Positions 1 through 64,000 of a DNA stretch of 64,000 nucleotides are shown piece by piece. The position numbers and the translations under genes are program-made. The notes beneath the pieces were generated by a model. The model saw nothing but the letters and a program-made list of their open reading frames with translations, made no database searches and was not told the DNA's origin. Location of the stretch: positions 1,488,001 to 1,552,000 of the forward strand of contig JAIQGG010000002.1 in assembly GCA_020072785.1 (NCBI GenBank), given 5' to 3'. This DNA comes from Terriglobia bacterium (GTDB lineage Bacteria; Acidobacteriota; Terriglobia; Acidiferrales; UBA7541). Positions within the stretch are counted from its first letter, which is position 1, and the number at the start of each line of letters is the position of its first letter.

Positions 1-293
1 GGAGTGCCGCCACCGGAGTCGCCCGGAGGGGCGGGAAGAGCACGGGCCACCTCTTGGCCGATGATGACGCCGCCCATGGCCGGGGAGACGACAGCTTCGA
101 CGCGGTCCTGCGCGAAGCAGGTCGCCAGGGCCGCGCCCAGGCGCTCCGCGTAACGGGGATACTGCAGCACCAGGGCGCACTGCACGTACATGGCGCTGTG
201 CAGACCGCTGGAAAGCTCGAAATGGCCGCGGCGGATGGCCCCTGCGGATTCGAAAAGCTTGAGGAATTGCTCGCCAGAGTCCATGCCGTCCAT
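1..293 (-). CDS. pyrE: Orotate phosphoribosyltransferase, 5' part (3' end outside window)
   Basis: Reverse-strand translation from the ATG at 293 shows the OPRT N-terminal signature: residues FESAGAI, GHFELSSGLHS, YVQC and, about 70 residues in, SPAMGGVIIGQEVARAL. OPRT joins orotate to PRPP to form orotidine 5'-phosphate in cytosolic UMP synthesis. The reading frame is open to base 1, so the PRPP-binding C-terminal half lies outside the window. A second in-frame ATG three codons later (284) is an alternative start. After the GQEVARAL segment a short Pro/Gly-rich stretch precedes the edge; whether it is a normal loop cannot be judged here. The gene is divergent from the TolC-type gene at 528. 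Confidence 0.88.
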   Translation of the reverse strand, partial: MDGMDSGEQFLKLFESAGAIRRGHFELSSGLHSAMYVQCALVLQYPRYAERLGAALATCFAQDRVEAVVSPAMGGVIIGQEVARALPAPPGDSGGGT

Positions 294-527
294 CACCCGG
301 AAAAGTGCAGTAAATCACGAAGCCTCAGCAGCCTAGTCGTGGTCCGGCGCGTTGTCAAGAAAGAGGCCCCCTGCTAGACTCAGCGGGTGCCGCGGGGTGC
401 GGCGCGCCTCGAAAGAATGCTGCGATGTGGCGATTTGATGAAACAAATTCCCTTTCGCCAACGTTCCACTGATTTGAGAGTCTTGCGTCTAACTGCGGGT
501 ACGGGATACCGAGGGGTGAGGATCACA

Positions 528-2594
528 ATGAGAATGTCGTTCGCTCGTTCGCTATTCGCGGCTTGGCTGGCACTGGTGCTGGGCGCCGGCCCGGGCACTC
601 CGCTATTTGCACAGGAAGCGGCGCAGCAGCCCGGCACGCCGGCGGTAAAGACCGCGCCCGGCGCGGCGCAGCAGCCCGGCACGCCGGCGGCAAAGACCAC
701 GCCCGGCGCGACGCCGCTCTCGCTGCAGCTCTCCACGCACAATTTTTCGCGCGCGCCGCGGGCGTTCCCCAACCTCATCAATCCCTATCGGCCAATCAAG
801 CTGGAGCCGCCGAACCTGGAGAATTCGCTGCGGCTGGAGCAGTTGATCCACGACGGGAAGCTCGAGATCAGCCTGCGGGAGACGATCGAATTGGCGCTGG
901 AAAACAACCTGGACATCGTGGTGCAGCGCTACAACCCGTGGATCGCGGACACGGACATCCTGCGCACGCTGGGAGGCGGTACGGGCCGGGGACTTTCGGG
1001 CACGGGAACGGCGACGTCGCTGGGCTCGATTCCCCCGCTGAATTTCGATCCGACCCTGACGTCGACAATCGCGTATGACGACCGCACCACGCCCGTGAAC
1101 AACCCCTTCACGGCGGGGACCGGCACAGCGGCGCTGACCAGCCTGAAGACGCACACGGCGCAGTACAACATGCAATATTCGCAGGGCTTCTGGACGGGCA
1201 CGGGCCTGGGGGTTTCCTGGAACAATACGCGAAGCTCGACCAGCTCTCCGGCGGCGCTGTTCAATCCGTCGGTGCAGAGTTCGCTGTTTGTTTCCATTCA
1301 GCAGGAACTGCTGAACGGCTTCGGGCTGCTGCCGAACACGCGCAACATCCGCATCGCCAAGAACAACCGCAAGATCGCGGACCTGCAGTTCGAGCAGCAG
1401 GCCATCACCACGATCACGGGGACGATCAACACCTACTGGGAGCTGGTGTACGCGCGGGAGAACGTGAAGGTGCAGGAGCGCGCGGTGGGGGTCGCGGAGA
1501 AGCTCTATTCCGACAACAAGAAGCAGGTGGAGATCGGCACGATGGCGCCGATCGACGTGGTGCGCGCGGAATCCGAGGTGGCGACCAACCGGCAAAACCT
1601 GATCGTGGCCCAGACGGTGCTGCTGCAACAGCAGCAGGCGCTGAAAAACGCCATTTCCAAGAATCCGCTGGATGCGAAACTGATAGACGTGGAAATCATC
1701 CCCACGGATCTGCCGGCCAAGCCGGAGCAGATCGAGGCGCCGACGTTTGCGGAAGCACTGAGAGAGGCGTTTGCCAACCGGCCGGACCTGCGGCAGCAGG
1801 ACTACAACCTGAAGAACGCGGACATCAGCGTGCGGGCGACGCGCAATGCGCTGTTACCCGTGGCGTCCGTCAGCGCGCAGTACGGCACGGTGGGGCTGGC
1901 GGGCAATTCCGCCCTTCTGGGGACGCCGTCGGTAGTGGCGGGCACGCCGGTGGTGGACGCCAGCGGATTGCCGGTCACCGTGCTCGACGCCAGCAATGCG
2001 CCCATTCCGATTTATCTGCCGCAGAGCGTGCCGAATGTCACGGGCCTGGCGAAAGACGGGCTGGGCGGGGCGATGAGCCAGGTGTTCCACAATCAGTTTC
2101 CGGACTACGCGGTGCAGTTCAGCCTGACCATTCCCCTGCGCAACCGGCAGGCGCAAGCGGACAATCAGCGCGCGCTGCTGGCGCAGAGACAGCTCGAGGC
2201 ACAAGTGCAGCAGCTCAAGAATGCGGCGCTGCTGGACGTGCGCAACGCGTACATCGCGCTGGAACAGGACCGGGCGCGGGTGGAGGCGGCGGTGAAGGCG
2301 CGGGTGCTGCAGGAACAGACGTTTGACGCCGAGCAGAAGAAGTACCAGCTGGGGGCATCGACGGTATTTCTGGTGATTCAGACGCAGCGCGACCTGACCA
2401 CGGCGCAGGGCAACGAACTGCGCGCGCTGGTGGACCTGGTCAAGGCCAAGGCGGATTACGAGCGGGCTCTGGGACGGACGCTGGACGTGAACCGCGTGAC
2501 GCTGGCCGACGCCAAGAGCGGCGAGGTGGAGCGGGAAACGCTGATCCCGGGAACGCTGCACGGCGAGGTAGTGGGCACTTCGAAGGGCAATTAG
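528..2594 (+). CDS. TolC-family outer-membrane efflux channel protein
   Basis: 688 aa, outer-membrane factor (TolC/OEP) family, which forms trimeric barrels with periplasmic alpha-helical tunnels serving tripartite efflux pumps or type I export. The ATG at 528 is chosen because it follows a GAGG/GGTGAGGA-like ribosome site and opens directly onto a signal peptide of about 29 residues ending ...PLFAQ. The mature protein begins with a low-complexity stretch (AAQQPGTPA repeated twice, from a 45-bp tandem duplication at 618-707), then two OEP repeats rich in Ala/Gln/Leu coiled-coil helices; the end of the second contains YQLGASTVFLVIQTQRDL. It is longer than typical TolC, owing to the N-terminal repeat and a loop insertion (encoded around 1880-2100). 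No inner-membrane or adaptor pump subunit lies beside it, so the substrate is unknown. A terminator hairpin follows at 2621. Confidence 0.88.
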   Translation: MRMSFARSLFAAWLALVLGAGPGTPLFAQEAAQQPGTPAVKTAPGAAQQPGTPAAKTTPGATPLSLQLSTHNFSRAPRAFPNLINPYRPIKLEPPNLENSLRLEQLIHDGKLEISLRETIELALENNLDIVVQRYNPWIADTDILRTLGGGTGRGLSGTGTATSLGSIPPLNFDPTLTSTIAYDDRTTPVNNPFTAGTGTAALTSLKTHTAQYNMQYSQGFWTGTGLGVSWNNTRSSTSSPAALFNPSVQSSLFVSIQQELLNGFGLLPNTRNIRIAKNNRKIADLQFEQQAITTITGTINTYWELVYARENVKVQERAVGVAEKLYSDNKKQVEIGTMAPIDVVRAESEVATNRQNLIVAQTVLLQQQQALKNAISKNPLDAKLIDVEIIPTDLPAKPEQIEAPTFAEALREAFANRPDLRQQDYNLKNADISVRATRNALLPVASVSAQYGTVGLAGNSALLGTPSVVAGTPVVDASGLPVTVLDASNAPIPIYLPQSVPNVTGLAKDGLGGAMSQVFHNQFPDYAVQFSLTIPLRNRQAQADNQRALLAQRQLEAQVQQLKNAALLDVRNAYIALEQDRARVEAAVKARVLQEQTFDAEQKKYQLGASTVFLVIQTQRDLTTAQGNELRALVDLVKAKADYERALGRTLDVNRVTLADAKSGEVERETLIPGTLHGEVVGTSKGN
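618..707 (+). repeat. 45-bp tandem duplication inside the TolC-type gene
   Basis: Two near-identical 45-bp units (starting at 618 and 663) encode a 15-residue Ala/Gln/Pro/Lys/Thr-rich unit twice just after the signal peptide. The copies differ at a few positions, for example AVKTAPG versus AAKTTPG. It keeps the reading frame and lengthens the flexible N-terminus of the mature protein. Confidence 0.85.
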
Positions 2595-2620
2595 CGCCGC
2601 GGCATCCGTGTGCTTGCCCG

Positions 2621-2655
2621 GCCGGTCCCGCGGCGGTGCAGGGACCGGCTTTTTT
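2621..2655 (+). terminator. Rho-independent terminator after the TolC-type gene
   Basis: A perfect 9-bp stem (GCCGGTCCC at 2621-2629 with GGGACCGGC at 2641-2649), an 11-nt loop and a run of six T at 2650-2655, 26 nt after the TolC-type stop codon. Confidence 0.9.
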
Positions 2656-2692
2656 CTGCGCGGCAGAGCGCCGCGCGGCCATTTCCCTTTCC

Positions 2693-2778
2693 GGGGGACC
2701 GCGAAGCGGTCGACGTCACGGGGGACCGCAAAGCGGTCGACGTCACGGGTGACCGCAAAGCGGTCAACGTCCGCGGCA
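2693..2778. repeat. Three tandem 27-bp repeats, each with a short hairpin
   Basis: Three copies at exact 27-bp spacing lie between the terminator and icmA. Each carries the 15-nt inverted repeat GACCGC-(N)AA-GCGGTC (2697-2711, 2724-2738, 2751-2765), followed by GACGTC-like bases. The third copy has diverged most. No spacers separate the units, so this is not a CRISPR. They could be a REP/BIME-like element or tandem regulator sites upstream of the acyl-CoA mutase genes. No gene is evident in 2656-2906. Confidence 0.8.
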
Positions 2779-2906
2779 AGCGCGCCGTCTGTCGCCGATA
2801 TTTGCAGCACCTGCGCTTGTCCTCGGCAGCGCTTTCGACTACCATACAGTAGGTCCGCATAATTCAACCGGTTGTTTGAATTTTTGCGCCCCGGGAGTGC
2901 CGCACC

Positions 2907-4625
2907 ATGGCTGAACAGGACAAGGGACTCACGCAGACTGTAGCCGCCTCCGAGGCTTCCTCCGCGCACCGCGAACCCTCGGCCAAAGAGCGCGCATGGG
3001 AAGAAAACACGCTGCGGCCCACCCTGGAGAAGAGCCCGGAGCGGCTGCCGGAATTCACGACCATCTCAGGCTATCCGATCCGCCGCCTGTACACTCCGGC
3101 CGATCTTCCCGGCTTCGACGCCGACCGCGACCTGGGCTTGCCCGGCGAACCGCCGTACACGCGGGGCATTCATTCGACAATGCACCGCGGGCGGCTGTGG
3201 ACCATGCGGCAGTTTGCAGGGTTCGGCACCGCCGAGGACACCAACCAGCGCTTCCGCTACCTGCTCGCGCAGGGACAGACGGGCCTGTCCACGGCGTTCG
3301 ACCTGCCGACCCTGATGGGATACGACTCCGATCATGCTCTTGCGGAGGGCGAAGTCGGCAAGTGCGGCGTGGCCATCTCTTCCCTGGCGGACATGGAAGT
3401 GCTCTTCGACAAGATTCCGCTGGCCGATGTAACCACGTCGATGACCATCAATTCGCCCGCGGCGATTATCTGGGCCATGTACCTGGCGGTGGCGGAAAAG
3501 CAGGGTGCGGACTGGAAGAAGATCTCCGGAACGATCCAGAACGACATTCTGAAGGAATACATCGCGCAGAAGGAGTACATCTACCCGCCGGAACCCTCGA
3601 TGCGGCTGGTGATCGACACGTTCGAATTCGGGGTGAAGAACACGCCGAAGTTCAACACCATCTCCATCAGCGGGTATCACATCCGCGAGGCGGGATCGAC
3701 GGCCATCCAGGAGCTGGCGTTCACGCTGCGCGACGGCATGGAGTACGTGGAATACGCGCTGCGCCGCGGGCTGAACGTGGACGAGTTCGGGCCGCAGCTG
3801 TCATTTTTCTTCAACGCGCACAGCGATTTCTTCGAAGAGATCGCCAAGTACCGCGCGGCGCGGCGCATCTGGCACAAGGCCATGGTCGAGCGCTACGGCG
3901 CGAAGGGCGCGCGGTCGTGGGCGCTGCGCTTCCACACGCAGACGGCGGGATGCTCGCTGACGGCGCAGCAGCCGTACAACAACGTGGTGCGCACGGCGAT
4001 CCAGGCGCTGGCCGCGGTGCTGGGCGGAACGCAGTCGCTGCATACCAACTCGCTGGACGAAGCCTGGGCGTTGCCCACGGAGTTCGCGGCCACGATCGCG
4101 CTGCGCACGCAGCAGATCATCGCCCACGAGACCGGGGTGACCAATACGGTGGATCCGCTGGGCGGCTCGTATTTCGTGGAGACGCTGACCAACGAGATCG
4201 AGCGCGCCGCGTGGGACTACATCCACAAGATCGACGCCATGGGCGGGATGGTGGCGGCGATCGAGCGCAGCTATCCGCAGCGCGAGATAGCCGAGGCTTC
4301 CTACCGCTACCAGATGGCCGTGGACCACAAGGAAAAGATCATGGTCGGGGTCAACGACTACGTGGCCGACGAAAAGCCGCTGGAGATTCTGCAGATTGAC
4401 GAGACCGTGGCGCACCGCCAGGCGGAACGCCTGAGCAAGCTGCGCGCGGAGCGGTCCAACGACGAAGTGGCCCGGCGGCTGGGCGCGCTGCGCAAGGCCG
4501 CCGAGGGCAAAGACAACCTGATGCCCTTCCTCTACGACGCGGTGAAGGCGTATGCGACGCTTGGGGAGATCTGCGACGCCATGCGCGCCGTCTTCGGCAC
4601 CTACGAGGAAGTCGCAATCACCTAA
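2907..4625 (+). CDS. icmA: Isobutyryl-CoA mutase large subunit (B12-dependent acyl-CoA mutase family)
   Basis: 572 aa, the separate large (TIM-barrel, substrate-binding) subunit of an adenosylcobalamin-dependent acyl-CoA mutase. Family motifs are clear: [20 protein letters not shown] (95-114), [18 protein letters not shown] (126-143), [15 protein letters not shown] (251-265, with H258) and [16 protein letters not shown]. Two positions decide substrate in this family. The residue after WTMRQ is F103, where methylmalonyl-CoA mutases have Tyr (Y89 in Propionibacterium). Q221, in AQKEYIYPP, sits where those enzymes have Arg (R207). Phe/Gln is the isobutyryl-CoA mutase pattern (F80/Q198 in Streptomyces IcmA; the offset of 23 is the same for both). 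The protein is therefore predicted to interconvert isobutyryl-CoA and n-butyryl-CoA, although automated annotation would call it methylmalonyl-CoA mutase. Size and split subunits also match IcmA/IcmB. An acidic N-terminal extension of about 45 residues precedes the core. Confidence 0.85.
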
Positions 4626-4664
4626 GTCTGACAAATCCAAGGACGTTCCGGGAACACAACCCTT

Positions 4665-5069
4665 ATGCCTGAGAAGAAGATTCGAGTGTTGATTGCCAAG
4701 CCGGGGCTGGATGGGCATGACCGCGGCGCCAAAGTGATCGCGCGGGCGTTGCGCGATGCGGGCATGGAAGTAATCTACACCGGCTTGCGGCAGACGCCGG
4801 AGATGATCGCTTCGGCGGCGGTGCAGGAGGACGTGGACGTCATCGGCCTGTCGATTCTGTCCGGGGCGCACAATACGATCTGCCCGCAACTGCTGAACCT
4901 GCTGCGCGAAAAGGGCATGCCGGATGTGACCGTGCTGGTCGGCGGGATTATCCCGGAAGCGGACATTGCCGCGCTCAAGAAGGCAGGCATCGCAGAGATT
5001 TTCCTCCCCGGCACCTCCACGCAGGACATCGTGGCCTTCATCCACAAGCGCCACGGGCAACAGGCGTAA
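4665..5069 (+). CDS. icmB: Isobutyryl-CoA mutase small subunit, cobalamin-binding
   Basis: 134 aa, a stand-alone B12-binding domain. The base-off cobalamin motif D16-x-H18-x-x-G21 (in LDGHDRG) supplies the lower axial histidine; S63-x-L65 and GG at 93-94 complete the nucleotide-tail pocket. It begins 39 nt after the large-subunit stop codon and is co-transcribed with it; the two should form the heterotetrameric mutase. Length matches Streptomyces IcmB (about 136 aa). No MeaB/ArgK-type chaperone GTPase or reactivase is adjacent, so it must be encoded elsewhere if present. Confidence 0.88.
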
Positions 5070-5115
5070 GCCGCACTCGTATGCGGCGGCTCCTTCCCAG
5101 CACAAGCACGCGCGG

Positions 5116-5134
5116 AAAAGAGGACCTCTCTTTT
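5116..5134 (+). terminator. Possible weak terminator after icmB
   Basis: A 7-bp AT-rich inverted repeat, AAAAGAG (5116-5122) and CTCTTTT (5128-5134), lies about 50 nt after icmB; the T tract is part of the stem. Low GC in the stem makes termination uncertain. Confidence 0.3.
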
Positions 5135-5199
5135 GGCGTGATTTCGGAAAGCAGGGCGGCTTTCTGACCGCGGAACAAACGGGAGTGGAGAGCCCCCGG

Positions 5200-5220
5200 C
5201 ATACCGTATTATGGTATGAT
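5200..5220. promoter_or_regulatory. Inverted repeat overlapping a -10-like element
   Basis: CATACC (5200-5205) and GGTATG (5213-5218) form a perfect dyad with a 7-nt AT-rich centre. The 3' arm overlaps TATGAT (5215-5220), a good -10 hexamer, 38 nt before the selenoprotein start codon. No convincing -35 box is seen. A repressor or activator operator over the promoter is a reasonable reading. Confidence 0.4.
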
Positions 5221-5257
5221 CACTGCGCCTTGCTTGCGCTTGGATAAGGAGACTTCA

Positions 5258-5827
5258 ATGGCCCGCATCAGCTATGTGGCTCCAGAGACGATTGCCGACC
5301 CGCAAATACGCCAGTGGCTCGAGGCCTCGATCAAGGCCGGACGACCCGGGCCGGAGAATCAGGCCATTCGCGCGCATCAGCCGGACGTGATGCGTTCATT
5401 CACCACGACCTTTGACATGCTGTTCAAGAAAGACAAGGGCACCGTGGAGTGGGAGCTCAAGGAACTGCTGCGGGCCTACATCGCCATCAGCATGTCCTGC
5501 AATTATTGAATGAACCAGGGATCCGCGCAGGGTGCGCGGAACAAAGAAGACCGGATGTCGGAAGTGCATAAGTACGAAGAGTCCGAGCGGTTTACGGCGC
5601 GCGAAAAACTCGCCTTGAGCTATGCCGACGCCATCATGTGGGCTCCGGAGAGAGCGGACGATGCCCTGTGGCAGCGGCTGCACGCCGAATTCAGCGAGCC
5701 GCAGATCGTGGAGATCGGGTACTGGACAGGATTCATCTTCGGCGGGCAACGCTGGCTGCGCACGCTGCAGACCCAAGCCGGTGAACTTTCCGCATTTCTC
5801 GCGCAAAAGAGAAACGAAAAAGCATAG
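5258..5827 (+). CDS. AhpD/carboxymuconolactone decarboxylase-like selenoprotein (UGA read as Sec at residue 84)
   Basis: Read through one in-frame TGA (5507-5509), this is a single 189-residue AhpD-like protein. The ATG at 5258 follows an AAGGAGA ribosome site. Residues 1-83 carry the family N-terminal part (ELKELLRAYIAISMSCNY). After the stop the same frame continues without a gap into NQGSAQGARN, then ERFTAREKLALSYADAIMW and FSEPQIVEIGYWTGFIFGGQRWL, the usual C-terminal half. Family members have a redox C-x-x-C here; this gene has C81-N82-Y83-TGA, so TGA stands exactly at the second Cys. A hairpin 19 nt downstream has the geometry of a bacterial SECIS. AhpD-like selenoproteins are a known class. 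Expected role: thiol/selenol peroxidase or peroxidase-recycling activity in the cytosol. Alternatives are a nonsense mutation or sequencing error, or a restart at the ATG directly after TGA. The dctA-like gene begins 2 nt after its stop codon. Confidence 0.75.
5507..5542 (+). promoter_or_regulatory. Predicted bacterial SECIS element with Sec UGA codon
   Basis: The TGA at 5507-5509 is followed 19 nt later by a 5-nt apical loop AGGGT (5529-5533) closed by six consecutive G-C pairs, CCGCGC (5523-5528) with GCGCGG (5534-5539), plus a T-A pair (5522/5540). Bacterial SECIS elements need a stem-loop whose apical loop starts about 16-37 nt after UGA and has a G among its first two loop bases. Both conditions hold (A then G). 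The loop ends in T, as GGU/GU-type loops often do. Confidence 0.72.
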
Positions 5828-5829
5828 CC

Positions 5830-7095
5830 GTGACCCGCCGCCCCTGGTACAGAGACCTTTACGTGCAGGTCCTGGTGGCGATCGCCCTGGGCATCTTCGC
5901 CGGGCACTTCTTCCCCCAAGCAGGCATAGCCCTCAAACCGCTGGGCGACGGTTTCATCGCGCTCATCAAAATGATGATCGGGCCGGTGATCTTCTGCGTG
6001 CTGGTGCAGGGCATCGGGTCCATGACCGACATGAAGAAGGTCGGGCGCGTGGGCTTGAAGACGCTGGTTTATTTCGAAGTGGTGTCCGTGTCGGCGCTGC
6101 TCATCGGCATGCTGGTGGCGCAAGCGGGGCAGCCGGGCCGGGGATTGAACATCAATCCGGCATCGCTCGACGCCAAATCAGTGGCCGCGTACGTCAGCCA
6201 CGCCAGCCGCGCCAAGGATGCCGGACTCCTCGCCCGGCTGCTGGAAATCATTCCCGCAACGTTTCTGGATGCCTTCGTTCACGACAATGTTCTACAGGTG
6301 GTGCTGATCGCCATCCTCTGCGGCTTCGCCATTTCGCGCCTGGGAGAGGGCAGCGCCCGGGTGACGCGCGCGGTCAGCGTGGCCAGCAAAGTGTGTTTCG
6401 GCATCATCCGCATGATCGTGCAACTGGCGCCCATTGGCGCATTTGGAGCCATGGCCTTCACCGTCGGCCGTTACGACCTCGCCGCGCTCTCCAATCTCGC
6501 CAAGCTGATTGGAACTTTTTATCTCACCAGTGTGATCTTCGTCGTGCTCATTCTCGGGAGCATCGCGTACCTGGCGGGCTTTTCGCTCTTCCGTTTTCTC
6601 GCCTACATCAAGGACGAGCTCCTGATCGTGCTGGGCACCAGCTCGTCGGAAACCGTGATTCCGGACATGCTCCAGAAGCTGGAGCGCCTGGGCGCGCCGC
6701 GCTCGATTGTGGGGCTGGTGTTTCCGATGGGCTACAGCTTCAATACCGACGGAGCGAATATCTATATCACCCTGGCGGTGCTCTTCCTGGCGCAGGCCAC
6801 CAACGTGCATTTCACGCTGGGGCAGGAGGTGCGCGTGCTGCTCTTCGCCATGATTGCGTCGACGGGAGGCGCGGGCGTGCCCGGCGGAGCTTTCGTGAAG
6901 GTGGCGGCGGTGCTCAGCGTCTTCCCCGAAATACCCGTGCAAGCGCTGGCGCTTCTGCTGGGAGTCGACAAATTCATGAGCGAATGCCGGGCCTTGACGA
7001 ACGTCGTCGGCAACGGCGTGGCCACGATTGTGGTCAGCCGGTGGGAGGGCGAACTGGACGTGGCGAAAATGCGCGAGGTACTTGGCGGCAAATAG
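5830..7095 (+). CDS. dctA: Dicarboxylate/amino acid:cation symporter, DctA type
   Basis: 421 aa, DAACS family, an inner-membrane sodium- or proton-coupled importer of C4-dicarboxylates or acidic amino acids. The conserved second half is intact: the first re-entrant loop serine motif SSSE (271-274), the TM7 motif GYSFNTDGAN (301-310) and the second re-entrant loop TGGAGVPGG (345-353). Hydrophobic segments fit the usual eight helices. The start is a GTG at 5830, two nucleotides after the selenoprotein stop, so it is probably translationally coupled; no strong ribosome site is visible. The exact substrate cannot be read from sequence. Confidence 0.87.
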   Translation: MTRRPWYRDLYVQVLVAIALGIFAGHFFPQAGIALKPLGDGFIALIKMMIGPVIFCVLVQGIGSMTDMKKVGRVGLKTLVYFEVVSVSALLIGMLVAQAGQPGRGLNINPASLDAKSVAAYVSHASRAKDAGLLARLLEIIPATFLDAFVHDNVLQVVLIAILCGFAISRLGEGSARVTRAVSVASKVCFGIIRMIVQLAPIGAFGAMAFTVGRYDLAALSNLAKLIGTFYLTSVIFVVLILGSIAYLAGFSLFRFLAYIKDELLIVLGTSSSETVIPDMLQKLERLGAPRSIVGLVFPMGYSFNTDGANIYITLAVLFLAQATNVHFTLGQEVRVLLFAMIASTGGAGVPGGAFVKVAAVLSVFPEIPVQALALLLGVDKFMSECRALTNVVGNGVATIVVSRWEGELDVAKMREVLGGK

Positions 7096-7284
7096 CGCCG
7101 GCAAACAACGATAGATCGAAATACGAGATCCCACAACACCAGCAGCAATCCGCACGGAGAACAAGCGAGGCCATTCCCTTCTCCGGACCGGCCCCCATAT
7201 CTACCGCCTTCGCGACAAAAAGGGCCTCTCCCCTTGCGCGGCCGCAGGGCCCGGCGCGGCCTCGCACAAAGCGGCGTTACCCCT

Positions 7285-7290
7285 TATACT
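7285..7290 (+). promoter_or_regulatory. Possible -10 element of the leucine/histidine catabolic operon
   Basis: TATACT, 72 nt before the preferred start codon of the carboxylase gene, inside the otherwise gene-free 7096-7357 interval. No -35 match lies at 16-18 nt, so this rests on the -10 hexamer alone. Confidence 0.3.
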
Positions 7291-7357
7291 GAGCGCTCGG
7301 CCGCAGCGTAAGCGCGCCGTGGCGCCCGTTGCGCAAAATCCATCGCGAGGTCCGCGC

Positions 7358-9034
7358 GTGTCCGACTCCGCTCTAAAGTCCAAGCTGAACGTGCACTCCC
7401 CCGAATGCGAAAAGAATGCGCGCCACGTCGTGGACCTCCTGACGGAGATGAAAAACGAAGAGGAGCGCATCCGCCAGGGTGGCGGCGCAAAAGCCATCGA
7501 GGCGCAGCACAAGAAGAGCCGGCTGACGGCGCGGGAGCGCATCGCCAAGCTGAGCGACCCCAAAACGGCATTCTTCGAGCTGGGCCTGTATGCCGCGTAC
7601 GAAATGTACGAGGAGTGGGGCGGGGCGCCCTCCGCGGGGACGATTACCGGGCTGGCGCGGGTGTGCGGGCGGCTGTTCATGATCATCGCCAACGACGCCA
7701 CGGTGAAGGCCGGGGCGTTCTTTCCGATGACCGCGAAGAAGGTGATCCGCGCGCAGAATATCGCCATCGAGAACCGCATCCCGACGATCTATCTGGTGGA
7801 TTCCGCTGGGGTGTTCCTCCCCTTGCAGGAGGACGTGTTTCCGGATACCGACGATTTCGGGCGGGTGTTCCGCAACAACGCGGTGATGAGCGCGATGGGC
7901 ATTCCGCAGATCACGGCGATCATGGGCATGTGCGTGGCGGGCGGGGCGTACCTGCCGGTGATGTGCGACCACATTTTGATGACCGAAGGCTCGGGGCTGT
8001 TTCTGGCGGGGCCGGCGCTGGTGCAGGCGGCAATCGGGCAGAAGACCTCGGCGGAGGAACTGGGCGGAGCGAAGATGCACGCGCAGATCAGCGGCACGGT
8101 GGACTTCCGCGAGGCGGACGACGAGAGCTGCCTGAAGCGCATCCGGGCCCTGGTGGACAAGATGGGTGCGGCGAATGCTTCACCCTTCAGCCACGAGAAG
8201 GCGCGCGAGCCGCTGTATCCGGGCGAGGAGATCTACAGCGTATTTTCGAGCGATCCGGCGAAGCAGTACGACATGCGCGAGGTGATCGCGCGGGTGGTGG
8301 ACGGCAGCGAGTTCGAGGAGTACCGCGTGGAATACGGCGAGACGCTGCTGTGCGGGTATGCGCGGATCGGCGGGTGGGCCGTGGGCATTGTGGCCAACCA
8401 GAAAAAGCACGTGCAGACGCTGGCGCGGGGTTCGGACCAGAAACGCATCGAGTTCGGCGGGGTGATTTACACGGAGTCGGCGGAGAAGGCGGCGCGCTTC
8501 ATCCTGGACTGCAACCAGAACCGCATTCCGCTGGTGTTTCTGCATGACGTGAACGGATTCATGGTGGGCAAGGACGCGGAGTGGAGCGGGATCATCCGCG
8601 CCGGGGCCAAGATGGTCAACGCGGTGGCCAACAGCGTGGTGCCGAAGATTACGGTGATCTGCGGCGGGAGCTTCGGCGCCGGGCACTACGCCATGTGCGG
8701 AAAGGCCTACGATCCGCGCTTTATTTTTGCGTGGCCGACGGCGCGCTACGCGGTGATGAGCGGGGATGCCGCGGCGGGCACGCTGGCGGAGATCAAGCTG
8801 AAGCAATTGGAGCGCGAAGGCAAAAAGGTGGACGAGAAGCTGCGCAAGGAAATGTACGAGGCGGTGAAGGCGACCTACGAGCACCAGACGGACCCGCGCT
8901 ATGCGGCAGCCCGGCTGTGGGTGGATGCGATCATCGATCCGGCGCACACGCGCGAGGCGCTCATCTGGGCGCTGGAGGCAGCTGCGTTGAATGCCGAGAT
9001 CAAAGAATTTAAGACAGGAGTTCTGCAAACCTGA
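7358..9034 (+). CDS. liuB: Methylcrotonyl-CoA carboxylase carboxyltransferase (beta) subunit
   Basis: 558 aa from the GTG at 7358, which has GAGG seven bases upstream and places SALKSKLN, where family similarity begins, at the N-terminus; a GTG at 7319 would add 13 residues. Biotin-dependent acyl-CoA carboxyltransferase family, with two crotonase-like halves. MccB-type features: FMIIANDATVKAGAFFP, SAGVFLPLQEDVFPD, GMCVAGGAYLPVMCD, FLAGPALVQAAIGQ, then SAEELGGAKMH, and the C-terminal AAARLWVDAIIDP. It transfers CO2 from biotin to 3-methylcrotonyl-CoA in leucine breakdown. The biotin-carboxylase/BCCP alpha subunit is not in the window. First gene of a run with HMG-CoA lyase and an enoyl-CoA hydratase, which supports the leucine role over propionyl-CoA carboxylase. 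Confidence 0.87.
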   Translation: MSDSALKSKLNVHSPECEKNARHVVDLLTEMKNEEERIRQGGGAKAIEAQHKKSRLTARERIAKLSDPKTAFFELGLYAAYEMYEEWGGAPSAGTITGLARVCGRLFMIIANDATVKAGAFFPMTAKKVIRAQNIAIENRIPTIYLVDSAGVFLPLQEDVFPDTDDFGRVFRNNAVMSAMGIPQITAIMGMCVAGGAYLPVMCDHILMTEGSGLFLAGPALVQAAIGQKTSAEELGGAKMHAQISGTVDFREADDESCLKRIRALVDKMGAANASPFSHEKAREPLYPGEEIYSVFSSDPAKQYDMREVIARVVDGSEFEEYRVEYGETLLCGYARIGGWAVGIVANQKKHVQTLARGSDQKRIEFGGVIYTESAEKAARFILDCNQNRIPLVFLHDVNGFMVGKDAEWSGIIRAGAKMVNAVANSVVPKITVICGGSFGAGHYAMCGKAYDPRFIFAWPTARYAVMSGDAAAGTLAEIKLKQLEREGKKVDEKLRKEMYEAVKATYEHQTDPRYAAARLWVDAIIDPAHTREALIWALEAAALNAEIKEFKTGVLQT

Positions 9035-9035
9035 C

Positions 9036-9929
9036 ATGGAGCCTGTGAAGCTGATCGAGTGCCCGCGCGATGCGTGGCAGGGATTGCCGGAGTTTATTCC
9101 GACGGAGTACAAGGCGGAATATCTGAAGGAGCTGGTGCTGGCGGGATTCCAGCACATTGACGCGGTGAGCTTTGTTTCGCCCAAGCATGTGAAGCAGATG
9201 GCGGACAGCGAAGAGGTGATGAAACTGTTGAATACTTCCCTGCCCGCGGACGTCGCGCGGCCGGAGATTATCGGGATCGTGGTGAATGAAAAGGGGCTGG
9301 AGCGGGCGCTGGCCACGCCGGGGGTGACGACGATCGGCTACCCGTACTCCATTTCGGCGTATTTCCGGCGCGCCAATGCCAACATGAGCCGCAGCGAATC
9401 GCGGGCACTGGTGGAAAAGCTGAGGAAGGGGACGGCGGCGGCGGGACGCGACCTGGTGATTTACATTTCGATGGCCTTCGGGAATCCCTACGACGAGCCG
9501 TGGGGGCCCGAGATCGTGGAGGAAACGCTGGAGTGGCTGAAGGATATTCGGGTGCGCACGGTTTCGCTGGCGGATACGGCCGGAAATGCTGCGCCAGAGC
9601 TGGTGGGTACGCTGTACAACCAGGTGAAGAACCACGTGGCGGGGATCGAGCTGGGAGTGCACCTGCACAGCCGGCCAGAGACCATGGAGGCCAAAGTGTT
9701 GGCGGCGTACGCGGCGGGCTGCCGGAGATTCGATAGCGCGCTGACGGGACTGGGCGGGTGCCCCTTTGCGGGGGACGAGTTGGTGGGGAACCTGGCCACG
9801 GAGACGGTGCTGGCGGCGCTGCGCACGGCGGGCGGAGATCCCGGTGTGAGCTCCGAACGCCTGGCCCGCGTCATCCAGATGAGCAACGAAATTCGCCAGA
9901 AATACGCGCCCGCGCCGCTACCCAATTGA
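9036..9929 (+). CDS. mvaB: Hydroxymethylglutaryl-CoA lyase
   Basis: 297 aa TIM-barrel lyase of the DRE-TIM family. It cleaves (S)-HMG-CoA to acetyl-CoA and acetoacetate, the last step of leucine degradation. Metal/catalytic residues: the R11-D12 pair in ECPRDAWQG, H209-x-H211 (GVHLHSRP) and the catalytic Cys C242 in GLGGCPFAG. The His-to-Cys spacing of 31 equals that of human HMGCL. The first-strand motif is ECPRDAWQG instead of the commoner VGPRDGLQN, an acceptable variant. The ATG at 9036 lies 1 nt after the carboxylase stop, so the two are co-translated. Confidence 0.88.
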   Translation: MEPVKLIECPRDAWQGLPEFIPTEYKAEYLKELVLAGFQHIDAVSFVSPKHVKQMADSEEVMKLLNTSLPADVARPEIIGIVVNEKGLERALATPGVTTIGYPYSISAYFRRANANMSRSESRALVEKLRKGTAAAGRDLVIYISMAFGNPYDEPWGPEIVEETLEWLKDIRVRTVSLADTAGNAAPELVGTLYNQVKNHVAGIELGVHLHSRPETMEAKVLAAYAAGCRRFDSALTGLGGCPFAGDELVGNLATETVLAALRTAGGDPGVSSERLARVIQMSNEIRQKYAPAPLPN

Positions 9930-9945
9930 GGAGACTTTTTCCCCT

Positions 9946-10734
9946 ATGTACTCGACTCTGCTGCTCGAAACGGCGAACGACGTCGCCACCATCACGCTGA
10001 ACCGCCCGGAGAAGCGCAACGCCATCTCGACGCAGATGATTCAGGAGCTGCTGAGCGCGCTGGAGGAGATTGAAAAGGGCGGGGCGCGGCTGGCGATTCT
10101 CACGGGGAACGGCAAAGCGTTCTGCTCGGGGATGGACCTGGAGATGCTGGCGGCCATTGCCCGGCAGTCGCCGGAGGAAAACCTGGAGGATTCGCGGCGG
10201 ATGGCGGGAATGTTCCGGCGGATCTGGAGTTTCCCGAAGCCGCTGATCGCGGCGGTGAACGGGGCGGCGCTGGCGGGCGGCTGCGGGATCGCCACGCTGT
10301 GCGACTTCACGCTGGCCGCGCCGGTGGCGAAATTCGGGTACACGGAGGTGAAGATCGGGTTTCTGCCGGCGATCGTTTCGGTATTCCTGACGCGGCAGAT
10401 CGGGGAAAAGCGCGCGCGGGACCTGCTGCTCACGGGACGAATCGTCGAGGCGGTCGAGGCGAAAGAGCTGGGACTGGTGACGGAGGTGGTACCGGCGGAG
10501 CGGCTGCTGTGGCGCGCGCGGGACCTGGCGGATACGCTGCTGGCGGCAAGCCCGACGAGCCTGGCGTGCACGAAACGCATCCTGACCGACGCGGCCGCCG
10601 CGGGGCTGGACGCCGACCTCGAGCGGGCCATTGCGGAGAACGCGCGCGTGCGCTCGACCGCGGATTTTCGCGAGGGGCTGGCGTCGTTCCTGCAAAAACG
10701 CAAGCCGGTATGGCGCGGCGAAGAGGGCGCGTGA
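9946..10734 (+). CDS. Enoyl-CoA hydratase/isomerase family protein, probable methylglutaconyl-CoA hydratase
   Basis: 262 aa crotonase-fold protein with a GAGGAG ribosome site before the ATG. The acyl-CoA/oxyanion segment AFCSGMD (58-64) and ALAGGCGIATLCDF (108-121) are present. By position between HMG-CoA lyase and a thioesterase it is the candidate for the missing leucine-pathway hydratase (3-methylglutaconyl-CoA to HMG-CoA). One oddity: of the two catalytic glutamates in classical hydratases, the second is kept (E134 in YTEVKIGFLP) but the first is Gly (G114, in GGCG where the family has GGxE). Mechanism or reaction may therefore differ from rat mitochondrial hydratase or human AUH. Family assignment is firm, substrate is inferred from context. 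Confidence 0.82.
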   Translation: MYSTLLLETANDVATITLNRPEKRNAISTQMIQELLSALEEIEKGGARLAILTGNGKAFCSGMDLEMLAAIARQSPEENLEDSRRMAGMFRRIWSFPKPLIAAVNGAALAGGCGIATLCDFTLAAPVAKFGYTEVKIGFLPAIVSVFLTRQIGEKRARDLLLTGRIVEAVEAKELGLVTEVVPAERLLWRARDLADTLLAASPTSLACTKRILTDAAAAGLDADLERAIAENARVRSTADFREGLASFLQKRKPVWRGEEGA

Positions 10735-10736
10735 GG

Positions 10737-11171
10737 ATGAGCCACCACGACACGGCGCTGCGCGTGCGCTACGCGGAAACCGACCAGATGGGCGTGGTCT
10801 ACCATGCCAACTACCTGATCTGGTTCGAGGTGGGGCGCGTCGAGCTGCTCCGTTCGCTGGGATTCAACTACAAGGAGATGGAAACGCAGGACGATTGCCA
10901 CATCGTGGTTGCTGACGTGCATTGCCGGTATCACCGCCCGGCGCGCTACGACGATGTGCTGCGGGTGCGGACACGCATCGCCAAATCCGGCATGCGCATG
11001 ATCAAGTTTTCTTACGAACTTTTCCGCGAGGCGGACGAAGAACTGCTCGCCACGGGGGAGACGACACACCTCATCTGCGGAAAGAACGGCCGGCCCAAGT
11101 CCCTCCCGGAAAAATATCGCGCGGTCCTGGCGGTTCCTGCGGCCAAGGCCGCCAAGCGGAGAGATGCATGA
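10737..11171 (+). CDS. Acyl-CoA thioesterase, YbgC/4-hydroxybenzoyl-CoA thioesterase family
   Basis: 144 aa single hot-dog domain. The active-site motif RYAETDQMGVVYHANYLIWFE (from R11) contains D16 and H23, typical of 4HBT/YbgC enzymes that hydrolyse short or aromatic acyl-CoA thioesters. The ATG at 10737 comes 2 nt after the hydratase stop, and its own stop overlaps the hutH start (ATGA at 11168-11171), so translation is coupled on both sides. It may free CoA during acyl-CoA catabolism; YbgC homologues elsewhere sit with tol-pal genes, which are not seen here. Confidence 0.85.
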   Translation: MSHHDTALRVRYAETDQMGVVYHANYLIWFEVGRVELLRSLGFNYKEMETQDDCHIVVADVHCRYHRPARYDDVLRVRTRIAKSGMRMIKFSYELFREADEELLATGETTHLICGKNGRPKSLPEKYRAVLAVPAAKAAKRRDA

Positions 11172-12697
11172 CGGTCACGATTGCGGGTAACAGCCTGACG
11201 TTTGCGCAGCTTTACGACGTGGCCTTTCGCGGCGCGGCGGTGGAGGTTGCGGCGGAGGCGGCGGAGCGCATGAATGCGTCGCGGGGCGTAGTGGAGCGCG
11301 TGGTGCGCGAGGGAGCTACGGCTTACGGGATCAACACGGGCTTCGGCAAGCTGGCCTCCGTGCGCATTTCCGCGGACCAGGTGCGGCAGTTGCAGGTAAA
11401 TCTGGTGCGCTCGCACTCTTGCGGAGTGGGCGCGCCGCTGAGCGAAGCGGAAACGCGGGCAATGATGCTCTTGCGGGCGAATGCGCTGGCCAAGGGATTG
11501 AGCGGAGTGCGGGCGTCCACGGTGGAGACGCTGTGCGCGATGCTCAACGCCGGGGTGCATCCGGTGATTCCGGGGCAGGGTTCGGTGGGAGCTTCGGGGG
11601 ATCTGGCGCCGCTGGCGCACTTGGCGCAGGTGGTGATCGGCGAGGGGCAGGCGCGCTACCGGGGGGAGATTCTGCCCGGGGGCGTGGCCATGAAGCTAGC
11701 GGGGATCGCAGCGGTGGCGCTGGAGGCCAAAGAGGGGCTGTCGCTGCTGAATGGGACGCAGGGGATGCTGGCGCTGATCAGCATCGCGCTATACGACGCG
11801 GACGCGCTGGCGGATACGGCGGACGTGGCCGCGGCGCTCTCGATGGACGCGCTGCGCGGCACACCGAACGCGTTTGACCCAAGGATCATGGAGGCGCGGG
11901 CCTACCCCGGAGCGGCGGTGACGGCGCGCAATCTGGTGCGGCTGAACGAAGGCAGCCAGATCCGGGCTTCGCATCGCGGGGCGGAGAAAGATCCGCGAGT
12001 GCAGGATCCTTACAGCGTGCGCTGCACGCCGCAGGTGCACGGAGCGGTGCGCGATGCGCTGGCGCAGGCGCGGGCGACGGCGCTGGTGGAGCTGAACAGC
12101 GCGACGGACAACCCGCTGGTCTTCGTGCGCGATGCGAAGACCGGCGAGGGGGATATTCTCAGCGGGGGAAATTTTCACGGGCAGCCGCTGGCCATGGCCG
12201 CGGACCAGATCGCCGTGGCGCTGGCCACGCTGGGCGGGATCTGCGAGCGGCGCATCGAGCAGATGACCAATCCGCTGACCAGCCTGCTGCCGGCGTTCCT
12301 GACGCCGGAACCGGGGCTGAATTCGGGGTTCATGATCGCCCAGGTGACCGCAGCGGCCCTGACCAGCGAAAACCGGGCGCTGGCCGCACCGCATTCGGTG
12401 GATTCGATTTCCACGTCGGGCAATCAGGAAGATTACGTGTCCATGGGCATGAGCGCGGCGCGGCGGCTGGAGCGCATGCTGGGCAACCTGCGGTATATCG
12501 TGGCGATCGAGCTGCTGTGCGCGTGCCAGGGGATCGATCTGCTGGCGCCGCTGCAGACTGGGACGCTGGCGAAGAAGGCCTACGACGCAGTACGGGCGAA
12601 GGCGCCGAAGGTGGTGGAGGATCGTCCACTGGCGCCGGATATGGAAGCAGTGGCGGCGCTGATCGGGCAGGCGCAGATCGCGCAATTGTTGCGGTGA
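11168..12697 (+). CDS. hutH: Histidine ammonia-lyase
   Basis: 509 aa; deaminates L-histidine to trans-urocanate. The A142-S143-G144 tripeptide in GSVGASGDLAPLAHL, which cyclises to the MIO electrophile, is at exactly the numbering of Pseudomonas putida HutH, and Y53 in TAYGINTGFG is also at its expected place. Other motifs: SLLNGTQGM, DNPLVF, GGNFHGQP, SGNQEDYVSMG. Full length. It is the last gene of the catabolic run and overlaps the thioesterase by 4 nt. hutU, hutI and hutG/F are absent from the window, so the rest of histidine degradation lies elsewhere. Confidence 0.95.
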   Translation: MTVTIAGNSLTFAQLYDVAFRGAAVEVAAEAAERMNASRGVVERVVREGATAYGINTGFGKLASVRISADQVRQLQVNLVRSHSCGVGAPLSEAETRAMMLLRANALAKGLSGVRASTVETLCAMLNAGVHPVIPGQGSVGASGDLAPLAHLAQVVIGEGQARYRGEILPGGVAMKLAGIAAVALEAKEGLSLLNGTQGMLALISIALYDADALADTADVAAALSMDALRGTPNAFDPRIMEARAYPGAAVTARNLVRLNEGSQIRASHRGAEKDPRVQDPYSVRCTPQVHGAVRDALAQARATALVELNSATDNPLVFVRDAKTGEGDILSGGNFHGQPLAMAADQIAVALATLGGICERRIEQMTNPLTSLLPAFLTPEPGLNSGFMIAQVTAAALTSENRALAAPHSVDSISTSGNQEDYVSMGMSAARRLERMLGNLRYIVAIELLCACQGIDLLAPLQTGTLAKKAYDAVRAKAPKVVEDRPLAPDMEAVAALIGQAQIAQLLR

Positions 12698-12718
12698 GTT
12701 CAGTAAGTAGCCAACTCT

Positions 12719-12744
12719 AAAAGCGGGCGCAGCGAGCTGCGCCC
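12719..12744 (-). terminator. Terminator hairpin between convergent genes
   Basis: An 8-bp perfect stem GGGCGCAG (12725-12732) and CTGCGCCC (12737-12744) with loop CGAG. Read on the minus strand it is followed by GC then TTTT (12722-12719), so it is best oriented to end the alpha/beta hydrolase gene; it may also slow transcription leaving hutH. Confidence 0.6.
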
Positions 12745-12816
12745 CTATAGCCTAAATTTAGAAGACACATCTCCGGTCCGGGCGGGGTGTCTCGATTCGT
12801 CCGTGGACCGCGTGTT

Positions 12817-13830
12817 TCAGGCGAGGGATTCGAGGAAGAAGGTGCCCATGCGCCAGGCGGCGAGGTAGCTGAAGGGGGGTAGCTCGAGGGAGTAGTGGCC
12901 GCAGGGGAGCGCGAGGGTGCGCGGGTCGCAGCCGTGGGTGCGCAGGGCGCCGAGCATTTCGGCGGTCAGCTCGGGAAGGAAGGTGGGGTCGTAATTGCCG
13001 TAGACCATGAAGCAGTTTTTGCCCGCGCCCAGGCCGAGTTCGACGTAGGGCATGGGGCTGATGGGGGCCCAGAAATGGCGAAGTTCGTCGAGGGAGATCT
13101 TGCTGCGCAGGCCTTCCCAGACGTGGTTGGTGGTCATGCCGTATTTGACCACGTCGGCGAAGTAAGTGGAAACGTGAAAGAAGCCCGCGGCGCGGACAGC
13201 GGGATCGTGCACCAGGGTGATATAGCCGACGGAGGAGCCGATGCTGGTGCCGAGGACACCGAGGCGGGTGTAGCCCTGGCTTTCGAGCCAGCGCAGGCAT
13301 TGCCGCGCATCCATGACCGCCTGGCGATTGGCCTGCAGGGTGAGGCCGATGTTGGGGCCGACGAGCTGGTCGGCACGCTCGTGGCCCTGGGCCATGCGCC
13401 GGTCGTGATAGGGGAGACTCAGACGCAAAACGGTAATGCCGAGGAGCTGCAGCCACTGGCACAAGGCGCGCTGCCCTTCCCACTTGGCGTTCCAGTTGGG
13501 AAGAACGAGAACCGCCGGGCCACCGCGGCGCGCCGGAAAGAACTGCGCGTGGACGGTGTTGTTCTCCGGGGAATCCGAGCACAGGGCGCTGGTGAAGGTC
13601 AGGACGTTGTCGTGGAGGCGGTAGTCGGCGGCCGGGCCAACGGCGAACCATTCGCGGCTGTTTTCGATGGTGGCGGGGACCCAACGGCGCAGGAAGCCGC
13701 GGGGATCGGGCTCGCCGGCACGGCCGCCGATGTGCTCGAGGCCCCATTCGAGCGGGCGCACCATGCGGTTGTCGTCGGTGGTCCAGCGACGGTGCTCGTA
13801 ACGGCGGATTTTCTGTTCGAGCCAGTGCAT
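12817..13830 (-). CDS. Alpha/beta hydrolase family protein
   Basis: 337 aa, cytosolic (no signal peptide). Nucleophile elbow L-G-T-S196-I-G-S; candidate triad partners are D280 (GNYD) and H311 (CGHYSLE), in the right order and spacing. The segment VLVLPNWNAKWEGQRALCQWL and the strand before it (NTVHAQFFPA) are typical of large bacterial abhydrolases related to the ABHD18 group. Substrate unknown. The gene is convergent with hutH and divergent from pilD; neither neighbour indicates function. Confidence 0.75.
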   Translation of the reverse strand: MHWLEQKIRRYEHRRWTTDDNRMVRPLEWGLEHIGGRAGEPDPRGFLRRWVPATIENSREWFAVGPAADYRLHDNVLTFTSALCSDSPENNTVHAQFFPARRGGPAVLVLPNWNAKWEGQRALCQWLQLLGITVLRLSLPYHDRRMAQGHERADQLVGPNIGLTLQANRQAVMDARQCLRWLESQGYTRLGVLGTSIGSSVGYITLVHDPAVRAAGFFHVSTYFADVVKYGMTTNHVWEGLRSKISLDELRHFWAPISPMPYVELGLGAGKNCFMVYGNYDPTFLPELTAEMLGALRTHGCDPRTLALPCGHYSLELPPFSYLAAWRMGTFFLESLA

Positions 13831-14015
13831 AAGAGTGAAGAATCAAATATAGCGGAGCGGCCAGAGGGGCGCAAACCGCGTGATGAGAGGGGAAAGCGTA
13901 GTAGTGGCGCACGGTGAAACGGTTGCAGCGTTCCAGGATGGAACGGTGTTAGCCATGCGACACGCGGGGCGGGGCCTTTGTTGAGGCGGGTGCGGGTCTG
14001 TGGCACAGTCAAAAT

Positions 14016-14918
14016 GTGCTTACTCTCTTCTTTTTGGTGCTGGGGCTGATCATCGGCAGCTTCCTGAATGTGTGCATCACGCGCATTCCGGAAGAGCTGT
14101 CCATCGTGACGCCGGGCTCGCGCTGCCCGCGCTGCAAGACGCCCATCCGGCCTTTCGACAATATCCCGGTGCTGAGCTGGCTGCTGCTGCGCGGGAAATG
14201 CCGGGACTGCGGGCTGCCCATTTCGCCGATGTACCCGGCGGTGGAACTGCTGACGGGGCTGGTTTTCGTGGCCTGCTATGCGGAATTCGGGATAAGCGCG
14301 GAGCTGTTCAAGTGGCTGTTCTTTGCCGGTCTGCTGATCGTGCTGACGGTGACCGACCTGCAGGTGCGCATGCTGCCCGACGCGGTGAACTGGCCGGGCT
14401 TCGGCATGGGACTGGTGTTCAGCGCGGCGGTGCCGCCGCAGGACGGCACGGCGCTGTGGGTGGTGCAGACGTTCGTGCACCGCCGTGCGCCGGAGATGGC
14501 CGTGGGGCTGCTGGATGGGCTGCTGGGCGCGGCATTTGGCAGCCTGCTGCTATGGGGCACCGGGAGAGCGTATAAGGCGTTGCGGGGCCACGAGGGCATG
14601 GGGCTGGGCGACGTGAAGATGATGGCCATGGTGGGGACGTTCCTGGGGTTCCGGGGCACGTTCCTGACGATTCTGGTGGGCACGTTCCTGGGAAGCGTCG
14701 TCGGGATCGGGATCGTCCTGACGCTGTACGTGGCGGGCTGGGGGCGGGAGCTTGCCCAACGGGCGAGCCGGCGCGGACTCGGCAGCATTCAATCGCTGCG
14801 CTTCTATCTGGCGAGCCAATACCAACTGCCCCTGGGAACGTTTCTGGGGATCGCCGCCTTGCTGGTGGTGTTTCTGAGCCGGCACCCCGTTTTCTACCGG
14901 GTTCCGGGAGCCCACTGA
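14016..14918 (+). CDS. pilD: Prepilin peptidase / N-methyltransferase, PilD type
   Basis: 300 aa inner-membrane aspartic protease (A24A). It cleaves the leader of type IV prepilins and pseudopilins after Gly and methylates the new N-terminus. The cytoplasmic domain has the zinc tetracysteine C37-x-x-C40 and C62-x-x-C65, marking the bifunctional form. The catalytic aspartates are D114 (VTDLQVRMLPD) and D199 (GLGDVKMM). Several hydrophobic helices follow. Start is GTG at 14016, weakly supported by the upstream sequence, but it opens directly onto the first membrane helix LFFLVLGLIIGSFLNV. Likely clients in this window are the pilins at 39.6-40.8 kb and the pseudopilin at 30.5 kb. Confidence 0.93.
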   Translation: MLTLFFLVLGLIIGSFLNVCITRIPEELSIVTPGSRCPRCKTPIRPFDNIPVLSWLLLRGKCRDCGLPISPMYPAVELLTGLVFVACYAEFGISAELFKWLFFAGLLIVLTVTDLQVRMLPDAVNWPGFGMGLVFSAAVPPQDGTALWVVQTFVHRRAPEMAVGLLDGLLGAAFGSLLLWGTGRAYKALRGHEGMGLGDVKMMAMVGTFLGFRGTFLTILVGTFLGSVVGIGIVLTLYVAGWGRELAQRASRRGLGSIQSLRFYLASQYQLPLGTFLGIAALLVVFLSRHPVFYRVPGAH

Positions 14919-14940
14919 AGCGCGCCCCGCCGGAGCAGCC

Positions 14941-16290
14941 ATGCTGACCGTCATCCTCATGCAAGGAGAGTTTCAGGGCAACGGACGGTGGGCCTTCTAC
15001 GGTCTGGGTTTTTTCTTCGGACTCATCGCCCTTATCGCCTTCCTGACCTTCGTCATCCGCCGCGTGTTCCGGCGCGGACGCGAGGAGCAGACATCGCCGC
15101 TGGAAGCCGCGCCCAATAGCGACAACGCCTCGGCGTTCATGACCGCGTCGATGCAGGGAGTGATCCAGAAGCTGCGCGAGCAGGAGAAGGAACTGGAGCG
15201 GCTGCACCGCGAGGAAAAAGAGCGGGCGGTGCAATCGGAAAAGCTGAGCGAAGAAGTGACGCGCAACATGCCCGCCGGGCTGCTGGTGGTGAACGCCATG
15301 GGCATCATCGTTAGCGCGAATCCCGCCGCCGAGCAGGTGCTGGGCATGCGCGGGCTGGCGTACCGGCGGTACAGCGAGGCCCTCGGGGAAAGTTCCGGGC
15401 TGGTGGCCCTGGTGGCTAGCTGCCTGCAGCAAGGCACGATCCACCGGCGGGAGCAGGTGGAGCACACCACATTGCAGGGAGAGATCCGGCTGCTGGGTGC
15501 CACGGTTTCGCCGATCCGGCGCGGCGACAAGATCAATGGGGCCATCTGCCTGCTGAGCGACCTCACGGAACTGGCGGCCCTGCAGCAGCAGGTGCAGCTA
15601 AAAGAGAACCTGGCGGTGCTCGGAGAGCTGTCCGCGGGAATCGCGCACGAATTCAAGAATGCCCTGGCCACCATTTCCGGCTACGCGCAGTTGATCCGCG
15701 GGGAAAACACGCCGGAGGAAACGGCGGAATACGCCGGACTGATACTGGAGCAGTCGCGAAACATCACGCAGGTGGTCACGGAATTCCTGAAGTACGCGCG
15801 GCCGTTGGAAATTTCGCACGAGCAGGTGCTCCTGCAGCCGATCGTCGAGCGCGTCGTCGCCGAACTGCAGGAAGCCTTCCCCGAGGTGCAGATCGCGGCG
15901 CAGGGAAACTTTGGCCGGGTCGCCGGGGAGGAGGGCTTCCTGCGGCAGGCGCTGTTGAATCTGGCGCGCAACGCCGTGGAGGCCGCCGGCGCTGCTCCCG
16001 GGGGCGGGCGGGTCCGCCTGGAAGGCAGCATCGTGGGCAATGCGGGAGCCGAAACGCAGCAGATCAGCATTGTGGATAACGGACCGGGCATCGCCGCCGG
16101 AGCCCTGAACAAGATCTTCGTGCCCTTCTTTACCACCAAGGCGAACGGCACCGGCCTGGGCTTGCCGGTGGTCCAGAAGATCATCGTGCAGCATGGCGGC
16201 AAGGTCGAAGCGCGCAACCACGCGGGGGGCGGAGCGGAGTTTATCGTTACGCTACCCGCCGGTCCAACGGCCTCCGAAGCGCTAAAATAG
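14941..16290 (+). CDS. PAS-domain sensor histidine kinase
   Basis: 449 aa. One membrane helix (about 18-40), an arginine-rich cytoplasmic stop-transfer, a coiled coil (72-108), a PAS domain (about 105-210) and a HisKA domain with phospho-acceptor H236 in ELSAGIAHEFKN, then an HATPase_c domain (N box LLNLARNAVEAA, DNGPGI, GTGLGLPVVQKI). It has almost no periplasmic part, so the signal is probably intracellular or membrane-borne. Its likely partner is the sigma-54 regulator at 17044, two genes on. It begins 22 nt after pilD on the same strand. Confidence 0.88.
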   Translation: MLTVILMQGEFQGNGRWAFYGLGFFFGLIALIAFLTFVIRRVFRRGREEQTSPLEAAPNSDNASAFMTASMQGVIQKLREQEKELERLHREEKERAVQSEKLSEEVTRNMPAGLLVVNAMGIIVSANPAAEQVLGMRGLAYRRYSEALGESSGLVALVASCLQQGTIHRREQVEHTTLQGEIRLLGATVSPIRRGDKINGAICLLSDLTELAALQQQVQLKENLAVLGELSAGIAHEFKNALATISGYAQLIRGENTPEETAEYAGLILEQSRNITQVVTEFLKYARPLEISHEQVLLQPIVERVVAELQEAFPEVQIAAQGNFGRVAGEEGFLRQALLNLARNAVEAAGAAPGGGRVRLEGSIVGNAGAETQQISIVDNGPGIAAGALNKIFVPFFTTKANGTGLGLPVVQKIIVQHGGKVEARNHAGGGAEFIVTLPAGPTASEALK

Positions 16291-16344
16291 TAACCTAAGC
16301 AAAATGTCGGGGTCCCCTGCCTTGCTCCGGCGAAAGAGGCGTAT

Positions 16345-16941
16345 ATGCAAGCTATTTCCGCATTTCGCGCAGTGACCCTTCTGGCGGCTGCCGCGATTGT
16401 CAGCGTTCCGGCCTATGCCCAGCAGGAGCAGCAAGTGTCCGTGGCCGAGGCTGCGCGCAGAACCCGGGCACAGAAAAAGACCCCCACAAAGCCAGTAAAG
16501 ATTTATACGGACGACGAACTGGCCCGCAGCACGCCGGCAAGCACTCCCGCCCCGGCGGGCACGGCGGGAACTGCGGAGAAGGCCGCCGCGAAAAAGCCGG
16601 GCGAAGAAGGCGCGAGCGCAAAGGGCGAGGGCAAGGAAGCGGGTGGCGGAGCTGCCAAGGATGAAAAGTACTGGCGGGCGAGATTCCAGCAGGCCCGCGA
16701 AAACCTGGCGCGCGCGGAAAAGGAACTGGACGTGCTGCAGCGCGAATCCAGCAAGGCCCAGTTGCAGAACTACAACGATCCCAACAAGGCCATGCAGGAA
16801 CAGTTTGCACGCAAAGAGATCAACGAAAAGCAGGCGCAGATCGAAGCCAAGAAGAAGGAGATCGGGGATCTCCAGAACTTCCTTAGCAAGCTTGAAGACG
16901 AGCTCCGGATGTCCGGAGGGGATTCCGGCTGGGCCCGCTAG
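16345..16941 (+). CDS. Secreted coiled-coil protein of unknown function
   Basis: 198 aa. Signal peptide of about 25 residues ending VPAYAQ; then an Ala/Lys/Gly/Pro-rich linker (about 60-105) with ASTPAPAGTAGTAEK; then a long charged amphipathic helix (about 108-190), heptad-like in QARENLARAEKELDVLQRESS and EKQAQIEAKKKEIGDLQ. No enzyme motif. I do not recognise the family. It lies between a histidine kinase and a sigma-54 response regulator on the same strand; a periplasmic sensor accessory or cell-envelope protein is possible, but only position suggests this. Confidence 0.7.
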   Translation: MQAISAFRAVTLLAAAAIVSVPAYAQQEQQVSVAEAARRTRAQKKTPTKPVKIYTDDELARSTPASTPAPAGTAGTAEKAAAKKPGEEGASAKGEGKEAGGGAAKDEKYWRARFQQARENLARAEKELDVLQRESSKAQLQNYNDPNKAMQEQFARKEINEKQAQIEAKKKEIGDLQNFLSKLEDELRMSGGDSGWAR

Positions 16942-17043
16942 CGCCGGCGGTACGGCTGCCCCGGCCCATGCGCCTTTCCTGGCCCACAGATACCCGCGTG
17001 TCTTTGCGGGGCGGCGCGGGCTTGCACGGCAGAAACGGACACG

Positions 17044-18432
17044 ATGGAACCCCTTCTCCTAGTTGAAGACAAGAGCGAGCTCCGCGCCATGCTGCACAAG
17101 GCGCTGGAGCGCGCGGGCTACGCCGTGGAAGAAGCGGCCGACGGCCTGGCGGCCATTCAAAAGATCCGCGGGCGGCGCTACCTGCTGATTCTCTCCGATC
17201 TGAAGATGCCCGGCGCCTCCGGCCTGGACGTTCTGCGCGAGGCCAAACAGGCGGACGCCACGATTCCGGTTATCCTGCTGACGGCCTTCGGTTCGATCGA
17301 GGAGGCGGTCACGGCGATGAAAGAAGGCGCCTTTGACTTCCTGCAGAAGCCGGTGGACCTGGAGCATTTGAAGCTGCTGGTGCAGCGCGGGGCGCGGCAG
17401 CAGGAGCTGCTGCGGGAAAACCTGCTGTTGCGCGAGGAATACTCGGAGCGCTACGGGTTTCCGCGGATCGTCGGCGAACACGCCGCGATCCGCGAAATCA
17501 GCCAGCAGATCCAGCGCGTGGCGGCGACCGATTCCACGGCCCTGCTGCTCGGCGAGAGCGGCACGGGCAAGGAACTCTTCGCGCGGGCCATCCATCACCT
17601 GTCGCCGCGCCGCGACCAGCAGATCGTGGCCCTGAATTGCGCCGCTATCCCCGACGGCCTGGTGGAAAACGAACTGTTCGGCCACGAGCGCGGGGCCTTC
17701 ACCGGAGCGGGAGCGCGCAAGGTGGGCAAGCTGGACCTGGCGCACCGCGGCACGCTGTTCCTGGACGAAATCGGCGAACTGCCCCTGGCCACACAGGCCA
17801 AGCTGTTGCGCGTGATCGAGGAGCGGTGCTTCGACCGCGTCGGAGGAACGCAGCCCATCGAAGTGGACGTGCGCATCGTGGTGGCCACCAACCGCGACCT
17901 GCGCAAAGCCGTGGAAGCCAAGACCTTCCGTGAGGATCTTTACTTCCGCATCTCCGCCGTCCCCATCCTCATTCCGCCGCTGCGCGAACGCGGCAAGGAT
18001 GTCCTGTTGCTCGCGGAGCATTTCCTCGACCAGTTCCGGCGGGAATTCTCCAAACAGGGGCTGGAATTCTCTCCGGATGCGCGCGAGCGCATGCTGCAAT
18101 ATGCCTGGCCGGGCAACATCCGCGAACTGCAGAACGCCATCGAGCGCGCCGTAATTCTTGCCGACGGCCCGGTGCTCACCCCCCAGGCCCTGCAACTGCC
18201 CGAGCCGCTTCCAGCCGGGGGGAGCATTCCCGCCGGTCTGCTGCCCGAAGAGTTCACCTGGAACGGGACGCTGGAAGAGGTCAGCCGGCGGGCGCTGGCT
18301 CATGTGGAACGCGTGCTGCTGGAAAACACCATGCGGGACTGCCAGTGGAACAAGACGCGGGCCGCGGAAAAGCTCGGGGTATCGGCAAAAACACTGCTGG
18401 CCAAACTGCGCAGCGCCGGACTCGAGAAGTAA
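17044..18432 (+). CDS. Sigma-54-dependent response regulator (NtrC family)
   Basis: 462 aa with three domains. Receiver: phospho-acceptor D52 in LSDLKMPG and K102 in QKPVDLEH. AAA+: Walker A GESGTGKE at 170-177, the sigma-54 contact loop GAFTGA at 217-222, and Walker B FLDEIGELP. A Fis-type helix-turn-helix forms the C-terminus (NKTRAAEKLGVSAKTLLAKL). It should activate sigma-54 promoters after phosphorylation by the kinase at 14941. The cotranscribed genes are pilD, the kinase and a secreted coiled-coil protein; the target genes are not obvious. Confidence 0.92.
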   Translation: MEPLLLVEDKSELRAMLHKALERAGYAVEEAADGLAAIQKIRGRRYLLILSDLKMPGASGLDVLREAKQADATIPVILLTAFGSIEEAVTAMKEGAFDFLQKPVDLEHLKLLVQRGARQQELLRENLLLREEYSERYGFPRIVGEHAAIREISQQIQRVAATDSTALLLGESGTGKELFARAIHHLSPRRDQQIVALNCAAIPDGLVENELFGHERGAFTGAGARKVGKLDLAHRGTLFLDEIGELPLATQAKLLRVIEERCFDRVGGTQPIEVDVRIVVATNRDLRKAVEAKTFREDLYFRISAVPILIPPLRERGKDVLLLAEHFLDQFRREFSKQGLEFSPDARERMLQYAWPGNIRELQNAIERAVILADGPVLTPQALQLPEPLPAGGSIPAGLLPEEFTWNGTLEEVSRRALAHVERVLLENTMRDCQWNKTRAAEKLGVSAKTLLAKLRSAGLEK

Positions 18433-18453
18433 GCTTCTTCCCTGCCCGCGCGG

Positions 18454-19236
18454 TCAGCGAGGGCGCTTCCCCAGATGCAGGGCCACCGTCGCGCCGGTCC
18501 ACGCCTCGAAGCGCGTCTCCACATAGCCCGCCTGCTGCATCAGCCCGGCCAGCTCCTCGGGCAGGAAAAAGCGCGCCACGGAAGCGGGAAGGTAGGAGTA
18601 CGCCGGGCGGTCGCCGGAGATGATGCCGCCGAGGCGCGGCAGGACGCTGCGAAAATACCAGCGGTAGAGAGCGCCGAAGAAACCGCTGCGCGGTTCGGTG
18701 AAATCGAGAATGGCCAGGGTGCCGCCGGGCTTCAACACGCGGAGAATTTCGCGCAGGCCGCTGTGGTAGTTGGCGAGGTTGCGGAAACCGAAGGCGGAGG
18801 TGACCAGATCGAAAGAGGCGTCGGGAAAAGGCAGGCGCAGGGCATCGGCTTCGAGGAACTCGGGAGCCGCGAGTGCGCCAGAGTGTTGCGTGGCGGGTAC
18901 GCCGGCGGCCTTTTCCCTGGCGCGCACCAGCATGCGGTGGGCGAAGTCCGCGCCAAAGATGTGCGCCTTCCCTGCCCGGGCCAGGGCCAGCGCCAGGTCA
19001 CCCGTGCCGCAGCAGAGATCGAGCACGCGGGCATCCGGGCGGGCGAGAATGCCGCGCAGGCGGCGCGTGGCGCGCCAGCGCCAGACCCGGTCGAGCTGCA
19101 GGGAGAGCACGTGGTTGAGCAGATCGTAACGCGGCGCGATGCGTCCGAACATCTCGCGCACCAGGCGCGAGGCTTCTTCTTCGGTGCGCGCACCGGGCGG
19201 GGTTGTTCCCCTGGGTGTGGTCTGCGGATCAGGCAT
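18454..19236 (-). CDS. menG: Demethylmenaquinone methyltransferase
   Basis: 260 aa SAM-dependent methyltransferase of the UbiE/MenG family, the last step of menaquinone synthesis. SAM motif I VLDLCCGTGDLALALA; family signatures FDLVTSAFGFRNL and LRVLKPGGTLAILDFTEP, and an N-terminal MFGRIAPRYDLLNHVLS. The ATG at 19236 is preferred: it overlaps the aroB stop region by 8 nt, while a start at 19272 would lie deeper in aroB and lacks a ribosome site. aroB-menG form an operon; chorismate from the aroB pathway is the menaquinone ring precursor. Confidence 0.92.
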   Translation of the reverse strand: MPDPQTTPRGTTPPGARTEEEASRLVREMFGRIAPRYDLLNHVLSLQLDRVWRWRATRRLRGILARPDARVLDLCCGTGDLALALARAGKAHIFGADFAHRMLVRAREKAAGVPATQHSGALAAPEFLEADALRLPFPDASFDLVTSAFGFRNLANYHSGLREILRVLKPGGTLAILDFTEPRSGFFGALYRWYFRSVLPRLGGIISGDRPAYSYLPASVARFFLPEELAGLMQQAGYVETRFEAWTGATVALHLGKRPR

Positions 19237-20350
19237 GGATCTTCGCAGAAGGCTCCGAGAGGTGCGGCGCATGATGCAGGACGCGCTCGACGAGGGAAAG
19301 CGGGATGGCGCCGTAGGTGCGCGCCTGGCCCAGGGCCGGACTCAGGACAAAACGGAGATTTCCTCCGCGGGTCTTCTTGTCGCGGCCCATGACGCGGAGC
19401 AGGCCGGCCGGGCGCACCGCGGGCCATGCGGGAAGCGGACGCAGACGGCGCACGAGGGCGATGATGCGCGCGGCGTCATTGGCCGGGGTGATCTCCGCCT
19501 CGTGGCCGAGCAGAGCGGCGGCCATCATGCCCCAGGCGACGGCCTCGCCATGCTGGAAACGGCGGTATGCGGTGATGCTCTCCAGGGCGTGGCCGAAAGT
19601 GTGGCCAAAGTTGAGAATTTCGCGCAGACCGGTTTCGCGCTCGTCCCGGCTGACGACGCGGGCCTTGATCTCCGCAGAACGGGTGATGACATGGCTGAGG
19701 GCGCGGGCATCGCGGGCCAGGATGCGCTCGAGGTGGGCTTCCAGATAGGCGAAGAGGGCCTTGTCGGCAATGACGCCGTACTTGATGACCTCGGCCAGAC
19801 CACCGCGAAACTCGCGCGGCGGCAGGGTGCGCAGCAGGAGCGGATCGATGAGCACCTGGCGCGGGGGATAGAAGGCCCCCACCAGGTTTTTGCCTTCGGG
19901 AAGGTTGACGCCGGTTTTGCCGCCGATGGAGCTGTCCACCTGGGCCACCAGGGTCGTGGGCACGTGCACAAGTTTCACGCCGCGCAGGTAGCTGGCGGCC
20001 ACGAAGCCGGCCACGTCGCCCACTACGCCGCCGCCCACCGCGACCAGCAGGGCGCGGCGGTCGGCTCCGGCACGGCTCAACGCGCGGCACAGGGACTCCA
20101 CGGTCTGCAAAGTCTTGGCCGCCTCGCCATCCTTCATGAAAATCACCGGCTGACCCTTCCGCAGGCGCAGGCCGCGAGAGACTGCGGCGCCCACGGCGCG
20201 CCATACGCGCGGCGAGGTCACGATAAAGCAGCCGGTGGCCGGGCCGAGTTTTTGCAGCCAGCGGTGCGCCTGGCCGGCAACGCCGGGGCCACAGACAATG
20301 GTGTAGCGGCAGTCCGCGGCGTGTACGGAAATTTGTTTCGGCTTGCTCAT
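19229..20350 (-). CDS. aroB: 3-Dehydroquinate synthase
   Basis: 373 aa NAD- and zinc-dependent enzyme converting DAHP to 3-dehydroquinate, step 2 of the shikimate pathway. Motifs: GGGVVGDVAGFVAASYLRG, PTTLVAQVDSSIGGKTGVNLP, GLAEVIKYGVI and FGHTFGHALES. The ATG at 20350 follows GAGGAGC with 5-nt spacing and gives the normal family length; an upstream ATG at 20404 adds 18 residues of non-family sequence. Divergent from nadB. Confidence 0.95.
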   Translation of the reverse strand: MSKPKQISVHAADCRYTIVCGPGVAGQAHRWLQKLGPATGCFIVTSPRVWRAVGAAVSRGLRLRKGQPVIFMKDGEAAKTLQTVESLCRALSRAGADRRALLVAVGGGVVGDVAGFVAASYLRGVKLVHVPTTLVAQVDSSIGGKTGVNLPEGKNLVGAFYPPRQVLIDPLLLRTLPPREFRGGLAEVIKYGVIADKALFAYLEAHLERILARDARALSHVITRSAEIKARVVSRDERETGLREILNFGHTFGHALESITAYRRFQHGEAVAWGMMAAALLGHEAEITPANDAARIIALVRRLRPLPAWPAVRPAGLLRVMGRDKKTRGGNLRFVLSPALGQARTYGAIPLSLVERVLHHAPHLSEPSAKIHA

Positions 20351-20471
20351 TGGCGCTCCTCGAATGTAACACAGGAGCTTGCGCTCCGGCCTCCACCCGT
20401 CCACACTCGTCCGCGGAGTGAATCCGGGAAAAGCTTCGTGCTACCATAAGTTGTTCCGAACCGACCGCCCC

Positions 20472-22118
20472 ATGGCACATTCCTCGAAGACACACCCCGT
20501 CGATTACGCCGTCATCGGTTGCGGCATCGCCGGGCTGCGCGCGGCCATCGAGCTGAGCACGGCGGGCAGCGTGCTGGTGCTGGCCAAGTCCGAGCTGAGC
20601 GATTCGGCGACAGCCTACGCACAAGGGGGGATAGCCGTCTCCCTGAGCGACGAGGACGAAGTCGGGCTGCACGAACAGGACACCATCCTGGCCGGGGACG
20701 GGCTGTGCCGCGCCGAAGCAGTGCGCCTGCTGGTCGAAGAAGGCCCCAAGTACATCCAACAGCTGATCGAATGGGGCACCGAATTTGACCGCGCGGGGAC
20801 CAAGCTGGCCTTCACGCGTGAAGCGGCACACAGCCGCTCGCGCATCCTGCATGCCCACGGCGACTCCACGGGGCGGGAGATCAGCCGGGCCCTGCTGGCC
20901 CGGGCGCATACCCTGCCCCGGCTGCACCTCTGGCCGCACGCCTTTACCACCGAGCTGCTGGTGGAATCCGGGCGCGTGGTGGGGCTGCGTTTTCTAGATG
21001 AAAGCGATGGCAGCGTGCATGAAGTGCGCGCCGGCGCCGTGCTCCTGGCCACTGGCGGGCTGGGGCAGATCTATCGGGAAACCACGAATCCGGAAGTGGC
21101 CACCGGGGACGGCATGGCCATCGCCTACAACGCCGGGGCGGTGCTTTCGGACATGGAGTTCGTACAGTTTCACCCCACCGCGCTGGCGGTAAAGGGCGCG
21201 CCGCGCTTTCTGCTCTCCGAGGCGCTGCGCGGCGAAGGCGCAGTGCTGCGCAACATCAACCTCGAGCGCTTCATGAAGCGCTACGCGGAAGCGCAGGAAC
21301 TGGCGCCGCGCGACGTGGTGGCCCGGGCTATCGTCTCCGAAATGCACCGCACCAGCAGCGAGCATGTCTACCTGGACATGACGTCGAAGAGCGAAGAGTT
21401 TCTAAAGAAACGCTTTCCGCGCATCTATTCGACCTGCCTCAGCTACGGCCTGGACCTCGCGAGCGACCTCGCTCCGGTGTGTCCCGCGGCCCACTACATG
21501 ATGGGCGGGGTCAAGACCGATCTGTGGGGGCGGACGTCGCTGGCGGGCCTGTACGCCGCGGGAGAGACCGCGGCGACCGGCGTCCACGGGGCCAATCGCC
21601 TGGCGAGCAATTCCCTTCTCGAAGGCCTGGTCTTCGGCGCGCGCGCCGGACAAGCGATGAACCAGGACGCGCCTGCCGCCAAGCATGGCGCCACCACCCT
21701 GCCGGGGATTCCCGCACCGCGGCCGGGCGACCCTGCGAAAGCTGCGGCAAAACATGCGGCGGGAGCGGCGCCATCCACGGTGCCGGCCCGCGCGGCGGCT
21801 CCCGCACCTGCCCCCGCGCTGCTGAAGATCCGCGACGTCATGTGGAAACACGTGGGGATCATGCGCAGCGGCCCGGCGCTGACAGCCGCGCTGGAGCAGC
21901 TCCGGGCCATTGCGCTGCCCGAGCCCAGGAAATTGAACCGCACGGAGCAGGAGCTGTGCAATCTGCATACCCTCGCGGAGCTGATCGCGGGGTCCGCGCT
22001 GGCCCGCGAAGAGAGCCGCGGCAGCCACTACCGCTCGGATTTCCCCTTCCGCAATGATGAGGACTTCTCGAAACACTCGGCGGTGGTGCGGGGGCAGGAG
22101 ATCCAGTTCGAGGAGTAG
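20472..22118 (+). CDS. nadB: L-aspartate oxidase
   Basis: 548 aa FAD enzyme oxidising L-aspartate to iminoaspartate, the first step of NAD synthesis. N-terminal FAD-binding AVIGCGIAGLRAAIEL; ATAYAQGGIAV; QFHPTAL; LSEALRGEGAVL; AAHYMMGGVKTDLWGRT; GETAATGVHGANRLASNSLLEG. The ATG at 20472 directly precedes the FAD motif. Between the catalytic part and the C-terminal helical domain there is an Ala/Pro-rich, low-complexity stretch (about residues 395-450) that is unusual for NadB and probably a flexible linker. No nadA or nadC is adjacent. Confidence 0.94.
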   Translation: MAHSSKTHPVDYAVIGCGIAGLRAAIELSTAGSVLVLAKSELSDSATAYAQGGIAVSLSDEDEVGLHEQDTILAGDGLCRAEAVRLLVEEGPKYIQQLIEWGTEFDRAGTKLAFTREAAHSRSRILHAHGDSTGREISRALLARAHTLPRLHLWPHAFTTELLVESGRVVGLRFLDESDGSVHEVRAGAVLLATGGLGQIYRETTNPEVATGDGMAIAYNAGAVLSDMEFVQFHPTALAVKGAPRFLLSEALRGEGAVLRNINLERFMKRYAEAQELAPRDVVARAIVSEMHRTSSEHVYLDMTSKSEEFLKKRFPRIYSTCLSYGLDLASDLAPVCPAAHYMMGGVKTDLWGRTSLAGLYAAGETAATGVHGANRLASNSLLEGLVFGARAGQAMNQDAPAAKHGATTLPGIPAPRPGDPAKAAAKHAAGAAPSTVPARAAAPAPAPALLKIRDVMWKHVGIMRSGPALTAALEQLRAIALPEPRKLNRTEQELCNLHTLAELIAGSALAREESRGSHYRSDFPFRNDEDFSKHSAVVRGQEIQFEE

Positions 22119-22219
22119 GCGGCGGCAATAAATCAAAGAGCGATTCCTCGGCTTCGCGGACCGATAAACAAGCCCGCTCCGCTCGGAATGACCACAGCTA
22201 ACGAATTGCCCTGAGCCGG

Positions 22220-23218
22220 TTAGCGGGGCTTGCGCTCAAGTTCCCTTACACTTTCCAGGAAGACGTGGCCGACAACAGCGAGGCTGCGGGCGCTGACCTT
22301 GTCCAGGGTGTCCTGCGGCGTGTGCCAGTAGGACGCGCTGGTCTCCAGATCGATGACGTCCACGGCGGGCACGCTCCGGCGCAGGAACGAGACGTGGTCG
22401 TCGTCAATGGAAGTTTCCTCGGGGACGAAGATATGGCCGTAGCCGAGCCGCGCGGCTACGGACCAGACCAGATCGGTCAGCCATTTCGTGGAACCGCTCT
22501 CGCGGCGAATGCGCAGGTTGCGGCTGCCGACGAGATCGGCGAGCAGCAGGGCTTTGATGCGCTTCAAATCGCCGCTGGCGGCCAGGCGCGCGGCCATCTC
22601 CCGGCTGCCATAGCAATTATCAGGATCCGCCCACTGCCAGTTGACCGCCTCTTCCCCGTCAAAGAAAGCGATCCAGACGGCATCACGGCCGGGCTTGGCG
22701 CAGAGCAGGCGCGCAAGCTCCAGCATCACGCCGGTGGAAGAGCCGCCATCGTCGGCGCCAACGAAGTTTTCCAGGCGTTTTGTGTCGTAGTGCGTGGACA
22801 GCAGGATGATGTCCGGACGCTCGCCGGGAATCTTCACCAGGATGTTTTTCATGGCCAGGCGTCCCGCAGGGGTGTCCGCGTGGAAGTCGTCGGTTTCGGT
22901 CCTGCAACCGTAGGACTTCAATTCGGCGAGGATGTACTGCTGGGCTTGCGCGATGCCCGGTGTGCCGGACTGGCGCGGGCCAATCTGCGTGAGCCGCGCC
23001 ACGTGGGCGAGGGCCTTGCTGCCGTCAAAGCCGCCGGTGGAGTCCGGAGGAGGGGCGTCGGTGGCCTGGGCCGGAGCGGCTACCGCGAAATGGCCGTCGC
23101 GGGCTGGCATCCGCGGCAATTTTGAGTCATCGCTCTTTGCACCGCATCCGGCAAACGCAGCCAAGATAAAAAGCCCGCACACGCCGGCGTGGGCGACCGA
23201 GAGCCGAGAATGCTTCAT
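22220..23218 (-). CDS. M28-family zinc peptidase, glutaminyl-peptide cyclotransferase-like, probable lipoprotein
   Basis: 332 aa. N-terminal signal peptide ends in FAG-C25, close to a lipobox (Phe instead of Leu at -3), so it is probably lipid-anchored. Zinc ligands in M28 order: STHYDT (His), GADDGGS (Asp), FFDGEEA (Glu-Glu), LLADLVG (Asp) and WHTPQDTLD (His). The layout with the first ligand followed by ENFVGADDGGSSTG resembles glutaminyl cyclases, which form N-terminal pyroglutamate; aminopeptidase activity is the alternative. Last gene of the tat operon: its ATG follows the tatC TGA directly, with GGAGG eight bases upstream. Confidence 0.83.
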   Translation of the reverse strand: MKHSRLSVAHAGVCGLFILAAFAGCGAKSDDSKLPRMPARDGHFAVAAPAQATDAPPPDSTGGFDGSKALAHVARLTQIGPRQSGTPGIAQAQQYILAELKSYGCRTETDDFHADTPAGRLAMKNILVKIPGERPDIILLSTHYDTKRLENFVGADDGGSSTGVMLELARLLCAKPGRDAVWIAFFDGEEAVNWQWADPDNCYGSREMAARLAASGDLKRIKALLLADLVGSRNLRIRRESGSTKWLTDLVWSVAARLGYGHIFVPEETSIDDDHVSFLRRSVPAVDVIDLETSASYWHTPQDTLDKVSARSLAVVGHVFLESVRELERKPR

Positions 23219-24028
23219 TCAGCGCGCCTCCGCGGCCGCCGCGAGCCGCCGGGTGCGCCGCCGGGTGACCACCGCGGAAACCGCTATTCCCAGGAAATAG
23301 AGCCCCACCATGGGGGCCATGAAGATCAACATGGTCATGGCGTCGGGTGTGGGGGTCACGATGGCCGCGACGACGGCGATGATCAAAATGGCATAGCGGA
23401 AGTTCGTCCAAAGAAATTTCGGGGTCACAATGCCAAAGAGCGAGAGAAAGAAAATCAAGATGGGCAGCTCAAAGACCAGCCCCAGTCCGAGCAGCACCAA
23501 GAGGATCAGGTCGAAGTATTCGTTGATGCTGATCAGCGGGGTCACCGGCCCCTTGAAGCTGATCAGGAAACGCAGCATGTACGGCAGCATGATGAAATAG
23601 CCGAAGGCAATCCCGGAGAGAAACAACAAGACCGTGGAGAACAGGAACCCGGTGATGGCCTTGCGTTCGTGCTTGTAGAGCGCCGGGGCGACAAACAGCC
23701 AGATCTGATACAGGACCACCGGGGAGGCCAGGACCACGCCCAGATAGACGCCCAAGGTGATGATCAGGTTCAGGTAGCCGGTGGGATTGGTGTAGACGAG
23801 CTTCTGCTCGAGATGCGCGTCGGACAGGGCCTTCAGCATCGGGCGGGTAATCCAGCCGATCACGCGCTCGGAGACGGCCACGCCCGCGAAGGCGCCGAGG
23901 ACGATGGCGATGAGCGAGTTGATGATGCGCGTGCGCAGCTCTACAAGGTGCTCGAAGAAGGTCATCGGGGCGCCGCTCTCTTCGGCGGGCGGTGGGGCGG
24001 CAGCCTCAGGCGGGGTAATAGTCGTCAT
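23219..24028 (-). CDS. tatC: Sec-independent protein translocase TatC
   Basis: 269 aa, six membrane helices, the twin-arginine signal receptor of the Tat translocon. Signature MTFFEHLVELRTRIINSLIAI near the N-terminus, VYLGVVLASPVVLYQIWLFVAPALYKHERK and IVTPTPDAMTML. The ATG at 24028 is chosen because translation from it starts a short hydrophilic lead before the first helix; it overlaps the tatA/B gene by 23 nt. In one operon with tatA/B and the M28 lipoprotein. Confidence 0.95.
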   Translation of the reverse strand: MTTITPPEAAAPPPAEESGAPMTFFEHLVELRTRIINSLIAIVLGAFAGVAVSERVIGWITRPMLKALSDAHLEQKLVYTNPTGYLNLIITLGVYLGVVLASPVVLYQIWLFVAPALYKHERKAITGFLFSTVLLFLSGIAFGYFIMLPYMLRFLISFKGPVTPLISINEYFDLILLVLLGLGLVFELPILIFFLSLFGIVTPKFLWTNFRYAILIIAVVAAIVTPTPDAMTMLIFMAPMVGLYFLGIAVSAVVTRRRTRRLAAAAEAR

Positions 24029-24467
24029 GGTTGGTGGGCTCGACGCGCCCGACGGTGGCACTGGAGGTTTCCGGTTCCCTAGCTTGCCCGGCCGGGGGCT
24101 CGAGCGTGGACTCGGTCGAGCGGGCCACGGTTTCCGGGATGGCTGCGGAAGCATCTCCTGCGGATGGTTCGGCAGCGGGCGGCGCAGCCGCGGATTCCGG
24201 CGCAGGGGACTCGCTGCCAGGCACTTCGGAAGGCGGCAGGGCGGCCACTGGAGCCAAGGCGGCCTCGGCCTTCTTGCGCTCTACCTCGCGGGCCTGGCGC
24301 TCGAGGTCGCGCATCTCCTCTTCGAAGGCGCTGCGGAAATCGGTGGAGGCCTTGCGGAACTCGGCCATCAGCTTGCCCAGGCCGCGGGCCAGCTCCGGCA
24401 GCTTCTGCGGGCCGAAGACGACCAGCGCCACCAGGAAGATGACGACCATATGCGGGATGCTTAGCAT
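24006..24467 (-). CDS. tatB: Sec-independent protein translocase TatA/TatB family protein
   Basis: 153 aa. One short N-terminal membrane helix (MVVIFLVALVVFGPQKLPELARGLGK), the FGP hinge, an amphipathic helix and a long charged tail, then a Pro/Ala/Ser/Glu-rich C-terminus. The helix with internal FGPQKLPE and the length fit TatB better than the smaller TatA, but the two cannot be separated safely by eye. Forms the translocation complex with the downstream TatC. Confidence 0.85.
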   Translation of the reverse strand: MLSIPHMVVIFLVALVVFGPQKLPELARGLGKLMAEFRKASTDFRSAFEEEMRDLERQAREVERKKAEAALAPVAALPPSEVPGSESPAPESAAAPPAAEPSAGDASAAIPETVARSTESTLEPPAGQAREPETSSATVGRVEPTNHDDYYPA

Positions 24468-24527
24468 GTCTCATGTGCATCATAGAGAACGCTCTTCCAC
24501 GCTGTCAAACCCGCATTTCCGCTATGC

Positions 24528-24533
24528 TATACT
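24528..24533 (+). promoter_or_regulatory. Possible -10 element of the ctpA-like gene
   Basis: TATACT 29 nt before the start codon in the 94-bp gap between the divergent tat operon and the protease gene. The nearest -35-like hexamer (CTGTCA, 24502-24507) is at a poor 20-nt spacing. Confidence 0.3.
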
Positions 24534-24561
24534 GGCGTGGTAAGAGTTTCGCGAGGAGTCC

Positions 24562-26175
24562 ATGAATAGAGAGCGTCGCGGGCTGATTCTGGTAGTGGCT
24601 GTGGTCGCTTTTTCGGCGGTTCTAGGAGCGGTCTACGGACCGTCGGTGAAGGCCACCACGGCTTCCGCGGACGATTACCAGACGGCAGTGCGGAACTTTA
24701 CGCGGGTGCTGGACGTGGTGCAGACCAACTACGCCCAGCCGGTGGACACGGACAAGGCCATCTACGAGGGCGCCATCCCCGGGATGCTGCGCATGCTCGA
24801 CCCCCATTCGAATTTCTTCGACGCTCGGCAGTTTGCGCTGCTGCGTGAAGACCAGCGCGGAAAGTATTACGGCGTAGGCATGGTCGTAGCGCCGCGCGAA
24901 AACCATACCGTGGTGATCACGCCTTATGTGGGGGCCCCGGCGTACAAGGCGGGCATCCGCCCCGGCGACATCATCAGCAAGGTGGACGACAAATCCACCA
25001 AAGGCCTCACCACCAGCGAAGTCGCGGACCTGCTGAAGGGCCCCAAGGGCACGCCGGTCAAGATCACCATCAGCCGCGAGGGCTATCCCGACCCGCTGAT
25101 CTTCAACGTGGTGCGCGACGAGATTCCCCGGCATTCCGTGGACAGTTCCTTCCTGCTGCGTCCCGGTATCGGGTATATCCGGCTCTCGAGCTTCAACGAA
25201 ACCACGGACCGCGAAGTAGCGGAAGCCCTGAAACAGTTGAACGCCGCGAACCTCGATGGGCTGATCTTCGACATGCGCGGGAATCCCGGGGGGCTGCTGA
25301 ACGAAGCGGTAGCCGTCAGCGACATGTTCCTGGAAAAGAACCAGCTGATCGTCTCGCACCACGGGCGCAGCTCGCCGGAGCGCCGCTACTACGCGATCCG
25401 CGGCAACCAGGGGGTAACGGTGCCGCTGGTGATCCTGATCAACAGCAATTCGGCCTCGGCCACGGAGATCGTTTCCGGCGCCGTGCAGGACCACGACCGC
25501 GGGCTGATCGTGGGCGAGCAGAGCTTCGGCAAAGGACTGGTGCAGACGGTGACGCCGCTCAGCGAGAATACCGGGCTGGCGCTGACCACCGCGCGCTATT
25601 ACACGCCGAGCGGGCGACTCATCCAGCGCGACTACAAATCGGTCTCCCTCTACGAATATCATTACAACCGCAAGGGTCCCGAGCATCCGACGGAAATCAA
25701 GCTGACCGACAGCGGCCGCCAGGTGACCGGCGGCGGGGGCATCACGCCGGACATTCTCGTGCCCGCGCCCAAGTTTACGAAGTTCCAGGAGACGCTGCTG
25801 CGCAACGACGTGCTGTTCGCCTACGAGGCGGGCGTTGGCGGCTTTACCCGCTACTACCTGGGAACCAAGCCCGAAATCACCAAGCAGTTCGAGGCCAACG
25901 CCGGCGTGATGGAAGAGTTCCGCGACTATCTGCGCCGCAAAAACATCCGCTACACCGAGCCGGAGATGGCCGAGAACCTGACCTGGATTCAGCGCAAGAT
26001 CAAGCAGGAAGTGTTTCTCTCCACATTTGGCCTGCAGGAAAGCTTCAAGGTGCAACTGGAGGCCGACCCCCAAGTGCTGAGAGCCATGGAGGCCGTGCCG
26101 CAGGCGCGGGCGTTGTATGCGAACGCGCGCAAGGTCATCGCCCAGCGCAACGGGGAGCGCGACGAACAACCCTGA
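24562..26175 (+). CDS. ctpA: Carboxyl-terminal processing protease (S41, CtpA type)
   Basis: 537 aa periplasmic serine protease. N-terminal membrane anchor/signal (about 7-25), a PDZ domain (about 105-190, with GDIISKVDDKSTKGL) and the S41 catalytic domain. The Ser/Lys dyad is S299 (NSASATEIV) and K324 (SFGKGLVQT); D310 lies 11 after the Ser, the same 11/25 spacing as E. coli Prc (S430/D441/K455). A further C-terminal helical region of about 130 residues is present. It trims C-termini of envelope proteins. GAGGAG-like ribosome site before the ATG. Divergent from the tat operon. Confidence 0.92.
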   Translation: MNRERRGLILVVAVVAFSAVLGAVYGPSVKATTASADDYQTAVRNFTRVLDVVQTNYAQPVDTDKAIYEGAIPGMLRMLDPHSNFFDARQFALLREDQRGKYYGVGMVVAPRENHTVVITPYVGAPAYKAGIRPGDIISKVDDKSTKGLTTSEVADLLKGPKGTPVKITISREGYPDPLIFNVVRDEIPRHSVDSSFLLRPGIGYIRLSSFNETTDREVAEALKQLNAANLDGLIFDMRGNPGGLLNEAVAVSDMFLEKNQLIVSHHGRSSPERRYYAIRGNQGVTVPLVILINSNSASATEIVSGAVQDHDRGLIVGEQSFGKGLVQTVTPLSENTGLALTTARYYTPSGRLIQRDYKSVSLYEYHYNRKGPEHPTEIKLTDSGRQVTGGGGITPDILVPAPKFTKFQETLLRNDVLFAYEAGVGGFTRYYLGTKPEITKQFEANAGVMEEFRDYLRRKNIRYTEPEMAENLTWIQRKIKQEVFLSTFGLQESFKVQLEADPQVLRAMEAVPQARALYANARKVIAQRNGERDEQP

Positions 26176-26233
26176 GACGTCCCGGAAGCGGAAATCGCGA
26201 ACGGCGTATTTGGCGCAGGGTTGTGCGCAGCGG

Positions 26234-26262
26234 TTGGCAAGTTTTCCCGCCTCTGCTACTAT
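26234..26262 (+). promoter_or_regulatory. Sigma-70-type promoter of tRNA-Ala
   Basis: TTGGCA (26234-26239), a 17-nt spacer and TACTAT (26257-26262), 28 nt before the tRNA. Both hexamers match the consensus at four or more positions with ideal spacing. Confidence 0.75.
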
Positions 26263-26290
26263 TTTTAAGCGTCTAGTGCCGTAGGTCAGT

Positions 26291-26366
26291 GGGCGGCTAG
26301 CTCAGCTGGGAGAGCGCCTCGTTCGCAACGAGGAGGCCGGGGGTTCGAATCCCCTGCCGTCCACCA
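26291..26366 (+). tRNA. tRNA-Ala (anticodon CGC)
   Basis: 76 nt with encoded CCA (26364-26366). Acceptor stem GGGCGGC (26291-26297) pairs with GCCGTCC (26356-26362), giving the G3-U70 wobble pair (26293/26360) that is the alanine identity element. D-arm GCTC/GAGC, anticodon stem CCTCG/CGAGG with loop TTCGCAA (anticodon CGC at 26324-26326), and T-arm GGGGG/CCCCT around TTCGAAT are all present. Reads GCG, a frequent codon in this GC-rich genome. Confidence 0.97.
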
Positions 26367-26471
26367 TTCTTCCCTCGCCAATTCCATCCCGCACCAAACA
26401 TCGAGAGAGCGTCCCGGTTCTAACGGGAAGGCCGTGACTTTAAGCCCCATGCCGTTGCAAACATGAGCAGG

Positions 26472-27665
26472 TCAGGAACAGCGTTCTCTGGCGAAGGTTA
26501 GGGCTTGCTCGGAGTGTCCCGGGTCGCTGAGGCGGCCGCGGGCGAAATTGCGCTGGCCGCCGCCTTTGCCGCCGAAAGCTTGCAGCGTGTCGCGGAGGAG
26601 CTGGTTCATGTCCTTGGCGGCGGATTCGTGCTGGGCGTAGACGAGAAAACCGTCGGAGGCCAGGAGCGCAATGGTTTTGTCATGTTTGGCGAGGGCGGTG
26701 GCCAGGAGGCCAAGGTAGTCGGCGCTGGCGCCGGGCAAGACGCGGCTGATAATGCGCAAGCCGTCCGCACCGGGTTGCGTGTCTTCGGCCAGGAGACGCG
26801 CTTCGGCTTCGGAGAGGCGCTCGGAGAGGGCGCGGGCGGTGCGAAAGTGCGCGTCGCGCTCCTGCTGGGCGCGGTCCGTGGCGGCAGCAACCTCCTCGGG
26901 GCCGCAGCTCAGCGCGGCGGCGGCGCGCTGCAGGAGGCGGAAATCACTGCGGGCGGCGCGGCGGGCGCGCTCGCCGCACACGAACTCAACGCGCCAGTCC
27001 TGGCGAATTTTCGCGATTCGGCGGAGGAGCAGAAGGCCGATCTGCCCGGTGTCGGCGACATGCGTGCCGCCGCAGGGCTGCAGATCCAGGCCCTCGATCT
27101 CCAGAGCGCGCAGCTTCCCTTCCCGCTCGACCTTCTTGCGCACGCCGAGCTGGTCCAACTCTTCGGCGGTGCCGAAGCGGACGCGCACGGGGCGGCTTTC
27201 GAAAATGACGGCATTGGCGGCGCGTTCGGTCTCTTCCAAGATGGCTTCGGTGGGCTCCTGGCCGCGCAGATCGATGGTGCTCACCTCGCCGCCGAGATGG
27301 AAGGAAACGGTGGGCAGGCTGTAGCGCTCGAGGAAGACGGCGGAGAGCAGGTGCTGGCCGGTGTGCTGCTGCATGTGGTCGAAGCGGCGCGGCCAGTCGA
27401 TCTGTCCGCGGATCGGCCCCAGAGGCACCGGCCGGTCGAGCAGGTGCAGGATTTCGTCGCCGGCGTCGGAGACCTCCAGGACGCGGGCCTCGCCGAGCAG
27501 CCCCTTGTCCGCGGGCTGGCCGCCGGAATCGGGATAGAACGCGGTCTGGTCGAGCACCACGCGCCAGGCCGCCGCGTCGCCGTGGCGCGCGGGTTCGCAG
27601 CGCAGGACCTCGGCGGTGAATTCGCGGAGGAAGGCGTCGTCGTAGTAGAGGCGGCGGGTGGGCAT
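26472..27665 (-). CDS. alaX: Alanyl-tRNA editing protein, AlaX-L type (with DHHA1 domain)
   Basis: 397 aa, the free-standing homologue of the AlaRS editing domain that deacylates Ser- and Gly-tRNA(Ala). The zinc motif H101-x-x-x-H105 (HTGQHLL) with C198-x-x-x-H202 (CGGTH) is intact; the N-terminal FYPDSGGQPAD is the AlaRS/ThrRS second-additional-domain signature, and a C-terminal DHHA1 domain ends in AFGGKGGGQRNFARG. There is no synthetase catalytic core. It begins 8 nt after thrC in the same operon and faces the tRNA-Ala gene 105 nt away, tail to tail. Confidence 0.9.
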   Translation of the reverse strand: MPTRRLYYDDAFLREFTAEVLRCEPARHGDAAAWRVVLDQTAFYPDSGGQPADKGLLGEARVLEVSDAGDEILHLLDRPVPLGPIRGQIDWPRRFDHMQQHTGQHLLSAVFLERYSLPTVSFHLGGEVSTIDLRGQEPTEAILEETERAANAVIFESRPVRVRFGTAEELDQLGVRKKVEREGKLRALEIEGLDLQPCGGTHVADTGQIGLLLLRRIAKIRQDWRVEFVCGERARRAARSDFRLLQRAAAALSCGPEEVAAATDRAQQERDAHFRTARALSERLSEAEARLLAEDTQPGADGLRIISRVLPGASADYLGLLATALAKHDKTIALLASDGFLVYAQHESAAKDMNQLLRDTLQAFGGKGGGQRNFARGRLSDPGHSEQALTFARERCS

Positions 27666-27673
27666 GGGGGAAT

Positions 27674-28852
27674 TCAGTCCCGGAGCGCCTGCTGCCAGGC
27701 CTCGGCATATTTGTAGCCGGTGCCGGTGTTGAAGAGAACGATGGATTCATCGGGCTGCACCCAGCCGGCGGCGGCGAGCTTGCGAATGGCGGCGACGGTG
27801 GCGGCACCCTCCGGGGCGGCGTAGATGCCTTCGGCGGAGGCCAGTTCGCGGCCCGCGGCGAGCATTTCAGCGTCGCTGACGGCCAAAGCCGTCCCATGAG
27901 TATCGCGCAGCATGCGCAGGATCAGGAAGTCGCCAAGCGGCCCGGGGACGCGCAGGCCGGACGCGATGGTCGTGGCGTTCTGGATAGGCTCGGCGGTCTC
28001 GCGGTGTTGTTCCCAGGCGCGCACGATGGGCGCGCAGCCGCTGGCCTGCACGGCCACCATGCGCGGCCGCGCGGCTCCGATCCAGCCCATCTCCTGCATC
28101 TCGTCGAAAGCCTTGCACATGCCAATCAGACCCACGCCGCCGCCCGTAGGGTAGAGGATCACGTCCGGGAGTTTCCTGCCAAACTGCTCCCAGAGCTCGT
28201 AGCCCATGGTTTTCTTGCCTTCGACACGGTAAGGCTCTTTCAGCGTGGAAACGTCGTACCAGCCTTCCCGGGCCTTGCGCTCGGCCACGTAGCGCCCACA
28301 ATCGGAGATCAGCCCCGGCAAGGCCATCACCGTGGCGCCGAAGGCCCGGCATTCCATCTGGTTGGCCTGCGGGGTATCCGCGGGCATGACAATGACGGAT
28401 TTGAGGCCCGCCGCCGCCGCGTAGGCGGCGAGGGCTCCGCCGGCATTCCCGGCGGTGGGCGCGGCAAGAACTTTTGCGCCCAGGTGCCGGGCCTGGGAGA
28501 CCGCGACGGCCATGCCGCGGGCCTTGAACGAGCCCGTGGGGTTGAGAGCCTCGTCCTTCACGAAGAGGCTCTTCAGGCCCATGCTGGCGCCCAGGCGTTC
28601 GACAGGGAGCAGCGGAGTAAAGCCCTCGCCCAGAGTGACCGGGGCGCAGCCGGGGAGGACTTCGGCGTAGCGCCAGAGGCTCTTGGCACGCATGAGGAGG
28701 CTATTCGGATTCAGCGAAGCTCCAGCGCGCTTCAGGTCATAGCGGGCATAGAGGGGTTTGCCGCAGGGGCACAGGTTTTGGATGGAGGCGGCCGAGGCCT
28801 GCTGGCCGCATTGCGAACATTCGAGATGGAGGAGCGTGGAGGGGGTGGTCAT
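27674..28852 (-). CDS. thrC: Threonine synthase (PLP-dependent)
   Basis: 392 aa; converts O-phosphohomoserine to threonine. N-terminal zinc-ribbon cysteines C12-x-x-C15 and C28-x-C30; TLGEGFTPLLP; PLP lysine K110 in NPTGSFKARG; PTAGNAGGALAAYA and a glycine-rich phosphate loop PTGGGVGLIG. The short class with N-terminal Cys motif is the bacterial/archaeal type without the long plant-type regulatory region. Other PLP lyases such as cysteate synthase look similar, so there is some residual doubt. Co-transcribed with alaX. Confidence 0.88.
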   Translation of the reverse strand: MTTPSTLLHLECSQCGQQASAASIQNLCPCGKPLYARYDLKRAGASLNPNSLLMRAKSLWRYAEVLPGCAPVTLGEGFTPLLPVERLGASMGLKSLFVKDEALNPTGSFKARGMAVAVSQARHLGAKVLAAPTAGNAGGALAAYAAAAGLKSVIVMPADTPQANQMECRAFGATVMALPGLISDCGRYVAERKAREGWYDVSTLKEPYRVEGKKTMGYELWEQFGRKLPDVILYPTGGGVGLIGMCKAFDEMQEMGWIGAARPRMVAVQASGCAPIVRAWEQHRETAEPIQNATTIASGLRVPGPLGDFLILRMLRDTHGTALAVSDAEMLAAGRELASAEGIYAAPEGAATVAAIRKLAAAGWVQPDESIVLFNTGTGYKYAEAWQQALRD

Positions 28853-28959
28853 AAACCGGAAAGTCTAGCACAGCCGCGCGCGGCTATTCCTGGAGGGATG
28901 TGCCGGCGGGGCGCTACAGAGGCCCCGGAATTCGCGGCCATTCACGTTACAATGGAGGC

Positions 28960-29811
28960 ATGCCCGTGCGGCTCATTGCGCTGGATATCGACGGCACGCT
29001 GCTGGACAGCCGCTGGGGTGTGCCGGCCGCCAACTGCGCGGCCATCGCGGAAGCCACGCGGCGCGGCATCGAGGTCGCGCTGGTCACCGGGCGCCGCTAC
29101 GACTTCGCCCTGCCCGTGGCGCGCATGGTGGATGCGCCGCTGACCATGATCGTGAACAACGGCGCGCTAATCCGGACGCACGACGGCCAGACGCACCTGC
29201 GCCACCTGCTGGCGCGGGACACCGCGTACAAGGTGCTGCATGCCACGCAGGCCTGGCGCGCGGCGACCTCCGTGGTCTTCGACCGCCCGCTGGCCAACCA
29301 GATCCTTACCGAAGGCCTGGACGGCGATGATCCCTACCGCCGCGCCTACTACGCGCGCAACCGCGAATTCCTCGGCCGGGCCGTGCCCCTGGAAAGCTGC
29401 CTTGTGGAGGATCCCCTGCAGGTGATGCTCGCTGGCGGCGTGGCGCCGATGCGCGATGCCGAGGCGGCGCTGCGCGGGCTGCCCATTGCGCGGGAGTTTT
29501 CCCTGGCCGTGACCGTCTACGAGGACAAGAATTTCTCGATGCTCGACGTCATCAACCCGGCCTGCTCCAAGGGCAGCGCACTGGCGGAATGGGCCGCAGT
29601 GCGCGGCTACGCCCGGGAAGAAATCCTGGCCATCGGCGACAATCACAACGACCTGGAAATGCTGCGCTTTGCCGGCATCGCGGTGGTCATGGGCAACAGC
29701 GTGCCGGAACTGAAGAGCTTCGGCTGGCACGAGACGCTTTCGAACGACGAAGCCGGGGTGGCCGCGGCCATCTCCCGCTTCGCCCTCGCGGAGACCGCCG
29801 GATGCGCCTGA
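28960..29811 (+). CDS. HAD superfamily phosphatase, Cof/IIB type
   Basis: 283 aa. HAD motif I D9-I-D11-GTLLDS, motif II VTGRR, a large C2 cap inserted between them and motif IV, and GDNHNDLEML near the C-terminus. Cof-type enzymes dephosphorylate sugar phosphates, nucleotides or FMN; the substrate cannot be assigned. GGAGG just before the ATG at 28960. Its stop overlaps the lytic transglycosylase start by 10 nt. Confidence 0.85.
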   Translation: MPVRLIALDIDGTLLDSRWGVPAANCAAIAEATRRGIEVALVTGRRYDFALPVARMVDAPLTMIVNNGALIRTHDGQTHLRHLLARDTAYKVLHATQAWRAATSVVFDRPLANQILTEGLDGDDPYRRAYYARNREFLGRAVPLESCLVEDPLQVMLAGGVAPMRDAEAALRGLPIAREFSLAVTVYEDKNFSMLDVINPACSKGSALAEWAAVRGYAREEILAIGDNHNDLEMLRFAGIAVVMGNSVPELKSFGWHETLSNDEAGVAAAISRFALAETAGCA

Positions 29812-30491
29812 GGGGCCTCCTGGCGTTACTGCTGCTCTTCGCGGCGGCCGCGCCGCTGCGTGCGGAATACGTACTGCTGCGCAACGGGCAGCGCCTGGCC
29901 GTGAGCGCTTACCAGCGGCTCGGCGGCTCTTACCGGCTGCAGATTTCCGGGGGCTCCGTGGAGGTCGCCGCGGCCGACATCGTGGCCATCGAGCGGGAAG
30001 AAGTGTTCCGGCATATTCCCGCGCCCGCCAACGAAAAGGCGCCCTACCACGACCTGATCCAGGAGGCCGCCCTGCGCAACGGCGTGGACGCCGATCTGGT
30101 CGCCAGCGTCATCGCCGTGGAATCACGCTTTGATGCCCGGGCCGTCTCCCGGCGCAACGCCCGCGGCCTGATGCAACTGCTCCCGGAAACCGCGCAACGC
30201 CTGGGGGTCAAGGACATTTTCGATCCCCGGGAAAATATCGAAGGCGGGACGCGCTACCTGCGCGAACTGCTGGAACGCTACCACGACGACGTGGTTCTGG
30301 CCCTGGCGGCGTACAATGCGGGACCCCAGCGCGTGCGGCAGTATGGGCAGGTGCCGCCTTATGCCGAGACCCAGTCCTACGTCCGGCGGGTCAAACGCAG
30401 CTACGAGCAGCAAAAGGCCCAACACCATCCGCAGCGCGCCGGCGGCGGCACCTCCACGGAAAAAACCCTTAGCCGCGGCGCCGCGCTCTGA
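29802..30491 (+). CDS. Lytic transglycosylase, SLT domain
   Basis: 229 aa. Signal peptide (residues 1-21, ending PLRAE), a small N-terminal beta-rich domain that resembles a DUF4124/SH3-like module (NGQRLAVSAYQRLGGSYRLQ), and a C-terminal SLT domain with catalytic E107 (VIAVESRFD), ARGLMQLLPETAQRLGV and ALAAYNAGPQRV. It cleaves peptidoglycan with formation of 1,6-anhydro-muramic acid in the periplasm. Overlaps the upstream phosphatase gene by 10 nt. Its position before a secretion-system operon (opposite strand) may be coincidental. Confidence 0.9.
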   Translation: MRLRGLLALLLLFAAAAPLRAEYVLLRNGQRLAVSAYQRLGGSYRLQISGGSVEVAAADIVAIEREEVFRHIPAPANEKAPYHDLIQEAALRNGVDADLVASVIAVESRFDARAVSRRNARGLMQLLPETAQRLGVKDIFDPRENIEGGTRYLRELLERYHDDVVLALAAYNAGPQRVRQYGQVPPYAETQSYVRRVKRSYEQQKAQHHPQRAGGGTSTEKTLSRGAAL

Positions 30492-30508
30492 GAGCCTTGT
30501 CGCCAGCC

Positions 30509-31291
30509 CTAGGGCTCTTGGGGATTGGAAAGTGGAGGAATGGGCGGCGCGCCTGGCTGCGGCGTCCCCGGCGGGGCGGCAACAGGCTGTCCGATGGGTT
30601 GGCCAATGGGCGCCCCGGTCTGCATCCCCGGCTGGCCCGCAGCAATGACATCCTTCGATGGATCCCAGATGAATTCCCAGTCGCTGTAGCGCACACCATT
30701 TTCGTACACCATGATCGAACGGCGCCGCACCTTGCTGCCTATGCCGATAATGTTGCCGCCGATGATCGCCGGCTCGGAGGAGGCCAAACCCGGCTGGCCG
30801 GTCTGCGCGGCGGACGCCTCTGCTCCCTCCGTTGCCGGAAGCGGCGCACCTTTCTGGCTGCTCTGCGGGCCCGCAGCAGGCTGCGCGGCTGGCGTGGCGC
30901 CCGGGAGTTGCAGCGCACCGGGACGCTGCTTGGAGCTGCCGATGAGCTGTCCACCCGGCCCCACATAGATCAGGCGCCAGCTGCCGTCCTGTACATTCAT
31001 GGGATCGGTATAGGCTTGGCGCATAAAGCGCACACCGTTCTTCGGCTTGGTGAGGTCTTCGAGGGAGGACGGGAAGCGCCCGGTCTTGCGGTAGAAGAGC
31101 TTGATGCCGCGGACATATTGCTGGCCGCGCCAGATCATCTCTTTTTCCTTCTCGCGGCGGCCTTGCGTCAGCAGGTTGGGCCCGACGGTAACCGCGGCAA
31201 TGAGCATCAGCGTGGCGGCGAAGAGGACCAGCAGCAGGGCGTAGCCGCGCTGCGCACGCGCCCTGCGCCACGCAGTATGCCGCCCGCTCAT
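30509..31291 (-). CDS. Pseudopilin-like type II secretion/type IV pilus protein
   Basis: 260 aa. Prepilin peptidase site RAQRG16-YALLLVLFAATLMLIAA followed by one hydrophobic helix; the residue at +5 is Leu, not the Glu of major pilins, as in GspK-type minor pseudopilins. The globular part contains IKLFYRKTGRFPSSLEDLTKPK, a hallmark of these pseudopilins. A Gln/Pro/Gly-rich tail (about 220-260) follows. Last gene of the operon starting at 36793; starts with an ATGA overlap to the preceding gene. Confidence 0.78.
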   Translation of the reverse strand: MSGRHTAWRRARAQRGYALLLVLFAATLMLIAAVTVGPNLLTQGRREKEKEMIWRGQQYVRGIKLFYRKTGRFPSSLEDLTKPKNGVRFMRQAYTDPMNVQDGSWRLIYVGPGGQLIGSSKQRPGALQLPGATPAAQPAAGPQSSQKGAPLPATEGAEASAAQTGQPGLASSEPAIIGGNIIGIGSKVRRRSIMVYENGVRYSDWEFIWDPSKDVIAAGQPGMQTGAPIGQPIGQPVAAPPGTPQPGAPPIPPLSNPQEP

Positions 31292-31815
31292 GCCTGGGGG
31301 GCCTCTTCGAGGGTCAGTGTGCCGTGCAAGCCGGAAGCGATCTCTTCATACTCCAGGTTGTCGTTGCCGATGCGCACGACGCGGAAGCGCCCGAACAGCG
31401 TCTCACCCTCGCCGACGATGAACACGTCATCGCCGTCGGTGAAGAAGGCGCGCTTGGTGCCGCCGGAGGGGAGCGTGGCGTAGCCGAAAAACTTGACGGG
31501 CAGCGGGGCGACCGTTGGCCGCGCGGGGACCGCGGGCAGCGGCGGCTGCTTGGCGATCTCGATTTTCTTCTCTTCTTCCGGCGGCGGGGCGATGGCGCTG
31601 AAAATATTGCGGCGGCTGCGGGCGTAGTCGGTCTTACGCGCGGCCTCGGCCTTCCACCAGTGCAGCTGGGGATTGTCCACGGCGAGCGGCGGGAAATTCA
31701 GGTTCCAGACGCCGGCGGTGGCCTGCCTGGCCGGGGGCCGGGTCTCGGCATACCAGACCGCCGCGGCGATGGCCACCAGCGCCAGGAGCAGGACGATCTG
31801 TCTCTTCGGCGTCAT
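31288..31815 (-). CDS. PilP/GspC-like inner-membrane protein
   Basis: 175 aa. One N-terminal membrane helix (about 6-23), a linker, then a periplasmic domain with RRNIFSAI and a beta-rich C-terminus (PLPVKFFGYATL, DDVFIVGEGETLFGRFRVVRIG) typical of the HR/PilP domain that links the inner-membrane platform to the secretin. Position after pilM-pilN-pilO fits pilP; in a type II system the equivalent is GspC. No secretin gene is in the window. Confidence 0.72.
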   Translation of the reverse strand: MTPKRQIVLLLALVAIAAAVWYAETRPPARQATAGVWNLNFPPLAVDNPQLHWWKAEAARKTDYARSRRNIFSAIAPPPEEEKKIEIAKQPPLPAVPARPTVAPLPVKFFGYATLPSGGTKRAFFTDGDDVFIVGEGETLFGRFRVVRIGNDNLEYEEIASGLHGTLTLEEAPQA

Positions 31816-31821
31816 GCGTTC

Positions 31822-32376
31822 CTATGCCGTCTTCCGGAAATACGTCTGCAGGTGCAGATTCACGCGCAAAGCTCCGCCCGCATTGTGCGGCGAAGAGGCC
31901 AGCGTCAGGTCATCCACGATGAACAGGCCGCCAGATTTCTGCAGGCCGTTCAGAAAGCGCACCACGCTGGTGTAATCGCCCTCGATGGCGGCATCCATCT
32001 CCACCTGCAGAAACGGCTTCTTGGCCACTTCCTGGCCCTTAAAATTCAGGCTGGCGATCTTCACGCCGGCGGTCTTGGCGACGCCGCCCAGCTCGCCGAC
32101 CAGGGAGGAGTAGCCGCTGGAGGCCAGCGGCAGCGACTTCTCGAAGCGCTCGCAATCCTGTTGGATGGCCGGCATCTGAGTGCGGATGCCCCGGGCGCGC
32201 TCCACGTCGGCCTTGAGCAGCTTGAGTTGCTGGCTTTCCAGCGCCAGCATCTGTTGCGGAGTGCGAACACCTGCGCCAGAACGCCAGTTGTACGCGGCCA
32301 GGGCGATGTCCGCGGCGAGGAGAAGCCCCAGGCCGCTGAGGATCACGATTCTGCGCATTGTGAAGTCCCGCCGCAT
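31822..32376 (-). CDS. pilO: PilO-like pilus/secretion assembly protein
   Basis: 184 aa: membrane helix at about 10-28, coiled coil (about 40-80) and a ferredoxin-like periplasmic domain (VGELGGVAKTAGVKI, DYTSVVRFLNGLQKS). It partners PilN in the inner-membrane platform. The ATG at 32376 follows the pilN TGA without a gap and has GAGG six bases upstream. Confidence 0.82.
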   Translation of the reverse strand: MRRDFTMRRIVILSGLGLLLAADIALAAYNWRSGAGVRTPQQMLALESQQLKLLKADVERARGIRTQMPAIQQDCERFEKSLPLASSGYSSLVGELGGVAKTAGVKIASLNFKGQEVAKKPFLQVEMDAAIEGDYTSVVRFLNGLQKSGGLFIVDDLTLASSPHNAGGALRVNLHLQTYFRKTA

Positions 32377-32943
32377 TCAGGTCCTCGTATAGGTAACCGT
32401 CAGCTCCAGCACGGACTGATCCCCGGCTTCACTTCCCTGCGGGGCATGTTCGGAGAGCAGCTGCACATTCGAAAACATCTTCGAGCCCTCGAGCGCCCGG
32501 AGGAACTTCAGCTTGGCCTCGTCGCTCGCGGCTCCCACCACCAGCCGCACTTCGACGCGGTTGTTCTCCAGCTTTGGGGCGATGCTCACGACACGCACGC
32601 CGCCCGGCAGAAGCTGTTCGAGGTCCATGAACATTTGGGTCCAGTTGAAGCTGCGCGCATCCAACAGAGAATTCAGATATGCGGCGCGTTCATGCAGTTG
32701 GGCGTTTTCCGGGCGGCTGAAAAACTCCTCCAGCCCCTGGCGCTCCCGGCGCAACACCTCGATCTGCCGTTCGACCTCCGCGGTCTTTGTGCGCAGCGCC
32801 TGGTCCGCGCGGCGCTCCTGATAGACGTGGCCGCCCAGAAGCAGGAAGGCCATGCCGGCCACGGCGCCGAGAAACCCCGCGCCCGTCAGAAACCGGCGGT
32901 GCGTTTCGAGCGGCTTGGTCGCCAGATTGAGCCGGACCTTCAT
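32377..32943 (-). CDS. pilN: PilN-like pilus/secretion assembly protein
   Basis: 188 aa: N-terminal MKVRLNLATKPLETHR, the short cytoplasmic tail through which PilN binds PilM, then one helix (about 18-40), a coiled coil (about 45-75) and a periplasmic ferredoxin-like domain. Between pilM (9 nt gap) and pilO (no gap). Confidence 0.85.
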   Translation of the reverse strand: MKVRLNLATKPLETHRRFLTGAGFLGAVAGMAFLLLGGHVYQERRADQALRTKTAEVERQIEVLRRERQGLEEFFSRPENAQLHERAAYLNSLLDARSFNWTQMFMDLEQLLPGGVRVVSIAPKLENNRVEVRLVVGAASDEAKLKFLRALEGSKMFSNVQLLSEHAPQGSEAGDQSVLELTVTYTRT

Positions 32944-32952
32944 GCTCTTCCT

Positions 32953-33930
32953 TTATCCATGATGCAGCATCCAGCCGACCAGCCCGTCGAGCTCGCGCTC
33001 CGCCAAGGGCCGCGCATCGCCGCGGATGAGGCCGTCGGCTGCGGCGGCGCTGAGCAGGCCGCGGATGGGGCAATGAAACTCCGCCTCGAACGGCCCGCTA
33101 AATTCGTCCAGGCGGCGGCCAAGCCCGGCGACGCGCACCGAGCGAATCTCTTCCTGCCAGGTGTCCTGGTAATAGGCGGCTACGGGAAAGACCTCTTCGA
33201 GCAGCACTGCAGGGGTGACCCGGCTGGAATCCTCGGGGAGCTCGGTGCAGCGGTAGCCACAGAGAATCCCCTGGCGCACAATGGCCGTGGTCAGCGAGGT
33301 CCCGGAGACCCGCGCCAGGAGCGTCGGTCCGCGGTCCTCGAGCAGGGACACGGCCGCCAGCGAGGAGCTCAGCACCACGCCGGGGTGGAGACCGGCGGCT
33401 TCCGCCAGGGCTTCGTACTCGCGCACGATACGCTGGCGGGCCAGCGCCGTCACCACATCCACGCCTTCTTCCCGGGGTTGCTGGCGCATGTAGGAGATCT
33501 GCGTGTCCTCGGTTTCGAAGGGCACGCTCTTCTTCAGTTTCCAGCGCAGGATGGGGAGCGCTTCCTGAGGTTTGCGGGGAAACTCCTCGAAATGCTGGAC
33601 AAAAACGCGGATCACGGGATCCGGCAGCAGCAGCGCCACATCCATATCCCGGGCGCCGAGGCGGCTGAAGATGCTGCCCATGGTGGTGCGCACCGCGCTG
33701 GTATTGATGATATTGGGCTCGACGGCGGAGGGCACGATGGCTCCCGGCGGGAGGGCCTCCACGGCGAAGCCGTCCACGCCGCCCCTGTGCGTGAAGCGCG
33801 CCGCGGCAATTTGTCCCGGGGTGATCTCGCAGGCCAGCGGCGGGTGCGCGCTGGCGTCCAGCCAGTGCACAAAGCTGCGCACCAGTCCGCTCTTGAAAAT
33901 GCCCTGCCGGAAATCCGCGCTGCTACTCAA
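32953..33930 (-). CDS. pilM: PilM/GspL-like actin-fold cytoplasmic protein
   Basis: 325 aa, a divergent PilM: IAAARF, LPDPVIRVFVQHFEEFP, a SHS2-like region (LKKSVPFETEDTQISY) and C-terminal VAAYYQDTW. Classical ATP-binding phosphate motifs are weak. It links PilN to the cytoplasmic ATPases. Start is a TTG at 33930, overlapping the stop of the upstream gspE by 8 nt; translational coupling makes this start likely although rare. Confidence 0.75.
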   Translation of the reverse strand: MSSSADFRQGIFKSGLVRSFVHWLDASAHPPLACEITPGQIAAARFTHRGGVDGFAVEALPPGAIVPSAVEPNIINTSAVRTTMGSIFSRLGARDMDVALLLPDPVIRVFVQHFEEFPRKPQEALPILRWKLKKSVPFETEDTQISYMRQQPREEGVDVVTALARQRIVREYEALAEAAGLHPGVVLSSSLAAVSLLEDRGPTLLARVSGTSLTTAIVRQGILCGYRCTELPEDSSRVTPAVLLEEVFPVAAYYQDTWQEEIRSVRVAGLGRRLDEFSGPFEAEFHCPIRGLLSAAAADGLIRGDARPLAERELDGLVGWMLHHG

Positions 33931-35572
33931 CGAAGGTCACCTTGTTGATTTCACGCAGCGTGGTCACGCCGGCGCGGATTTTGACCAGGCCGCTCTCCCG
34001 CAGGGTAATCATCCCTTCCTCGATGGCCACGCGCTTGATCTCCGACGTGGGCCGGCGGTCCACGATCATCTCCCGGATGTGGTCGGTCAGATCCAGCAGT
34101 TCGCAGATGGCGGTGCGCCCGTGGTAGCCCGTCCCCGAGCATTCCAGGCAGCCCTTGCCTTCCACGAAGGCCGTCTGTCCCCACACCGCCGGGTCCAGCC
34201 CGGACTCCAGCAGTTGGTCCGCGGAATAGCGCTTGGCCTGCTTGCAGTGCTCGCAGATCATGCGCACCAGGCGCTGGGCCATGATGCAGTTGAGCGCGGA
34301 AACGAAGTTGTAGGGCTCGACGCCCATGTTGATGAAGCGCCCGATGACGTCGGTGACGTTGTTGGCGTGCACCGTGGTGAACACCAGGTGGCCGGTGAGC
34401 GCGGACTGAATGGCGATTTGCGCGGTTTCCTGGTCGCGGATTTCCCCGACCATGATCTTGTCCGGGTCGTGGCGCAGGATGGAGCGCAGGCCGCGGGCGA
34501 AGGTCAGTCCCTTTTTTTCGTTGACCGGGATCTGGGTGATGCCGCGGACCTGGTATTCGACGGGATCCTCGATGGTAATGATCTTGTCCTCGTCGCTCTT
34601 GATCTCGTTGATCGCGGCATACAGGGTGGTGGTCTTGCCCGAGCCGGTGGGTCCGGTGACCAGCACCATGCCGTACGGCTCGCAGATATAGCGGCGGAAG
34701 CGGCGCAGCTCTTCTTCCGAGAAGCCCACGACGTCGAGGCTCAACGTCTGGAACTTCTCCGACAGGGTCTCCTTGTCGAGGACGCGCAGCACGGCGTCTT
34801 CCCCGTGGCTGGCGGGCATGATGGAAACGCGCAGATCGATGAAGCGGCCCTTGTAGCGCACGCGGAAGCGCCCGTCCTGCGGCACGCGGCGCTCGGCGAT
34901 GTCCAGGTCGCTGAGAACCTTGATGCGCGAGATGATCGTGGTGTGCCAATCCTTGGAAATGGGAGGCATGGCATGCTGCAGCACGCCGTCGATGCGGTAT
35001 TTGACCACGACTTCGGCGTCACGGGCCTCGATGTGGATGTCGCTGGCGCGCCGCTCGAGGGCCGTGAAGATCACCGTTTCTACCAGACGCACCACCGGGC
35101 TGGCGGTGGTGTCGCGGGTCAGGCGATCCGCGGAGATGGTCTCTTCGCTTTCCTCCTCGTCCCGGGAGACCTGCAAGGTGAAGGCTTCGGTGGCCTGCTC
35201 CAGGACCCGCTGCGACTGCTCGGTGCGTTTGAGCAGGTCGCTGATCTGCGCCGCGGTGGCCACCTTGATGCTCAGTTTGCGGCCCAGCAGCAGCGGTAGC
35301 TCATCGCTGAGCAGCACCTGGCTGGGGTCCGCCACGGCGATCACCAGGGCATTGTTCACCACTTCCAGGGGCACGAAGTTGTAACGGAACATGAGGTCCG
35401 CGGGGATGTTGCGGAACAGCTCCGGATCGGGCCGCTGCTCGCGCAGATCCACCAGCGCGCAGCGATAGCGCTCCGCGAGCCGCCGCGCGTATTCCAGCTG
35501 GTGGCGTTCGTCCCCGGCCGAAGGAGTGCCGGGGTTGCCACCGGGAGTCAGATTGGGATCCGCTGTCGCCAT
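33923..35572 (-). CDS. gspE: Type II secretion/type IV pilus assembly ATPase, GspE/PilB family
   Basis: 549 aa hexameric AAA-type secretion ATPase. N-terminal T2SSE_N-like domain, then Walker A GPTGSGKT at 307-314, Asp box, Walker B (DKIMVGEIRDQETA) and His box; a zinc tetracysteine CEHC...CLEC near the C-terminus. Next to gspF and a pilMNOP-like set, it should power pseudopilus assembly. A second, separate PilB with a different N-terminal domain is at 48201. Confidence 0.9.
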   Translation of the reverse strand: MATADPNLTPGGNPGTPSAGDERHQLEYARRLAERYRCALVDLREQRPDPELFRNIPADLMFRYNFVPLEVVNNALVIAVADPSQVLLSDELPLLLGRKLSIKVATAAQISDLLKRTEQSQRVLEQATEAFTLQVSRDEEESEETISADRLTRDTTASPVVRLVETVIFTALERRASDIHIEARDAEVVVKYRIDGVLQHAMPPISKDWHTTIISRIKVLSDLDIAERRVPQDGRFRVRYKGRFIDLRVSIMPASHGEDAVLRVLDKETLSEKFQTLSLDVVGFSEEELRRFRRYICEPYGMVLVTGPTGSGKTTTLYAAINEIKSDEDKIITIEDPVEYQVRGITQIPVNEKKGLTFARGLRSILRHDPDKIMVGEIRDQETAQIAIQSALTGHLVFTTVHANNVTDVIGRFINMGVEPYNFVSALNCIMAQRLVRMICEHCKQAKRYSADQLLESGLDPAVWGQTAFVEGKGCLECSGTGYHGRTAICELLDLTDHIREMIVDRRPTSEIKRVAIEEGMITLRESGLVKIRAGVTTLREINKVTFVE

Positions 35573-35578
35573 AACTCC

Positions 35579-36793
35579 TTACCGTGCCGGTCCCGCCATG
35601 GAAAGCGAGAACATCGGAAGATACAAAGCCATCAGGATATACAGCACAAAGAGAGCCATGAAAATCAGAATGCCCGGCTCGATCACGGCAATGAGAGCCG
35701 CCAGCCGGACCGTCACTTCTTCCTCGTAGAATTCCGCCACGCTAGTGAGCATGGCCACCAAAGCCCCGCTCGATTCCCCGACCTCGATCATATCCAGCGC
35801 GAGCTCCGGCATCACGCGCCGCTCGATCAGGGCGTCGTGCAGGGACTGCCCTTCCCGAACCTTCTGCGTGGCCTGCAGCACCGATCCGCGCACGAGTTTG
35901 CTCTGGATCGAGTCTGCCGCGGTCTGCAGCGCGTGCACCAGCGGGGTCCCGCCGCCGAGCAGCGTGCCCAGGGTACGCGAGAACTGCGCCACCTGAAACT
36001 TGAGCAGCGTGTCGCCCACCACGGGCAGGCGGAATTTCAGCCGGTCCATCGCTTCCCCGCCCTTCTCCGTGCGCGACCAGAAAAAAACTCCGACGGCCGC
36101 GAGGAGCAGCGCCCCGATGGACAGCAGAAACGCCATCCGGTATTGCACGGTCACGGAGATAAGCAAGCGCGTGCTCGCCGGCAATTCCACGTTTAGATCA
36201 TGGTAGAGCTTCGCGAATTCCGGAATCACATAGGTGACCAGGTAACTCACGATCAGAATCGCGACCGTAACCAGAATCGCCGGATACACCAGCGTGGCCA
36301 GAATCCGCTTGCGAACGCTGGTGCTAACGCGCTGGTAAGCGATGAACTGCTCCAGCACTCCGGAAAGATTGCCGCTCTTCTCCCCAGCCACGATGGCCGT
36401 GGCATAGACCTTCGAGAATGCGCCGGTTTCGGCCACCGCTTCGGACAGCGACCTTCCTTCGCGCACCCGGTCGCGCACCTGCCCGACGATCGGCCGCAGC
36501 TTCGGGGAGGCCGCGCGTTCCGAGAGCAGGTCCAGAGCGCGCAGGATCGGGAGGCCCGCCTTGATCAGCGTATTGAACTGCTGGTTCAGAATCAGGAACT
36601 CGGAGCCGCCGACGGTGCGCTCCCGGGATTGGCGCGTCAGCCCCTCGAAGATTCCGCTGCGGGCGCGCACGGAATACACGTACAGCCCGCGGTCCAGCAG
36701 TTTCTGCCGGGCCTCTGTGAGCGACTGGGCCGCTTCGACGAGCGCAAAGACGCGCCCGCTCCCATCGGCCACGCGGCAGACAAATTCCCCCAT
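35579..36793 (-). CDS. gspF: Type II secretion inner-membrane platform protein, GspF/PilC family
   Basis: 404 aa with two T2SSF domains, each ending in a membrane hairpin; ARQKLLDRGLYV N-terminal region, and QQFNTLIKAGLPILRALDLLSE and QFSRTLGTLLGGGTPLVHAL as the two repeat starts. First gene of the minus-strand operon gspF-gspE-pilM-pilN-pilO-pilP/gspC-pseudopilin. A separate PilC is at 45793. Confidence 0.9.
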   Translation of the reverse strand: MGEFVCRVADGSGRVFALVEAAQSLTEARQKLLDRGLYVYSVRARSGIFEGLTRQSRERTVGGSEFLILNQQFNTLIKAGLPILRALDLLSERAASPKLRPIVGQVRDRVREGRSLSEAVAETGAFSKVYATAIVAGEKSGNLSGVLEQFIAYQRVSTSVRKRILATLVYPAILVTVAILIVSYLVTYVIPEFAKLYHDLNVELPASTRLLISVTVQYRMAFLLSIGALLLAAVGVFFWSRTEKGGEAMDRLKFRLPVVGDTLLKFQVAQFSRTLGTLLGGGTPLVHALQTAADSIQSKLVRGSVLQATQKVREGQSLHDALIERRVMPELALDMIEVGESSGALVAMLTSVAEFYEEEVTVRLAALIAVIEPGILIFMALFVLYILMALYLPMFSLSMAGPAR

Positions 36794-36883
36794 GCTGTGA
36801 GTTTACTACAGCTTCTCCCCTGTCCCACTCTCGCGAAGCCTATTACCAAATGGGCCCCCGCCCGTGGGGCGCTCTGAGGGGCT

Positions 36884-38638
36884 TTACGGAGCGCAGCGCT
36901 GGAACTGCGCGGCAGCGGCCGAGTTGTTGGGCGCCAGCGCCAGTTCCTGCCGGAAGGCCGCACACGCACCCAATTCATTGCCCGTCTGCCGCAGCAGGAC
37001 CCCCAAGGCGAAGTGATAGCCCGCCGCATTTGGGCGCAACTCGATGGCCTTCTGCACGCTCTCGATCGCTTTCTCGCGCAACCCCATCCGGTTCCAGGTC
37101 AGACCCAAGTAAAAATGCTGGTCGCTGTTCTTTGGGCTAATTTGGATAGCCCGCAGGAGGTACTTCTCCGCCTCGCCCAGATCCCCTTGTTGATAACACA
37201 GATAGCCCAGATCGTAGTTGGGCGTCCACTCCAGGGGCCAATCCTGCAAGGTACGCCGGTACAGCGCCATGGCCTCGGCCACACGCCCCCGGGTGGCCAG
37301 GGCAAACGCCAGATTACTGCTGGCCGAACGGCTATGCGGCGAGACTTGATAGCACCTCGAAAACAGGGCCAGATTATCTTTCCAGATCCCCGTCTGCCTA
37401 ACCGTGAGGGTAAACAGGACGGCGCCCACCACGGCACAGGCCGCAGCGCCGCGCAGCGGAGCCCGCCCGGCCCCCGCCTTGCCTTGCAGCTTTTCCACCG
37501 CAAGCCCCGCCAGAAGCGCCATTCCCAGCACGGACAGATAGAGATAGCGGTCATGGACAAATTCGCCGAGTGTGAAAGCCTGCAGGTCCAGAGTCGGGAG
37601 CAGGGGCAGCAAAAACCAGACACAGGCCATGCGCACCAGCCGGGTATCGGCTTTCCGCTGCCAGGCATACAAAGCCAGGCCACATGCCAGGAGTACCAGG
37701 AGAGGCAGGTAAAATCCGGGCTCGGCAGGGCGGGTAACATAGCGAATTTCGTAGAATTCGCTGAATCCAACGGGATAGACCAGGTGCCAGAGATAAAAGC
37801 ACAAGATCTTCGGCCAGGTGAGAACCACGGTGCCCCATCCCAGAGGTGTTGGATGCGCCCCCAATCCCTTCAAAACGGAAATGCGCAGCCCCAGATAGCC
37901 AATGGCCGCGAGGGCGTAGCCGGCGCTCGCTTGCAGGCTGGCGCGCAAACGCTTGCCAAAATCGCTCCAGAGCGGAGACGGGCCTGGGCACGCATCGATC
38001 CACACATAGGCGAAAACGATGGCTGGAAAGACGATCGCGGTTTCCTTGCAGAGCGTTCCGGCCGCAAACAGAGCGAGCGACCCCGCTAAACTGGCTTTCC
38101 TGGCACCATAGAACCAGCGCAAGAAGAGCAGAAACGAGCCGAGCAGAAAAACCGCATAGAGCGAGTCCGTGCTCGCGGAAATCCAGGACGCGGTTTCAAT
38201 GTGTATGGGGTGCAGCCCGAAGACCAGCGCGGCCATCGCCGCTCCCGAAAGCGAAAGACGCGCGGCGCGCGCCACCGCATACACCAGCACGGTGGCCAAG
38301 ACGTGCAGCAGGACCGTGGTCACATGCCAGCCGGCCGGCTGGAGCCCGAACAGCAGGAAGTTCAGGCGCAACCAGAGCAAAAACAGGGGCCGGTAAAAAC
38401 TGGCCGCGGCCACCGCGGAAATCCCCGTCCAGACGTCGGAGGAAAAGTAGCTCCCAAGGTGCCCGCTCGACTGCACCGCGGGGTTCTGCAGGATCTGCCC
38501 GTAGTCGTCATGAACAAACTCAAAGCGAAAGCTACTGGCATAGGCGAGCAGCACCAGCAGCCCGATCCCCCCACCCAGCAGCACGCTGCGCCGCCGTTGG
38601 GCCTGTAACTCCCCTGTGCCCGTACCGCTGTCCGGCAA
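36884..38638 (-). CDS. Multi-pass membrane protein with C-terminal TPR repeats (TMTC/GT39-like)
   Basis: 584 aa. About ten membrane helices fill residues 18-410; the first periplasmic loop has the acidic pair D44-D45 (FEFVHDDYGQILQNP) found in TMTC-type and PMT-like lipid-linked mannosyltransferases. The C-terminal 170 residues are TPR repeats (AEAMALYRRTLQDWPL, GEAEKYLLRAIQISP, EKAIESVQKAIELRP). Such proteins are suspected glycosyltransferases for envelope or secreted proteins; the substrate is unknown. Between the secretion operon and the pilin genes, so pilin or secreted-protein glycosylation is a possibility. Confidence 0.75.
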   Translation of the reverse strand: MPDSGTGTGELQAQRRRSVLLGGGIGLLVLLAYASSFRFEFVHDDYGQILQNPAVQSSGHLGSYFSSDVWTGISAVAAASFYRPLFLLWLRLNFLLFGLQPAGWHVTTVLLHVLATVLVYAVARAARLSLSGAAMAALVFGLHPIHIETASWISASTDSLYAVFLLGSFLLFLRWFYGARKASLAGSLALFAAGTLCKETAIVFPAIVFAYVWIDACPGPSPLWSDFGKRLRASLQASAGYALAAIGYLGLRISVLKGLGAHPTPLGWGTVVLTWPKILCFYLWHLVYPVGFSEFYEIRYVTRPAEPGFYLPLLVLLACGLALYAWQRKADTRLVRMACVWFLLPLLPTLDLQAFTLGEFVHDRYLYLSVLGMALLAGLAVEKLQGKAGAGRAPLRGAAACAVVGAVLFTLTVRQTGIWKDNLALFSRCYQVSPHSRSASSNLAFALATRGRVAEAMALYRRTLQDWPLEWTPNYDLGYLCYQQGDLGEAEKYLLRAIQISPKNSDQHFYLGLTWNRMGLREKAIESVQKAIELRPNAAGYHFALGVLLRQTGNELGACAAFRQELALAPNNSAAAAQFQRCAP

Positions 38639-38808
38639 GAGCGTCTCCCCGCGCCTGCCGTGCAGGCGCCGCCTCTCTGCAACCCGAAAAGGCGTACTTC
38701 CTGCTGAATTCTATCTGCGAACTTCGTGCCTTTAGGAAGAACCCGCGACGGCCTGCTTCTAGTGGTAAACCGCAGCGCGCTCCGGAGCTCTTCCCCGCCG
38801 CACCAGGT

Positions 38809-39507
38809 TCAGGGCAGCGGGCTGGATCGCGCACCGATTTCGTCCGCGGGCGCGTCCACGATGGCCACGCCCAGCGGCGGCGCAAACCGAAATTGCGCCT
38901 CCTCTACTGGCTCGTTCTTTGCCCAGTTCGAAAACTGAAATTCAATAGCCGATTCCCCGCCCTCGTCCATGCGCACGCGGCTCAGATCGCCCGTCTCCGG
39001 CGCGACTTCCAGCAGGATTTCGCCCGCTCCCTGACGCGCCGCCTTCGCCCCGCGCGGGCGGCAATGCAGCACCAGATTTCCGGGCGTGGCGGCTTCCGCG
39101 GCGGAGCCCAGAGTTACGCTGCCACACAAGCGCGAGACACGCGGGTTTCTGGTTAGCAGCCCGAAGGGAGTGCGCTCATCGTCGTCTTCTTTCACCGTAC
39201 TGCGCATGACCGTGCGGTCGGCAGGCACGTAAAACCAGATCGTCCGGCCGTCGCTGATAAATACCTTGGCTTCCGGAGATTCGTATTCCCAGCGCATCTT
39301 CCCTGGACGCTGGAATGTGACCCTGCCGGACTCCGCCCGGACCTGCCGGCCATTTTCCAGGTAGCGTTCGAGGAAGACTGCACGGAGCGTCCTGGCGCCG
39401 CTATAGCGGGTCTCCAGAAGCCGGACAACCCTGGCGGTCTCCGGCGGCTCGGCCGCGGGAAGCTCCGACGCTGAAAAAATACAGAAGAGCAGCACCAGCA
39501 TGATCAT
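38809..39507 (-). CDS. LolA-like outer-membrane lipoprotein carrier family protein
   Basis: 232 aa. Signal peptide (about 1-19), then LEYRYSG-type start (RLLETRYSGARTLRAVFLERYLENGR), GRVTFQRPGKMRWEYESPEAKVFISDGRTIWFYVP, the LolA half-barrel signature, with a C-terminal beta-rich part. It shuttles lipoproteins across the periplasm in the canonical system. Overlap with classical LolA is clear, but divergent LolA-like proteins also serve other lipids. Confidence 0.82.
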   Translation of the reverse strand: MIMLVLLFCIFSASELPAAEPPETARVVRLLETRYSGARTLRAVFLERYLENGRQVRAESGRVTFQRPGKMRWEYESPEAKVFISDGRTIWFYVPADRTVMRSTVKEDDDERTPFGLLTRNPRVSRLCGSVTLGSAAEAATPGNLVLHCRPRGAKAARQGAGEILLEVAPETGDLSRVRMDEGGESAIEFQFSNWAKNEPVEEAQFRFAPPLGVAIVDAPADEIGARSSPLP

Positions 39508-39574
39508 GCCGGCAGTGTAGCAATTTTCGGGTGAACCCGGGTGAAAAGGAGAGCCGCAGGAAGCGCTTTTCCTC

Positions 39575-40042
39575 TTAAATCGGAGTGTCTGTGACCGTGG
39601 CCGGTGCGCCAGTCTTTTGCCGGATCACGCCGGACTGATCGCTGAAGAAGTAACGGTTACCTGTCTGGTTCAGATTCGTCGGGCTCCCTGTCGCCGTATA
39701 CGTCAAGTAAATGCCGGTGATCGGAGTGCCACCGGCAAGGTCAAACGTGTAGCCGCTCTTCACGCCAGTGGAGAGCGCGCTGTCCAGCATGTCCGCCGCG
39801 CTGGAGGACGGGGACGCCGATTGCGCCAGATTGCTCAGTGCCAGCGGGTAGCCAATTCCATAGGTGGTCGAATAGGTGACGGCAGCGGTGTTAATCGTGC
39901 GCAACGAAGCCACGGCCGAAGCCTCATTCGCGGCCATTTTGGATTTCAGCAGATTCGGAACGGCAATCGCCGAGATAATCAGAATAATCGCTACGACGAT
40001 CAGCAGTTCGATCAACGAAAAACCCTGTTGATTTTTATGCAT
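39575..40042 (-). CDS. pilA: Type IV pilin (first of two tandem paralogues)
   Basis: 155 aa. Leader MHKNQQG7 then F8-SLIE12 with the conserved Glu at +5, and hydrophobic helix LLIVVAIILIISAIAVPNLL. The globular half is short and lacks cysteines for a classical C-terminal disulfide loop. It shares SKMAANEASAV and QTGNRYFF(S/T)DQS with the paralogue at 40359. Preceded by a sigma-54 promoter at 40090-40106. Confidence 0.92.
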   Translation of the reverse strand: MHKNQQGFSLIELLIVVAIILIISAIAVPNLLKSKMAANEASAVASLRTINTAAVTYSTTYGIGYPLALSNLAQSASPSSSAADMLDSALSTGVKSGYTFDLAGGTPITGIYLTYTATGSPTNLNQTGNRYFFSDQSGVIRQKTGAPATVTDTPI

Positions 40043-40089
40043 ATCGGATCCTCTGAAACATCACGCTCCTAGTTTCTCTACTTAACACA

Positions 40090-40106
40090 TGCATGTATCT
40101 AGCCAA
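40090..40106 (-). promoter_or_regulatory. Sigma-54 (RpoN) promoter of the first pilin gene
   Basis: On the minus strand TTGGCTAGATACATGCA has GG and GC separated by exactly 10 nt, the -24/-12 geometry of sigma-54 (consensus TGGCAC-N5-TTGCA). The -12 GC lies 49 nt before the start codon at 40042. Confidence 0.72.
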
Positions 40107-40301
40107 AGCCGCCGTAGAGTAGCCGAAGGCTAATAAAGATTTATCATGTTCATTCCACAATATTTAGAGGATTCCTAGAATTTCGATAATCCTAATGGTA
40201 ACAAGGCAACTTCATCCACGGTCAGCAAGGACATTTTTTGTCGTCAATTTTTGCCAACAAGTTTTTCCCATTTTGTTGCCCGCAACAAGTTCTCCGAATA
40301 C

Positions 40302-40337
40302 AAAATGGCACGGGGGGAGCAGTGCTCCCCCCGTGCC
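40302..40337 (-). terminator. Strong terminator between the two pilin genes
   Basis: A perfect 14-bp stem (40307-40320 with 40324-40337; GGCACGGGGGGAGC) with a 3-nt loop, followed on the minus strand by ATTTTG. It lies 21 nt after the stop codon of the second pilin, so most transcripts of that gene should stop before the first pilin. The remaining part of 40043-40358 holds only the sigma-54 promoter and AT-rich upstream sequence. Confidence 0.8.
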
Positions 40338-40358
40338 GGTATTGCTTCTCGACTGATC

Positions 40359-40832
40359 TTAGTTTCCGATCGGGGTATCGGTAACCACGGCCGGAGAGCC
40401 CACCTTCTGCCGGATCACGAAGCTCTGATCCGTGAAGAAGTACCGGTTGCCCGTCTGGTTCACGGACACCGGCTCGCCCGTCGCCGTGTAGGTCTGATAC
40501 ACGCCGTTCGAGGGGTTGGCGGCAGTAAGGACAAACGAATAGCCGCTCTTGGTTCCGGTGGCAAGCACGTTGTCAATCAGATCCGCCGCGGCGGAAGTCG
40601 GTGACGCGGCCGGCGCCAGATTGGCGAGCGCCAACGGGAAGCCGATCCCGTAGGTCGATGCATAGGTAACGCAAGCGGTGTTGATCGAACGCAGCGAACC
40701 AACGGCCGAAGCCTCGTTGGCAGCCATCTTCGAGCGCAGCAGGTTGGGAATGGCGATCGCGGCGATAATCAGAATGATCGCCACAACGATCAGAAGCTCA
40801 ATCAGTGAAAAACCCTTTTGATTCTTGCGCAT
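40359..40832 (-). CDS. pilA: Type IV pilin (second of two tandem paralogues)
   Basis: 157 aa. Leader MRKNQKG7, F8-SLIE12, then the hydrophobic helix; the rest parallels the pilin at 39575 (SKMAANEASAVGSLRSINTA, GIGFPLALANLAP, QTGNRYFFTDQS). One Cys (C60 region, NTACVTY) but no disulfide pair. Both copies should be cleaved by PilD and may form the major pilus subunit or homologous minor forms. Own sigma-54 promoter and terminator. Confidence 0.92.
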   Translation of the reverse strand: MRKNQKGFSLIELLIVVAIILIIAAIAIPNLLRSKMAANEASAVGSLRSINTACVTYASTYGIGFPLALANLAPAASPTSAAADLIDNVLATGTKSGYSFVLTAANPSNGVYQTYTATGEPVSVNQTGNRYFFTDQSFVIRQKVGSPAVVTDTPIGN

Positions 40833-40879
40833 TCAGAATCTCCTTGAAATTTGGCGTTCCGAGAACCGACCACTTAAAG

Positions 40880-40896
40880 AGCATATCTTCTGCCAA
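40880..40896 (-). promoter_or_regulatory. Sigma-54 (RpoN) promoter of the second pilin gene
   Basis: Minus-strand TTGGCAGAAGATATGCT: GG and GC separated by 10 nt, and TTGGCA matching the -24 box well. The -12 GC is 49 nt before the start codon at 40832, the same distance as for the first pilin. Confidence 0.78.
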
Positions 40897-40906
40897 AACC
40901 ACCACT

Positions 40907-41229
40907 CTCTCCTGTCAACGAGATTTCTCTCATAACCAACTCATTATAAAATACTTACAATGGTCGACAGGAATCCAATCGCATATCGCTAGCGAAATCA
41001 ATTCGATTTTACCTCAAATGTGACACTTTCTGTCGCCACTAAATGGCGCTTGTCCCCTTCCTGCTTAACCAGGTTGTCCTGCTTCGCTCTTGTCTTTTGA
41101 CCAAATAGCTTAGGCACAAAAATCGGCGTTGCGGCAGAGATTAGCAAATAGATACGGCCTGCCAGGACTTGGAAACGGCTCCGCACGTAATAATTGAAGC
41201 TGCGGGTGCTCGCCGATAAACTTCCTCCT
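40907..41229. other. AT-rich intergenic region between pilin and GT39-like gene
   Basis: No gene, RNA or strong repeat seen. Markedly more AT-rich than the surroundings (for example 40921-40960), as is common upstream of sigma-54 promoters, where enhancer binding sites for PilR would be expected; I cannot define such sites by eye. A small minus-strand open frame here was rejected. Confidence 0.6.
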
Positions 41230-42576
41230 ATGGAAGGCTCATCGCCTGCACTAAATTCCGGCCATCGCTTGCGCCGGTACTTTGCATCGCCAGCCCTAAT
41301 TTTTGCCGTGGCCCTGGCCATACGCTTCGCCTATCTCGCCTATTCGCAGTGGGTCGAGCCCGCGCGCATCGCCACGCACATCGTACCCGGCTTCGAAACC
41401 GGGCAGATTGCTCGTTCTATCACCGAAGGGCACGGCTTCAGCTCGCCATTGAATGTAGAATCCGGACCTACCGCCTGGATCACGCCGGTTTATCCCTACC
41501 TCCTGGCCGGCATTTTCAAGGTTTTCGGAATCTATGCGCGCAGCACCGAAATCATCATCAAGATTTTGAATTGTCTTTTTGCCGCACTGGCTTGCTTCCC
41601 GCTCCATGCGCTTGGCCGGCGGCTGTTCAATCCCAGCGTTGGCGTCGCTGCGGCCTGGTGTTGGGCTCTGCATACTGGTTCCATATTCTATTCCGTCGTA
41701 TGGACGTGGGATACCAGCCTGTCGGCGCTGCTCCTGACTCTTCTGCTGTGGGCCACCTACGCCCTGGATGATACGGACCGGCCAAGCCGCTGGGCCGGTT
41801 ATGGCGGACTCTGGGCATTCGGTGCCCTGACCAACGCCGCCCTTCTATCTGTATTTCCGGGTCTGCTCGGATATGCAATCTATCGGGCGAGGCAACGCGG
41901 CGCCTCCTGGTTGCGGCTTGGAACAATGGCACTGCTGGTCTTTGCTGCGGGTGTTTCTCCGTGGCTGCTCCGCAACCAGGTTGTCTTCCACAAAGCGCTT
42001 CTGTTGCGATCCAATTTCGGCCTGGAGCTTTGGCTCGGGAACAATCCAGAGGTTCCCGATACCTGGGCCTGGTGGCTGCATCCCAGCGACAATGCGCAGG
42101 AACGCGCAAAGTTTTTGCGCCTGGGGGAGATCGCCTATATGCAGGAAAAACAAAGCCTGGCCTGGCAATTCATCAAGACCCATCCCGCGGATTTCGGCCG
42201 CTTCTTCTTCCGGCGTTTCATGCACAACTGGACAGGAACGTGGGAGCCCCTAGCAGACATCTGGACGCGCATCCCGCTGTGGCTGAAGATCAGCCTCGCA
42301 GGCAGCTATCTCTTCTCTTTGCTGGCCTTTCTGGGTTTGTACTTGATGCAGCGCGCGCAGCCGTTGCAAAGCATCCCGTTTCTCTGCCTGATGCTTCTCT
42401 TTCCCCTGGTGTACTACATCACTCACACATCCCCGCGCTACCGGCATCCGATTGACCCCGCGATGGGATTCCTGGCGGTCATGGCCCTGGCCTATCCGCT
42501 GCGGGCGCTGCGCGGCAAACAGCGGCTGCCCGCGGGCGCGCCGGCTCCGCTCGCAGAACTCGCCCCACGCCGCTGA
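41230..42576 (+). CDS. Multi-pass membrane glycosyltransferase-like protein (GT39/ArnT-like)
   Basis: 448 aa from the ATG at 41230 (an upstream TTG would add 12 residues). About ten membrane helices; first loop with acidic E56 (IVPGFETGQIARSITEGHGFSSP), and GPTAWITPVYPYLLAGIFKVFG, typical of the GT39/PMT-2 superfamily that transfers sugars from polyprenyl phosphates. C-terminal THTSPRYRHPIDPAM is also characteristic. Target unknown; location beside pilin genes allows pilin glycosylation as one hypothesis. Confidence 0.82.
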   Translation: MEGSSPALNSGHRLRRYFASPALIFAVALAIRFAYLAYSQWVEPARIATHIVPGFETGQIARSITEGHGFSSPLNVESGPTAWITPVYPYLLAGIFKVFGIYARSTEIIIKILNCLFAALACFPLHALGRRLFNPSVGVAAAWCWALHTGSIFYSVVWTWDTSLSALLLTLLLWATYALDDTDRPSRWAGYGGLWAFGALTNAALLSVFPGLLGYAIYRARQRGASWLRLGTMALLVFAAGVSPWLLRNQVVFHKALLLRSNFGLELWLGNNPEVPDTWAWWLHPSDNAQERAKFLRLGEIAYMQEKQSLAWQFIKTHPADFGRFFFRRFMHNWTGTWEPLADIWTRIPLWLKISLAGSYLFSLLAFLGLYLMQRAQPLQSIPFLCLMLLFPLVYYITHTSPRYRHPIDPAMGFLAVMALAYPLRALRGKQRLPAGAPAPLAELAPRR

Positions 42577-42613
42577 ACGCCGGCGCCGCGACTACCCTGC
42601 ACTCCACATGCTC

Positions 42614-43990
42614 CTATACGTTGTGTTTTTTTGCGTAATGCCGGAAGGAACGGTAACTGATCTTCAGTAACTCCGCGGCGCGGGTGCGTACACCGCCGCC
42701 GGCTTCCAGGGCCGTCTGCAGGTAACGCCTCTCCGTTTCGGCCATCTGCTTCTCGAAATCGAGCCCGTCGACCGGCAGCTGGAAAGACCCGTTGCCTGGC
42801 GCATTCGCCGGGGTTTCGTAGCCGCCGATGCGGCCCGGCAGAACGCCCAGGGACACCTCGCTCCCCGATTCCAGCGCCACCGCGCGCTCCAGGGTGTTCT
42901 CGAGCTCGCGCACATTTCCCGGCCATTCGTAGGTTTCCAGGCGGCGCATGGCTTCCGGGGAAATCCCGCGAACGGGTTTGTTCATCACCTTGGTGAACTT
43001 TTCCAGGAAATGCCGCGCCAACAGCGGAATGTCGTCGCGCCGTTCGCGCAGCGGCGGAAGATGGATGGGGATGACGCTGAGCCGGTAATAGAGGTCTTCC
43101 CGGAAGCGCCCCTCGGCAATCTCTTTTTCGAAATCTTTGTTGGTGGCGGTGATCACGCGAACGTCTACGTCCGTTTCTTCCGTGCTGCCCAGCGGACGCA
43201 GCTTCCCTTCCTGCAGGACGCGGTAGAGCTTTACCTGCATGGTCAGGCTCATGTTGCCGATCTCGTCCATGAAGAGCGTGCCCCCGTGCGCCGCCTGGAA
43301 AAGTCCGCGGCGGTTTTCGTTGGCTCCGGTGAAGGCGCCTTTCATGTATCCGAAAAGCTCGGATTCCAGCAGGGTTTCGGGGAAGGCGCCGCAATTGATG
43401 GTGATAAAGGGGGCGGCAGCCCGGGCGCTGTTTTCGTGAATGGCGCGCGCCACCAGTTCCTTCCCCGTGCCGCTCTCCCCCGTGATCAGCACGCGGCTGG
43501 TCTGCGGCGCGACGGTCTGGATCAGCTCGAAGATGGCGCGCATATTGGGGCTCTGGCCGATGATGTTGTCCAGGCCCGTCAGCCGGCGCAGTTCTCGCCG
43601 CAGATACCCGGCCTCCTTCTGCAAGCGCAGGCTTTCGGAAGCGGCGCGTACGGCGCGGCGCAACTGGTCCACCAATTCGTGGTCCTTGATGACGTAGCGG
43701 TCCGCGCCGGAATTGATGGCCGCAATAGCCGTCTCCACCGTGGGCACCCCGGTAATCAGCAGGAAAAAGCAGTCCGGGGAGATCTCCTTTACGAACTTGA
43801 GCAGGTCCACACCCGTGCTGCCGGGCATGCGGATATCTGAAATCACGATGTCGAAAATCTTGGATTCCAGCTTGCGCTGCGCCTCTTCCACGGATTTGGC
43901 CACCTCGACCTTGTGGCCCTCCTTGCGGAAGGTGATCTCCAATAGTTCGCAGATTGAACGTTCGTCATCCACCACCAGTATGAGTGCCAT
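42614..43990 (-). CDS. pilR: Sigma-54-dependent response regulator PilR
   Basis: 458 aa: receiver with D52 (ISDIRMPG), AAA+ domain with Walker A GESGTGKE (171-178) and GAFTGA (218-223), and a C-terminal Fis-type HTH (VRTRAAELLKISYRSFRHYAKK). The start codon lies 44 nt after the stop of the kinase gene. Context with pilB-pilT-pilC and pilS makes it PilR, the activator of sigma-54-dependent pilin transcription; two matching promoters are at 40.1 and 40.9 kb. Confidence 0.93.
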   Translation of the reverse strand: MALILVVDDERSICELLEITFRKEGHKVEVAKSVEEAQRKLESKIFDIVISDIRMPGSTGVDLLKFVKEISPDCFFLLITGVPTVETAIAAINSGADRYVIKDHELVDQLRRAVRAASESLRLQKEAGYLRRELRRLTGLDNIIGQSPNMRAIFELIQTVAPQTSRVLITGESGTGKELVARAIHENSARAAAPFITINCGAFPETLLESELFGYMKGAFTGANENRRGLFQAAHGGTLFMDEIGNMSLTMQVKLYRVLQEGKLRPLGSTEETDVDVRVITATNKDFEKEIAEGRFREDLYYRLSVIPIHLPPLRERRDDIPLLARHFLEKFTKVMNKPVRGISPEAMRRLETYEWPGNVRELENTLERAVALESGSEVSLGVLPGRIGGYETPANAPGNGSFQLPVDGLDFEKQMAETERRYLQTALEAGGGVRTRAAELLKISYRSFRHYAKKHNV

Positions 43991-44034
43991 ACGTGTATCC
44001 GTTCCTCGAACGCAATTTTCTGTGCCGCCCGGCG

Positions 44035-45663
44035 TTACGCCACCCGCGGCAATTCCACGATAAACTCCGCGCCCTGGTTCTTCTCCGAAATCACGCTGAT
44101 CTTCCCGCTATGCGCCTGCACGATCTGATAGACGATGGAAAGCCCGAGCCCAGTGCCACCCTCGAACCCGGATTGCAGCGGCTCGAAGATTTTCTCCTGG
44201 CGCTTGGCATCCAATCCGATGCCGGTATCGCGAAAGGCGATGCGCAGCCAAAACAGCTGCGGCTCCAGCTGCACGGTCAGGGTTCCACCGCCAGGCATGG
44301 CCCGCAAGGCGTTGTCACACAGGTTCCAGAACACCTGTTTCATGCGGTTGACATCCACCCGGGCACGCATCATCTGTCCGTTGTAGACCCGCACGATTCG
44401 GTACTTGGCCTGATGCTCCGGCTTCTTTTCGATCAGGGTGAGCACTTCATCGAGCAGTGCGCAGACGTCCGCTTCCTGGAATTCGTAGGTCTTTTCACGC
44501 GAGTAGTTGAGAAAGTCGGTGATGATCTGGTTCAGCCTTTCCGATTCCCGGCTGACGATATTCACCAGGTGCTTCTCGTCCTCCTCCAAAGGCACCAGCC
44601 GCGCCAGTTCCTTTACAGCCCCAGCCATGGCCGTGAGCGGCTGGCGGATTTCGTGCGCGATGGCTGCCGAAAGCCGCCCCAGCGCCGCCATGCGCTCCTT
44701 CGTAGCCACTTCCTGTTCCAGGCGCCGCAATTCCGTCAAATCCTGAAAATTGAAGACAAAGCCGCTCTGCCGCGGATCCCGCGACCGAAACGGCGACACG
44801 GAAATCCCCAGGAAGCGCTCTTGATCGTCGGCCGTCAGGAATTCGATCTCCCTGCGCGTCACACTGTTCTCCTGCCCTTCCGTCTGTCCCGGCAGCCAGA
44901 ATTCGGGGAACTTCTCGGCCAGGTTCGCCCCGCGCAGATCCTCAAAGCGATACCCGAGAATTTCTTCGCCCGTGCGGTTCAGGAGCAGGATGCGGCCCTG
45001 CAAATCCGTGGTGATCAGGCCGCCGCGCATCGAATGGATGATGTCTTCGGTGAAGTTCCGCAGGTCGAGAAGTTCTTCGCGTTTTTCCTCGAGCTCCTGG
45101 CCCTTGGAATAAAGCGACTGCGCAAGCAATCCGGAAAGATAGGCCACCGCGAAGAAGGCCAGAAAATGACTGAGAAACCATAGGCGCAGAGCGGCGCCTG
45201 TGGGCGCCACCGCATAGGTCCGCGGAATCTTTTCCGCATAGGCCACCACCGAAAGCACCGCGAGGAGCACCAGGCACAGGCCGGCAGTGACAAAGGCCAT
45301 GCGCCGGCTGAAGAGAATGCTGGCCACAATAATGACCAGCAGGTAGAGGGAGATGAAATAGCTTTCCTGAACGCCGGTGACGTAGACCACCGCGGTGATC
45401 AGCAAAATATCGATGCCTACCTGCAGCGGGGCGTGCCAGCGGGCCTGCGGAACCCAACGCACCAGCAGGGCATACAGGACGCCCAGGGTAATCCAGAAGA
45501 GCATGATGATCGGGAGAAGATAACGGGAGAAAACCGAGGCGGGCGCGTACTGCGGCCAGATTACCGCCACGCCCAGAATGAGCACGATCATCATCAGCCG
45601 GACGCGTGTCAGCCAGCCCAGCCAATCCCGTGTTGCTTGGGTATGCTCCATGCGCTCCGCCAT
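44035..45663 (-). CDS. pilS: Sensor histidine kinase PilS
   Basis: 542 aa (or 538 aa from the second ATG at 45651). Six membrane helices in residues 20-180 with hardly any periplasmic loops, as in PilS, which senses pilin in the membrane; then a PAS domain (about 205-310), HisKA with H337 ([13 protein letters not shown]) and HATPase_c ([29 protein letters not shown]). The usual HEIRNPL is HEIRQPL here, a tolerated change. Upstream of pilR on the same strand. Confidence 0.92.
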
Positions 45664-45792
45664 TGAAAAAGAATGCCGCTCGCCGGCCGGTCAGGAACTG
45701 CGATGCAGCCGGAGAAGGCCCGAACTGGGGAGCATTTCTCTTCGGCGCCCCCCCGGCAAGCAGGCGCGCCCGCGACAGTCCGGGGGTTACGG

Positions 45793-47001
45793 CTACTTGC
45801 TCAGCTTGCCGATCAGCGAGAAGAGCGGCAGGTACATGGATATGACGACGCCGCCGACGACGCCGCCCAAAACCACGATCATGATGGGTTCCATGGCCGT
45901 CAAAAGATCCTTCACCGCCGCGTCCACTTCGTCTTCATAGAAATCGGCTATCTTCTGCAACATGGCATCCATCGCGCCCGTCTGTTCGCCGACGCCGATC
46001 ATCTGCGTGACCATGCCCGGGAAAACGTTCGACTCTTTCAGAGGCTCGGTGAGTGTCTTGCCTTCTTCCAGCGACTTGCGCACATTCAGCAGCGCCTTCT
46101 CAATGACCGCATTCCCCGCCGTCCGCGCCGTGATGTCCAATCCCTCCAGGATGGGCACGCCGCTGGCGATCAGCGTCCCCAGTGTGCGGGTGAAGCGCGC
46201 CACACCGATCTTGCGCAGCAACACACCCATGAGCGGAAGCTTGAGCAGCAGGGAATCCAGGTAATAGCGCCCTTGCGGCGTCCCGTACCAGGACTTGATG
46301 CCGAAGAAGGCGCCGACCCCCGCCACCAGGATCATGAACCCGAAGATACTGCCGATGAAGTTGCTCAGACCGATCACGATCTTCGTCGGCAGCGGCAGAT
46401 CGACACCCAGACCCAGGAACAGCGTTGCGAAAATCGGCACCACCTTCCACAACAGCAAGATGATGACGCCGCCGGCCACCGAGAGCACACCGATCGGGTA
46501 GACCATGGCCGATTTCACGGCCCGCTGCAGCTTCACGTTTTTTTCGATGTACGTAGCCAGGCGCTGCAGAATGGTGTCAAGAATACCGCCCGTCTCGCCC
46601 GCTTCCACCATGTTCACGAAGAGGGGGTCGAATACCTTGGGATACTGCCGCATGGCCGCGGAAAGAGTCGCGCCACCCTCGACCGCACTGCGCGTGCCTA
46701 CCAGCACCTTCTGAAAGGTCGGGTTCTCCTGCTGGCTGGCGAGAATTTCCAGACACTGCACCAGCGGGAGTCCGGCGTCAATCATCACCGAGAACTGGCG
46801 CGTGAAAATCGCCAGATCTTTGGCCTTCACGCCGCCGCCAAATGACGGAAGGTTGAACTCCTTGCCCTTCTCCGACATCTTGGTGGGCGTGATCTGCTGG
46901 CGCCGCAGCAGGGTGCTGAGTTCGTTCTTGTTCGTCGCGGCCATTTCGCCACTCACGGTGGCGCCCGCGCGATTCGTGCCTCGATAGGTAAAAACGGGCA
47001 T
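45793..47001 (-). CDS. pilC: Type IV pilus inner-membrane platform protein PilC
   Basis: 402 aa, two T2SSF domains (FTRQFSVMIDAGLPLVQCLEIL; RFTRTLGTLIASGVPILEGL) and three membrane helices. N-terminal VFTYRGTNRAGATVSGEM is PilC-type. It lies 129 nt before pilS and 62 nt after pilT in the order pilB-pilT-pilC-pilS-pilR. Confidence 0.95.
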   Translation of the reverse strand: MPVFTYRGTNRAGATVSGEMAATNKNELSTLLRRQQITPTKMSEKGKEFNLPSFGGGVKAKDLAIFTRQFSVMIDAGLPLVQCLEILASQQENPTFQKVLVGTRSAVEGGATLSAAMRQYPKVFDPLFVNMVEAGETGGILDTILQRLATYIEKNVKLQRAVKSAMVYPIGVLSVAGGVIILLLWKVVPIFATLFLGLGVDLPLPTKIVIGLSNFIGSIFGFMILVAGVGAFFGIKSWYGTPQGRYYLDSLLLKLPLMGVLLRKIGVARFTRTLGTLIASGVPILEGLDITARTAGNAVIEKALLNVRKSLEEGKTLTEPLKESNVFPGMVTQMIGVGEQTGAMDAMLQKIADFYEDEVDAAVKDLLTAMEPIMIVVLGGVVGGVVISMYLPLFSLIGKLSK

Positions 47002-47063
47002 GTTCGTACCCCTCCTCAGTTACCGCACTCGGTTCGCCCAGACAATTCTGGACGTAAACCGGT

Positions 47064-48182
47064 TTACCGCCGCCCCGTGGGAGCTTTCATACCGCCGTTC
47101 GGACTTGACGCCACCCCACGGTTGATCATGTCCTGCAGTTCGTCCTGGTTGGACGATCGCGAGATAGCCGTTTCCAGGGAAATCTGTTTCTGAAAATAGG
47201 CGTTCGCCAGGCTCTGGTTAAATGTCTGCATGCCCGAGGTGCCGGTACCCGTCTGCATGGAGGAATAGATCTGATGGATCTTGTCCTCGCGGATCAGGTT
47301 GCGGATGGCCGGAGTCGGCACCAGGATTTCCATCACCATCAAGCGGCCCCGCCCATCCACGCGCGGCAGCAGCGCCTGACAGAGCACCCCTTCCAGCACC
47401 ATGGAGAGCTGCGCGCGGATCTGCGGCTGCTGGTGGGACGGAAAGACGTCAATGATGCGGTTGATGGTCGAAGCGGCTGAATTGGTGTGCAGCGTCGCAA
47501 AGGTCAAGTGACCCGTTTCCGCGATGCGCAGCGCCGACTCGATGGTTTCCAGGTCGCGCATTTCGCCGATGAGCACCACGTCGGGATCTTCACGCAGCGC
47601 GGCGCGCAGCGAATTGGCAAAGGAATGCGTATCCGAGTGAATTTCGCGCTGATTCACCAGGCACTTCTTGTGGTTGTGCAGGAACTCGATGGGGTCCTCG
47701 ACCGTGATCATGTGCTCTTCGCGCTCGCTGTTGATCTTGTCGAGCATGGCGGCGAGCGTGGTGGACTTCCCGGACCCGGTCGGACCGGTCACCAGAACCA
47801 GGCCGCGCGGCTTTTCGCACATGGTCTTGATGATCGGCGGCAAACCCAGGGCTTCGAAGTTCTTGATCTCCCAAGGAATGGTACGGAACACGGCCGCGAC
47901 CGCGCCGCGTTGATTGAAGATGTTGCCGCGGAAACGCGCGATATTCTTCAAGCCGAAGGAAAAGTCGAGTTCCAGGTTCTCCTCGAAACGGTGTTTCTGC
48001 GCGTCGGTGAGCACGCTGTAGGCCAGCGACTTGGTATCCGCGGCGGTCAGCGGCGGCATATCCAGCGGCTTCAGATGGCCATGCACACGGATGCGCGGCG
48101 GGCTGTTGGTGGTGATGTGCAGGTCGCTGCCGCCCATCTCGATCATCTTCTTCAGCAATTCACTCAGCGTAATTCCAGCCAT
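47064..48182 (-). CDS. pilT: Type IV pilus retraction ATPase PilT
   Basis: 372 aa. Walker A GPTGSGKS at 133-140, Asp box, Walker B, and the C-terminal AIRNLIRE motif that marks retraction motors; no N-terminal MshEN or zinc-tetracysteine domain. Drives pilus retraction and twitching. Directly after pilB. Confidence 0.96.
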   Translation of the reverse strand: MAGITLSELLKKMIEMGGSDLHITTNSPPRIRVHGHLKPLDMPPLTAADTKSLAYSVLTDAQKHRFEENLELDFSFGLKNIARFRGNIFNQRGAVAAVFRTIPWEIKNFEALGLPPIIKTMCEKPRGLVLVTGPTGSGKSTTLAAMLDKINSEREEHMITVEDPIEFLHNHKKCLVNQREIHSDTHSFANSLRAALREDPDVVLIGEMRDLETIESALRIAETGHLTFATLHTNSAASTINRIIDVFPSHQQPQIRAQLSMVLEGVLCQALLPRVDGRGRLMVMEILVPTPAIRNLIREDKIHQIYSSMQTGTGTSGMQTFNQSLANAYFQKQISLETAISRSSNQDELQDMINRGVASSPNGGMKAPTGRR

Positions 48183-48200
48183 ACCGGTCTTGCCCCCGTT

Positions 48201-49922
48201 CTAGAGAACCGTTTCGCGCAGCACTTCTTCCAGTGTCGTCACGCCGGCGGCCGCCTTGATCAAGCCGCTGCGCCGCAAGGTGATCATTCCTGTTTCGACC
48301 GCTTTCTTCTTCAACTCCAGCGCCGAAGCGCCGACGAGAATTAACTCCTTCAGCTCGTCGGTGATCTCCATGACCTCATAGAGGCCCGCGCGTCCCTTAT
48401 ACCCGCCCTTATTGCAGTTCGAGCAGCCCTTGCCGTGATAGATCTTCGTCTTCTTGGCCTCTTCCGGCGAATAGCCGGCGTCGATCAGCGCCTGCTCCGG
48501 AATATCCAGCACTTCCTTGCAGTTCGCGCAGATGCGCCGCACCAGGCGTTGCGCGCAGATCAGGTTCACCGACGTGGCCACCAGGAAAGGCTCGATGCCC
48601 ATGTTCATCATGCGGCTGATGGTCGACGGAGCGTCGTTGGTGTGCAGCGTGGAGAGTACCAAGTGGCCCGTCAGAGCGGCTTTGACCGCGATTTCCGCCG
48701 TCTCGAAGTCGCGGATCTCTCCCACCAGAATGATGTTGGGGTCCTGGCGCAGGAAGGCGCGGAGGGCGGCGGCGAAGTTCAGTCCGATCTGCTCTTTCAT
48801 CTGTACCTGATTGACGCCCTGCAACTGAAACTCCACCGGGTCTTCCGCGGTCATGATGTTGGTTTCAACGGTATTGAGCTTGGCCACCGAGGAATACAGG
48901 GTATTCGTCTTGCCCGAGCCCGTCGGGCCGGTAACCAGTACCATGCCGTAGGGCCGCAGAATGTTGCGTTCGAATTTGGCCAGCGATTCCGCCTCGAAAC
49001 CCAGCTTGGTCATGTCCAGGCGCAAGTTCTCTTTGTCCAGCAACCGGAGAACGATCTTCTCGCCGTAGAGCGTGGGCACCGAGGAAACGCGGAAGTCCAG
49101 TTCCTTCTTCTTTCCGTCGGCCTTGTACTTGATCATGATGCGCCCATCCTGCGGGAGGCGCTTTTCCGCGATGTCCAGCTTGGCCATGATCTTCATGCGG
49201 CTGGTAATGGCGTCCTTCACGCGCATCGGCGGAGTCATCACCGTCTGCAGAACGCCGTCCACTCGATACCGCACGCGCATCTCCATCTCGTACGGCTCGA
49301 CGTGGATGTCGCTGGCGCCCATCTTCACCGCGTTGGTCAGAATCATGTTGACCAGCTTGATGATGGGAGCTTCTTCGGCGACGCGTTCCAGTGCGGACGC
49401 GTCCATCTCCGCTTCTTCGGCGGCCAGCTCGACGTCCTGCTCCTCCTCATCCACCAGCTCGCTCATCATCCTGCTGAGATCTTCCTGCTGCGCATTCGAC
49501 GCCCCGTAGAAGCGGGCAATGGCTTCCGCGATGGCGGATTCCGACGCGACTACCGGCTCCACGTTGAAGCCGGTCATGAACTTGATATCGTCCATGGCGA
49601 AGACGTTGGTGGGGTCGGTCATCGCGATGGTCAAAACAGAGCCCACGCGGGAAAGCGGGATAACCTGGTAGCGCGTAGCGGTATCCTGCGGAATCAGCTT
49701 GATCACCGTCGGGTCAATCTCATAAAACTTCAAGTTGATTGAGGGAACGCCGTATTGCCGGGACAACACACCCGTGATGTCGTCGTCGGTGATGAAACCC
49801 AGCTTGGCCAGACAGCTACCGAGCTTGCCGCCGTTCGTGCGCTGATGGTCCAGGGCTTTCTGCAGCTGTTCCTGGGTGATCAGGCTTTCCTTAATTAGTA
49901 TTTCGCCGAGCCGGACAGACAT
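48201..49922 (-). CDS. pilB: Type IV pilus extension ATPase PilB
   Basis: 573 aa. N-terminal MshEN-type domain beginning RLGEILIKESLITQEQLQKAL, a candidate cyclic-di-GMP-binding fold; catalytic domain with Walker A GPTGSGKT (332-339), Walker B (NIILVGEIRDFETA) and the zinc tetracysteine CANC...CSNC. Polymerises pilin. First gene of the minus-strand pilB-T-C-S-R cluster. Confidence 0.95.
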   Translation of the reverse strand: MSVRLGEILIKESLITQEQLQKALDHQRTNGGKLGSCLAKLGFITDDDITGVLSRQYGVPSINLKFYEIDPTVIKLIPQDTATRYQVIPLSRVGSVLTIAMTDPTNVFAMDDIKFMTGFNVEPVVASESAIAEAIARFYGASNAQQEDLSRMMSELVDEEEQDVELAAEEAEMDASALERVAEEAPIIKLVNMILTNAVKMGASDIHVEPYEMEMRVRYRVDGVLQTVMTPPMRVKDAITSRMKIMAKLDIAEKRLPQDGRIMIKYKADGKKKELDFRVSSVPTLYGEKIVLRLLDKENLRLDMTKLGFEAESLAKFERNILRPYGMVLVTGPTGSGKTNTLYSSVAKLNTVETNIMTAEDPVEFQLQGVNQVQMKEQIGLNFAAALRAFLRQDPNIILVGEIRDFETAEIAVKAALTGHLVLSTLHTNDAPSTISRMMNMGIEPFLVATSVNLICAQRLVRRICANCKEVLDIPEQALIDAGYSPEEAKKTKIYHGKGCSNCNKGGYKGRAGLYEVMEITDELKELILVGASALELKKKAVETGMITLRRSGLIKAAAGVTTLEEVLRETVL

Positions 49923-50017
49923 CCAGCACTCCCCGGGTTCTGCACCCGAGGCTAACCTTAGCAGAGGGGAGACGACGTCAAAGGGACAAATTCGGCTCTC
50001 GTTCTGTAAGGGCTAAC

Positions 50018-50157
50018 ACCTGTCCGGAAGAACAGGTCGCTTTGTCCGCGCGCAAAAGTGTCATTCTTGACTTGCCTCGAAGTGACAGTTATCGTGCGTG
50101 GAGATGTCCCACTTCGTGTCACTGCCGGATTTCGACACTCGCCTGACCAAAAGTGTC
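50018..50157. promoter_or_regulatory. Cluster of short dyads and direct repeats upstream of and at the glycosylase start
   Basis: ACCTGT (50018-50023) / ACAGGT (50032-50037); CGAAGTG (50078-50084) / CACTTCG (50110-50116); AGTGACA (50081-50087) / TGTCACT (50117-50123); and the 10-mer CAAAAGTGTC twice (50053-50062, 50148-50157). They lie between divergent pilB and the glycosylase gene and run over its proposed start codon. They may be operator sites; the binding protein is unknown. Confidence 0.45.
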
Positions 50158-50889
50158 CATCCTCCGGCGCGCCCTTCCCTTCTTGTCCACCCCCTGCTTT
50201 CCTACTACGACGTGCTCTTTGCCGCGCTGGGTCCGCAGTATTGGTGGCCCGGGCGCACATCTTTTGAAGTCATCGTGGGCGCCATCCTGACGCAGAACAC
50301 TTCGTGGCCTAACGTCGAACGTGCCATCGTCAATCTGCGCCGCGAAAAATTGCTGCGCCCGGTTGGGCTCGAACGCGTCTCCACGGCGAAACTGGCCCGC
50401 TGCATCCGCCCCTCCGGTTATTTCCGCCAGAAAGCGCGGAAGCTGAAAGCCTTCGTCCGCTTTCTGCGCAAAGAATTCGGCGGCTCGCTGGCGCGCATGT
50501 TTCGCACGCCCACCGCGGAACTTCGCGAGCGCCTGCTGGGTATTTACGGCATCGGCCCGGAGACCGCCGACTCCATCCTTCTCTACGCCGGCGCGCATCC
50601 CGTCTTCGTCGTGGACGCTTACACACGGCGCATCCTCGAGCGCCACGGCCAGGCGCTGCCCCGCGACCCCTACGAGCAGCTCCGCGCGCAGTTCGAACGG
50701 CACCTCCCGCGCCGCGTTCCGCTCTATAACGAATACCACGCGCTGATCGTGCGCACGGGCAAGGACTGGTGCCGCAAAACCAATCCCCGCTGCGCTGTAT
50801 GCCCCTTACGTTCTTTTTTGCCGCAACCCGGCGCCACCCGCATCCTTTCTCCCGCACGTGCAGGCAAAAGAGCGGTTGGAGCTTCATGA
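50098..50889 (+). CDS. Endonuclease III-related DNA glycosylase (HhH-GPD, COG2231 type)
   Basis: 263 aa from GTG 50098 (ATG 50104 is the alternative); family similarity begins about residue 34 (LLSYYDVLFAALGPQYWWPG). Helix-hairpin-helix LLGIYGIGPETADSILL with catalytic Asp in VVDAYTRR. The Lys that makes EndoIII a bifunctional lyase (GVGRKTA) is Glu here (GIGPETA), as in the 3-methyladenine glycosylase/MagIII-like COG2231 group, so monofunctional removal of alkylated bases is likely. The C-terminal iron-sulfur motif has three cysteines (C-x6-C-x2-C) and Leu at the usual fourth, so a normal [4Fe-4S] cluster is doubtful. Its stop overlaps the following kinase start (ATGA). Confidence 0.8.
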   Translation: MEMSHFVSLPDFDTRLTKSVHPPARPSLLVHPLLSYYDVLFAALGPQYWWPGRTSFEVIVGAILTQNTSWPNVERAIVNLRREKLLRPVGLERVSTAKLARCIRPSGYFRQKARKLKAFVRFLRKEFGGSLARMFRTPTAELRERLLGIYGIGPETADSILLYAGAHPVFVVDAYTRRILERHGQALPRDPYEQLRAQFERHLPRRVPLYNEYHALIVRTGKDWCRKTNPRCAVCPLRSFLPQPGATRILSPARAGKRAVGAS

Positions 50890-53120
50890 GCCCGATGAAT
50901 TTCAAGCAACGCCTGCGTCTGGCGGTTGGCGGCGTCCTCCTGACGCTGCTGCTTGCCGCCGTTTTCACCCTCGGCTCGCTGGATATGCCTTTCGAGCCCA
51001 AGACCTGGCCGCAGGTCCTGACCCTCTACGCCGTGTCCAGCTTCATCACCGCGGCTCTGATCGTCTTCGGGCTGGTGCTGATGCGCACGGTTCTGCGCCT
51101 GTGGAACGAGCGCAACAAACAGCAGCTTGGTGCGCGCTTCAAGACCAAGATGGTTCTGGGCGCGATGGTCATCTCCCTGCTGCCCATCTTTTTCATGTTC
51201 ATCGTCAGCTACTCGCTCCTCAACCGTACCCTGGCGCGCTGGTTTCCCCGCCCGCTGGAACTCGCCGTTCAGGAGACCCGGGAGTTGCTCGCCGATTTCG
51301 GCAGGGTGCAGTTGCAGCGCATGAACGATCTGGGAGCTGCCGCGGTTGCTTCCTCCGGTTCTTCGGCCACGAAGGGACCAGCATCGCAACCCGGGGAGTG
51401 GCCCGCGCGAGCCGTTGCTATGGGCGCGGATGCTGCCTGGCTGCTGCACGAAGATGGCAGCATGTCCCATGTGCTGCGCCGCGTTTCCCCGGCGCCCAAC
51501 TCCACGCAAACCGCCATCCCTCTCGCGGTCACGCCGCGGCGGGCCCGCACGCTGCCCAGCGGCGCGCAGATCTGGCTTCTGGGACAGGAAACCTACATCG
51601 GGAACACCCCGCTGCCTTCCCCAAACGCCGCGGTGCTGGTGGTAGCGCGCCGCCTCCCCCAGAATTTCCTTCAGCGCTACGCGGAAGTGGACAAGCAGTC
51701 CCTGGCCTACGGTTACGAAAAGCAGCATCTGCGCGCCCTCAAGACGCAGATGCTGCAGATCCTTCTACTCTTCACCCTGCTTCTGCTCTTCGCCGCGTTG
51801 TGGATGGCCCTCTTTCTCGCCAAGCAGGTCACCGTCCCCATTCAGGCCCTGGCCGAAGGCACCCGGGAAATCTCCTCCGGCAATTTCGACTACCAGGTCC
51901 CCGAACAGGCGCAGGACGAACTCGGCGTGCTGGTGCGCTCCTTCAACGCCATGACTACCCAGTTGCGCGACAGCCGCCGCCAGATCGACGAATTCACGCG
52001 CAGCCTGCAGCAGGCCGTTCAGGAGTTGGAGCGCCGCCGCCAGCTCATGGAGACGATTCTGGAGAACATCCCCACCGGGGTCATTTCGCTGGACGCCAGC
52101 GGCGCCGTTCTGCGCACCAATCCGGCCATGACCCGCATCACCGGGGAGGCTGCGGGAAACGCGCAGAACCTGGAACAGCTGTTGGGGCCGGACGCGGCCC
52201 GCTTGGTGCACAATCTGATGCGCCGCGCCCAGCGCATGGGCGTGGTCACACGGGAGATCGAGCTGATCGTGCAGGGCCGCGTGCTGCACGCCGCGGTCAC
52301 GGTGAGTTCGCTGGGGCCGCGCCGCGCCAATACCGGCTACGTCGTGGTTCTTGACGATCTCACCGAAGTGCTGCGCGCCCAGAAATCGGCGGCCTGGCAG
52401 GAAGTGGCCAAGCGCATCGCGCATGAAATCAAGAATCCCCTGACGCCGATCCAGCTATCCGCCCAGCGTTTGACCCGCTTCCTGGAGCGCCGCGGCGCCC
52501 AGCCCGGCGCGCCAGCCGAGCGCGATCCGGAGCTGGCCAGGCTGGTGCAGGAATGTTCGCAGCTCATCGAACGCGAAGTCGCCACCCTGGCTTCCCTGGT
52601 CAACGAGTTTTCCCAGTTTGTGCGTTTCCCCACCGCCAAGCTCGGCCCCACGGACGCCAATCAGGTGATCCGCGAGGCTCTCGAGGTCTTCGCCGGGCGG
52701 CTCGACGGCGTCTCCGTGCAGACGCAACTGGAAGTCCATCTTCCCGCCGTGCGCGGGGACGGCGGACTGCTCCGCAGCGTCTTCGTCAATTTGATTGACA
52801 ACGCCGCGGAAGCCCTGGAGAACGCCCGGGTCAAACAGATCCGCATCGCCACCCGCGCGATCCCCGACGCCGAAATGGTGGAGATCCGCATCGAAGACAC
52901 CGGCCACGGCATCTCTCCGGAGGACAAGGACAAGCTTTTCCTGCCCACGTTTTCGACCAAGGAACGCGGCACGGGCCTGGGTCTGGCCATCGCCGCGCGC
53001 ATCATTGCCGAACATGGCGGTACAATCCGTGTGGAGGATAATCGTCCGGTCGGCTCGCGTTTTTTTATTGAGCTTCCGGTGATCGAGCCCGTTCCGGCCC
53101 CGTCCGGAGAAGGCGTGTGA
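50886..53120 (+). CDS. ntrY: NtrY-like sensor histidine kinase
   Basis: 744 aa from the ATG at 50886, which overlaps the glycosylase stop by 4 nt. Several membrane helices, an extracytoplasmic region (about 125-275), a further helix and HAMP domain (about 290-365; VTVPIQALAEGTREISSGNFDYQVP), a PAS domain (about 385-490), HisKA with H513 (AKRIAHEIKNPLTPIQLSAQRL, the NtrY-type box) and HATPase_c (NLIDNAAEAL, DTGHGI, GTGLGLAIAARI). Pairs with the regulator that starts 21 nt later. Nitrogen or redox/envelope signals are known inputs of NtrY homologues; the input here is not determined. Confidence 0.9.
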   Translation: MSPMNFKQRLRLAVGGVLLTLLLAAVFTLGSLDMPFEPKTWPQVLTLYAVSSFITAALIVFGLVLMRTVLRLWNERNKQQLGARFKTKMVLGAMVISLLPIFFMFIVSYSLLNRTLARWFPRPLELAVQETRELLADFGRVQLQRMNDLGAAAVASSGSSATKGPASQPGEWPARAVAMGADAAWLLHEDGSMSHVLRRVSPAPNSTQTAIPLAVTPRRARTLPSGAQIWLLGQETYIGNTPLPSPNAAVLVVARRLPQNFLQRYAEVDKQSLAYGYEKQHLRALKTQMLQILLLFTLLLLFAALWMALFLAKQVTVPIQALAEGTREISSGNFDYQVPEQAQDELGVLVRSFNAMTTQLRDSRRQIDEFTRSLQQAVQELERRRQLMETILENIPTGVISLDASGAVLRTNPAMTRITGEAAGNAQNLEQLLGPDAARLVHNLMRRAQRMGVVTREIELIVQGRVLHAAVTVSSLGPRRANTGYVVVLDDLTEVLRAQKSAAWQEVAKRIAHEIKNPLTPIQLSAQRLTRFLERRGAQPGAPAERDPELARLVQECSQLIEREVATLASLVNEFSQFVRFPTAKLGPTDANQVIREALEVFAGRLDGVSVQTQLEVHLPAVRGDGGLLRSVFVNLIDNAAEALENARVKQIRIATRAIPDAEMVEIRIEDTGHGISPEDKDKLFLPTFSTKERGTGLGLAIAARIIAEHGGTIRVEDNRPVGSRFFIELPVIEPVPAPSGEGV

Positions 53121-53141
53121 CGCGGGCCTAGCCCGAAACCC

Positions 53142-54500
53142 ATGACCACCCATTCCCGCATCCTGGTTGTGGACGACGAAGCGGGCATCCGCGAATCGCT
53201 CTCCTCGATCCTGCGCGACGAGGGCTATCTCGTCGAAGCCCTGCCGTCCGGCGAAGAGGCCTTGCTGCGCGCCTCCGCCGGCGACTTCGAAGTCGTGCTC
53301 CTGGACATCTGGCTGGCCGGAATGGACGGCCTGCAGACCCTCAGCCGCCTGCAGGCTCTGCCCCGCCCGCCCCTGGTGATCATCATCTCCGGCCACGGCA
53401 ACATCGAGACCGCCGTGCGCGCCACCAAGCTCGGGGCCTTTGACTTCGTCGAAAAGCCGCTCTCTCTGGAGAAGATCATCGTCCTGGTGCGCAACGCCGT
53501 GCAGCAGCGCCATCTTGCGGTGGAAAACCAGCTCTTGCGCGCGGAACTCGGCCAGCGCTACCGGGTCATCGGCGACAGCGTGCCCATGAAGGCGCTGCGC
53601 CAGCAGATCGCGGTTACCGCCCCCACCAACGGCCGCGTCCTCATCTACGGCGAAAGCGGCACCGGCAAAGAGCTCGTCGCCCGCGCCCTACACGCCGCCA
53701 GCCTGCGCAGCAACGGCCCGTTCGTGGAGATGAATTGCGCGGCCATTCCCGAAGAGCTGATCGAATCCGAGCTTTTCGGTCACGTCAAAGGCAGCTTCAC
53801 CGGAGCCACCGAAGACAAGATCGGCAAATTCCAGAAGGCCGACGGCGGCACGCTCTTCCTCGACGAAGTCGGCGACATGAGCCTGCGCACCCAGTCCAAG
53901 GTCCTACGCGTCCTCGAGCAGCAGCGTTTCGAGCCCGTCGGCTCCAACCAGACCGTCACCGTGGACGTCCGGGTCATCGCCGCCACCAACAAGAATCTCG
54001 AACAGGAGATCGCCCGTGGCGCCTTCCGCCAGGATCTCTTCTACCGCCTGAACGTCATTCCCTTCTTCGTGCCCCCGCTGCGCGAGCGCCAGGAGGATAT
54101 CCCCATCCTGGCCCGCTATTTCCTCGCCGAGTTCTGCGAGGCCTACGGCCGCCGCACCCGGGAGATCAGCGAAGCCGCCCTGGAGGTTCTCCTCCGCTAT
54201 CCCTGGCCCGGCAACGTCCGCGAATTGCGCAATCTCGTCGAGCGCCTCGTGATCATGTGCCCGCAGCAGCGCATTGAGCCCCACCACCTTCCGCCCGAGC
54301 TCTTCCGCGGCGCTGCGGAAAGCCCGCAGCAGCCGTACGCCACGCTGCAGGAAGCGCGCAGCGCCTACGAGCGTGAATTCATTCTGCGCAAGCTCCAGGA
54401 GCACCGCTGGAACATGACTCAGACCGCCGCCTCCCTCGGCGTCGAACGCAGTCACCTCTACCGCAAAATGAAGTCCCTGGGCATCGCCGCTCCGGACTAA
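53142..54500 (+). CDS. ntrX: NtrX-like sigma-54-family response regulator
   Basis: 452 aa: receiver with D55 (VLLDIWLAG; the typical NtrX DIWL), AAA+ with Walker A GESGTGKE (170-177) and a Fis-type HTH (NMTQTAASLGVERSHLYRKMKSLG), the NtrX end. The sigma-54 contact loop is GSFTGA (217-222) instead of GAFTGA, so activation of sigma-54 may be weak or replaced by other regulatory modes. Partner of NtrY. Confidence 0.92.
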   Translation: MTTHSRILVVDDEAGIRESLSSILRDEGYLVEALPSGEEALLRASAGDFEVVLLDIWLAGMDGLQTLSRLQALPRPPLVIIISGHGNIETAVRATKLGAFDFVEKPLSLEKIIVLVRNAVQQRHLAVENQLLRAELGQRYRVIGDSVPMKALRQQIAVTAPTNGRVLIYGESGTGKELVARALHAASLRSNGPFVEMNCAAIPEELIESELFGHVKGSFTGATEDKIGKFQKADGGTLFLDEVGDMSLRTQSKVLRVLEQQRFEPVGSNQTVTVDVRVIAATNKNLEQEIARGAFRQDLFYRLNVIPFFVPPLRERQEDIPILARYFLAEFCEAYGRRTREISEAALEVLLRYPWPGNVRELRNLVERLVIMCPQQRIEPHHLPPELFRGAAESPQQPYATLQEARSAYEREFILRKLQEHRWNMTQTAASLGVERSHLYRKMKSLGIAAPD

Positions 54501-54807
54501 AATCGCCATCCGTCTTCTCCGCCAGACGGAGTTGCGCGCATTTATCACTCCGGTGCATACATGCTTATTGGTTTGGCTCTCCTCCCGTAACGATTCTCCG
54601 GATGGCCGCGATTAAATGTCGCCGGAATTCCCGAAACGGTGTAGCCTTCCCGCAATTCGGTGCACGACCTGGACAGCTTGGAGTGAATCCGCGGTTCTCG
54701 CACGGGTGTTTTCGCCCCGCCGCGGCCCGACTCACTGGCACGTTGCGCCGTCTTGATTGGCCTCTCGGCTCGTACGGCGTGGCACGTCAATATAGAGGAG
54801 AACCGCT
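54501..54807. other. Gene-free interval with a weak hairpin
   Basis: Only a 7-bp inverted repeat, TCCGTCT (54509-54515) / AGACGGA (54524-54530), without a T run, follows the ntrX stop. The rest shows no convincing gene, RNA or promoter; a minus-strand open frame (54545-54877) has no family features and overlaps a better-supported gene. Confidence 0.55.
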
Positions 54808-55419
54808 TTGAAAAAAATCCTGATTGCGCTGCTAGCCATCCTGGCAGCGGGGGTTCCGCCGGTGCGCGGACAGGCACAGATCAGCAGCACGGCCAAGCCA
54901 TCGTTCCCGGAATCCAAGAGGCGCACATTTTTCCCCAAAAACTGGGTGCGGGGTTTCGTGGATTTCGGGATCGCGCCTTCGCACAATGAACCGGACCTCG
55001 GCCGCTGCGCGTTTCCCCAGGCGCCGAACTCGGGCGGCGCTGGCACGCGCTGCACGGCCTACGCGCGCTACATGCTGAGCGGCTACCTGGAGTTCCAGCC
55101 GCTGGCCCGTACTCCGGCACGCCACATCTTCCTCTTCTTCGAACCCAAGATCTCTTTCGGCAACAATATCCCGCAACTCAGCTACTCCGCTTCGATGGAG
55201 CCGATTGCCTATGACCGCTCCGTGGGTCTGGGATTCCAACTGCCGCGAAATTTCGAACTGCGCGTCACGCAGCACCAGGTCGATTACCTGGGCCGCTATA
55301 GCCACTATGTGGGTCCCTCGGATCTCGGCAAAAACGGCCCCTACGGCCTGTATACCACCTTCAGCGTGCGCTGGTCGTTCGGCGGGTATGGGCGCGCGGG
55401 CGCGCCGTCAGCATACTGA
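54808..55419 (+). CDS. Secreted beta-rich protein of unknown function, outer-membrane-barrel-like
   Basis: 203 aa. TTG start at 54808 with an optimal GAGGAG ribosome site; signal peptide MKKILIALLAILAAGVPPVRGQAQ (cleaved at about 22). The rest alternates hydrophobic and polar residues (FVDFGIAPS, YLEFQPLART, IFLFFEPKISFGN, VGLGFQLPRNFELRVTQHQV) and ends GLYTTFSVRWSFGG, with an aromatic near the terminus, as in small outer-membrane beta-barrels. Two cysteines (RCAFPQ, RCTAY) may bond. I do not recognise a family. Confidence 0.7.
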   Translation: MKKILIALLAILAAGVPPVRGQAQISSTAKPSFPESKRRTFFPKNWVRGFVDFGIAPSHNEPDLGRCAFPQAPNSGGAGTRCTAYARYMLSGYLEFQPLARTPARHIFLFFEPKISFGNNIPQLSYSASMEPIAYDRSVGLGFQLPRNFELRVTQHQVDYLGRYSHYVGPSDLGKNGPYGLYTTFSVRWSFGGYGRAGAPSAY

Positions 55420-55440
55420 ACACTGCGGATCTTGAAGGCA

Positions 55441-55467
55441 GGCCGCCGCGAGACGCCGCGGCCTTTT
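55441..55467 (+). terminator. Possible terminator after the secreted protein gene
   Basis: GGCCGC (55441-55446) and GCGGCC (55458-55463) followed by TTTT (55464-55467). It abuts the 3' end of the convergent era gene. Alternative pairings exist inside it. Confidence 0.45.
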
Positions 55468-56419
55468 ACTCTTCCTCGTCCTGCGCTTCGTTCTGATCTT
55501 CGGTCAGGGCGTCGAGCTGCACGTGCCAGTCCAGATCCCGGACGCGTTGCGGGTGATCGCGCCAGCCGGGCACTACCTTCACGTGCGTTTCCAGAAAGAT
55601 CTTTGTGTCCAGCAGCGCTTCCATCTCTTTGCGCGCTTCCGTGCCGATGCGCTTGAGCATCGCCCCCTTGCTCCCGATCAGGATCTTCTTCTGGGCGTCG
55701 CGCTCCACGTACAGCGTGGCGTAAATCCGCAGCAGCTTGGGGCTCTCTTCGAATTTCTCCACCACTACCGCCAGCGCGTGCGGCACCTCGTGATACGTCA
55801 GGTCGATGGCCTTTTCGCGGATGATCTCCGCCGCCAGGAAGCGCTCCGGCTGGTCCGTCACCTGGTCTTCGGGAAAGTGCGCCGCGCCTTCCGGCAGGTG
55901 CTGGACGATTTCGTCAAGCAGTTCTTTGCAGCCCGTGCCCTTCAGCGCGGAGATCGGCACGATGGCCGCGAAATCGTACTCCTTCTGATAGGCGTCGATC
56001 AGCGGCAGCAGCTGCGTCTTCGGCAGGCGGTCCACCTTGTTCAGCGCCAGGATCGTAGTTCCCCCGAAAGTCTTCGCGCGCTGGAGCAAGTAGACGTCGG
56101 GTCCGGCGAACGGCCGGCTGGCATCCACCATCAGCAGCAGCACGTCAATTCCTTCCAGCGCCGCGGCCACTTCGCGCATCATCTGCCGGCCCAGCGCGCT
56201 GGCCGCCTTGTGCAGCCCCGGCGTGTCAATGAACACGATCTGCCCGCCAGGACGGTTCACGATGCCCTGGATGCGGTTGCGCGTGGTCTGCGGCTTGGAC
56301 GTCACAATGGCAATCTTCTGCCCCACGAAGCGATTCAGCAGCGTGGATTTCCCCGCATTGGGCCGCCCGACGATGGCCACGAATCCGGAACGGAACGCCT
56401 GCTTCGGCTCGGTTGTCAT
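55466..56419 (-). CDS. era: GTPase Era
   Basis: 317 aa. G1 GRPNAGKST (18-26), G2 TTRNRIQGI, G3 DTPGLH, G4 NKVD, then a C-terminal KH domain (ILIGSKGAMLKRIGTEARKEME) for 16S rRNA 3' end. Needed for 30S maturation. Acidic C-terminal tail (DEEE) extends the usual end slightly. Last of the block phoH-ybeY-corC-era on the minus strand. Confidence 0.96.
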   Translation of the reverse strand: MTTEPKQAFRSGFVAIVGRPNAGKSTLLNRFVGQKIAIVTSKPQTTRNRIQGIVNRPGGQIVFIDTPGLHKAASALGRQMMREVAAALEGIDVLLLMVDASRPFAGPDVYLLQRAKTFGGTTILALNKVDRLPKTQLLPLIDAYQKEYDFAAIVPISALKGTGCKELLDEIVQHLPEGAAHFPEDQVTDQPERFLAAEIIREKAIDLTYHEVPHALAVVVEKFEESPKLLRIYATLYVERDAQKKILIGSKGAMLKRIGTEARKEMEALLDTKIFLETHVKVVPGWRDHPQRVRDLDWHVQLDALTEDQNEAQDEEE

Positions 56420-56573
56420 TACTCTCCTGATTGGATGTGCGGCTGCCGGAAATCGCCGCGGGAACGAAGAGACGCACCCGCAGCTGCGCTGTCAGTGTAG
56501 CAGGAACTGGCGTGTGCCAAGCGGGTGCGGCCTGCGAACGCAGATGGCGGCGTGTTTCCCTGCCCGGCACTTC

Positions 56574-57875
56574 TCAGACCTGCGCAACCTTCGGCATGCG
56601 CTCCTCGGCCAGCTTGCGAATGCGCACGCGCAGCACCTTGCGCTGGTTGGCCTCCAGCACTTCGAAGCGGTATCCTTCGAGATCGATCTGGTCGTTGGGC
56701 GAAGGCACGCGGCCCAGCAGGTGGCTGAGCAGCCCGGCGATGGTCGTCACTGTCTCGTCCGCATCCTTGCCGAACTGAATCCCCAGCAGTTCCTCGATAT
56801 TGGAGATGGCCACGCTGCCCCGCACCACGAACGCGCCGTCCGCCTCGCGCAGCACGTCCGCCCGGGGCTGCCGGCCTTCCCCGCCCATTTCCCCGACGAT
56901 CTCCTCGACCAGGTCCTCGACCGTGGCGATGCCTGCCACCGAGCCGTGTTCGTCGATCACCACCGCCATCTGCTGGTCCTTCTGGCGCATTTCCTTGAGC
57001 AACTCGGAGCCGCTCTTGGTCTCCGGCACCAGCAGCACCGGCCGCGTCAACTCGCGTACCCGCCGCCGCGACAGTTCGTTCTCCGGCACCTGCAGGAGAT
57101 CCTGCGCGAAGACCGTGCCGAAAATATCGTCCAGAGAGGTCTCAAACACCGGCATCCGCGAAAAACGCGTCTCCACGAAGCGCCGCCGCAGCTCGCCGAG
57201 CGTGGCTCCGGCGGAAATGGCCAGAATGTCCGGGCGCGGCGTCATCACCTCGCGCACCCGCTTGTCGCTGAACTCCACCACCTGCTCGATCAGTTCCGCC
57301 TGGCCACGCTCCAGGATGCCCTCCTCCTCTGCCGCTTCCACCAGCGCCTCGATCGCCTCGCTGTCCCCGCGCTTGGCTTCCACGCCTCCCGGCTCCTGCT
57401 CGGAAATGCGCGCCAGCGATTCCGCCCCGTCCAGAAAGACGCGCACCGGCCACACCAGCCAGATGCACGCGCGCACAAACGGCAGCAGCGGAAGGAGCCA
57501 GCGCCCCGTCGTCCGGTAGAGGAGCATGTCCGGCAAAAAATGCATCCCAACCACAACTTCCAGCCCCAGAAAAACGCAGAACTGCAGCAGCGCCTCCCAG
57601 GTTCCGGGCACGAAGTACACCAGCCCGCGCGTCGTTTCCACGATCAGCAGCGCTAGCCAGAAATGGCCGAGCAGCCGGAAGGTGCGCGCGGCGTGTCGCC
57701 GCTCCATGCGCAGCCGCGGCTCGATCTCCGCTTCGAAGATTTCCAGGTGCTCGTGAACACGGCCCGTGGTCATGCGTCCGAGCTCGCGATAGAGAATCGC
57801 CAGGTAGGAAAAGACAGGCAGCCCCGCGGCCAGCAGGGCGATGCTCAGGGCAAACAACCAGGATTCCGTAATCAC
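56574..57875 (-). CDS. CorC/HlyC-type CBS-domain membrane protein (CNNM family)
   Basis: 433 aa. Membrane part (DUF21-like, several helices to about residue 150), then paired CBS domains (REVMTPRPDILAISAGATLGEL; VVIDEHGSVAGIATVEDLVEEIVGE) and a CorC_HlyC C-terminal domain (GRVPSPNDQIDLEGYRFEVLEANQRKVLRVRI). Such proteins act in magnesium efflux or homeostasis; older names call them hemolysins. Its start overlaps the ybeY stop by 4 nt. Confidence 0.88.
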   Translation of the reverse strand: MITESWLFALSIALLAAGLPVFSYLAILYRELGRMTTGRVHEHLEIFEAEIEPRLRMERRHAARTFRLLGHFWLALLIVETTRGLVYFVPGTWEALLQFCVFLGLEVVVGMHFLPDMLLYRTTGRWLLPLLPFVRACIWLVWPVRVFLDGAESLARISEQEPGGVEAKRGDSEAIEALVEAAEEEGILERGQAELIEQVVEFSDKRVREVMTPRPDILAISAGATLGELRRRFVETRFSRMPVFETSLDDIFGTVFAQDLLQVPENELSRRRVRELTRPVLLVPETKSGSELLKEMRQKDQQMAVVIDEHGSVAGIATVEDLVEEIVGEMGGEGRQPRADVLREADGAFVVRGSVAISNIEELLGIQFGKDADETVTTIAGLLSHLLGRVPSPNDQIDLEGYRFEVLEANQRKVLRVRIRKLAEERMPKVAQV

Positions 57876-58321
57876 GCCAGCCTCAATCGCCGCCGCAGCT
57901 TCGCTTCCGCCCGGTCCATCTGTCCGCGGTCGGTCTCGTGGTCATAGCCGAGCAGGTGCAGCACCCCGTGCAGGATCAGGATGCGCAATTCCGCCGGAAA
58001 CGTCCGGCCAAAGCGCGCGGCATTGCGCCTTGCCGTGGCCGCGGAAATCGCGATGTCCCCGAGATAAGCGGTCGCGGCGCCTGCCGCCGCTTTGCGGCGC
58101 AGCGCCATCGGCTTCTTGCGCGCTTCCGCCGGAAAAGACAGCACGTCCGTGGGTCCCTGTTTCCCGCGGTAGGACTCGTTCATGCGGGCGATCTCCGCTT
58201 CGCTCACGATGCACACCGTCACGCTGGATTCCGCCAAACCCAGCTCGCTCGCGACGCGCCGGAGAAACTCTTCGAGTGGCCGGCGCGCGATGCGCACCGA
58301 CCGCTGGCGGTTCAGGATCAT
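57872..58321 (-). CDS. ybeY: Endoribonuclease YbeY
   Basis: 149 aa. Zinc motif H118-G-V-L-H122-L-L-G-Y-D-H128, plus TDVLSFP. Involved in 16S rRNA 3' processing and ribosome quality control. Overlaps phoH by 4 nt and the CorC-like gene by 4 nt. A Lys/Ala-rich insertion (about residues 68-84) lengthens the middle region. Confidence 0.95.
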
Positions 58322-59334
58322 CCTTGCGATTCTTCTTTTTTGCCGGCTGCGTCCGCCTTGCCATTCTCGGAGGGGTTGCTGCGCGCGCCCGGCGGCACCT
58401 CGTACTCCTCATAGGCGCGGATGATCTGCTGCACCAGGTTGTGGCGCACCACGTCCTTCTCGCTGAACTGCACCACCGCGATGCCCTCGATCTTGCCGCA
58501 GATCTCGATCGCCTCCACCAGCCCGGAGCGCTTCCCGGCCGGCAAATCGATCTGCGTGATGTCCCCGGTGATGACCGCCTTGGAATTGAAGCCCAGCCGC
58601 GTCAGGAACATTTTCATCTGCTCGCTGGTGGTGTTCTGCGCCTCGTCGAGGATCACGAAAGAGTCGTTCAGCGTGCGCCCGCGCATGAACGCCAGCGGCG
58701 CCACCTCGATAATCCCTTTTTCCAGGAAGCGCTCCAGTTTGTCCGCGTCCAGCATGTCGTAGAGCGCGTCGTACAGCGGCCGCATGTACGGATCGATCTT
58801 CTGCTGCAGCGTGCCGGGGAGGAAACCCAGCCGCTCCCCCGCTTCCACCGCCGGCCGCGCCAGGATGATGCGGTTAAGCTGCTTGGTCAGCAGCGCGGAG
58901 ACGGCCATGGCCACGGCCAGATACGTCTTCCCGGTGCCTCCCGGGCCGATGCCGAAAGTCATGTCGTGCCGCTCGATCGCTTCCATGTACAGCCGCTGGT
59001 TGGCGCCTTTGGGGTGCACGCTTTTCTTCCCGAAAGCCCGCGCGTAGCCCGGTTCCAGCGCCGTCCGCGGCGCCACGTGCAGGTCCTGGGTGGCCACGCG
59101 GATCAGCGACTTCACTTCGCTGGCCGTGAGCGTGCGTCCGCCCCGCGAAAGATGGTTGTACTCCTCCAGGATGCGCGCCGCGCGCTCCACCTGCGCGCGC
59201 TGCCCCTCGATGGTCAGGTCGCGGTCCTGTAGGTTGATCTGCACGTCCAGCGAGGATTCGAGCAGGCGCAGATTTTCGTCCAGCGTTCCGAAGAGCGGCT
59301 CGATTTTCCCGGAAATGTGCACGGTGCGTCGCAT
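58318..59334 (-). CDS. phoH: PhoH-family ATPase/RNA-binding protein
   Basis: 338 aa. N-terminal KH-like part, then Walker A GPGGTGKT (130-137), Walker [11 protein letters not shown], and [24 protein letters not shown], all PhoH signatures. Usually co-encoded with ybeY and linked to RNA metabolism. First gene of the minus-strand block; start ATG at 59334. The last 25 residues are charged and disordered. Confidence 0.95.
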
Positions 59335-59532
59335 CCAATTGCTGGGTTTACCGATGGGGGCTGGTGCGCTGATGGGTGATTCCTCCTCGGCAAGGAGAAA
59401 CTACAGCGAGCCTATCCCACCCCCGCCCGCGGGTCAAGTTACACACTCATTACACCGGGTCCTGGAACGCGCACCTTGCATGTATACTTTTCTTGTAGTG
59501 CAACCGGAAGGGAGATCCCGCTTCAGGGTCGT

Positions 59533-60924
59533 ATGCATCCGAACGCCGTTCGCGATCTGTTCCCTCGGAGCAGAAAAACTCTTGCCGGTGTCGCCGTGAC
59601 GCTGTTCACGGTTCTGCTCGCTTTTTCCCTCCTCAAGTGGTGCTCGGGCCCCGCAACGGCCCAGGCCGCGGCTCGCGTCTCTTACCCCCGCGAACTCAGC
59701 CGCATCACCTTTGCCGCCGCCGGCGATGTCATTCCCCACCAGGCGGTGGCGCAATCCGCCGCGGCGCAGAGCCTGGCCGCAGCCCCCGCCCCGCCAGCCA
59801 CCACCGGCAATGATGCCGGCTGGGACGTGCTATTCGCTGCGGTGGCCGATGTCTTCCGCCAAGCCGATTTCGGCTTCGTCAATCTGGAAACTCCCGTGGC
59901 GCCGAAACATAGCCGCGGATCGAAACCCTTCCAATTCGATGCTCCCATCGCCCTCTTGCAGGCGCTCAAGTTCAGCGGCATCAAGATCGTTTCCTTTGCC
60001 AACAATCACGTCTTCGATCAAGGCCATATCGGCTTTGCCGAATCTCTCGACCATCTGCGCGAACAGGATCTTCTCTTCACGGGCGCCGGGGCCACCGCGG
60101 AAGCCGCCTGGAAGCCCGTCGTCCTCGAAAAAAATGGCATCAAAGTCGGCTGGCTGGGAATGACCCGCTGGCTGAATGGCAGCCACAATCCGGAAAAAGA
60201 TGGCGATCCTCACGTTGCGTTCTTCCCTTACCCCGGCGAGGCCAACGGGGCTCCGGGGCTGACGGAAGCCCAGGTGCTGGAAGCCGTCAAAGCGGCGCGC
60301 GCGCAATGCGATTTTCTGCTGATATCGATTCACTGGGGGGTGGAATACGCCACCGCGCCGCGCAACGACGATGTCGAGATGGCGCACAAGATGCTCGAAG
60401 CCGGCGCCGGCGCCGTGCTCGGCCATCACCCCCACGTCCTGCAGCCCATCGAAACCTATTTAACGCAGGACCAGCGCCATACCGTCATTTTCTATTCCTT
60501 GGGGAATTTTCTATCCAACCAGTCGCGCAACTACGTCCAGGGCCTGACCCCCGAAAAGGCCGGTGAGCAACGCGACTCCCTCATCGTCCGCTTCTCGGTC
60601 ATCAAGAAAGATTACGGCCCCGCGGGCATCCGCGTCGAGCTGGGTGACATGGGCATTCTGCCGGTCTGGACGGAGAACAATCACCTGCTGGCCCGCGCCG
60701 GGCACGACAAGACCCTGCTCATCCGTCCGGTGCTCATGGACCGCGAAATCCCCAGGCTCCAGGCGCGTTTCGACGAACTGGACCATCTCGGTTCCCAGCT
60801 AACCGCCGCGCAAAAGCAGGAACTGGTCGAGGTCTCCCGCCAGCTGCAACTCCTGAAGCGCCGCCGCGAATTGCTTCTCGCCCGCACCGGCGACGACTAC
60901 CTTGTCGCCCCGCCGAATCCCTAG
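59533..60924 (+). CDS. CapA-family metallophosphoesterase-like protein
   Basis: 463 aa. N-terminal hydrophobic anchor (about 15-32), then the CapA/PGA-synthesis fold: ITFAAAGDVIPH, FGFVNLETPVAP, KIVSFANNHVFDQGHIGF, LLISIHWGVEY, AGAGAVLGHHPHVLQPIE and FYSLGNFLSNQ. CapA proteins take part in poly-gamma-glutamate export or envelope polymer handling; capB/capC partners are absent, so the specific role is unknown. The ATG at 59533 is preferred; an upstream ATG (59476) lies before a -10-like TATACT at 59484-59489. A C-terminal coiled coil (about 410-450) is unusual. Confidence 0.8.
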   Translation: MHPNAVRDLFPRSRKTLAGVAVTLFTVLLAFSLLKWCSGPATAQAAARVSYPRELSRITFAAAGDVIPHQAVAQSAAAQSLAAAPAPPATTGNDAGWDVLFAAVADVFRQADFGFVNLETPVAPKHSRGSKPFQFDAPIALLQALKFSGIKIVSFANNHVFDQGHIGFAESLDHLREQDLLFTGAGATAEAAWKPVVLEKNGIKVGWLGMTRWLNGSHNPEKDGDPHVAFFPYPGEANGAPGLTEAQVLEAVKAARAQCDFLLISIHWGVEYATAPRNDDVEMAHKMLEAGAGAVLGHHPHVLQPIETYLTQDQRHTVIFYSLGNFLSNQSRNYVQGLTPEKAGEQRDSLIVRFSVIKKDYGPAGIRVELGDMGILPVWTENNHLLARAGHDKTLLIRPVLMDREIPRLQARFDELDHLGSQLTAAQKQELVEVSRQLQLLKRRRELLLARTGDDYLVAPPNP

Positions 60925-60949
60925 CCAATCGCTGTCTTTATGGAGAATC

Positions 60950-62539
60950 TCAATCTGCCGGGACGGCGCGGGACTGCGCCCAGATGCGCAGCGACTGGAT
61001 CTCCTCCGCGCGGGTGACGCTCAGCGGCTGCGTTCCATGCAGCTCCGCGAGGAGAATCGGCGTGGAGAGCTGCGCCTTCTGCCCAAAGGCGGTGTACAGC
61101 CCGGCGACGATGGATTGCTCGATTTCCGCGCCGGAAAAGCCTTCGCTGGCCGCCGCGAGCTTCGCCAGATCGAAGGCCGCGGCATCGCGCCCGCGTTTTT
61201 TCAGATGCAAGGAGAAGAGCGCTTCGCGCGAGGGCTCGCTGGGCAAATCCACGAAGAAAATCTCGTCGAAGCGCCCCTTGCGCAGCATCTCCGGCGGCAG
61301 CGACGAAATATTGTTCGACGTGGCCGCGAGAAACACGCCGCCTTCGCGGTCCTGCATCCAGGTGAGCATGGTGGCCAGCAGGCGCTGCGAGAGCCCGCCA
61401 TCGGTTTCCGCGCCCCCGCTGGCCGACGCAAAGGCCTTCTCGATCTCGTCGATCCACAGCACCATGGGCGCGAGCTTCTGCGCCAGCTCCAGCGTCTTGC
61501 GCAGGCGCCGTTCCGATTCTCCGATGTATTTGTCGTAGAGCGAGCCGGCATCCAGCCGCGCCAGATCGTAGCCCCACTCCCCGGCAATGGCCCGTGCCGC
61601 GAGGCTCTTCCCGCAGCCCTGCACTCCCGTAATTAGCACGCCCTTGGGCGGCTCCAGCCCGAACGCCCGGCCCTCCGCCGTCAGCGCGCTCTGCCGCTTG
61701 CGCACCCACTCGCGCAGATGCCCCAGCCCCGCCACATCGCCGAACGAAGTATCCCGCCGCACCGTCTCCAGCAGGCCATCCTGGCGCAGCATGCTTCCCT
61801 TCGCCTCCGCAACGTCCGCCACGAGCCCCGCATCGGCCTTCCCTCGTGCCAGCAGGCATTTGCGCAGCAAGCGCAGCGCCTCCTCGCGCGGCAGCCCCAC
61901 CAGATTCCGCGCCAGTTGCATCTGCGCCGCAGCATCCAGCAGCACCGCCAGGTGCTGCTCCCGCGCAGCCTCCGCCAGCACATCCTTCACTGCGGGTAGC
62001 AGATCCTCCGCATCCGGCAGCTCCAGGCGATACGGCGCGGCAACTCCCGACAGCTCTTCCGGCAGGTGCACCGACGCCCCGGAGAGCACGATCGAGCGCC
62101 GCACGGTGCGGAAACCCTCGGCCAACTCGCGCAGCCTCCGGCAGATGCGGTCCTGCTCGCAGTAACGCGCAAAATCTTTCAGCAGAAACAGCGCGTCGCC
62201 CTTCACCTGGGCGATATTGGCCAGCGCCTGCTCGGGCGGGTCGGAGTTGTAAAGCGGCTGGCCGCCTTTGCGCGCCAGCCCGGTGGTCACGCTCCAGACG
62301 AAGAAGCTCACGCCCAGCTCGCTGGCCACTTCGGCCAGCAGCTCTTCGACGCGCTCCTCTTCTCCCGTTTCAATGGTGATCAGCGCATGGTGGGAATTGA
62401 CCAGCAGCCGCAGTTCGTCCTTCTTGTCTGGCTTGCCGGGCGCGCCCGCAGCCCCCGCCGGAACATTCACCCGTGCACCTCCCGGGGCGCCTGCCTGCCG
62501 CCCCGCTTGCGGCGGGGTTACTGGAGTCTGGTTTGACAA
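60950..62539 (-). CDS. AAA-family ATPase (Ycf46-like)
   Basis: 529 aa. N-terminal Pro/Gly/Ala-rich disordered region (1-40); a non-catalytic N-terminal domain (about 42-250, with ALITIETGEEERVEELL); then a classical AAA domain with Walker A GVQGCGKS (305-312), Walker B VLWIDEIE (360-367), a second region of homology (ATSNNISSLPPEMLRKGRFD) with Arg finger. The overall architecture, an N-terminal degenerate ATPase-like part and one AAA module, resembles Ycf46-like proteins. Substrate unknown. Start codon at 62539 overlaps the -35 box of the divergent rpsT promoter. Confidence 0.82.
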   Translation of the reverse strand: MSNQTPVTPPQAGRQAGAPGGARVNVPAGAAGAPGKPDKKDELRLLVNSHHALITIETGEEERVEELLAEVASELGVSFFVWSVTTGLARKGGQPLYNSDPPEQALANIAQVKGDALFLLKDFARYCEQDRICRRLRELAEGFRTVRRSIVLSGASVHLPEELSGVAAPYRLELPDAEDLLPAVKDVLAEAAREQHLAVLLDAAAQMQLARNLVGLPREEALRLLRKCLLARGKADAGLVADVAEAKGSMLRQDGLLETVRRDTSFGDVAGLGHLREWVRKRQSALTAEGRAFGLEPPKGVLITGVQGCGKSLAARAIAGEWGYDLARLDAGSLYDKYIGESERRLRKTLELAQKLAPMVLWIDEIEKAFASASGGAETDGGLSQRLLATMLTWMQDREGGVFLAATSNNISSLPPEMLRKGRFDEIFFVDLPSEPSREALFSLHLKKRGRDAAAFDLAKLAAASEGFSGAEIEQSIVAGLYTAFGQKAQLSTPILLAELHGTQPLSVTRAEEIQSLRIWAQSRAVPAD

Positions 62540-62561
62540 AGCGAAACGCCTCGGCTACTGT
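62533..62561 (+). promoter_or_regulatory. Sigma-70-type promoter of rpsT
   Basis: A perfect TTGACA (62533-62538), 17-nt spacer and TACTGT (62556-62561), about 35 nt before the rpsT start codon. The -35 box coincides with the first codons of the divergent AAA ATPase gene. Confidence 0.9.
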
Positions 62562-62595
62562 TAGAAATTCGGTTCAACGCAAAAAGGAGCATGGA

Positions 62596-62898
62596 ATGGC
62601 CCAGGGACAGGCTACCAAAATTAAGAAGCGGAAGAAATCAGTCCTTAAGCGCGCGAAGCAATCTATACAACGGGCGGAAGTGAACCGCGCCAATCGCACC
62701 CGCGTGCGCACCATGATGCGGCGGCTGCGCACCGCCATCACCGCCGGCGATCAGGCCGCCGCGGCCAATCTCCTGCAGCCCACCATGTCCGCCATCGACA
62801 AGGCCATCGCCAAGGGCGTGCTGCACGAAAACTCCGGCAACCGCTACAAGTCGCGCCTGAGCCTCGCCTTGCTCAAGATCCAGGCCGCCAAGAAGTAG
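62596..62898 (+). CDS. rpsT: 30S ribosomal protein S20
   Basis: 100 aa basic protein; KIKKRKKSVLKRAKQSIQRAEVNRANRTRVRTMMRR and the C-terminal NRYKSRLSLALLKIQAAKK are diagnostic. GGAG seven bases before the ATG at 62596; an overlapping out-of-frame ATG lies at 62591. Promoter before, terminator after, so it is a single-gene unit. Confidence 0.97.
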   Translation: MAQGQATKIKKRKKSVLKRAKQSIQRAEVNRANRTRVRTMMRRLRTAITAGDQAAAANLLQPTMSAIDKAIAKGVLHENSGNRYKSRLSLALLKIQAAKK

Positions 62899-62926
62899 CG
62901 GCGATAAATTTACAGATGCTTTGAGT

Positions 62927-62956
62927 AAGGGCGGGCTTCAGCCCGCCCTTCTTTTT
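62927..62956 (+). terminator. Rho-independent terminator of rpsT
   Basis: A perfect 10-bp stem AAGGGCGGGC (62927-62936) / GCCCGCCCTT (62941-62950), loop TTCA, and T5 at 62952-62956. 28 nt after the rpsT stop codon. Its reverse reading also faces the convergent holA gene's end. Confidence 0.93.
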
Positions 62957-63017
62957 GGGGGATGTTGAGCGGTGAAGCGATTGCACCGCTCAATTGTCTG
63001 ACGTTTTCTGAATTGGG

Positions 63018-64000
63018 TCAGGCCGCCGAGGCGCTCCGCCTGGTCAGCCGCGTAATCAGGAAATCCAACAGCGCGCGCGGCTCCCGCACTCCGCCCTTCA
63101 GCCCGTCGTCGCACTCCTGCAGCGCCCGCAGTCCGCTCAGCAACTGCTCGCGTGACATCCGCCGCGCGCTCTGCAGCGCCAGCTCCGCCGTCTTTGGATG
63201 CATGCCCAGCTGCCGCGCCGCCTGCCACCCGTTCGCCGCGCCTTTTATTTCCTGCGCCTCGATCAGTTTCCGGTACATCCAGGCCATCGCCCCCACCAGT
63301 GCCACCGGTTCATCGCCATCGCGCAGCAGCCGCTCCAGAAACTCCAGCGCCGTCTTGCGCTTCCCCGCCGCGAGCATGTCCGCCAGTTGCCATACCGTGT
63401 TCTTCTTGTGCGACACCACCAGCGCGGCCACGTCCTCGCGGCGGATGCGCCGCCGCTCCCCGGCATACGTCGCCAGCTTCTCCATCTCCGTCTTCAGCAG
63501 CTGCAGATCCTCGGCCACCCACTCGGCGAGATCCTCCGCCACGCCGGCCTCCAGCGCCACGCCCAGCTCGGAGGCCAGCGCGCCGGCCTGGGCCATGGCC
63601 GCCGCGCGCCGCTCCTGCTCATTTTCCCCGAGGCTCACGGCCACCACCAGCGCCTTCTCCGCCAGGAGCTTGGCGAACTTCATGCGCTGGTCCAGCGACT
63701 CCGCTTCGATTACCAGCGTCGTGAACGGCGCGGGATCTTCCAGGTAGGCTTCGAGGGCTTTGACGAAATCGTCGCGCTTCGCGTCTCCCAGCTCTTCGAT
63801 GGCTTCCGCCTCCTCGAGAAACACGACCTGCTGCGGCGAAAGCATGGGCATGGTCTGCGCCTGGTCCAGCGCCGCCTGGCCTTCCCCGCGCGCCGCGGAG
63901 AACCGCGAAAGCGCCCACGCGCGCGCCGCTTCCGGAACATACTTTTCGATCAGCAGCGTCCGGCAGGAATCCCGCAGAAAGGCCTCGTCGCCCAGCAGCA
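63018..64000 (-). CDS. holA: DNA polymerase III subunit delta, 3' part (5' end outside window)
   Basis: The frame is open to the window end; translation from 63999 gives LLGDEAFLRDSCRTLL and, further on, the ALDQAQTMPMLSPQQVVFLEEAE segment, matching the delta-subunit pattern (GD/EEFL ... LPMF.. RLVVV...). Ends with the helical C-terminal clamp-loader collar (REPRALLDFLITRLTRRS). Delta opens the beta clamp for loading. At least 326 residues are in the window. Confidence 0.85.
   Translation of the reverse strand, partial: LLGDEAFLRDSCRTLLIEKYVPEAARAWALSRFSAARGEGQAALDQAQTMPMLSPQQVVFLEEAEAIEELGDAKRDDFVKALEAYLEDPAPFTTLVIEAESLDQRMKFAKLLAEKALVVAVSLGENEQERRAAAMAQAGALASELGVALEAGVAEDLAEWVAEDLQLLKTEMEKLATYAGERRRIRREDVAALVVSHKKNTVWQLADMLAAGKRKTALEFLERLLRDGDEPVALVGAMAWMYRKLIEAQEIKGAANGWQAARQLGMHPKTAELALQSARRMSREQLLSGLRALQECDDGLKGGVREPRALLDFLITRLTRRSASAA

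Follow-up and report, generated by a model that had tools for sequence, protein, structure and literature searches.

Positions 5258–5827 (forward strand) of the 64,000-nucleotide stretch of Terriglobia bacterium DNA analysed here (the window; G000:C2:1488001-1552000) almost certainly encode a single 189-residue AhpD/CMD-like protein in which the UGA at codon 84 is predicted to be decoded as selenocysteine (Sec). This reading is drawn by comparison, from one frame combined with Sec/Cys exchange at one codon, a SECIS-like hairpin and the Sec machinery of the genome. The assembly that contains the window is 3.73 Mb in size and 98.9% complete.

Gene structure and conservation

The sequence-only reading had joined two open frames in the same phase into one protein, and its coordinates, length and redox motif (C81-N-Y-UGA84) were all correct. 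The read-through frame ends at a TAG stop (5825–5827) and contains a single TGA (5507–5509), located at codon 84, the second cysteine position of the CxxC motif. The resulting C-x-x-U redox motif extends from Cys81 (TGC) to Sec84 and occupies 5498–5509 of the forward strand. The mechanical open reading frame begins at 5216 and the start common to all orthologues is at 5258, 6 nt downstream of a Shine–Dalgarno-like AAGGAG read directly from the forward strand (5246–5251); the same AAGGAG precedes the start in orthologues G029 and G028. Automatic annotation would split this gene in two or call it a pseudogene.

Three orthologues, all from the same genus, were identified among 89 genomes searched in the family, with sequence identities of 95% (G029), 80% (G028) and 77% (G030). 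All three have TGA at codon 84, consist of exactly 189 codons without indels and end in TAA or TAG. The dN/dS ratios between the window gene and these orthologues are 0.06–0.09 for residues 1–83 and 0.11–0.22 for residues 85–189, values well below 1 that indicate purifying selection on both sides of the TGA. A scan of 84,980 species genomes returned a single close relative, which was again the G029 gene.

The SECIS-like hairpin

A bacterial SECIS-like hairpin (5522–5540, forward strand) is located just downstream of the TGA. It consists of a 7 bp stem (TCCGCGC/GCGCGGA, 5522–5528 paired with 5534–5540) and a small, G-containing apical loop (AGGGT), the A and T of which can close an eighth pair, and it displays the conservation and compensatory changes of a SECIS element. 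The stem and loop had been described correctly from the letters, whereas the 19 nt given as the distance to the stem is the distance to the apical loop (5529); the stem itself begins 12 nt past the TGA. The hairpin is conserved in the orthologues, with two compensatory pairs: in G030 (ATCGCGC-AGGCT-GCGCGAT) two pairs are changed on both sides and none is broken, and each slid register loses pairing as well as all of the pairs changed on both sides. Codon shuffles attain the folding energy of the hairpin with p of about 0.003, and the covariation shuffle test (49/500) is weak, with three distinct SECIS sequences. Synonymous divergence (dS) is 0 to 0.22 in the hairpin stretch (codons 85–97; about nine synonymous sites) compared with 0.26 to 1.40 in codons 98–189; a reduction confined to the hairpin stretch is what constraint on the RNA itself would produce.

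The two strands of the window contain 1389 TGA triplets in total, and a hairpin in SECIS geometry with an energy of −13 kcal/mol or lower follows 11 of them. Ten TGAs combine a hairpin of −9 or better with an open frame on both sides, and only that at 5507 was assessed as lying between stretches of conserved coding sequence. The other nine, which were assessed by reading their translations rather than by homology search, looked non-coding or wrong-frame, and the window scan gave no further convincing selenoprotein. The only Rfam match was a sub-threshold chance hit to a pseudoknot family (15.6 bits, threshold 47), located on the opposite strand and upstream of the hairpin.

Selenocysteine machinery

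The Sec machinery that such a gene implies is complete in the same assembly, with selA, selB, selC and selD all above their family cut-offs. The selA (555.6 bits) and selB (356.3 bits) genes are full length, and a single SelB passes the cut-off. The selD gene (348.7 bits) reads KAAGUAAKLSPG around its one in-frame TGA. Two tRNA-Sec genes (66.2 and 60.9 bits) have a UCA anticodon, discriminator G and the 3′ end GCCA. Of the 36 genomes from the genus, 31 have a tRNA-Sec gene, among them all 24 with a completeness of 90% or more and contamination of 5% or less.

The SelD of this genome (L018, G000:C1:111200-112165) is itself probably a selenoprotein, since its in-frame TGA is also followed by a hairpin. 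The two tRNA-Sec genes (L023:6065-6163 and 9714-9812; G000:C2:1112064 and 1115713) are divergent copies held in a 153 bp direct repeat (88% identity, extending over the promoter side), and the repeats flank a 3.5 kb insert with one gene for a 956-residue repeat-containing protein. The closest relative, G029, has one tRNA-Sec copy and lacks the insert; copy b resembles the G029 gene and copy a is more diverged. Two tRNA-Sec genes identical to each other were seen in tandem in another species of the genus (L073, G009:C465:6472-6566 and 6731-6825), where it adjoins a run of N and is possibly an assembly effect.

Alternative readings of the UGA

A CxxC gene broken by a TGC to TGA change (or a sequencing error) and now decaying would at first appear as an in-frame stop in a single open frame, and Cys homologues do exist. 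This is nevertheless very improbable: the same TGA is found in four genomes at 77–100% identity, there are no indels, selection continues past the TGA and the hairpin is conserved. The recurrence of the codon in three other genomes also indicates that the TGA at 5507 is not a base-calling error. The relatives, in which other stop codons or frameshifts had been named as signs of decay, retain TGA or Cys at this position and never have TAA, TAG or a frameshift. Equally improbable are two translationally coupled genes, an 83-residue peptide followed by a 105-residue protein starting at the ATG (5510) that directly follows the TGA (TGAATG). In G028 and G030 a GCG stands in place of this ATG, evidence against coupling or reinitiation; moreover, no ribosome-binding site is visible at 5510, and the junction would fall inside the CxxC motif of a family in which all Cys homologues are one chain.

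The UGA might instead specify another amino acid, delivered for example by a suppressor or, in the case of Cys, by a selC*-type tRNA-Cys. The genome has two tRNA-Sec-like genes; opal suppressor tRNAs and tRNA-Sec-like tRNAs for Cys are known from other bacteria, and allo-tRNAs from Acidobacteria (PMC7609411). Both tRNAs of this genome, however, score as tRNA-Sec and have discriminator G where tRNA-Cys has U73, and they are accompanied by the single SelB and by complete selA and selD, making this reading highly unlikely, if marginally less so than the other two. All three readings were rejected, and decoding of UGA84 as Sec is the reading retained below.

Family assignment

The read-through protein scores 22.0 bits against the Pfam carboxymuconolactone decarboxylase (CMD) family (PF02627), just below the gathering cut-off of 23, which is passed by the G030 orthologue (27.1) and by both Cys homologues (25.5 and 30.6). 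The two halves of the frame give little or no family match when searched alone. The best match of solved structure is the AhpD-core protein 2prr (E value 1.4e-4, residues 6–169). An AlphaFold model (two sequences) is all-helical, with a pLDDT of 49.6 that is too low for use. The product is probably an all-helical protein of the CMD/AhpD superfamily.

Canonical AhpD, as in the Mycobacterium tuberculosis enzyme with Glu118, Cys130, Cys133 and His137, carries a Glu at a distance of 12 residues N-terminal to the first Cys, and a His four residues after CxxC. The window protein contains Glu69 and C81-x-x-U84, but residues 85–88 are MNQG and the next His after the motif is His104. The earlier assignment as AhpD/CMD-like is sound at the superfamily level and does not extend to canonical AhpD, given the missing catalytic His and scores below the cut-offs of all named AhpD-type models. 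The best curated match, over residues 1–154, is NF053654 (GroundWater_YciW), a family of YciW-related (seleno)proteins; the score of 54.8 bits, where the cut-off is 310, suggests a related but separate subfamily. TIGR01926 (peroxidase-related enzyme) gives 36.0 bits against 81.8. All curated NCBIfam cut-offs are missed by a wide margin, which leaves the subfamily of the window protein outside the coverage of these models.

A 2005 study of the Sargasso Sea described AhpD-like CxxU selenoproteins (PMC1088965), and they were counted in 2006, with four selenoproteins in three families in Acidobacteria (PMC1794560); they are listed under TIGR01926 in a 2026 review (PMC13188914). The class is thus established, as the sequence-only reading had it, and the window gene would be a new member. 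The Sargasso Sea proteins resemble the window group in superfamily, CxxU motif, a SECIS element right after the UGA and the existence of Cys homologues. The window group differs from the selenoproteins listed under TIGR01926 in scoring 34–36 bits against the cut-off of 81.8 and in lacking a His after the motif.

Exchange of Sec and Cys among homologues

Among 30 homologues (L087 included), 18 have TGA at codon 84 and the other 12 have TGC or TGT, with no further codon seen; this is the alternation looked for in a selenoprotein family. A hairpin of 6–8 bp whose loop starts 17–20 nt after the codon is present in all 18 TGA copies and is absent or weak in the Cys copies, with L039 as the sole exception. 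The homologue tree requires four Sec/Cys label changes, at least three of which are forced by well-supported branches. It places the window clade as sister to two Cys proteins (L033 and L087), a position to be read with caution owing to long branches.

L039 (G079; Cys, TGC) and L041 (G078; Sec, TGA) are sister AhpD-like genes. The hairpin that L039 keeps at the SECIS site looks like a fossil SECIS, and its retention in a Cys copy suggests a recent change from Sec to Cys. The genome of the window also contains a second AhpD-like selenoprotein gene, L056 (G000:C2:200119-200511), with TGA also in G028 and G029. L056 shares with the window gene a CxxU motif (CHYUKEAN), the TGA and an 8 bp SECIS-like hairpin with its loop 20 nt after the UGA, whereas its product is only ∼33% identical over 133 residues and falls in a separate clade of the tree. 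The Cys homologues of G051 (L091:6178-6822) and G317 (L092:7442-8005) form a sister group with 39% identity and have Glu69, Cys81, Tyr83 and Gln87 in common with the window protein; they differ in having TGC in place of TGA, no matching hairpin and other neighbours (a carbon–nitrogen hydrolase in G051).

Genomic context and possible function

A sodium:dicarboxylate symporter gene (PF00375, 344 bits; 5830–7095, forward strand) begins 2 nt past the stop of the selenoprotein gene. It is directly downstream in all four genomes (the window, G029, G028 and G030; the G028 and G030 stretches examined cover the neighbours of the gene) and is the only neighbour found adjoining in all four. Based on the short gap and this conserved adjacency, the two genes probably form one operon. 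Both methylmalonyl-CoA mutase subunits are encoded upstream, and genes of acyl-CoA metabolism, in addition to the symporter, lie downstream.

In the proposed mechanism, SelB and tRNA-Sec would decode UGA84 as Sec, directed by the hairpin just downstream, and the Cys81-x-x-Sec84 pair would constitute a thiol/selenol redox centre. Sec84 would attack a peroxide or disulfide-type substrate, Cys81 would resolve the Sec84 intermediate by forming a selenenylsulfide, and the centre would be regenerated by a thiol donor of the cell. Thiol/selenol chemistry at Cys81/Sec84 is likely from the motif and the superfamily. Peroxide is a possible but rather doubtful substrate, and peroxidase activity is uncertain because the AhpD His is missing. 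Tentatively, and with a little less than even confidence, we propose that these proteins represent a separate AhpD-type Sec subfamily, found here in one acidobacterial genus. Under this proposal the subfamily would have arisen from a Cys ancestor by its own gain of Sec, would function in the absence of the AhpD His and would be co-expressed with the symporter, possibly in a redox role connected with uptake or with the metabolism of carboxylic acids.

The gene at 5258–5827 changes no principle of selenoprotein biology. It adds a well-supported predicted selenoprotein to soil bacteria for which few have been described in the literature searched, and it indicates that these organisms harbour several separate AhpD-type Sec subfamilies side by side.

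Follow-up and report, generated by a model that had tools for sequence, protein, structure and literature searches.

Bacterial AhpD-like selenoproteins with a CxxU motif, related to COG2128 (YciW) and TIGR01926, were first reported from the Sargasso Sea and have been known since 2005 (PMC1088965, PMC9312934). The published model of the bacterial SECIS (bSECIS), which we used as reference, describes an apical loop of 3–9 nt on a stem of 4–16 bp, with a G at loop position 1 or 2, usually then G or U, a distance of 16–37 nt from UGA to apical loop and a folding energy of −7.5 kcal/mol or lower (PMC13188914). The gene considered here lies in a stretch of 64,000 nucleotides (the window; G000:C2:1488001-1552000) from the 3.73 Mb genome of a Terriglobia bacterium. 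Its predicted product has in common with the known AhpD-like selenoproteins the position of selenocysteine (Sec) as second residue of CxxU, the AhpD/CMD fold and the existence of Cys-coding homologues (PMC1088965, PMC9312934). It differs from them in being divergent and in adjoining a gene for a DctA symporter and, unlike the main AhpD-like group, the protein lacks SH four residues after CxxU. Because the kind has been on record for so long, the gene adds a member to it rather than a new mechanism; this member belongs to a divergent branch, found in Acidobacteriota, whose proteins fall short of the cut-offs of curated models. Ordinary gene callers would break the gene in two at its UGA. The hairpin that follows this codon is by far best explained as a functional SECIS of bacterial type in the gene of a divergent AhpD-like selenoprotein, a reading that we regard as very probable from the comparisons below. 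The features are collected in Table 1.

Table 1. Coordinates of the features discussed, numbered from the first base of the window
Feature	Position	Strand	Details
Near-palindrome upstream of start	5200..5222	+	CATACCGTATTATGGTATGATCA, element CCGTATTATGGTATGATCA; similar form upstream of four relatives' genes
Predicted AhpD-like (COG2128/TIGR01926-related) selenoprotein gene	5258..5827	+	189 residues, U84; profile matches, predicted AhpD fold
CxxU redox motif	5498..5509	+	TGC AAT TAT TGA = C81-N-Y-U84; aligns with CxxC of homologues
UGA, predicted to be read as selenocysteine	5507..5509	+	In-frame; purifying selection on both sides
Spacer from UGA to stem	5510..5521	+	12 nt; same register in 27/28 UGA relatives
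Predicted bacterial SECIS hairpin	5522..5540	+	UCCGCGCA 5522-5529 / GGG loop 5530-5532 / UGCGCGGA 5533-5540
DctA-type sodium:dicarboxylate symporter (SDF) gene	5830..7095	+	GTG start 2 nt after selenoprotein stop

The UGA is in frame within the 189-codon gene, and the codons 3′ of it read M N Q G S A Q G A R N. An earlier note on this DNA had described a hairpin of 7 bp closing an AGGGU loop that begins 19 nt after the UGA; the sequence and RNAfold agree with that layout in every detail, and the codons read after the UGA bear out its observation that the stem overlaps the coding sequence for GSAQGARN. When the innermost A–U pair is counted as closed, the same hairpin is a perfect 8 bp with the triloop GGG, 20 nt from the UGA. 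Both the minimum free energy structure and the centroid are this hairpin, with a folding energy of −13.8 kcal/mol for the UGA and downstream bases (45 nt in total). Loop, stem, distance and energy thus all comply with the published bSECIS model, as do the leading bases of AGGGU or GGG. The hairpin also resembles the consensus in its 3-nt (or 5-nt) loop, its stem of 7–8 bp and its N-G-G-N-N arrangement with the outer two bases pairable (PMC13188914). No feature of it falls outside the model; among the relatives of the gene, the hairpin is short, bulge-free and at near-fixed spacing.

Taken as a single sequence, the hairpin gives a weak signal, and energy statistics do not set it apart. A 71-nt stretch has a z-score of −1.23, with 25 of 200 shuffles folding equally well or better. 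Both strands of the window together contain 1389 UGA triplets, of which 138 (about 10%) are followed 16–37 nt downstream by a hairpin of at least 7 bp, G–U pairs allowed, and 88 (about 6%) by such a hairpin with G at loop position 1 or 2; hairpins in the exact register follow only four. Rfam, searched at gathering thresholds, returned no match at 5522–5540. Because one sequence alone was unconvincing, we compared relatives, and the significance of the hairpin rests on these comparative data.

Searches of genomes from the order, class and phylum yielded homologues of two kinds, 28 distinct ones with UGA and 16 with a Cys codon, which were aligned on the UGA/Cys position; viral contigs contained no relatives that we could find. 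Of the 28 UGA-coding sequences, 27 form all seven inner pairs in identical register, and each of these has a GGC or GGG loop. The exception (G044b), a very distant sequence on a very long branch, has a hairpin of 7 bp, offset from that register by about two bases. Only one of the 16 Cys-coding relatives keeps the stem (Fisher's exact p = 1.1e-9, a value that is descriptive only because the rows are related), and this distribution supports the SECIS proposed in the earlier note. Over the 27 in-register sequences, 93.1% of cells are paired, and two-sided changes occur in 44 cells at six of the eight pairs; only 12 of the sequences form the outermost pair. The covariation score is 0.584; shuffled data give 0.200, and sliding the partner strand never gives more than 0.153. 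Kinship of the sequences inflates shuffle-based statistics, but the slid controls, together with repeated Sec/Cys switches, argue against kinship as the cause of the signal.

The earlier note had looked to compensatory changes in close relatives that keep the UGA as support for a functional element, and such changes are present both in the closest informative relatives and in a paralogue pair, two base pairs in each case, as well as in the two-sided cells of the whole set. Between the window gene and its G034 counterpart, stem and loop are identical, even though synonymous differences beyond the hairpin amount to about 0.6 per site, and within the seven hairpin codons the sole synonymous change falls outside the stem. 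In G036 and G335 the two outermost pairs have changed from U–A to A–U and from C–G to U–A, both compensated, while the peptide over the hairpin has changed from SAQGAR to IAQAAR. The second AhpD-like gene of the same genome (G000:C2:200119-200523, L022/L112; motif D-C-H-Y-U), itself predicted to encode a selenoprotein, has its own covarying hairpin, with the stem CUCGUCUG-GGC-CAGACGAG; that of its G034 counterpart, CUCGCUUG-GGC-CAAGCGAG, differs by two compensated pairs.

These relatives amount to a natural experiment on a bacterial SECIS, and an unusually clean one, because Sec and Cys have repeatedly been exchanged. The tree calls for six interchanges, of which at least four are required by branches with good support, and at the invariant redox position UGA alternates solely with TGC or TGT. 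Across the switches the hairpin stays where UGA stays, and most Cys-coding genes lack it. Two Cys-coding genes, G331 and G308, are found among UGA genes on the tree and have lost the stem. G214 (L062), also Cys-coding, carries an intact SECIS-like hairpin; since it is placed inside a UGA clade, we read it as a likely case of recent Sec-to-Cys replacement with a relic SECIS.

The protein evidence extends across the UGA. In the window gene an AAGGAG precedes the ATG, and the MARISY start is conserved in all five subfamily members. Relatives that keep the UGA share 95, 81 and 77% protein identity within the genus, the first being from a Terriglobia MAG, and one from a different family of the same class shares 77%; identity to the window protein is 80% for G034 and about 77% for G036 and G335. 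Where estimable, dN/dS is about 0.06–0.28 on both sides of the UGA, and such purifying selection implies that the part after the UGA is translated too. At the level of sequence, then, read-through into a conserved protein is established. C81 and C/U84 are invariant in 26 aligned relatives, and the motif in the window gene is S-C-N-Y-U.

Profile matches to this protein have small E-values yet fall below the curated cut-offs, with 36 bits against 81.8 for TIGR01926, 54.8 against 310 for NF053654 and 22 against 23 for Pfam CMD. We therefore file it as AhpD-like, related to but outside TIGR01926, on which a member of a related group (L040) scores 107.8 bits. The best NCBIfam match, over residues 1–154, is NF053654 (GroundWater_YciW, a YciW-related (seleno)protein), the name of which implies Sec/Cys exchange; the score is so far below the cut-off that the protein is not a member of that equivalog. 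Five sequences gave only a poor structure model, and one built from 26 relatives, which is confident (pLDDT 90.5), was used instead. Its predicted fold is that of AhpD, with PDB entry 2prr as best match (TM about 0.75); the AhpD-core peroxidase-related structures 2prr and 6k40 and the debrominase Bmp8 match at TM about 0.72–0.76. C81 and U/C84 occupy the place of the AhpD CxxC. The reactive residue of AhpD is the second of the two cysteines, and by analogy Sec84 would be the catalytic residue.

The genome possesses a complete Sec-decoding trait, as judged from its genes: SelA, SelB (over the cut-off), SelD and tRNA-Sec. SelB reaches the cut-off in 34 of the 36 genomes of the genus, and the trait is therefore general there. 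The selD gene (L121, G000:C1:111200-112165) has an in-frame UGA of its own, and selenophosphate synthetase is thus predicted to be itself a selenoprotein. When a covariance model of the hairpin was run against the genome, the window gene scored 38.9 bits, the paralogue 35.5 and the next match 15.9. Since both top genes were in the training set, what this search shows is that the genome has no third gene with an element this similar, and no further SECIS of this layout was detected beyond the two AhpD-like genes. In those matches at or below 15.9 bits that were examined, either the UGA was not at the expected place or there was no plausible read-through protein. The hairpin after the selD UGA differs in layout, so that no match to the model was expected from it. 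There are two tRNA-Sec genes, 3.6 kb apart (L009:6065-6163 and 9714-9812; G000:C2:1112064 and 1115713), with a gene of 956 aa between them on the opposite strand. They are identical at 83 of 95 positions, and the first is further from its relatives (81/95 identical to G035, vs 93/95 for the second). Most of the genus has a single tRNA-Sec gene; G015 has two in close tandem.

Could the UGA be an ordinary stop, either between two short genes (5258–5509 and 5510–5827) or within a pseudogene? An ORF lister does find both halves, and the second opens with ATG at 5510. At that codon, however, G034, G036 and G335 have GCG or TCG, neither of them a start, and protein similarity and purifying selection span the UGA, which is exchanged only for Cys codons at the redox position; we judge this reading very improbable. 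Chances are slighter still that the UGA is recoded in some other way, for example as Trp or Cys by a change of code, with no need of the hairpin. This has to be raised because the UGA is read through, but we found no support for it, and the complete Sec machinery, including a SelD with an in-frame UGA, the alternation with Cys codons and the company that the hairpin keeps with UGA all speak against it.

A different objection is that conserved amino acids and GC-rich codons by themselves produce the hairpin. The poor single-sequence significance and the frequency of lenient hairpins after UGA triplets in the window speak for this. Synonymous recoding, however, yields all seven pairs in about 0.4–0.6% of trials with the codons of the window subfamily and, gene by gene, in just 0–1.7% of trials. 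Moreover, pairing is retained under differing peptides (SAQGAR, IAQAAR, TALARR, LVWARR and TAQAAR), whereas it is lost in Cys relatives with similar ones (TQLAHK in G331 and TQIAQK in G308). Taken with the two-sided changes and the association of hairpin with UGA, these results leave the objection hardly any credence. Under the SECIS reading, SelB carrying Sec-tRNA-Sec would bind the hairpin, 13–31 nt past the UGA, during translation of the 5258–5827 mRNA, and selenocysteine would be delivered at codon 84. The product would be a CxxU AhpD-like thiol/selenol oxidoreductase. Binding by SelB, actual Sec insertion and enzymatic activity, whether of peroxidase or disulfide-type redox character, are presumed here from known families.

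A DctA-type gene lies directly 3′ of the selenoprotein gene in all five subfamily members, which span two families, with a gap of 2–3 nt or, in G335, a GTGA overlap. This conserved adjacency suggests a physiological role for the selenoprotein. In the stretch fetched around the closest Cys relatives, G057 and G603, there is no DctA gene. The wider neighbourhood, with methylmalonyl-CoA mutase upstream and acyl-CoA carboxylase downstream, is common only to the closest relative, G035, and is not shared in the stretches fetched from G034, G036 and G335. It is conceivable, though we think it unlikely, that the UGA and SECIS double as a selenium-dependent gate for the symporter gene, with Sec insertion allowing re-initiation at the GTG and termination at UGA lowering symporter synthesis; dicarboxylate uptake would then be tied to selenium supply. 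No sigma-70-like promoter was found near the window gene. When fewer than three mismatches are allowed, the near-palindrome upstream of its start has a single occurrence in the genome; it may plausibly be an operator.
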